This document shows, one piece after another, positions 1-34,292 of a stretch of DNA of 34,292 nucleotides; position 1 is the stretch's first letter, and each line of letters opens with the position of its first letter. A program made the translations under genes and the position numbers. The stretch comes from an uncultured Rickettsiales bacterium. Lineage in GTDB: Bacteria; Pseudomonadota; Alphaproteobacteria; Rickettsiales; Rickettsiaceae. The notes beneath the pieces were generated by a model. That model saw only the letters and a list, made by a program, of their open reading frames with translations, had not been told where the DNA came from and did not search any database. The stretch is taken from the NCBI GenBank assembly GCA_903828265.1, contig CAIKLL010000030.1, forward strand, positions 1 through 34,292, read 5' to 3'.

Positions 1-130
1 ATAATACACAGTTGTGATACATTTTTTCATGTTGAGTTATCGATCTTTTGTTAAAAAATACATCATAACTCAACACTTGCTATCCTGCAAAACCAATATA
101 TCTAACCTTTTCTATTGTTGTTTATCCTAA

Positions 131-376
131 ACTGGCGTTAAAAATATTAAACCAGAACTAATAAACCATCATATTTACACTAAAAATTACGTTTATCAGC
201 TTGAGAAACTAGGATTTAGGCAATTCCTTAAGAATAAAGGAGCGGTTTGTGATAAAATTATAGAAGGTCCTAAATACACCAGCGAAACCGAAAGTTACAT
301 AGCTAAATGTACTAATGGCAATATCTATTTACTAAAATTCGATTATGAGGAAAGTAAATGGCTACTGATAAAATAA
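131..376 (+). pseudogene. start-less ORF remnant (..KNYVYQLEKLGFRQFLKNKGAVCDKIIEGPKYTSETESYIAKCTNGNIYLLKFDYEESKWLLIK*)
   Basis: Open frame between TAA at 128-130 and TAA at 374-376 with protein-like composition but no plausible ATG/GTG/TTG start at the beginning of the frame; convergent with the xth gene. Confidence 0.35.
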
Positions 377-395
377 AATATAAGTTACAACAGGC

Positions 396-1184
396 TTATT
401 CATAAACGGCTATAACAGGAGCATGATCGGATGGTTTGCTTTGCGTTCTTGTCTGGTAATCTATAAAACAATCCTTTAGAAAAGGTAAGCCATTAGAACT
501 AGATAGGATGGAATCTATTCGCATCCCCTTGTTTTGCTCAAAGGCTCCTGCTCTATAATCCCACCAGGAAAATTCCTTTTTTTCCGGGTGGATCATTCTG
601 AAATTATCAACAAAACCGAAATTCAGTATCTTCCGCAACCTAGCTTTTTCTTTAATTGTAAAGCAGGTAGTATCCTGTAAATTATCTGGATCATAAACGT
701 CAATATCAAACGGGGCAATGTTATAGTCTGCTCCAATAAATAATTTTTCATCATAAGATACCAAACTATTTATATAATTAGTGAATTGGTCATAAAATTT
801 TAGCTTCATCTCAAATTTATCGCTACCTACTTCTCCTCCACCATTTGGAGCATATAAAGATATCACTCTAGTAAATCCCATAAAACTGTTAAAGCAGATT
901 TCAATAAATCTTGCCTGATCGGAGAGTAAATTACCGGGAAAATCAGTTTTTACTTCATCAGCCGGAATTTTCGAGAGAATAGCTACCCCATTATAGGATT
1001 TCTGACCATTAATATATAAATTATAAGGCAAGTGGGATAGTAACTCATAAGGGAATTTGCTAGTTTCACATTTTAGTTCCTGCAGACATATAACATCAGG
1101 ATTATGTTGGTCTATAAAATCAATTAAATTATTTATTCGTATATTAATTGAATTTATATTCCAGCTTGCTATTTTAAGTTTCAT
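396..1184 (-). CDS. xth: exodeoxyribonuclease III (AP endonuclease), copy 1
   Basis: 262 aa; EEP-fold motifs KIASWNINSI, CLQELK, SLYAPNGG, GADYNIAP, FSWWDYR, SDHAPV. Confidence 0.93.
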   Translation of the reverse strand: MKLKIASWNINSINIRINNLIDFIDQHNPDVICLQELKCETSKFPYELLSHLPYNLYINGQKSYNGVAILSKIPADEVKTDFPGNLLSDQARFIEICFNSFMGFTRVISLYAPNGGGEVGSDKFEMKLKFYDQFTNYINSLVSYDEKLFIGADYNIAPFDIDVYDPDNLQDTTCFTIKEKARLRKILNFGFVDNFRMIHPEKKEFSWWDYRAGAFEQNKGMRIDSILSSSNGLPFLKDCFIDYQTRTQSKPSDHAPVIAVYE

Positions 1185-1208
1185 AATGTTTTGCGTTATT
1201 AAAGAGGT

Positions 1209-2033
1209 TTATATTTTCTGGCAAGTAGGACAAAAATAGGTTGCTCTTCCGCTTTGTACTATTCTAACTATTTTCGTCGTGCAAGAATAGCAGTCCGAAT
1301 TTTTTCGATCGTACACATTTAGTTTTTGCTTAAAATATCCCGGTTTATTATCACCGTTTACAAAATCCCGAAGTGTGGTACCGCCTTCTTCTATTGCCTG
1401 CTTTAGCACCAAAATAATTGAGCGTGTTAGTTCCAAAATTTCACTTTTTGTTAGATTTTGAGCCGGTTTTAATGGGTTTATTCTGCTCAAAAATAGGCTC
1501 TCCGAGGCATAAATGTTCCCTACTCCTACCAAAATTTTATTATCCATGATCACTGATTTTATTGGCGCTTTTCTATTTTTAAAATAGCTCGCCAAATACT
1601 CTGCGTTAAACTCTGCAGATAATGGCTCTAACCCGATATTTTGTAGGTATTTCTCGGATTTTAACTCATCAGTAGCAGCAACATATACCATACCAAAACG
1701 CCTTGCATCATTAAACACAAGAAGATTACCGTCATCTAGAGAAAAAGCTACATGATCATGTTTCTGAAAACTATAATCGCCTTTTCTTAGCGTTAACCTA
1801 CCCGTCATCCCAAGGTGAAATATTATGGAATTATTATTGGTAAGCTCTACGACTAGATATTTAGCAATTCTTTGTACATTCGTAATAAAAGAATTTATGG
1901 TTTTAGCTGATAAATTCGGATCTAACTCATATCTCAATGATTTTCGAAACTGACTGAAAGAGGTGATTTTATGACCCATAATATGATTTTTTAAGGAACG
2001 TTTTAATGTTTCTACTTCTGGCAATTCCGGCAT
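1209..2033 (-). CDS. mutM: formamidopyrimidine-DNA glycosylase
   Basis: N-terminal MPELPEVETLKRSL, VGNIYASESLF, C-terminal CxxC..CxxC zinc finger (DCYSCTTKIVRIVQSGRATYFCPTCQ). Confidence 0.97.
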   Translation of the reverse strand: MPELPEVETLKRSLKNHIMGHKITSFSQFRKSLRYELDPNLSAKTINSFITNVQRIAKYLVVELTNNNSIIFHLGMTGRLTLRKGDYSFQKHDHVAFSLDDGNLLVFNDARRFGMVYVAATDELKSEKYLQNIGLEPLSAEFNAEYLASYFKNRKAPIKSVIMDNKILVGVGNIYASESLFLSRINPLKPAQNLTKSEILELTRSIILVLKQAIEEGGTTLRDFVNGDNKPGYFKQKLNVYDRKNSDCYSCTTKIVRIVQSGRATYFCPTCQKI

Positions 2034-2102
2034 TTATTTAATATGCTGATATTAATTGATAAGCTATAACTTATACTATTAATTTATATTCGGTCAATAA
2101 TC

Positions 2103-2879
2103 ATGAACAAAAACAAAAGAACTCCTAATAGTAAGAGCACAATGAATTTTGGTTTCCAAAAAGTTACTGCCACACAGAAACGCCTGCTAGTAGACGAGGT
2201 ATTTTCTGACGTGGCCGGTAAATACGATTTAATGAATGATCTAATGAGTTTTGGCGTCCATCGTCTTTGGAAAGATATTTTTTGTAAAATGATCCCAAAT
2301 CTGGATAGCAATGTAATAGATGTTGCAGGTGGTACTGGTGATATAGCATTTAGAATTAAAGCAAGAGGTAAAGAACTAAACCAGAATCCTTATATTGTTA
2401 TTTGTGATATTAACCAAGAAATGCTAAAAGTTTGTAAAGATAAAGCCATAAATAAAAATATTTTGCAGGGTCTTGACTTGGTAGTAGGGAATGCAGAAAA
2501 ATTACCATTTGCCGATAATAGCTTCGATTATTATACTATAGCTTTTGGCATTAGAAACATGTTATCAATTGAAGAGACTTTAAAAGAAGCATATAGAGTA
2601 TTAAAACCAACCGGTAAATTCTTATGCTTGGAATTTTCACAAGTTCAGAATGAATTAATGAAACCACTATATGATTTTTATTCCTTTAATGTTATTCCCC
2701 ATATAGGAAAATACGTGGTTAATAACAAGGAGGCGTATCAATATTTAAGCGAAAGTATAAGCATGTTTCCTAACCAGGAAGATTTCAAAACAAAAATTCA
2801 AAATGCTGGATTTATGGATGTAAATTATAAAAATTTGACATTCGGAATTGCTGCTATCCATTATGGCTATAAAATATGA
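2103..2879 (+). CDS. ubiE: ubiquinone/menaquinone biosynthesis C-methyltransferase UbiE
   Basis: FGFQKVTATQKRLLVDEVFSDVAGKYDLMNDLMSFGVHRLWK; SAM motif VIDVAGGTGDIAF; IAFGIRNM. Confidence 0.96.
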   Translation: MNKNKRTPNSKSTMNFGFQKVTATQKRLLVDEVFSDVAGKYDLMNDLMSFGVHRLWKDIFCKMIPNLDSNVIDVAGGTGDIAFRIKARGKELNQNPYIVICDINQEMLKVCKDKAINKNILQGLDLVVGNAEKLPFADNSFDYYTIAFGIRNMLSIEETLKEAYRVLKPTGKFLCLEFSQVQNELMKPLYDFYSFNVIPHIGKYVVNNKEAYQYLSESISMFPNQEDFKTKIQNAGFMDVNYKNLTFGIAAIHYGYKI

Positions 2880-4267
2880 TCAATTGCATTAAGAATATTG
2901 CTAACCTCGTATTATTTTTACATAAGATAAGCGAATATCAAATTCTTACCTATTCGGAAAAAATAAAAATACCTCGAAGAATAAGGCTACTAGCTGGGTT
3001 AGTATGCCTAATTTCAAACCCTAAAAAATTTTTCATAAAACCAAAACAAGCGTTTGGAATAAGGTTAGCAAATTTCTTCAAGGATCTAGGTCCAATTTAT
3101 ATTAAATTCGGCCAAACTCTTTCAACCAGGCCGGATTTAATTGGGCAAGACGTAGCACATCACTTAAAATCCCTACAGGATAAGCTGCCTGCTTTCGACT
3201 CTAAAATTGCCAAAGCCAAAATAGAAGAAACTTTTGGCACTAAAATATCTGAAATATTTTCTAGCTTTAATGATATTCCAGTTGCTGCAGCTTCTATTGC
3301 TCAAGTTCACAAAGCCGTACTGGTAACCGGCCAAAAAGTGGCGGTCAAAATATTAAGACCCGATATTACTAGAACCTATAATAACGATATTATATTTTTG
3401 GAATTTATTGCTAGTGTTACGGCAAAATTTGTCAGGATCTCGCAAAGACTCAAACCGCGTGAGGTAATAGCAGTTTTCCGAGAATCAATGAATTGCGAGC
3501 TCAATCTCCTTATGGAAGCCGCAGCCGCTTCAAGGCTTGCCGATAATTTCGCTCTGGACAAGAGCATTTGTATACCAAAAATTTACTGGGAATTAACTTC
3601 AGAGGAAATAATAACTTTAGAATGGATCAACGGTATATCAATTTACCACAGGGAAAAACTGGTCAAAAATAAATTAGATCCTGATGAGATTGCTGCTAAA
3701 ATTGCAGTTATCTTTTTTAATCAAGCCTATAGAGATGGGTTTTTCCACGCTGATTTGCACCCTGGAAATATTCTTGTAAAGAAAAACGGCGAGATAGCAC
3801 TTATAGATTTTGGCATTATAGGTATTTTGTCAGAAGATGATAGGCTAGCTATTGCCGAAATATTATATGCTTTTTTAAAACGAGATTACAAACTAGTCGC
3901 AAGTGTTCATCATAGGATAGGCTATATCCCTAAAAATACGAATTTAGAACTTTTTGCCCAACGGTGCCGGGCAATAGCCGAACCGATTATCGGCAAACAG
4001 ATTAAAAATATTTCGATAGGAAATCTTTTAGCTCAGCTATTCAAAATCACTGAAGAATTTGGTATGGAAACGCAGCCCCAACTTTTACTCCTCCAGAAAA
4101 CCGTTGTAGTCGTAGAGGGTATAGGACAAAGTCTAGATCCGGAGATTAATATGTGGCAACTAGCCGAACCGTGGATAAAAAAATGGGCGGTAAAAAATTT
4201 GACTCCGGAAGCAAAATTACTTAGGATAGCTAAAAAATTTATAAATAGGATTGCTGAGGATTTATAG
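2876..4267 (+). CDS. ubiB: UbiB/AarF atypical kinase-like ubiquinone biosynthesis protein
   Basis: LGPIYIKFGQTLSTRPDLIG, AAASIAQVHKA, FFHADLHPGNILV, ALIDFGIIG; start overlaps the ubiE stop (ATGA). Confidence 0.95.
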   Translation: MINCIKNIANLVLFLHKISEYQILTYSEKIKIPRRIRLLAGLVCLISNPKKFFIKPKQAFGIRLANFFKDLGPIYIKFGQTLSTRPDLIGQDVAHHLKSLQDKLPAFDSKIAKAKIEETFGTKISEIFSSFNDIPVAAASIAQVHKAVLVTGQKVAVKILRPDITRTYNNDIIFLEFIASVTAKFVRISQRLKPREVIAVFRESMNCELNLLMEAAAASRLADNFALDKSICIPKIYWELTSEEIITLEWINGISIYHREKLVKNKLDPDEIAAKIAVIFFNQAYRDGFFHADLHPGNILVKKNGEIALIDFGIIGILSEDDRLAIAEILYAFLKRDYKLVASVHHRIGYIPKNTNLELFAQRCRAIAEPIIGKQIKNISIGNLLAQLFKITEEFGMETQPQLLLLQKTVVVVEGIGQSLDPEINMWQLAEPWIKKWAVKNLTPEAKLLRIAKKFINRIAEDL

Positions 4268-4350
4268 GAAAATTTCCCCTCCACTTGGTAAGTAAATACT
4301 ATTTCATTTAAACAATTATCATAATAGCAGAATATTGACTTTCGAAAATC

Positions 4351-4863
4351 ATGACAAACCCTATTATCATACATGGCAGTTCCAGAACATTTGGCGAAAC
4401 GAGAAAAGTAGTAGATTCAATCATCGGGAATAATAAAATACCAATTATCGATCTTAAATCTCTTGATATATCTATTTATGATTATGACCATTACAATAAG
4501 AATGACGATTTTATACCATTAATGGAGAAAATAATAACACATGACCTAATTGTACTAGCTACTCCTGTTTATTGGTATACGATGAGTGCTACCATGAAAA
4601 TTTTTTTGGACCGTTTAACTGACCTACTGGATATCAGAAAAGATTTAGGGCGTAAATTATATGGCAAGAAACTATTTATCATCAGCAGTTTGGCGTCTAA
4701 CCTATTACCACAAGGCTTTGAATATCCTTTTTGGCAAACTGCAGAATATTTAAAAATGGAGTATAAGGGCTGCAGTTTTATCTCTAGCTCTAAAAATTCG
4801 GAGTACCAGAAAAATAATGAGTTAGAAATCCAGAAGGCAAGGGCTGTTTTATTTGAAAATTAG
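4351..4863 (+). CDS. NAD(P)H-dependent FMN reductase / flavodoxin-like oxidoreductase
   Basis: 170 aa; IIHGSSRTFGETRKVV, LVLATPVYWYTMSATMKIFLDRLTDLL flavodoxin-like motifs. Confidence 0.8.
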   Translation: MTNPIIIHGSSRTFGETRKVVDSIIGNNKIPIIDLKSLDISIYDYDHYNKNDDFIPLMEKIITHDLIVLATPVYWYTMSATMKIFLDRLTDLLDIRKDLGRKLYGKKLFIISSLASNLLPQGFEYPFWQTAEYLKMEYKGCSFISSSKNSEYQKNNELEIQKARAVLFEN

Positions 4864-4872
4864 ACAATAAAT

Positions 4873-5652
4873 ATGAAAATAGCAACCTGGAACATAAATT
4901 CGCTACGTCTTAGACTAGATTTACTATCTGCTTTTGCAAAGATCAGTAATCCTGATATAATCTGCCTCCAAGAAACTAAAACACCTGATGATCTCTTCCC
5001 CCAAGATGAAATTAGGAAGATAGGCTACAAGTACATGGCTTTTAGGGGAGAGAAATCCTATAACGGGGTTGCAATTTTGTCTAAACACCCTATTGATAAC
5101 ATTTTTGCTTCTAGCTTTTATAATGAGGATAAAAGGCATATTTCTGCTAAAATAAGAGATCTCGAGGTTCACAATTTTTATGTACCGGCCGGTGGGGATG
5201 AGCCAGACATTGATATTAATCCTAAATTTAAGCATAAACTAGAATATATTAAGTCAGTTCAAAACTGGTTTTTAACCAACCGAAATAAAAACGATAAAAT
5301 AATATTAGCCGGTGATTTAAATATTGCTCCGCATGCGAATGATGTATGGTCTAGTTCGCAGTTAAAAAACGTAGTAAGCCATACACCACTTGAGCGGGAA
5401 TTATTAATAAATCTCCAAAGTTCATTCGAGTTCATCGATAGCGCCAGATTTTTTACTAATATGGAAGAAAAACTATATAGCTGGTGGAGTTACAGGAATA
5501 GAGATTGGAAGAAGTCCAACCGGGGCCGAAGATTAGATCATATATGGATAACCCAACCTCTAAAACATCAGCTCAAAAGCATTACTACCCTTAAAGAAGC
5601 TCGGGACTGGATAAGGCCATCCGACCATGTACCTTTTATAATTGAGTTATGA
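4873..5652 (+). CDS. xth: exodeoxyribonuclease III family protein, copy 2
   Basis: 259 aa; KIATWNINSLRLRL, CLQETK, FYVPAGGDEPD, AGDLNIAP, RRLDHIWIT, SDHVPF. Confidence 0.93.
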   Translation: MKIATWNINSLRLRLDLLSAFAKISNPDIICLQETKTPDDLFPQDEIRKIGYKYMAFRGEKSYNGVAILSKHPIDNIFASSFYNEDKRHISAKIRDLEVHNFYVPAGGDEPDIDINPKFKHKLEYIKSVQNWFLTNRNKNDKIILAGDLNIAPHANDVWSSSQLKNVVSHTPLERELLINLQSSFEFIDSARFFTNMEEKLYSWWSYRNRDWKKSNRGRRLDHIWITQPLKHQLKSITTLKEARDWIRPSDHVPFIIEL

Positions 5653-6806
5653 GTACTATTTCAATTTATGTTCATTGGCCTTTTTGTTTGTCACTTTGCC
5701 CCTACTGCGACTTTAATTCTTATATCGCAAGTAAGACAGACCATAGTAGATGGCTAAAAGCTTATGAAAAAGAGCTAGGACACTTTGCATGGAAAATTAA
5801 AGACAAAGAAATTAAATCTATATTTTTTGGAGGTGGGACACCTTCACTTATGGAACCTTTTGTAGTTCAAGGTGTAATAGATAAAATAGCTTCTATCGGC
5901 GCAATTTCCGATTCTTGCGAAATAACACTTGAGGCTAACCCTACCTCTTTTGAAACAGATAAATTCAAGCAATTTAAATCAGCAGGAGTCAACAGAGTTT
6001 CCCTTGGTATACAAGCATTTGATGAAAGAGATTTATCGGTTCTCGGAAGAAAACATTCTAGCAGTGAAGCTATTAAGGCTATCGAATCGGCAAGCAAGAT
6101 TTTTTCTAGATACTCATTTGATTTAATTTATGCACGCCCAGATCAAACTCTTGAAAAATGGCAGGAAGAGCTAAAATTTGCTTTAACGCTTGCAGGTAAC
6201 CATATTTCTCTTTATCAGCTAACCATTGAAAAAGGCACGCCGTTTTTTAACCTTTTTCGCCATAATAAACTTTCATTACCAGCAGATGATTTAGCAGCTA
6301 CCTTATATGAATGGACTAGTTCCTACCTTAAAGAGCATGATTATACTCGTTATGAAATATCAAATTATGCCAAAAGTGGAGAGGAATGTATCCATAATTT
6401 ATGCTACTGGAATTATGACGAATATATAGGTATAGGCCCTGGAGCTCACAGCCGCCTTCATGATAGGTCCGGAGTATTAGCGGTGATGATGTCCCACAAA
6501 CCGGATAAATGGTTAAATTCTGTGGAATTGCAAGGTCACGGCATTCAAAACAATGTAAGGCTTTCAAACTCTGAAATAGCTGAGGAATTAATAATGATGG
6601 GAACAAGACTATCTACCGGGGTAAATGAAGAGTCCCTACTACAACTTACAAAGCTAAGATTTATCGATGTTTTTAATTATGATATTGTAAATGACTACGT
6701 CACAAAAGGGTTAATAACTACCTCAGGCAATAGGTTAAGACTTACTGAACATGGTCTGTTATTACATAATTATTTAATACCAAGACTGCTCTCTACATCA
6801 CTTTAA
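5649..6806 (+). CDS. hemW: radical SAM protein HemW (HemN-like)
   Basis: CxxxCxxC motif in HWPFCLSLCPYCDFNSY, SIFFGGGTPSLM, RVSLGIQAF, SLYQLTIEKGTPF, YWNYDEYIGIGPGAHS; overlaps xth copy 2 by ATGA. Confidence 0.93.
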   Translation: MSTISIYVHWPFCLSLCPYCDFNSYIASKTDHSRWLKAYEKELGHFAWKIKDKEIKSIFFGGGTPSLMEPFVVQGVIDKIASIGAISDSCEITLEANPTSFETDKFKQFKSAGVNRVSLGIQAFDERDLSVLGRKHSSSEAIKAIESASKIFSRYSFDLIYARPDQTLEKWQEELKFALTLAGNHISLYQLTIEKGTPFFNLFRHNKLSLPADDLAATLYEWTSSYLKEHDYTRYEISNYAKSGEECIHNLCYWNYDEYIGIGPGAHSRLHDRSGVLAVMMSHKPDKWLNSVELQGHGIQNNVRLSNSEIAEELIMMGTRLSTGVNEESLLQLTKLRFIDVFNYDIVNDYVTKGLITTSGNRLRLTEHGLLLHNYLIPRLLSTSL

Positions 6807-6845
6807 AATTTACCTAGCAGTATTTCTTTACTACACTTTATAAAA

Positions 6846-9368
6846 TTAATAAGAGCCTTTAATTCTATAAGGTGCAGATATAATTCCTCCGTGCTTTTTG
6901 TCGCCAGTAAAAATTTTTCCTATAACCGGCACATAGCCAACAAGTGAGCTTAAACCATAAAGAGAAGGTGTAACTTGCCCTGAAAGATCCGTAGTTCTCT
7001 TGGACGTATCTACATCTCCCTGCATAGTAAAACTAAAAAAAGGCCCTACTGCTTGGCTATGGGATATATGTAAAATTCCTTTTTGAAAGTTGAATTCGCC
7101 TTTCATATTAGAAAATATTATATCCTTGTTACCGCTAATCATGTTAACAAAGCCAGGAACAGAAACAACAGATACAAGTTTGGTAAGAGAAGGAGCATTA
7201 TATAGAACAAAACGCTCAAATTCAAATTTTCCATCTATAATAGGAATTACCTCGCCAGCAGCTATTTCTTTCCTACTAGCTGTTAAAAGCAAAAACATAC
7301 TTCCTGCCCTCATATCTTCATAAGCTCCAATCCCTTTAAGTAAAGCCCCGGCATTGTCCGATTTTACTAACCATTTTTCTAAATTACCTTCTTGGGTAAG
7401 GTTCATTTCAACTTTTTTAGAACCGATTTTTGCATCAATTTGACCCTGGTAACATTTTATGTAAGTGCATTTAAAATTTAATTTTAAATCATTAAGTAAA
7501 ATATCGTTTTTTAATTTTACTTTATCTACGGCAAGTTGCATTTTAGTGGTGCCTGCATCCCTTTCTTTTTCAAGAAATTGGAACATATCAGCTCTAGATA
7601 AATCAAGGGTTTTACCTTTAATAATTATATCAAAATCCCCTTTACTGATTATTATACTTGAAGAAAGTTCGGTTTGCCGATGATTAATTTTATCCAATAT
7701 CATTTTAGTAGTGGCCTCATTAATATCTATCAAGCCGGTGATATTAAGATTATTATCTCCATCAACCTTAAAGTTAATTTTTCCTTTTGTAGTGGACTCT
7801 AAAAGCCCATTTAAAATAAAATTCGATTTCTCCCCTTGTTTCTTGTGAATCCCTAATTTATCAAAATATAGGTCTAAATTCTTTAAATCAGAATTAACAG
7901 TAATTCTCCCTTCATCATTTATATTAATATATTCAAAATTTAACTTTGAATTACCGCCAAGTAATTTTACGAAACCAATTTTTTGAGGTTTTTTGCTAGA
8001 TTTACTAAATTGCAGCTTAGTTATTATGTTTAATTTATGATGAAATTCTGTCTCATCTTCAAAATTTTGAATAAACTCTATTTCAGAATCAAAACCGTTG
8101 ATTTTGCCTGCACCTGTTATTTGAAGTCTATCACTGCTATATTTACCGAAAATATTTCCTTTATTAAGGATAATTTTATTGTCAAAAATAGACAACTCCG
8201 TATTTGGCATTTTCGCAGTTATATCATAAGTGTCTTTAGAACCCGGTTTTAGAGGGATTTCTATTTTTATATCAATATCTGCTTTTCCGGAAAATTTTGT
8301 CAAATCAATAGCAGCCTGCTGCAGCATTTTATGAATGTGGGCTGTAATAAAATCCCTTAGAGCGCTAGTAGGACCTTGAGCTTTTGCAGTAATCAATAAT
8401 TTAGTATTTTCCTGGCCTTGCCAAGCCATATGTATCAAGCCATTAGTAATTTCAATACCAGTCGAATTTGCTTTATTGATAATAAAGTCTGTAACCATCC
8501 CTTTTTGCAAAACATCAATTTGCATATTAGTTAAAGGAGGTAATTCATTATTGTAAACAAACTTTAGATCCTTTACTTTAACAAAACCTTTTATATTTTC
8601 TCCGTTATAATTATTGTTCTTAATGTCTTCTTCTGCCACATTAACACTAAATTCACCAGATTCAAGTATCCCTTCTTTGATAAATTCATTCAAGAAAATC
8701 AATAAGTCATTCTTCGGGTATAAGTAATAAATAGGTTTATAAATAGTTATAGGTAAATTTTTTACATTTCCTATAAAATTAATATTATTATTAACCTCAC
8801 CGTGCAGGTCAAAAGCTACCTCCTCCTTAAAATTTACGTTGATATCATATTGAGATTGTTTATTTGATAACGAGTATGCTATTTGGGCTTTTCCATTCTG
8901 CAGTTCTATTGTATTAGCAACGTTAGCAGGCGCATTTCTATAAAAAATATCGTCTATGGATAACCAAAGGTTAGATTTACTTTTTATAAAATAGTTTTCA
9001 TAAGAAATCTTTACTTCACTAGTTGAAATCTGCTGATTCTCAGGAGCAGCAACACTTGCCTTATCTATCTGAACAACGGCAGAAAATCTGGATTCTTTAT
9101 AATTTAGATCAAAATTATAATTAATTATGATATTATTTAAGGTAAATTCGATACCATTTCTTGATATGACAATCGAATCTATCCGTGCCTGATTGCCTTC
9201 AAAAGCTAGATAACCGATTTCAGGATCAATTTTCTTTAACTGAAAATAATATTGTAAGGCATAATTAATGGGCGTATTTAATTTTCCTGCCTTTAATCCG
9301 TAAATAGCTAGACTTACGACCACAATAAAAACCATGGTTAAAATAATTAGTGTGCGTAAGGCTTTCAT
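6846..9368 (-). CDS. AsmA-like / DUF3971-type large envelope protein
   Basis: 840 aa; single N-terminal transmembrane segment; C-terminal segment with ..GEFNFQKGILHISHSQAVGPFFSFTMQGDVDTSKRTTDLSGQVTPSLYGLSSLVGYVPVIGKIF typical of the AsmA-like superfamily. Confidence 0.75.
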   Translation of the reverse strand: MKALRTLIILTMVFIVVVSLAIYGLKAGKLNTPINYALQYYFQLKKIDPEIGYLAFEGNQARIDSIVISRNGIEFTLNNIIINYNFDLNYKESRFSAVVQIDKASVAAPENQQISTSEVKISYENYFIKSKSNLWLSIDDIFYRNAPANVANTIELQNGKAQIAYSLSNKQSQYDINVNFKEEVAFDLHGEVNNNINFIGNVKNLPITIYKPIYYLYPKNDLLIFLNEFIKEGILESGEFSVNVAEEDIKNNNYNGENIKGFVKVKDLKFVYNNELPPLTNMQIDVLQKGMVTDFIINKANSTGIEITNGLIHMAWQGQENTKLLITAKAQGPTSALRDFITAHIHKMLQQAAIDLTKFSGKADIDIKIEIPLKPGSKDTYDITAKMPNTELSIFDNKIILNKGNIFGKYSSDRLQITGAGKINGFDSEIEFIQNFEDETEFHHKLNIITKLQFSKSSKKPQKIGFVKLLGGNSKLNFEYININDEGRITVNSDLKNLDLYFDKLGIHKKQGEKSNFILNGLLESTTKGKINFKVDGDNNLNITGLIDINEATTKMILDKINHRQTELSSSIIISKGDFDIIIKGKTLDLSRADMFQFLEKERDAGTTKMQLAVDKVKLKNDILLNDLKLNFKCTYIKCYQGQIDAKIGSKKVEMNLTQEGNLEKWLVKSDNAGALLKGIGAYEDMRAGSMFLLLTASRKEIAAGEVIPIIDGKFEFERFVLYNAPSLTKLVSVVSVPGFVNMISGNKDIIFSNMKGEFNFQKGILHISHSQAVGPFFSFTMQGDVDTSKRTTDLSGQVTPSLYGLSSLVGYVPVIGKIFTGDKKHGGIISAPYRIKGSY

Positions 9369-9528
9369 TAGCTTAATAAGAAATTAGTTTAATTACCACA
9401 ATAGTATAACATCCTTTATCTTACAAGCCATCAACCTTGTTAGCGTAGTTTTTATTTTACTTTTGTTAATTTTAGAGTAATCTGTAGCCTTAAATTGATA
9501 GTAAGACTGAATAATCTGCAGAGTATTA

Positions 9529-10833
9529 ATGAAAATTACATTTATTGGTAGTGGATACGTAGGACTAGTATCTAGCGTAATGATGAGCCATTTAGGCCAT
9601 TCTGTCACTTGCCTTGATATTGACAAAGTAAAAATTAATAAGCTAAAAAATTTGGAAGTCCCAATTTTTGAAGATAGATTAGAAGAATATTTAACTAAAT
9701 ATGGAAATACAGATAGGCTAAATTTTATATGTGGGTACGATAAGACGATCTATGAATCAGAAGCAATATTTATTGCCGTAGGGACTCCTCAAGGAAATAA
9801 CGGAAATGCAGATTTACAATATATTTTTGAAGCCGCTCTTAATGCCGCGGAATATGCCAATCCAGATTGCGTATTTGTTATTAAATCTACCGTACCACCA
9901 GGAACTTGTAAAAAAGTTAAAGAGTTATTGGAACAAAATGGTTTTAATAACCCTATAGTGTCTAATCCGGAGTTCTTGAGGGAAGGCTCGGCAGTACATG
10001 ATTTTTTATATCCGGATAGAATTATTATAGGCTACGAATCTGGGTTAGCGTTGGAAACCCTAAAACAGATATATAAACCGCTTCGTGACCGAGGAATACC
10101 GATTCTGGAAACTGATCTGATAACTTCCGAATTAATAAAGTATGCTTCAAATAGCTTTTTAACTTGTAAAATTGCATTTATTAACGAGATGGCTGATTTA
10201 TGCGAGATTATTGGTGCAAATATAAATCAAGTTTCTACTGGTATAGGTCTTGATAAAAGAATAGGCTCTGATTTTTTAAAAGCAGGTCCTGGGTTTGGCG
10301 GATCCTGTTTTCCAAAAGATATTTTAGCTCTTCAATATTTAACCACTCAAGTAAAATCCGATTTTCTTGTTTTAGATGCTGTTATTAAAGCAAATGAAAA
10401 GAGAGTGAGGTTAATAGTAGAAAAAATCAAAAAATTTCTTGGCGGTAATGTGCAGGAGAAAAAAATTACTATTTTAGGTTTAAGTTATAAAGCTGGCACT
10501 GATGATTTAAGAAGCAGCCCGGCAATCGAATTGATAAATTTGCTTTGGGAAAACGGCGCCGAGGTAAAAGCTTATGATCCGCAAGGTATGCCAAATGCCT
10601 ACAAATATTTCGGCAATAAACTGGTTTGTGGTACTTCTGCTGTTGAGGCAGCGCATGGTGCTGATGCTATAATTGTAGCCACTGAATGGCCTGAGTTTGC
10701 GGAAATCGATTATGCAAAACTTCTACTGAAATTAAATAACCCCTATATTATTGACCTTAGAAATATTTTAGATAAAAAAATGCTAACTAATTTAGGATAT
10801 AAATGTTACTTTGTTGGGCAAAAAATCAGTTAA
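9529..10833 (+). CDS. ugd: UDP-glucose 6-dehydrogenase
   Basis: MKITFIGSGYVGLVSSVMMSHLGHSVTCLDID, NPEFLREGSAVHDFLYPDRIIIG, GFGGSCFPKDILAL, LGLSYKAGTDDLRSSPAIEL. Confidence 0.97.
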   Translation: MKITFIGSGYVGLVSSVMMSHLGHSVTCLDIDKVKINKLKNLEVPIFEDRLEEYLTKYGNTDRLNFICGYDKTIYESEAIFIAVGTPQGNNGNADLQYIFEAALNAAEYANPDCVFVIKSTVPPGTCKKVKELLEQNGFNNPIVSNPEFLREGSAVHDFLYPDRIIIGYESGLALETLKQIYKPLRDRGIPILETDLITSELIKYASNSFLTCKIAFINEMADLCEIIGANINQVSTGIGLDKRIGSDFLKAGPGFGGSCFPKDILALQYLTTQVKSDFLVLDAVIKANEKRVRLIVEKIKKFLGGNVQEKKITILGLSYKAGTDDLRSSPAIELINLLWENGAEVKAYDPQGMPNAYKYFGNKLVCGTSAVEAAHGADAIIVATEWPEFAEIDYAKLLLKLNNPYIIDLRNILDKKMLTNLGYKCYFVGQKIS

Positions 10834-10861
10834 TTAAATACAGAATTTGGCGTTAATTTGA

Positions 10862-12406
10862 ATGATCAAAATCGTTCCCGGTTTATTTTTTCTTGCAGCT
10901 AATTATTTATTTTTAAAAGAAGCATATTTTCTTAATACATCTCAAGAGTTTGCAAGTATAGCTATATTCCTATTATGCTCGTTTTTACTTATCTCATTAA
11001 TAGGTTTAGTGATGCCTGGTATGCTTTTTTCATCCTTGGTTTATCTCTACCTACTAATAGCTAGTATAATTAATTACTTTAAATTTTATTATAAAATTGT
11101 TATTTCTAGTACTTTAATTCAGAGTGTGATACACACCGATACTAGGGAAGTTTCTGAATTATTTAACGTCTCGTTTCTTATTTGGTTTGTACTCACTGGA
11201 ATTATACCATGCATCCTGTTTTGGCTAATAACAAAGCATACTACCCTACTACGCCATAAAGCCAAAGATATCCTAATAATAGGGGTATTCCTAATAACCG
11301 GCTTAATCTTTAATATACTTATTTTACCGGCTAATATTCATACTTTCCGTTACTTAAGTAATGCTTTATGCTCATTTATGCCATTTAATTACATTATAAG
11401 TTTAAGAAATTACCTCTCACTCTACAAAAATACTAATCCTGCCGAAAATATAAATAAGGTTTTTAATTTTGAGATTGATCCGAGTGATCAGAAAAATTTA
11501 AATGTAATATTAGTTATCGGAGAATCGGCGCGCGCAGATAGGTGGGGAATCAACGGTTACCAAAGGAATACGACACCGAATTTGGCTCATCTGCAGAACC
11601 TCATTACTTATAAAGAGGCATATTCATTAGCTACCAATACCCCTTTAGGGATACAAAGCATAATGAAGAAAGAAGGATATTATCATTTATCCTCCTTTAT
11701 TAAGGTGTTTGATCAACTAAAGTTTGAAACTTATTGGTTTTCTAATCAAGGTACCAGGTATAAATTAATTAATTTAATTGCTGCAGAAGCTTCTAGAAGC
11801 ATTTTCAGCGATGATATAAGAATTTCCAATACCGGTAACAATTACGATACTGATTTGATACCTTTCGTTCAGGAGATGTTAATCAAAAATAAAAATAAAT
11901 CTAATATGGTAGTCCTTCATACCATAGGTAGTCATAGATTATACGATTTAAGGTACCCAAATGAGTTCAAAATTTTTAATCCTACATGTATAAATGACCA
12001 ACTTTACTATTCTACAAATGAGTGTTTAGATACAGAAAAATTAGGTAATTCTTATGATAATACAATAGTTTACACGGATTATTTCTTATCAGAATTGATC
12101 AAAATATTGGAAGAAACTAATTCAATTCTTATATATATTTCTGATCATGGCGAGTCTTTAGGAGAAAACGGAATATATGCTCATTCCTACCCTTTCGAAC
12201 TAGCCCCGGTAGAACAAAAACATATACCTTTAATAATTTGGGCATCTCAAAAGTTTTTAGCTAAAAAAAATAACCTCGATAAATTTATCAATGCTAGTAA
12301 AAAAACCGGCCTTAAAATAGATCAAAGCAATATATTTCATTCAATACTTGATTGTGTAGGGATTAAGTCCAAAGCAATAGATTATAATAAGAGCTTATGC
12401 CATTAA
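10862..12406 (+). CDS. phosphoethanolamine transferase (EptA-like, membrane + sulfatase domain)
   Basis: N-terminal transmembrane helices; VILVIGESARADRWGINGYQRNTTPNLA, ATNTP nucleophile region, ISDHGESLGENGIYAH. Confidence 0.88.
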   Translation: MIKIVPGLFFLAANYLFLKEAYFLNTSQEFASIAIFLLCSFLLISLIGLVMPGMLFSSLVYLYLLIASIINYFKFYYKIVISSTLIQSVIHTDTREVSELFNVSFLIWFVLTGIIPCILFWLITKHTTLLRHKAKDILIIGVFLITGLIFNILILPANIHTFRYLSNALCSFMPFNYIISLRNYLSLYKNTNPAENINKVFNFEIDPSDQKNLNVILVIGESARADRWGINGYQRNTTPNLAHLQNLITYKEAYSLATNTPLGIQSIMKKEGYYHLSSFIKVFDQLKFETYWFSNQGTRYKLINLIAAEASRSIFSDDIRISNTGNNYDTDLIPFVQEMLIKNKNKSNMVVLHTIGSHRLYDLRYPNEFKIFNPTCINDQLYYSTNECLDTEKLGNSYDNTIVYTDYFLSELIKILEETNSILIYISDHGESLGENGIYAHSYPFELAPVEQKHIPLIIWASQKFLAKKNNLDKFINASKKTGLKIDQSNIFHSILDCVGIKSKAIDYNKSLCH

Positions 12407-12532
12407 CTTTATTTCCCTAATGGTAAAATTTCACTAGGTTAAGCATATTCTGACAGTTTAAAGATTAACCTTATATACCAACAAAGAGGTTATTTATGAT
12501 ACTATAGGAATAAACAGGTTAAGGTAAGGTCA

Positions 12533-13234
12533 ATGGAAAAAAATAATTCCTGGATTACCAAGTATGAAAATTGCTTTTATTCTGAGAGGTTAATTACAAA
12601 GCTTATTTCTTTAAGTGAAAAAACCAAAAACAGAATTAACTTATTAGAAATTAAAAAGGCAATCTATTATGCTAAAAAGTATCACGGGGTACAGAAGCGT
12701 GAGTCAGGAGAACCATATTATTCCCATCCACTTGAAGTAGCGTACATGATTTCTGATTACTTATTTAGGACAGATATAATTATTACGAGTATATTACACG
12801 ATACTATCGAAGATACGGATCTCACCTTTGAAATGATTCAGACTGAATTTGGCCCATTAGTCGCAAGCCAAGTAGCGGATCTTAGCTGGATTAAAGTAGC
12901 GGGTGAAAAAATTAGCTCGGCAGAAATGGTTAAATCTCTGTGGCTCCAAAAGAAATATGATCTTCTTTTAATTAAACTATTTGATAGATTACACAATATA
13001 CAAACTATCAGCGTTAAGACCCCCCAGAAGATTCATAAAATAGTGGAAGAAACTATAAGTACTTTTTTAGTTCTTGCGGTGTACCTTAATATCCCTGATG
13101 CTGAAAAACAAATTGTTCATTTATGTGCTAAATATATAAACCCTAAGTTGCTTGATGAAGAACATTCCCGCCCTTTTGGGAGCGATCAAAATCTTCTTTC
13201 TCTAATTTCTCAAAATGATTTAAACCGTAAATAA
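12533..13234 (+). CDS. HD-domain (p)ppGpp hydrolase, SpoT N-terminal-like / MESH1-like small alarmone hydrolase
   Basis: 233 aa; YHGVQKRESGEPYYSHPLEVAYMIS, TSILHDTIEDTDLT (HDxxED), no synthetase or TGS/ACT domains. Confidence 0.85.
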   Translation: MEKNNSWITKYENCFYSERLITKLISLSEKTKNRINLLEIKKAIYYAKKYHGVQKRESGEPYYSHPLEVAYMISDYLFRTDIIITSILHDTIEDTDLTFEMIQTEFGPLVASQVADLSWIKVAGEKISSAEMVKSLWLQKKYDLLLIKLFDRLHNIQTISVKTPQKIHKIVEETISTFLVLAVYLNIPDAEKQIVHLCAKYINPKLLDEEHSRPFGSDQNLLSLISQNDLNRK

Positions 13235-14483
13235 ATGAAATTGCCGTCGGAACTACAACAACTAAAATTCCCCAATTACCTAAATATTCTGAACAATACA
13301 CTAGCCCGAAGGCAGTAACTATGTATACAAAAGCACGGGATAATGCATATGCAAAGGTTGTATAAGTAAAACGTTTAAAAACTGGAAAGCGCTTGTAAAA
13401 AATTGGCATAGCAGGCGTTCCCATGTATCCAAATACAGCGATAACTGACTGAATCAGCAACATTTGGAAAGGAGATTGGATATTATCAAGAAAATATGGG
13501 CAAAATAGGATAAATATTGTAAATATTATTAGCCTAACTCTTACAATTTTTAAAGGATATATTTTATAACTTAAATATGATAACACTACCCAAGCAAACA
13601 GTTGGATTAATGACACAATAAAATTTTGGTGAATTACTTGTTCCGGAGTAAAATGAAATAAATTTTTAAGGATATTTCCGCAATACATATATGCAAGGTA
13701 AAAGCATACCGGCCATGAGCATTCTATAAAAAATAATGAAAGAGCCGTTTTCTTATTTACCTTTTCAGTCCAGATAACATTTTCTTTTAAAATATTTGGG
13801 TCTCGTTTAATTTGTGCTAAAGCATTTTTCACTCTACGTTTTGCATCTGCAAAATCAGGAGTTTCCCTAAGCCTCGTTCTCGCAACTGCACCGACAATTG
13901 CTACTAATGCCCCAACCCAAAAAGCGATACGCCAGTTAAAATTAAAGGATGTAACAAACGTGGCAACCGCTAAAGCAAATACTCCTCCAAGAGCACTACA
14001 AATTGATGTAATTGTTACGGCCGGATATTGTATCGGCGGCTTAGTGATCTCAGTAATATATATATTTGCTCCTGTTACTTCTCCCATAGCAGATAAACCT
14101 TGTACCATTCTGCATATAGTTACCAGCCAGGAAGCAGTAATTCCTATTTGCGAGTAGGTTGGTAGGCTTGCCATCAATATACAGGATAAAGACATCATCA
14201 TTGTAGTTATGATAACAGTAGCCTTACGACCTATATTATCGCCGATATAACCAAAAATTAGTGCTCCAAAAGGCCTTAAAACGTAGGTAGAACAAAAAGC
14301 AAAGGCGGAAAGTAAGCTTGCAGTGAAAGGGTCTGCCTTGGGAAAGAAAAGCTCGTTAAGGAGAACTGCCATATGGACATACAGTAGTAAATCAAAATAT
14401 TCAAGAAAAGTTCCTACAGATAATAATCCAATTGCTTCTTTTTGCTCTGAGCTTAATGAATGAGACGTCTGACTATTGTACAT
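13143..14483 (-). CDS. MFS transporter, ProP-like metabolite:proton symporter
   Basis: 446 aa, about 12 transmembrane segments; GTFLEYFDLLLYVHMA, RPFGALIFGYIGDNIGRKATVIITTMMM, RMVQGLSAMGEVTGANIYITE. Confidence 0.88.
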   Translation of the reverse strand: MYNSQTSHSLSSEQKEAIGLLSVGTFLEYFDLLLYVHMAVLLNELFFPKADPFTASLLSAFAFCSTYVLRPFGALIFGYIGDNIGRKATVIITTMMMSLSCILMASLPTYSQIGITASWLVTICRMVQGLSAMGEVTGANIYITEITKPPIQYPAVTITSICSALGGVFALAVATFVTSFNFNWRIAFWVGALVAIVGAVARTRLRETPDFADAKRRVKNALAQIKRDPNILKENVIWTEKVNKKTALSLFFIECSWPVCFYLAYMYCGNILKNLFHFTPEQVIHQNFIVSLIQLFAWVVLSYLSYKIYPLKIVRVRLIIFTIFILFCPYFLDNIQSPFQMLLIQSVIAVFGYMGTPAMPIFYKRFPVFKRFTYTTFAYALSRAFVYIVTAFGLVYCSEYLGNWGILVVVVPTAISFIYGLNHFEKLEKEDFDRSQKGGNVLHQAT

Positions 14484-14593
14484 CTAAAATATTTATTTTG
14501 ATTTCGGTTTATTCTTTTAGTATTACTAATTTATATTTAAAATTAAACTATAATTTTAAATAATATTCGTAATTTATTCTAAAAATAGTTTTT

Positions 14594-15472
14594 ATGAAAA
14601 ATATTATTTGGCTAATTACTTTATATATTTTTGCAGCAACAAATATGACCACATATGCCCAAATAACCGAAATTACCGATTTTCAACTTCTTGAATCTAG
14701 TATTAAGAATATGGATTCAAATACTCTAGTTATATTTGATGTAGATCACGTACTGATCATGCCTACCGATGAATACAGCCTTAATAGAAATCCTTATCGC
14801 AGGCAATTATGGCAGGACCTAAAGCTAAGATCTTCAGAAGAAGAGTTCAAGTTTTTACGCAGTATCGCAGTATCATCAGCCAAATGGCGTCTAGTAGATA
14901 CTAATATCATGACTGTACTATCTGAGTTAAAAAATAAAAATATCCCAACAGTTGCTTTAACCTCTCTTGCAACTGGTAAATTTGGCATTATAGAAAAAAT
15001 GGAAGATTTACGGATAAAAGAATTACAGAGTGTAGGAATTGACTTTACTAATTTAACACCGCTTCATGGAGAATTACCCATAAATGAATTAAAAAGTATG
15101 CACGGTACTCCAATGCTAAAGGCCGGAATTATTTTAACAGCAGAAGTAGATAAGGCTAAAACCTTGGAATATATCTTACGCCAAAAAAATTACTATCCTA
15201 AAAAAATAGTATTTATTGATGATCAACTAAATAACCTGGAATCATTAGAAAAGATTTGTACAAAACTGAAAATAAAATTTGAAGGCTTCCACTACACCGC
15301 TGTATCCTTAATGACTACCTCTAGTGTCGACAAACAACTAGAAGACTTACGTATTAAAATTTTAGAAAAAGAGCATCGCTGGCTAAGTTACGAAGAGGTA
15401 GCTAGCAGAATGAATAACCCTCCTTTTATTACTTCTCTCACCAAAAATCAAGTAATAAAGGCCGATAGGTAA
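14594..15472 (+). CDS. exported HAD-like protein (DUF2608-type)
   Basis: Sec-type signal peptide MKNIIWLITLYIFAATNMTTYA; HAD motifs LVIFDVDHVL, VALTSLATG, KIVFIDDQLNNLES. Confidence 0.75.
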   Translation: MKNIIWLITLYIFAATNMTTYAQITEITDFQLLESSIKNMDSNTLVIFDVDHVLIMPTDEYSLNRNPYRRQLWQDLKLRSSEEEFKFLRSIAVSSAKWRLVDTNIMTVLSELKNKNIPTVALTSLATGKFGIIEKMEDLRIKELQSVGIDFTNLTPLHGELPINELKSMHGTPMLKAGIILTAEVDKAKTLEYILRQKNYYPKKIVFIDDQLNNLESLEKICTKLKIKFEGFHYTAVSLMTTSSVDKQLEDLRIKILEKEHRWLSYEEVASRMNNPPFITSLTKNQVIKADR

Positions 15473-15523
15473 TGCCGGTTAAAAATTACATTTTTATATT
15501 TATTATATAGCTCGAGTAATAAA

Positions 15524-16909
15524 TTAACTATTGTTAAAGCCGCTAAAAATAGATAGCTTAACCTGCCCATCTTTAAGGTTAGCTGTTATGTGTTTAGAAG
15601 ATTGAGCCTCTGATACTGTAGAAATATAATTATTACGATGATCTTTTAACATAGCGTAACCTCTAGCTAGTACTTTATTATAATCTAGGCTAGCTAGAAT
15701 AGAGCTATTGATTGATAGTTTATGCTCAAATCGATTTAACAAGGTAGTTTTTTTGACTAACAGATTATTTTGTAAATGATTTAATTGCAGATATTTATAA
15801 TATATTATTTTTGTCGGTTTAAAACGAGAATAAGGAAAGTATTGAAGAGCAAGATTTTTTTGCTTTAACAAGTTTGGTAGCGAGCCGGTTAACCTAAAAC
15901 CTAAATCATCCAGTTTTTGTATATTATAATTTAAATAGTTTACTGGATATTGTAATAATCGATTGTAATTACTCAAAATGTGAGCTTTATGTTTCAATAA
16001 TGTAGAAACTCGTCTTTCTATATTATTATATAATGAACTCACTTTATATTTTAAATTGCTAATAACCGGAACAGCAAACTCAGCCGCAGCAGTAGGGGTA
16101 GGAGCTCTTAGGTCAGCAATAAGGTCGAGCAGGGTATAATCAGTCTCATGACCTACAGCAGATATTATAGGGATAGATGAATTAAAAGCAGCCCGTACTA
16201 CTATTTCTTCATTAAATGGCCATAGATCTTCTATTGACCCTCCTCCCCTTGCTATAATTATCACATCCGGTTTTAGTTCTTCTTCTAATAAATTAAAACC
16301 ATTTATAGCAGTAGTAATTTCATTAGCAGCGTTTGCTCCTTGAACAGTTACAGGCCAAATACATAAATGGACAGGGAGCCTATCGGTAATTCTATGAATA
16401 ATATCTTTTATAACTGCACCGGTTAAGGAAGTAATAACCCCTATTTTTTTTGGCAAGTAAGGGATCTTTTTTTTATATTCTTCTTTAAATAACCCTTCTT
16501 CTTCTAATTTTTGTCTTCTCTCACTCAAAATTTTTATAAAAGCTCCTACTCCTACCGGTTCAATCAATTCTACTGCAATCTGATATTTTGATTGACCAGC
16601 GTAAGAAGTGATTTTCCCGGTAACAATAACTTCTAACCCTTCGGCAAGAGAAAATTTAACTCTAGAAAGGCAATGCCTCCAGCAGGTTGCAGCTATAACA
16701 GCATTTGTATCCTTTAAATTAAAGTACCCATGTCCTGATGAAGCAATTTTAAGACCTGACACTTCCCCCTTGATCCGAACGGTAGAAAAATTATTTTCAA
16801 GTAGCCATTTAATTTTATTTGATATCTCAGTTACTGAAAATTCATTTTTGCCGGCAGGCATATCATTATTGAAATCATTAATATTAAGCATAATATTTAT
16901 TACTATCAT
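15524..16909 (-). CDS. xseA: exodeoxyribonuclease VII large subunit
   Basis: FSVTEISNKIKWLLENNFSTVRIKGEVSGLKIASSGHGYFNLKD, IGVITSLTGAVIKDIIHRI, DVIIIARGGGSIEDLWPFNEE, SAVGHETDYTLLDLIADLRAPTPTAAAE. True start may be the internal Met at 16891. Confidence 0.96.
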   Translation of the reverse strand: MIVINIMLNINDFNNDMPAGKNEFSVTEISNKIKWLLENNFSTVRIKGEVSGLKIASSGHGYFNLKDTNAVIAATCWRHCLSRVKFSLAEGLEVIVTGKITSYAGQSKYQIAVELIEPVGVGAFIKILSERRQKLEEEGLFKEEYKKKIPYLPKKIGVITSLTGAVIKDIIHRITDRLPVHLCIWPVTVQGANAANEITTAINGFNLLEEELKPDVIIIARGGGSIEDLWPFNEEIVVRAAFNSSIPIISAVGHETDYTLLDLIADLRAPTPTAAAEFAVPVISNLKYKVSSLYNNIERRVSTLLKHKAHILSNYNRLLQYPVNYLNYNIQKLDDLGFRLTGSLPNLLKQKNLALQYFPYSRFKPTKIIYYKYLQLNHLQNNLLVKKTTLLNRFEHKLSINSSILASLDYNKVLARGYAMLKDHRNNYISTVSEAQSSKHITANLKDGQVKLSIFSGFNNS

Positions 16910-16975
16910 TTACTAATATTAAATCAGCCTCTATAATAGGCTTTTTTAATTATAATTAGTTTTAAATTAATTTAA

Positions 16976-19087
16976 ATGCAGTCTTTTGGCAATTTTTTAT
17001 TAGTTCTAATCATTTTTTGCACTGCACAAAATAGTTATGCGGTAGGTCTGAAAGTAGCAGAAAACGACTTAGTTACATTAAAGGCTGATCTTATAAAATA
17101 CGATGATAATTCTGAAACATTAGCAGCAAACGGCAATGTTTATGTTTCTATGGGACCCTACATACTAAGAGCCGATAGCCTATATTACGATATCAAAAAA
17201 GATGTATTATTTGCTGAAGGCAATATCAGAATTAAAGATGAGCAAGGAAGAATCGCTACCGGACAAAGAGCAGTGTTAAAAGACAAACTCAAAAAGGCAC
17301 TGATCGATGAATTCCTTTTGAAACTGCCTGATGATTCCCTGGTAATGGCCGCATATGGGACTAGAAATGATACAAATAAATTTGGGCTGTATAAAGCAGT
17401 TTTTAGCCCGTGTAAAGTTTATTGTGCAAATAAACCTATTTGGCAAATGAGAGCAAAAGATACGGATATAGATTATGAAAAACAAAGAATAACGTATAAA
17501 AACATGTTTTTTGAGGTTTTCGGTCTTCCCGTAGCCTATTTTCCCTATTTTTTCCATCCGACGCCGGCGGCTGATGCAAAATCAGGACTCCTAATTCCTG
17601 AAATTACTAGAAGTAAATTTGTTTTACCAATATATTTTAGGGCCAAACCTAATCTAGACCTTACCGTAAGTCCCCATATATCAAAAAGCCATACGATTTT
17701 TCATGGAGAACTCAGGCACCTTATTCAATACGGTAGTTATGAAGTAAAAGGTAGTTATAGCCATCATCCATACTACAAAGGAGAAAAGCATTCAAAACCT
17801 CACAGATATACTATATTCGCCAACGGTAATTTTTATAAAGATAAAATTAATTATGGTTTTAACTTAAATAGAGCTTCCGATAAAGCGTATCTTGTCAATG
17901 ATTTTGAAAATTATGCAAGCTACCTGGAGTCAAAGGTTTATGCAAATAAGGTAGATAAAACTGATTATCTTTCCCTTGAAGGATACTCATTTCAAGGTTT
18001 CAGAGCAAGTGATAAAAAGAATAAAGCTCCAATCGTCTTTCCACGAGTTAGAGTACAAAAAGTAATAGCTATAGATGAAGAGGAAACTACCCTTTTTCGA
18101 CTCAAAAATAACTCCATAGCTTATAACGAAGATTATGAAAGACAATTAGCAAGAAACGCTTTGGAATTAACGTTAAGTAAAAAAATAATAACTTCAAACG
18201 GACATTTATTCAACCTTGCTTTAGCTAATAGAAGTGATTTATATTGGTATAGTTCTAATAATTTTTCACCCAATACGGAAAAAGAAAAGGTATGGGCTAG
18301 AAATATTCCTGAATTTCATGCAAAATGGCGTTACCCCTTAGTACGGGACATCTTTGGGGCTGTAACAGCTAAAATAGAACCGATTGCAACTGCTTTTATC
18401 GGTAAAAATTACAATAAAGATTTTGAGAAATTTGCTCTTATTGATATAAGCAAATATGAATTATCCGAATATAATCTATTTAGTCCCAATAAGTTTAGCG
18501 GTATAGACTATCACGATTATGGTAAAAGATTCAGTTACGGAATTAATGGCTCTTTACTTTTCGAACAATATTATTTGGATGTCTTCTTAGGTCAGTTAAT
18601 TTATCAGAACAACATTAATGCAAAAGGTAATAAAGATTATGTGGGGAGCTCATCAATCGATATAGCTAATAATCTGAAGTTATATTATAGATTTAGAAAA
18701 GATAAAAAGCTAAACCCAATAAGAGATGAAGTGGGTGTTACAACTAATTCAAAAAAGCTAACTACTACCTTATCCTTCTCCAAATTAAATAATATCTCAA
18801 AATATTATTCGGATGATGGTTTAGTATTTCCTGAAAATAAGGTTAGCCAGATTAGTTTAAGTGTAGGTTACCAGATATTCGAAACATTAAAAGTTGATAC
18901 TGGCACGCAATTTGATATAACAAAAAAAACCAGGTTGTTAAATAGAAGTATACAGGTGACATATATCATGGACTGTGTTAGTATTACCGGACGCTTTTAT
19001 GATAACTTTACCCATGACAAAAGTAGAGGGATCAAAAAGAATAGTAGCAAAACTTTTGCTATCGGATTAAAAGTCTTAAACATGTGA
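16976..19087 (+). CDS. lptD: LPS-assembly protein LptD
   Basis: Signal peptide, OstA/LptA-like N-terminus (LVTLKADLIKYDDNSETLAANGNVYVSMGPYILRADSLYYD), then beta-barrel-like sequence (FHPTPAADAKSGLLIPEI). Confidence 0.93.
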   Translation: MQSFGNFLLVLIIFCTAQNSYAVGLKVAENDLVTLKADLIKYDDNSETLAANGNVYVSMGPYILRADSLYYDIKKDVLFAEGNIRIKDEQGRIATGQRAVLKDKLKKALIDEFLLKLPDDSLVMAAYGTRNDTNKFGLYKAVFSPCKVYCANKPIWQMRAKDTDIDYEKQRITYKNMFFEVFGLPVAYFPYFFHPTPAADAKSGLLIPEITRSKFVLPIYFRAKPNLDLTVSPHISKSHTIFHGELRHLIQYGSYEVKGSYSHHPYYKGEKHSKPHRYTIFANGNFYKDKINYGFNLNRASDKAYLVNDFENYASYLESKVYANKVDKTDYLSLEGYSFQGFRASDKKNKAPIVFPRVRVQKVIAIDEEETTLFRLKNNSIAYNEDYERQLARNALELTLSKKIITSNGHLFNLALANRSDLYWYSSNNFSPNTEKEKVWARNIPEFHAKWRYPLVRDIFGAVTAKIEPIATAFIGKNYNKDFEKFALIDISKYELSEYNLFSPNKFSGIDYHDYGKRFSYGINGSLLFEQYYLDVFLGQLIYQNNINAKGNKDYVGSSSIDIANNLKLYYRFRKDKKLNPIRDEVGVTTNSKKLTTTLSFSKLNNISKYYSDDGLVFPENKVSQISLSVGYQIFETLKVDTGTQFDITKKTRLLNRSIQVTYIMDCVSITGRFYDNFTHDKSRGIKKNSSKTFAIGLKVLNM

Positions 19088-19096
19088 GATTAATTT

Positions 19097-19984
19097 ATGA
19101 AATATTTAATTAGTATAATTATTTTCTTCTTTTCAGTAAACGTCTTTGCAAAACAGCAAGATATAGTGGCTATCGTAAATGATAAACCAATTACGATGTA
19201 CGAATTTACTGCAAGAAAAAAAATGATTATTGCTTTAAACAAAGTAGATAATTCCGATCTTACTACCGATAAGCAGTTAAACAAAAACGTTCTAAATCTT
19301 CTAATTGATGAAGAATTATTAAATCAACATGCAGAAAAAACAGGAATTAAAATCTCTGAACCAGAAATCAATAGTGCAATATTAACTATCGAAGAGAGGA
19401 ATAAAATGCCTAAGGGTTATTTGCTCCAATATATGAAAGAGCTAGGCATAAATGCAGATAGTTTCAAGAAACAAATAAAAAGTGAATTAATTAAATACAA
19501 TATTGTTAGTAGTCTTTCTAATTCAATTTCAGTTAGCCCTAAAGAACTAGATGTAGCAGTAATTAATAGCGGATATGAAGATTTTAATATTACAGCCTGG
19601 ATATTTACTTCCCTTAATTCTGATGATAAAAACTTAAATAAAATGCAAAAACTTCAGAAGACCCCTACAGATTGTAACAAAATAGAAAATAAATTATATG
19701 CTGATTTTGCAAGTGGCGAAAAAATTGAACGTAAATTAAAGGATTTAGGAGATAAAACAAAATCTGTTATCTTAGATACAAATGAAAATAGTTGGAGTAA
19801 CATTTATCAAGAAGATGATAAGTTTAAACTAGTTTTAGTTTGCACAAAAAAAGCTTCCGTATCAGGGGATGAAATTAATAAAGTTAAAAGCTTTTTATCT
19901 AATCAAAAAATGTCTAAGAAAGCTGAAAAGTTTTTTAAAGATCTTAAATCAAAAGCCTATATAAGTATTTTACTGAACGATTAA
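19097..19984 (+). CDS. SurA-like periplasmic chaperone, reduced
   Basis: Signal peptide; SurA N-domain QQDIVAIVNDKPITMYEFTARKKMI..LLIDEELLNQHAEKTGIKISEPEIN; directly downstream of lptD. Confidence 0.8.
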   Translation: MKYLISIIIFFFSVNVFAKQQDIVAIVNDKPITMYEFTARKKMIIALNKVDNSDLTTDKQLNKNVLNLLIDEELLNQHAEKTGIKISEPEINSAILTIEERNKMPKGYLLQYMKELGINADSFKKQIKSELIKYNIVSSLSNSISVSPKELDVAVINSGYEDFNITAWIFTSLNSDDKNLNKMQKLQKTPTDCNKIENKLYADFASGEKIERKLKDLGDKTKSVILDTNENSWSNIYQEDDKFKLVLVCTKKASVSGDEINKVKSFLSNQKMSKKAEKFFKDLKSKAYISILLND

Positions 19985-20343
19985 TAATTAAGCAGCCGCC
20001 TTATTAAGAAACCAAGCTAGAAAAGGTAAATATAGGCGTTTTTATAGACAAAACATATTCCTTTTGTAAAAAAAGGTGAGTAAATCTAAAAATACATGCA
20101 AAATTCATTTAATTATAAAATTATCATTAAATTTAAGAGGGAGTTAGTACTTCGCTTTCTATTATTACCAAAAAATTCCAAGAAAGCTAAGTTCAAAACG
20201 TTTTAAACCAACTAATAAAAAAGACATTTCAAAGGTGATTGCTACTAGAGATAGAATATAATTTAAGGAGCCTCCAAGCTACTTAATATTTCTCTTAATA
20301 TAAATTGAACTAAGTAGTAAAGCTGTTATTGATAGTTTAATAT

Positions 20344-20739
20344 TTATAATTTATTAAGCAATAGATTAATTTTAGCTGCATTTTCAAAGGCTTGATCATA
20401 AAAAAATCTAATTTCAGGCGAATATTTTAAATTTATCTCTTTTGTCACATACTGCCTAATGATATATCTTGATTCTTCAAGTGCTTTTAAAATCTCCTCT
20501 TCTGATAATTTTGTATTAAAGGGTAAAAAGTAACAATTGGCAACTTTTAGATCAGGAGTGATATTAACCTTAGTAATTGTTAAAGGTATCGGAATAAGCC
20601 TCATATCTATCCCTTTTCCTTTCATAAGACAGTCAATTATAGCAGCCCCTATTATCTGAGATACTTTAAGTTGCCGTTGTGACTGCGGTTTTTCTCGATC
20701 TTTAAGCTTAAAGGTGCTTTTGCTCTTGAACAATTTCAA
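20344..20739 (-). CDS. rbfA: ribosome-binding factor A
   Basis: 131 aa; [61 protein letters not shown]; start overlaps the end of infB. Confidence 0.9.
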
Positions 20740-23143
20740 ATACCTCTACCAAATCCCCTACTTTAATATCATCATAATTTTCAAAAGCAATACCGCATTC
20801 AAAGCCTTCATTTACCTCTTTTACATCTTCTTTAAAACGCTTCAAGGTTTTAAGTTTACCTTCGTGAATAACTACATTATCGCGAAGTAATCTAACACCT
20901 GCACCCCTTTTAATTATACCTTTTGTTACATAACTTCCGGCAACTTTACCTACTTTGGAGACATTAAACACTTCACGGATCTCAACGGAACCGATATAAA
21001 TCTCACGAATTACAGGCGATAGCATACCACTCATGATGGCTTTAATATCGTCAATTAAATTATATATTATTGAATAATATCTAATATCAACCTTGTTTTT
21101 CTCCGCATCGGCTCTGGCTGCTGTATTTGATCTGACATTAAAACCAAGAATTATTGCTCCAGTTGCTTTAGAAAGGGTAACATCAGATTCGGTAATAGCC
21201 CCAACACCTTGATGAATGATTCTTAGTTTTACCTCGTCACTAATAATTTTATTTAAACTGCCAATTATAGCTTCAATTGAACCATGAACATCACCTTTAA
21301 TAATTATCGGCAATTCTTTGATCTTAGTATCACCGGAAGCTTTTTGGAATAAATCTTCTAGGCTAGTTTTGGAAGCGGTAACTTTATTTTCTTTTGATTT
21401 TCGAATTCTATATTCGGTGATATCTCTAGCTTGTTTTTCTGTCATAACGACATTAAATAAATCCCCTGCTGACGGAGCAGTATTCAGACCAAAAATTTCA
21501 ACTACATACGAAGGAAGTGCCTCCAAGACTTGGTTGCCTTTGTCATTATTCATTTTCTTAATACGACCATAAGTTGTTCCAGCAACTATCAGGTCACCAT
21601 TTTTTAAGGTACCACGTTGTACTAAAACACTAGCAATTACTCCTTGCCCTTTATCTATTTTTGACTCAATCACTACACCGGAAGCTACAGTATTAGAATT
21701 TGCTTTTAGGTCCTCCATTTCTGCAACCAGTAAAATTGCCTCTTCAAGCTTATCAAGGTTCTTTTTTTCTTTCGCAGAAACTGGAACCACTACTACATCG
21801 CCACCAAGGTCTTCAGGAACTAACCCGTACTGTAATAACTCGTTTTTAACTTTTTCAATATTTGCATCCGGCTTATCAATCTTGTTAATTGCCAATATTA
21901 TAGGAACAGCAGCTGCTTTAGCATGACTTATTGCTTCAACGGTTTGAGCTTTAATTCCATCATCGGCTGCAACTACTAATACTACAATATCAGTAACCTT
22001 TGCTCCTCTTGTTCGCATTTCAGTGAAAGCTTCATGACCCGGAGTATCAATAAAAGTAATCATTCTATTGTCAGTCATTTTAACACTATAAGCCCCTATG
22101 TGCTGGGTTATTCCACCTGCCTCACCTGCTGCCACGTCAGTCGATTTTAAAGCATCTAAAAGAGAGGTTTTACCATGATCAACATGCCCCATTACTGTAA
22201 CTATAGGAGCTCTTGGTTTTAGATCCTCAGGTCTATCTTCTTCATTATTAAGGATATTTTCTACATCTGACTCTTGTACTCTTTTAACAGAGTGACCAAA
22301 AGTAGTAACAACAAGTTCAGCCGTATCAGCATCAATTGACTGATTCGCTGTGGCCATAACTCCTAGTTTCATTAGTTCTCTTATAACATCGGTGACTCTT
22401 TCCGTCATTCTGTTTGATAATTCAGATACAGTAATAACTTCCGGTATGATCACTTCCCTGTAAACTTTATCTTGTTTTTTACCATCCAAGTTATCATTTT
22501 TACGCCTTTGTTTTGCCTTAGCACGCTGGATAGAAGCTAAACTTCTGGTTTTAGTTGGAACGTCTCCGGAATCTTCACTTAATAGGTTAAAAATATCAGA
22601 TTTTTTAATTTTTCTAGGTTCTATAACCTTCTGTTTAATTAAAGCTTTAGCGTCTTCTAATTTTTTCTTGTCAAACTCTTCTTCATCTTCAAGCAGCTTT
22701 TGTTTATTAGGTTTTAATGCTAAATCCCTTTTGTCAGCTCTAATACTATCGGTACCCTCTAAGTCTAAAGGTTTAACATTTTCTTTTGGAGATAAGTTAT
22801 CTAATTCTTTTTCTACCGACACAGACTGATTAATTTCAACAATCCTTGAAAGTGTACTAATTTTACTTTCATCAGCTTTATCCTCTTCACGTGCTTTTTG
22901 AAGTATAGATAGCCTTCTAGTTAGTTGTAAGTCATCAGTAGAAGTAGTTTCACTCTCGTTCATGAGATTCACTCCAGAAGTGACTACTCTACCACGTTTA
23001 ACTTCTACAACAACAGTAGATCCTGAAGAACTTACTGTCCTCGGCAAACTTCTAGGATAAGTGGTTTTCCCTAAGGTAAGTTTCCCCCCCCCAAGAGTTA
23101 ACTTTTTTGTTGCTTTGTCTTCTATGTCTTTATTATCTGTCAT
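20708..23143 (-). CDS. infB: translation initiation factor IF-2
   Basis: [71 protein letters not shown]. Confidence 0.99.
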
Positions 23144-23226
23144 GTTAAAATCTAAATACTTTATATTTTTGTGAAAAAAACTAGTCAGTTACACGGTATA
23201 CCTAAGACTCCCTTAATTCCACCAAG

Positions 23227-24717
23227 CTATTTACTTTGGGACTGCGCAAAACTGATTAATTCTTCTATGTCCTTAGTGTCCATGTGATCTTCCGGAACAA
23301 TATTTCTAAATTCTTCGACTGACATTTCTCCCAGATCTTCAATAGTTTTTACTCCGTACTCAGCTAATTTTAGTATATATTCGGGTGCAAGATCAAGAGC
23401 ATCTACTAATTCTTGTTCCACACCGAGTTGCTCTAGATCGTTAATAATTTTTTCATTCTGAGTTTCAATATATTTTATAGCACGGTTTTTCAGTTCTTTT
23501 ACCAATTTTTGGTCAAAACCTTGTATGGATTCAAGAAGTGTATTATCGGTACTGGCAATCTGATCTATAGTCGTAAAACCTTCTGCTGATAATAACTGCG
23601 CTAAAACTTCTTCTACACCCAGTCCTTTAATAAATAATTCTGTAGTATTAGTAAACTCTTCTGTTCTCCTTTTTGATTCTTGTTCTTCGGTCATTACATC
23701 AATTGTCCAACCGGTAATTTTAGATGCTAGGCGTACATTTTGACCGCGTCTACCAATAGCAAGACTAAGTTGATCATCCGGTACTACTATCTCCACTTTT
23801 CTTTTTCCCTCATCAAAAACAATTTTTGAAATTTGGGCAGGCGTCATTGAATTAATTACAAATTGAGCTACATTTTTATCCCATAATATTACATCAATTT
23901 TCTCTCCATGTAATTCATTAGTAATCGCACGTACCCTATTTCCCCTAACTCCAACACAAGATCCCACAGGGTCAATACTAACATCAGCAGCAAATACTGC
24001 CACTTTTGCTTTAGAACCCGGTTCCCGGGCAATTGCTTTTATTTCAATAATATTATCGTATATTTCGGGAACTTCCATCTCAAATAACTTTTCCAGAAAT
24101 TTATTATTTGTTCTGGATAAAAATATCTGAGGACCTTTCATTTCAGGTCTGACATCAAGAACAAACGCTTTAATTCTATCATTGATTTTAAATATTTCGC
24201 CTCTTATCTGCTGATCCCTTCCAAGTATTGCTTCTGCTCTTCCCACATCAACAATAATATTACCGAATTCTATTCTTTTAACTGTACCGTTTAAAATATC
24301 ACCTTTGCGATCTTTATAATCTTCATACTGACGTAAACGTTCCGCTTCTCCTACTTTTTGTACTATTACTTGTTTTGCTGTTTGAGCTGCAACTCTACCT
24401 AAATCAATTGGAGGTAATTTTTCTAAGATTTCTTCATCAATTTTAACATCAGGCTTAATAGACATAGCATCAGAAAGAGCAATTTCCGTAAATGTATTTT
24501 CAACTTTGTCTACCACTTTACGAACTCGATATAGTGTAATTTCACCAGTATTATGATTAATTTCTGCCTTGATATTATGCTCATGACCATACTTTTTACG
24601 GCCGGCTACTTGCACGGCTTGTTCCATTGCATCAATTAAATTTGCTCGTGGTATTCCGCGTTCCCTGGATACTGCTTCAACTATCTGCAGGATTTCTGCA
24701 TTACCTATGTTACTCAT
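23227..24717 (-). CDS. nusA: transcription termination/antitermination factor NusA
   Basis: 496 aa; RTNNKFLEKLFEMEVPEIYDNIIEIKAIAREPGSKAKVAVFAADVSIDPVGSCVGVRGNRV, LSLAIGRRGQNVRLASKITGW. Confidence 0.98.
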   Translation of the reverse strand: MSNIGNAEILQIVEAVSRERGIPRANLIDAMEQAVQVAGRKKYGHEHNIKAEINHNTGEITLYRVRKVVDKVENTFTEIALSDAMSIKPDVKIDEEILEKLPPIDLGRVAAQTAKQVIVQKVGEAERLRQYEDYKDRKGDILNGTVKRIEFGNIIVDVGRAEAILGRDQQIRGEIFKINDRIKAFVLDVRPEMKGPQIFLSRTNNKFLEKLFEMEVPEIYDNIIEIKAIAREPGSKAKVAVFAADVSIDPVGSCVGVRGNRVRAITNELHGEKIDVILWDKNVAQFVINSMTPAQISKIVFDEGKRKVEIVVPDDQLSLAIGRRGQNVRLASKITGWTIDVMTEEQESKRRTEEFTNTTELFIKGLGVEEVLAQLLSAEGFTTIDQIASTDNTLLESIQGFDQKLVKELKNRAIKYIETQNEKIINDLEQLGVEQELVDALDLAPEYILKLAEYGVKTIEDLGEMSVEEFRNIVPEDHMDTKDIEELISFAQSQSK

Positions 24718-24752
24718 TCCGATAATTCTCCTATAATATAACTAATAATTAC

Positions 24753-25235
24753 TTATTTCATCCCTTTTAATAATTGTCTAAATTCCTCATCGGTTAAAAC
24801 CAAATTAGCTCCCTTGATATTATCATAAGCAAAAACCAATTGAACATTTTTTGATTTTATTGTTATCTCTTTTCCTTTTACTTCGATTAACTTTCCCTTA
24901 AAACTAATTTTACCATTATGAGGTTCTTTTAATTTTAGTTTAATTTCTCTTCCTAAAAATCTTTCAAAATCCTGCAACTTGACTAATGGTCTCTCTATGC
25001 CAGCCGAGGCCACTTCAAGAAAATATTTATCTTTAATTATATCTTCAACATCTAGAATAGCTGAAACGTTTTTGCTAACTTCCCTACAATCTTTAACTTG
25101 TACTTTATTGCCGTCTTTACGATCAATTAGAATTTCAAGTACTTTTCTGCTTCCTCCTTGAAAACTTAACTTGACAAGCTCAAGCCCGAGGGAATCAATA
25201 ACAGGTTCTAATAGTAATCTGATTTTTTCTTCCAT
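24753..25235 (-). CDS. rimP: ribosome maturation factor RimP
   Basis: MEEKIRLLLEPVIDSLGLELVKLSF, VKDCREVSKNVSAILDVEDIIKDKYFLEVASAGIERPL. The listed ORF start at 25280 lies inside a terminator hairpin; the internal Met at 25235 is preferred. Confidence 0.93.
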   Translation of the reverse strand: MEEKIRLLLEPVIDSLGLELVKLSFQGGSRKVLEILIDRKDGNKVQVKDCREVSKNVSAILDVEDIIKDKYFLEVASAGIERPLVKLQDFERFLGREIKLKLKEPHNGKISFKGKLIEVKGKEITIKSKNVQLVFAYDNIKGANLVLTDEEFRQLLKGMK

Positions 25236-25261
25236 TTGCAGTTTAATATGCTCACAATAAA

Positions 25262-25284
25262 AAAGGCGGGCAAAACCCACCTTT
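25262..25284 (-). terminator. intrinsic terminator / possible attenuator upstream of rimP
   Basis: Minus-strand RNA AAAGGUGGG-UUUUG-CCCGCCUUU followed by UUUAUUG; 9-bp stem with one U:G pair. On the plus strand that pair becomes a mismatch and there is no U-tract, so it is directional. Confidence 0.75.
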
Positions 25285-25312
25285 AAATAAAATTATTATT
25301 TAAGTCTTCATA

Positions 25313-25341
25313 ATTGTATAATAATTATTTCACCAGTTCAA
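25313..25341 (-). promoter_or_regulatory. sigma70-like promoter for rimP-nusA-infB-rbfA
   Basis: Minus strand TTGAAC (25341-25336), 17-nt spacer, TACAAT (25318-25313); lies between the helicase stop and the terminator hairpin. Confidence 0.5.
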
Positions 25342-25350
25342 GGAAATAAT

Positions 25351-26625
25351 TTAAGCTACTTTTTTTTGACCGGATTTTTTCTTTTTCTTGGAAAACGAGA
25401 TTCCTGTATTAGTTTTATAACCAACTTGCTTGTTATTTTCTTTTGTTCCTTGTTTTCTATTAGATATTGATTGAAAAGTATCAGATGATCTTTTTTTATA
25501 ACTACTTTCCCGATTTTTTGTAGAGGATTTAAAAACTTCTCTAGTAGAGAGACCTTTGTTTATTAATCTATCAATAGCTTTTTTGCGCATAATATCTGCA
25601 CCAGATACGAATGATATGGCAAACCCTTTAGCACCGGCTCTACCTGTTCTACCTATACGATGTAAATAATCTTCAGGGCATGAAGGTAAGTCATAGTTAA
25701 ATACATATTTTATATGATCAACATCAAGACCCCTTGCTGCTACATCTGTTGCCACTAAAATACGAGTTTTTTCTTTTCGGAAAGCATCAAGCACTTTTGT
25801 TCTTTTTCCTTGATTTAGATCACCGTGAATTGCTTCCGCTTTATGACCATTACTTTTTAAATTTCTGGCTAACTTATCTGCTCCTCTTTTGGTTTTAACA
25901 AAAACTATTATCGTCCCCTCTTGGGAAGATAATTGATTATCAAGTTCAATGTACTTAAGCTCTTCTTTTATTTCAATAAATTGTTGGTCAATTTCAGGAG
26001 CGGCTTTATTAACTTTTCCTATAGTAATTTTATGAGGGTTATTTAAATATTTATGTGAAGCTTCCACTATATGATTAGGCATAGTTGCAGAGAACATTAA
26101 AACTTGCCTGCTCGCCGGTAAATATTTATTTATCTGGTCAATCTGTTCTTTCATTCCCATATCGAGCATTCTATCCATTTCATCTAGAACTAAATATCTA
26201 AAATCGCTAAGGTTTAAGGTTTTGCGAGTTAAATGATCAATTAATCTACCAGGGGTAGCAACTATCACATCTGGTTTAGTCATTAGCTTCGATACCTGCT
26301 TCCCAAAGGACTCCCCTCCAATAACTGCTGCCCCTAAAATTTTTATTCTTCCGGCAGTTTTGTTAAGTGCCATGCAAACTTGCACCGCTAATTCCCGGGT
26401 AGGAACCAATACTAATATTTTTGCCTTTTCTTGTAAAATTTTTGTGATTGCCGGTAATAAATATGCAAGGGTCTTTCCAGAACCGGTTTGACTAGAAGCT
26501 AGTATATCTAATCCTTGTAGCGCTTTTGGAATAGATTGTTTTTGGATTTCTGTCGGAATTAGAATTCCCATACGCGTTAAGTTACCTAATATCTCTATCG
26601 GTAAGTTCATTTCATTAAAATTCAT
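25351..26625 (-). CDS. DEAD-box ATP-dependent RNA helicase (RhlE-like)
   Basis: ASSQTGSGKTLAYLLP, VLVPTRELAVQV, ATPGRLIDH, VLDEMDRMLDMG, MFSATMP, HRIGRTGRAG; lysine/serine-rich C-terminal tail. Confidence 0.95.
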   Translation of the reverse strand: MNFNEMNLPIEILGNLTRMGILIPTEIQKQSIPKALQGLDILASSQTGSGKTLAYLLPAITKILQEKAKILVLVPTRELAVQVCMALNKTAGRIKILGAAVIGGESFGKQVSKLMTKPDVIVATPGRLIDHLTRKTLNLSDFRYLVLDEMDRMLDMGMKEQIDQINKYLPASRQVLMFSATMPNHIVEASHKYLNNPHKITIGKVNKAAPEIDQQFIEIKEELKYIELDNQLSSQEGTIIVFVKTKRGADKLARNLKSNGHKAEAIHGDLNQGKRTKVLDAFRKEKTRILVATDVAARGLDVDHIKYVFNYDLPSCPEDYLHRIGRTGRAGAKGFAISFVSGADIMRKKAIDRLINKGLSTREVFKSSTKNRESSYKKRSSDTFQSISNRKQGTKENNKQVGYKTNTGISFSKKKKKSGQKKVA

Positions 26626-26640
26626 ACAAATTTGCTCAAA

Positions 26641-26701
26641 TTACTTGTTAAATATTTTTGATCACTACGCAAATATTTATTAAATAATATTCAACAAGTA
26701 A
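26641..26701 (-). promoter_or_regulatory. long hairpin in the 5' leader of the DEAD-box helicase
   Basis: Minus RNA UUACUUGUUGAAUAUU ... AAUAUUUAACAAGUAA: 16-bp stem with one G:U pair, ending 16 nt upstream of the helicase ATG. Confidence 0.6.
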
Positions 26702-26992
26702 CCAAACTTAAGACTCCTAAATTCCTTTAAAAGAGTCGATTCTTAGAGGATGCCAAGTTCAGCATAGACTATTCCATACTAGAAACGTTCTCCTACCTAC
26801 AGGGTCAAAGGCTTTTATACTACATACCTTCCCCTTAAATCCCTGATAATTAAAATTAAATTTTAGGATCCAGCTAATAGTAACGTACAGAACTTAAATT
26901 ATATATCTAAAGCTATAAGAATTTTTTTAGGATTCAAATGTTACTGACTTAGAATGTAAAAACAAGTTAGCAACATCCCTTTTGTACAGCTA

Positions 26993-27029
26993 TTAGGCTT
27001 TACTTTAAAATTCTTTAAGTAAAACCTAA
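26993..27029 (-). other. hairpin in the cspA-helicase intergenic region
   Basis: Plus TTAGGCTTTACTT ... AAGTAAAACCTAA (13-nt arms, 12 matches; the odd position becomes U:G in minus-strand RNA); no U-tract follows. Confidence 0.55.
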
Positions 27030-27166
27030 GCAAGTGACACCCCACTTTAAATAGATATTACTTGTATTTATGGTAGGGTTTAGACAGATTATGAAAGTGT
27101 TTGTGCCAGGTTTATAGGTTCACGAACTTAACTTAAGGTAAAGCTGCACTTAAACTTTAACTTCAA

Positions 27167-27364
27167 TTATACCCTAAGGTTTATAGCTGATGTTTTTCCG
27201 CCTTTTTCTTCTAGATCAAATCTTACCTCTTGACCTTCATCTAGAGTTTTTAGTCCAGCATCTTGTACTGCAGATATATGAACAAAAACATCTTTTTTGT
27301 TTTCTTCTGATTCAATAAAACCATAACCTTTTGTAGGGTTGAACCACTTGACTTTGCCTTCCAT
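27167..27364 (-). CDS. cspA: cold shock protein CspA family
   Basis: [68 protein letters not shown]1 GYGFIE and RNP2 DVFVHIS. Confidence 0.97.
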
Positions 27365-27373
27365 ATTTTAAAC

Positions 27374-27446
27374 TTCGATTTAATTGTTAAAAACTGGTTT
27401 AAAATTTTACACTCAGTCTTAATCCATAGAACTTCTATAAATCGAA
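27374..27446 (-). promoter_or_regulatory. structured 5' UTR of cspA (possible temperature-responsive element)
   Basis: Perfect 9-bp inverted repeat TTCGATTTA (27374-27382) / TAAATCGAA (27438-27446); the proximal arm is 10-18 nt upstream of the ATG and overlaps the putative ribosome binding site. Confidence 0.5.
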
Positions 27447-27479
27447 ACTAGACCGTAAATAATAATAAACTCGAGAATG

Positions 27480-27508
27480 AGTGTACTTTCTTTTCAGGAA
27501 AATGTCAA
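27480..27508 (-). promoter_or_regulatory. sigma70-like promoter of cspA
   Basis: Minus strand TTGACA (27508-27503), 17-nt spacer, TACACT (27485-27480); about 115 nt upstream of the cspA ATG. Confidence 0.65.
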
Positions 27509-27582
27509 TTAATATTACTTAATGATATTTATTTATAACTATATTATTTTTCTGTAATTATAATAAATATGCCAAAAATATC

Positions 27583-28269
27583 TCAGAGTATTTCTAATGT
27601 ATAATCGAGTTTGTAAGCTTTATGCATTCTTTTAGCTAAAGATATGTTATGAGTAACCATAATTATAGCTGCCCCCGAATTTTCTGCTCTATCTAAAAAA
27701 AGTTCAAATACCTCTTCTGCTGTATTAGGATCCAGATTACCGGTGGGTTCATCAGCTAAAATAAGTTTTGGGTTATTAATTAAAGCTCGGGCTATCGCTA
27801 CTCGTTGCTGTTCACCACCCGATAATTCTCCTGGGAAGTTATATAATCTAGCGCCTAAACCTAATTTTCTTAATAAATCCTCAGATCTTTCGAGAGCCTG
27901 TTTTTTTTCAAGCCCCGAAATCAGCAAGGGTATTGCCGCATTCTCCTGGGCGGTAAAATCACCTAATAAATGATGGTACTGGTATATAAAACCCAAATTT
28001 TCCAGTCTAATTTGGGAAGCATATTTTAAATTACATAATTTCTGGGGAGGGATGTTTTCAATATGAACGGATCCGGAATCAGGAGAATCCAAAAGACCGG
28101 CAATATGCAATAAGGTAGATTTTCCACTTCCTGAAGATCCTACTATAGCTACCATCTGATTTTTAGAGATTTTAAGATTTACATTTTTTAAAACCTCAAT
28201 TGTCGACCTTCCTTGACGATAATCCTTATTAATATTCTTTAATTCTAAAATTACTTCCGTATTACTCAT
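27583..28269 (-). CDS. lolD: lipoprotein-releasing ABC transporter ATP-binding protein LolD
   Basis: Walker [17 protein letters not shown], signature [15 protein letters not shown], Walker [13 protein letters not shown]; next to lolC. Confidence 0.93.
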
Positions 28270-29506
28270 ATCTCATTGCCTCGATCGGATTTAACTGTGC
28301 CGCTTTAAATGAGGGGTAAATAGTAGCAAGTAAGGAGAGAACCAAAGATAATAAGCCCACGATAACAACATCAAAGGTTCTGACAACTGAAGGCAGACTA
28401 TAAAGAAAATAAATTGCCGGATCAAAGATTTTGGTTTCAGAAATACTCTCCAGAAATAGTCGAATATTTTCTATATTATAAGAAACGCCAAGACCTAAAA
28501 TTAGCCCTAAAAATGTCCCTATAACACCAATAAGCAAACCGTTAATTATGAAAATTCCCATTATTTGGCTAACGGATGCCCCCATGGTTTTAAGGATTGC
28601 AATATCCTTGGTTTTATCTTTTACTATCATAAATAAGCTAGAGATAATATTAAAAGCTGCCACTATTATAATTAAAGAAAGAATAGTAAACATGGCAGTT
28701 CTCTCTATCTCAAGAGCTTTCAAGAATTGCTGATTAGTATCTAGCCAACTTGAAACCCTAAAATTAGGACCGAGTTCTTTCTGCAATAAACTAGCATTAT
28801 CTTTAGCAAATTTGGGATCATCAACATTTATTTCAATCAAATTAATTTCATCCCCAAGTGAAAGAAATTTTTGGGCAGCGCTAACTGGCATAACCATAGT
28901 GGCCGAATCATAATCATACAAACCGCTGCTAAAAATTGCTATAACGGTAAAATCTTTTGATCTAGGCATAGTGCCGAAAGTTGTAGAAATAACATTAGGT
29001 GAAATCAATTTAATTTTAGAACCAACCGAAACCCCTAAATTATGAGCAAGTTCTGCACCCACCGCTAAGGCAGTAGTTCCTTCATAACCTTCAAAACTTC
29101 CTTGAAATACGTTAGTTAGTATCTCTCCTTTATTTTTTAGATCAACAAGGTCTATACCTTTAATCAGCACACCGCTATTGGTTTTTGTACCCAGGGCTAA
29201 AGCTTGACCAGAAACAATAGGAGATACTTTTTTTACGAAAATGTGTTTTTTTATATTTTCTAGAACACTTGGATAATCAGCTATAGCTTTACCTATTGGC
29301 GTAACCGAGATATCACCTTTGATACCAATAATATTGGAGGTTAATTGAATATGAAAACCATTCATAACTGACATCACAACAATTAAGGCTGCCACGCCAA
29401 TTGTTATACCAGCTAGGGATATTCCAGATATTATAGAGACAAACCTTTCATTTTTTTTTGCTCTAAAATACCTCAGGGCTACTATGATTGCGAACTTATC
29501 TAACAT
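28262..29506 (-). CDS. lolC: lipoprotein-releasing ABC transporter permease LolC/LolE
   Basis: [85 protein letters not shown]. Confidence 0.94.
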
Positions 29507-30797
29507 TTAGATTGTCAATTACTTCGTTAACCGCTATCTGCCAATCCATATCCTGCATTTCTCCTGTCCTTCTGTTTTTTAGCTCCACTAAATTTTGAGC
29601 TGCTTTTTTAGGCCCTATGATAATTTGCCAAGGAGACCCTATTAAATCATGAGTAGCAAACTTTGACCCAGCGCGTTCTTCAGTATCATCAAGGAGAACC
29701 TCAATATTTTGGGCTTTTAACCTGTTATATATACTATAGGCAACATCATTACAGTTTTGATCATTTATATTTAGATTAATAACCGATACCTTGAAAGGCG
29801 CAACAGAAACAGGCCAAATTATTCCTCTTTCATCATGACTAACTTCAATAATAGCTGCTACCAGTCTTGAAACACCTATTCCATAAGAACCCATTTGAAT
29901 AGGAACTAACTGACCTTTTTCATTATTAACAAACGCATTCATAGGTTTTGAATATTTATCACCAAAATTGAAAATATGACCGACTTCAATACCTTTTCTT
30001 ACTGATAATTCTTTTTCATCTAGAGGACAGTTCTTTGGATCATGCTTTTCCTCAGTTGCTGCATATAATGATTTAACTAAAGAAAGGTCATCCGCCAAAT
30101 CTTCTTTTAAAAGATCGAATTTTTTATCATAATAAAGTGTGCTTTCACCGGTATCTGCTATTACATGAAATTCATGGCTTAAACTACCGCCAATTTCACC
30201 GGTATCCGCTGCAAGCGGTATAGCCAAAAGCCCAAGGTCACTAAAAGTACGCATATAAGCGGTAAACATTTGATTATATGTCTTAATAGCTCCCTCTTCA
30301 TCTATATCTAGCGAATAGGCATCTTTCATCAAAAATTCCCGCCCTCTCATAAGACCAAAACGTGGCCTTATTTCATCTCTAAACTTCCATTGAATTTGAT
30401 AAAAAACTTTTGGTAAATCTTTGTAAGATTGAATAGAATGTCTTGCAATATCGGTAAGAACTTCTTCATTGGTCGGACCGAATAATAAATCATGATCATG
30501 ACGATCCTTGAATTTTAGCATTTCTTTGCCGTATGTATCAAACCTACCGGATTCAATCCATAAATTGGCACTTTGTATACATGGCATTAACATTTCAATA
30601 AACCCGGAGGCATCCATGTTAAACCTCACGATGTTTTCTACATTTTTAAGTGCTTTTATACCAAGAGGTAACCAATTATAGATTCCTGCTGCATGCTGGC
30701 GAATCATTCCACTTTTTAACATCAAAGCATGGGATATCACCTTTGCCTCAGCAGGACTTTCCTTCAATACCGGTAAAAAAAACTCAGACTGTAACAT
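29496..30797 (-). CDS. proS: prolyl-tRNA synthetase (short, alphaproteobacterial-type)
   Basis: [90 protein letters not shown]; 433 aa. Confidence 0.97.
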
Positions 30798-30897
30798 GAT
30801 ATTATGTACTTAATAAGCTATAATTCAACTTGTTTTTAAAATTACTTATACTAGCATGCACCAACTCTAGCGGTTCGCTCCACCAAACGTTAAAACA

Positions 30898-31473
30898 TTA
30901 CCCCTTAACCAATTGCCAGAACTCCCGGCGATACTCAACTTGGTCTTTGAATACCCCTGTAAAATGGGTAGACTCTAGTATGCTACCACCTTTCATAGTA
31001 CCTCTTGACGTCATACAGCTATGGGTTGCTGCTACCCTTACTGCAACTCCACGAGGCTTCAAGTATGTATCTAGGGCTTCTGCAATATTTGCCGTCATTT
31101 TTTCCTGAATTTGTAACCGTTTGGAAAATGCATCAACCAGTCTTGCAAGTTTGCTAATTCCGACAACAAAACCATCTGGTAAATAAGCAATATCGACGGA
31201 CCCAGTAAAAGGTAACATATGATGCTCACAAGAGGAACTAAAATTAATAGATTTGAGCAAAACTATATCATTAAAGTTACTAATATCATAGAACCGGGTG
31301 TTTAATATTTCCTCTATATTAACTTTATAGCCGGAAAAAAGCTCGTCATAACTCTTAACTACCCTAGCCGGCGTAGCTTGCATTCCTTCTCGAGTTGTAT
31401 CCTCCCCTATATAACGAAGCAAAGTTCTAACCGCTTCTTCTGCCTGTTGTTTCGTTGGCTTCTCCGCTACCAT
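30898..31473 (-). CDS. folE: GTP cyclohydrolase I
   Basis: 191 aa; [63 protein letters not shown]. Confidence 0.96.
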
Positions 31474-31482
31474 AACTATTTT

Positions 31483-32913
31483 CTAATATTTGTTATAAAT
31501 TTGTAAAACGTATAGCCTTTTAACACAAATATAAACAAACATCAACCCACCAATAATCGCAATTAATCCACCTCCTCCCAGCATCCCCATATAAAACTTG
31601 GCCGCCAAGGCTATTTCTCCGTCAGGATTTTTTCGCAATATTCCATATCCCCCTGCTAGAGCAAGACCAGCTATATGTAATAATTGTCCGAAAGTAATAA
31701 TAACAAGCTGAATATTAGGCCACTTAGAATAGCTGAAAAGACTATTACCGCCAACAATTGACTGTTTTGGGGAATGGGAAAAGGTGAATAACTTTCTGCT
31801 CAGAGTTTGAGCAGGTATTGTAACCGAGTCATGGAAACAGAATATATAGGCAAATCCCAGAAAAGCAATGCTAATACCAACTATTGACCCATGGTAATGA
31901 GCAGGTATCGATAAATTTATTCCGGAAATTAAAACACCAATTAAACCACCGGCAAAAAATACCAATACTGAGGCCATAAAGGCTATAGCAACAAAGGATA
32001 GATGATTTTTGATTCTAGTAAATTTAAAAATATCGATAATTAACACTGCCATTAATAATGTGGGTGCGATTCCTCCGCAATATTGCATATGTTTAGTAAA
32101 AAATGCCGTAAATTCATATTCAGGCATTTGATAGACTAAATGGCCATAAAAAACAAATAAACTTAGGATAAAGTTAATTATGAAAAGAGCGCAATAGGCT
32201 TTATAATAAGCTAGGTTTTTTCCTATCCAAAGTTCGGATAAGACCAGCCACACAAACATTACAATTTGTGTATATATAAACTGCAAAAGATGACCACCAC
32301 TCCAAAATAACAATTCATAATAATAATCAATTTCCATTGGAAAAATATTGGAGAGAGCCATAACTTCCTTATAAGATAAGGTAAAACATCCCCATACCGT
32401 AATGTACATTAGGGATGAGGTCAATTTTACTATAGGTAAAACTTGCGCTGTAAATTTTTCCTCTGTCGCAACAAGATCGTGAAAACTGTTTACAAGAACT
32501 AATATTGAAAAATATAAGATAGCAGAACCGAACAAGCTAAGACCAATTATAAATAAAACATTCTCAAGTATAGGTACATAATTATTCATTATTGGGGTAC
32601 TCTGGCCTATTACCGGGCTAATAGCCATTAGGACTATCCCGAATAAAGCTAATTTATTAAGAATATTGCCAAAATATAACCTCTTGCTTCCATACGACCA
32701 GATTACACAGGTAATTGAAAGTAACCAAGCTAATACCGATAAATTTACATGGATTATCAAAGAAGATTTAAATATGGATTTATCGCTAATCATTTGAGAT
32801 AGTTGTGGCGTTCTTAAAATAACCAACACTATTGAATAGAGACCGGCAAGGGCTAGTGCCCATATACCGTTTTTAAGCCAGGAAATTGCCAGTTTATTTT
32901 CTGCTTCAATCAT
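31483..32913 (-). CDS. heme-copper oxidase subunit I-like membrane protein (cbb3/NorB-like superfamily)
   Basis: About 12 transmembrane segments; IHVNLSVLAW (helix II), WSGGHLLQF (helix VI), FYGHLVYQ (helix VII), PAHYHGS (helix X). Start at 32913 (MIEAENKL) is preferred over 32955 because it overlaps the comEC stop by only 8 nt. Confidence 0.7.
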   Translation of the reverse strand: MIEAENKLAISWLKNGIWALALAGLYSIVLVILRTPQLSQMISDKSIFKSSLIIHVNLSVLAWLLSITCVIWSYGSKRLYFGNILNKLALFGIVLMAISPVIGQSTPIMNNYVPILENVLFIIGLSLFGSAILYFSILVLVNSFHDLVATEEKFTAQVLPIVKLTSSLMYITVWGCFTLSYKEVMALSNIFPMEIDYYYELLFWSGGHLLQFIYTQIVMFVWLVLSELWIGKNLAYYKAYCALFIINFILSLFVFYGHLVYQMPEYEFTAFFTKHMQYCGGIAPTLLMAVLIIDIFKFTRIKNHLSFVAIAFMASVLVFFAGGLIGVLISGINLSIPAHYHGSIVGISIAFLGFAYIFCFHDSVTIPAQTLSRKLFTFSHSPKQSIVGGNSLFSYSKWPNIQLVIITFGQLLHIAGLALAGGYGILRKNPDGEIALAAKFYMGMLGGGGLIAIIGGLMFVYICVKRLYVLQIYNKY

Positions 32914-34187
32914 TTTCCTTAATTTTCCAAATAGGTTTTTGCCCAAATTTTGCATAGCAATTATTTTGTGAGCAAAAAATTAATACTATTCCGAATTTAA
33001 CCAAATCGCTATAATTTACTACTAATCCGTTGGTGTTACAAGCTAGTTTCGATGATATCATAATCTGTACCTTAGCATCAGAGCAGTTGTTATAATTTAG
33101 AGATAGAGTAGACTTTTCACCGTTAACAGCCGATTCAAATAGTTGATCTCGTAGTTCAGTTTCAAAATATTGGCTTTTTTTTGTACCATACCACCCTAAC
33201 CAATATTCTTTTGTAAAGTTAGATATCCTAAATTTCGAATATATATCTATAACATCTTTATTCTTTACACCAATTGCTTTAATTCTATGATCATAGATAA
33301 AATCAGGTTTTGGTGATAAATACATCATAACTAAGGATATAAGAATAATCATAAAACCAAAATAGCGCCATGTAGTTTGCCAGAGGCAAACCCAAAAGAA
33401 GCCGAAAGTAAATATTAGCATACTAGAATCAGTTATATATCCGGTATCTATTGTCGATATCGGTAAGTTAACTATATACTCAGCACTAGTAGTAATGATT
33501 TTAACAAAAAAGCCGAGTAGTTTCAGGCTATAATCGCTTGCATTAAAAGGCATCATTACCAAGGAAATAATAGCTAGGGGCATCATAAAAAATGACATAA
33601 GTGGTACCGCTAGCAAATTCATCAATAGGGAATATGTAGCAAATTTATAAAAATGATAGATCACAAAAGGTGCCGTAACAATGCTTCCTAAAAAACTAGA
33701 GTAAAGGTTGCCAAAAACATAAAGTTTTATAGAAGCAAAAATTCCTTTGCTTCTTCCAATTAATTTCTGATTACGGAGATAAATTTCATACCCGGAAATT
33801 AAACATAATACTGCTGAAAATGACAGCTGAAAACTTGGGTGCATGACATATTCCGGAGAAAATAACAAGATACACGCCCCCGCTATCATTACTGAACGAA
33901 GAGGATATGTAGACCTCTCTATGATAATTGCAAGAATGACAAAAAATGTCATTATAAAGGCTCTGGTAGCAGCTATATTTGTCCCACTAAGTAGCAAATA
34001 ACCGAAACTTCCTATAATTGAAATAATACCTGCAGCAACCTTTATGTTTATTTTATATGATAAATAATCTGAACAATTTAACAAAAATCTACTGCTGATA
34101 AAAAAAACTATCGCTACTAACGATAGGTGTAATCCTGAAACACTTAAGATATGAGGTAGAGTAGGCTGCCAACGAGTTGCTTCTACT
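32906..34187 (-). CDS. comEC: ComEC/Rec2 competence protein, 3' coding exon (partial; N-terminus missing)
   Basis: LPHILSVSGLHLSLVAIVFF, LLLSGTNIAATRAFIMTFFVILAIIIER, PLRSVMIAGACILLFSPEYVMHPSFQLSFSAVL. The apparent ATG at 34213 lies within intron domain VI, so the exon is inferred to begin near 34187. Confidence 0.85.
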
Positions 34188-34292
34188 ATTGAGTAGAAGT
34201 ACTTTTCCAACAACCCCTCTCCGAACTACGCATGACCGTTTCCGTATCACGTAGCTCTCCAGTAATCCATTAAGCTGAAAGTTTTCTTCCAT
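34188..34292 (-). mobile_element. group II intron, 3' end (domains V and VI); continues beyond the window
   Basis: Minus strand domain V GAGCTACGTGATACGGAAACGGTCATGCGTAGTTC (34257-34223): 9-bp lower stem, 2-nt bulge, 5-bp upper stem with one bulged A, GAAA tetraloop, AGC triad. Then domain VI ending CTACTCAAT with a candidate branch-point A. Confidence 0.85.

Follow-up and report, generated by a model that had tools for sequence, protein, structure and literature searches.

In bacteria, group II introns tend to stay out of conserved chromosomal genes. They are seldom found in housekeeping genes, and Ll.LtrB of Lactococcus lactis, whose RNP reportedly retargets the ligated exons, reduces how strongly its host gene is expressed (PMC6003770). 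Certain CL and ML introns nonetheless do occupy housekeeping genes (PMC4424553). Among described systems, Ll.LtrB resembles the intron reported here in its GTGCG 5' end, its AY 3' end, its sense orientation within a protein-coding gene and, as related introns suggest, its open reading frame (ORF) for a protein with reverse transcriptase (RT), maturase and HNH domains, a likeness that leaves EBS/IBS pairing aside. Its protein LtrA (PDB 5g2x) is also the best solved match to the RT ORF of a related intron, L046 (E 1.3e-92). The two differ in their hosts: Ll.LtrB interrupts a conjugative relaxase gene, whereas here the interrupted gene is comEC, encoding a chromosomal DNA-uptake channel, in a Rickettsiaceae symbiont.

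Multicopy group II introns encoding RT and HNH domains are also known from obligate intracellular Rickettsiales, such as those carrying the RAGE-associated RTs of Orientia (PMC10732058) and the introns of Wolbachia. The Orientia introns are mostly degraded and associated with RAGE elements (PMC10732058), whereas the comEC intron is clean, in sense and placed in a conserved chromosomal gene. Interruption of comEC by mobile elements has precedents as well, in the pneumococcal mefA cassette (PMC4774983) and in the transposable elements that break the comEC of Piscirickettsia salmonis (PMC12955456). Those insertions disrupt the gene, in contrast to a sense group II intron, which is removable from the mRNA. 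A literature search combining group II introns and comEC returned no natural intron in comEC as judged by title and abstract, which is not proof of absence; by the same measure, the top papers concerned Chlamydia genetics and intron-based mutagenesis. The element is thus of a known type, its host gene a less usual one, and no claim of a first report is made. The insertion offers a natural test of whether such an intron, in an intracellular symbiont, splices well enough for a conserved gene to remain functional; its value as a test rests on the clean sense insertion, on the empty site matched exactly in close relatives and on a target-like sequence that predates the intron.

A contig ends inside a group II intron

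The analyzed window is an entire contig of 34,292 bases (C30) from a draft genome whose 216 contigs total 1.66 Mb. Its host is a Megaira-like, intracellular member of Rickettsiaceae, the nearest named relative being Candidatus Megaira of Mesostigma viride (CP084576, locus L025). The contig terminates within the intron (Table 1). RF00029 (group II intron), the sole Rfam family over threshold in the window, matched minus-strand positions 34156-34259 across the full model (1-77) with a score of 48.1 bits, the gathering score being 40 (E 1.2e-6 on the entire window and 4.6e-8 on its end alone). This match bears out the domain V, with its AGC triad, that the initial annotation had recognized from the letters, and the predicted structure folds as described there. 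Domain V (-13.5 kcal/mol, z -3.2) and domain VI (-23.7 kcal/mol, z -3.3) each outfolded all but one of 200 dinucleotide shuffles.

The initial annotation had ended domain VI at 34188 and placed the splice junction at 34187/34188. A genome search with the end of the window as query placed it 32 nt away. Six contig ends are identical through ..CCTACTCTAC and then differ; the shared terminus reads ..GGCAGCCTACTCTAC up to 34156 and diverges from 34155 onward, so the 3' splice site lies at 34156/34155. Consequently, the peptide VEATRWQPT, previously read as ComEC sequence, is translated domain VI and belongs to the intron. The usual branch point of a group II intron is a bulged A in the 3' strand of domain VI, 7-8 nt from an AY 3' end. 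Here the intron ends in the AY-type ..CTCTAC, and the lone unpaired A of that strand, 34162, is seven bases from the end. The TTG start chosen by the ORF caller does fall within domain VI, as had been noticed earlier. Automatic calling therefore needs caution at such loci: here its output is a pair of spurious comEC fragments, and one of these begins within the intron.

Table 1. Coordinates of the comEC intron, its exons and the other sense copies (positions refer to the window unless a contig is named)
Feature	Location	Strand	Basis or remark
Intron 3'-terminal 137 nt (end of domain IV, domains V and VI)	34156..34292	-	RF00029; six identical contig ends
GRKLSA-stop, last codons of the predicted intron-encoded RT-maturase-HNH protein	34270..34290	-	matches C-termini of related introns
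Domain V, AGC triad at 34256-34254	34223..34257	-	RF00029 and fold
Domain VI, predicted branch-point A 34162, 3' splice site 34156/34155 (..CTCTAC/CTCATATC)	34156..34221	-	fold and shared copies
Spurious TTG start of called 435-aa ORF, in domain VI	34211..34213	-	ORF list
comEC 3' exon, from the second base of codon 270 to the stop (685-codon gene)	32906..34155	-	PF03772, E 1.9e-46
5' intron end GTGCGCC	C193:16925		GUGYG type; present in six copies
PF13567 (DUF4131, N-terminal ComEC domain)	C193:16249-16728		profile search of genome
Sense copy in comEC	C193/C30
Sense copy in nucleotidyltransferase-like gene	C73/C31
Sense copy in hypothetical gene	C155/C116		one uninterrupted homologue spans it
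Sense copy in Tlc transporter gene	C165		3' part only found
Sense copy in an ORF, presumably TraA-like	C137

comEC is split between two contigs at an exact site

The comEC 5' exon and the GUGYG-like intron start, both expected beyond the contig edge, were found on another contig of the same genome. C193 carries codons 1-269 of comEC and the first base of codon 270, directly followed by GTGCGCC; the ORF runs on into the intron and stops a few codons later, for a total of 273 aa. From GTGCGCC onward, six contig ends agree perfectly over 104-138 bases. Together with the six identical 3' ends, this puts the copy number of the intron at six or more, the assembled parts of these copies being their first 104-138 nt and last 58-140 nt. 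For C165, a seventh copy or a deletion may be involved.

The frame of the window exon is open from 34155. Joining C193 to that base gave an unbroken 685-aa ComEC with the DUF4131 and Competence domains in a single ORF, colinear with the uninterrupted 674-aa ComEC of L025. The intron separates the first base of codon 270 from the second, within the stretch MRNSGT(A)HILSVSGLH. The link between the two contigs comes from synteny and the identity of the gene, not from reads: the alignment of C193 to L025 runs up to GTGCGCC and stops at L025 base 7998, and that of the window takes up from 34155 at base 7999, with 88-89% identity over flanks of 4.9 and 9.3 kb and 90% protein identity for exon 2. Within the genus, comEC is uninterrupted in G020 and G021, and G022 (77% complete) holds a partial comEC; on contigs of six more distant relatives the reading frame continues uninterrupted across the site. 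The source genome's only comEC matches are the two split halves. With both exons and both intron ends present in one genome, the interruption of comEC by a group II intron, as first proposed, is supported.

The comEC site resembled the intron target beforehand

Four of the six copies have 5' flanks ending in GAAATAGCGGAACT(G/A). At the corresponding position, the uninterrupted comEC of G020 and G021 reads GAAATAGCGGAATTG. The 15-mer pattern GAAATAGCGGAAYTR occurs once in each of these two genomes, both times in comEC, with an expectation from base composition of 0.014 in 1.45 Mb. This single occurrence argues that the site resembled the intron target before insertion; judging by these flanks, a target-like comEC site pre-exists, nearly unchanged, in the relatives. 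The interrupted comEC carries C rather than T at position -3, encoding Thr where relatives carry Ile or Val, and this C is common to all six copies. A change from T to C for better IBS1-EBS1 pairing is plausible, conversion or chance being the alternatives, with EBS1 itself unseen. We also considered that the intron might target comEC preferentially, as a strategy against competence, and dropped this idea as unneeded: the sequence of the site is by itself enough to resemble the usual target.

Two other copies share a longer 5' flank. Before the intron, C192:15743-15795 and C136:11792-11844 (L048, L051) have 53 identical nt, save for the final exon base (G/A), and further upstream they are unrelated. 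The pattern looks as though the intron had carried exon sequence along, or as though the same gene remnant lay at both sites.

The intron-encoded protein and mobility

The initial annotation had anticipated an intron-encoded RT/maturase. Its last residues are in the window and partial RT-maturase-HNH ORFs are present in related introns, but the full ORF is unassembled. GRKLSA-stop, which the initial annotation had missed, matches the ORF C-termini of the related introns L045 (YDGKKLSA) and L044 (YYGRRLSA). The L045 ORF contains Intron_maturas2 and AI2M-like_HNH domains and that of L046 contains RT and maturase domains. This correspondence argues for a mobile, LtrA-like (ML) intron, a class assigned from the C-terminal residues and the related introns. 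An RVT_1 search of the source genome for the intron interior returned only other RTs, a search of that genome with the L045 protein (which had no positive control) found nothing, and a scan of viral contigs gave no match to the intron. The protein probably escaped assembly because identical repeats break short-read assemblies. In all copies the ends, domain V, domain VI and the branch A are intact and identical, which points to recent mobility.

Related introns of the family are frequently broken; the L044 intron, for example, is broken by an IS transposase.

Splicing and the state of comEC

We conclude that the comEC intron is a recent insertion of the retrohoming type in sense orientation. 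The reading that we favor, at a probability of roughly 80%, is that a mobile LtrA-like intron arrived in this way and is spliced out to give the 685-aa ComEC. Arrival would have proceeded by reverse splicing and target-primed reverse transcription into the target-like comEC sequence. In the comEC pre-mRNA, the intron would fold with its maturase, the branch A would attack the 5' splice site, and the exons would be ligated as GGAACTG/CTCATATC. An unspliced transcript would give only the truncated N-terminal product of 273 aa. On the sequence, ComEC production would depend on splicing.

All five intron copies located in ORFs are in sense (Table 1), an outcome expected by chance once in 32 and hence lending slight weight to splicing. 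Another of the interrupted genes encodes a Tlc nucleotide transporter (C165:7536-8160; L057, L087) and is cut by the same intron; the 3' part alone (profile 304-491) is in the assembly, and G020 and G021 hold five or six full-length Tlc genes. The joined comEC has a dN/dS of 0.16 against L025 (exon 1, 0.21; exon 2, 0.12), a low value that mostly records selection preceding the recent insertion.

Alternatively, the insertion is present but this copy, or the whole family, is splicing-dead, and comEC is a pseudogene being lost, like that of Piscirickettsia salmonis. Such loss is documented for comEC in intracellular bacteria (PMC12955456; PMC6299819) and related introns are often broken; moreover, DI-DIV and nearly all of the intron ORF are absent from the bin, so that the comEC copy may carry an internal defect. 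We nevertheless regard this as unlikely, given that the ends, domains V and VI and the branch A are intact and identical among copies, that both comEC exons are open and free of lesions, and that the copies in ORFs are uniformly in sense.

To return to the spliced intron, we propose that splicing efficiency sets the ComEC level, since unspliced RNA would yield the truncated product alone. That this efficiency, or RNP retargeting of the ligated exons, actually lowers or gates ComEC seems decidedly improbable; if it did, the intron would be a reversible brake on DNA uptake that shields resident mobile elements while comEC is kept undestroyed. Finally, an assembly or binning artefact, with comEC halves and intron ends from different genomes or repeat tails wrongly joined, might be suspected from the placement of every copy at a contig end with the repeat interior missing, yet it is extremely unlikely because the flanks meet at adjacent bases of an uninterrupted relative, the boundary coincides with canonical intron termini on both sides and the source genome holds these two comEC halves only.

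Other group II introns in the genome and its relatives

Sequences resembling half a domain V, as judged by eye, flank related introns at L046:1577-1604, at L047:1845-1864 and in the L045 3' flank beyond 5252 (minus strand). These flanks, which would belong to the domain V of another group II intron, occur with the related introns of three other Rickettsiaceae genomes, and suggest that the L045-L047 introns form twintrons with domain V as the homing site. The source genome itself contains at least one further multicopy group II intron family, recognized by a 113-nt domain V-VI match on five contigs of this genome (G000; C80, C81, C121, C137 and C27; L002-L006). Two other RT-bearing introns are present on C56 (L001) and C75 (L007), and many contig breaks in the genome fall at group II intron repeats.
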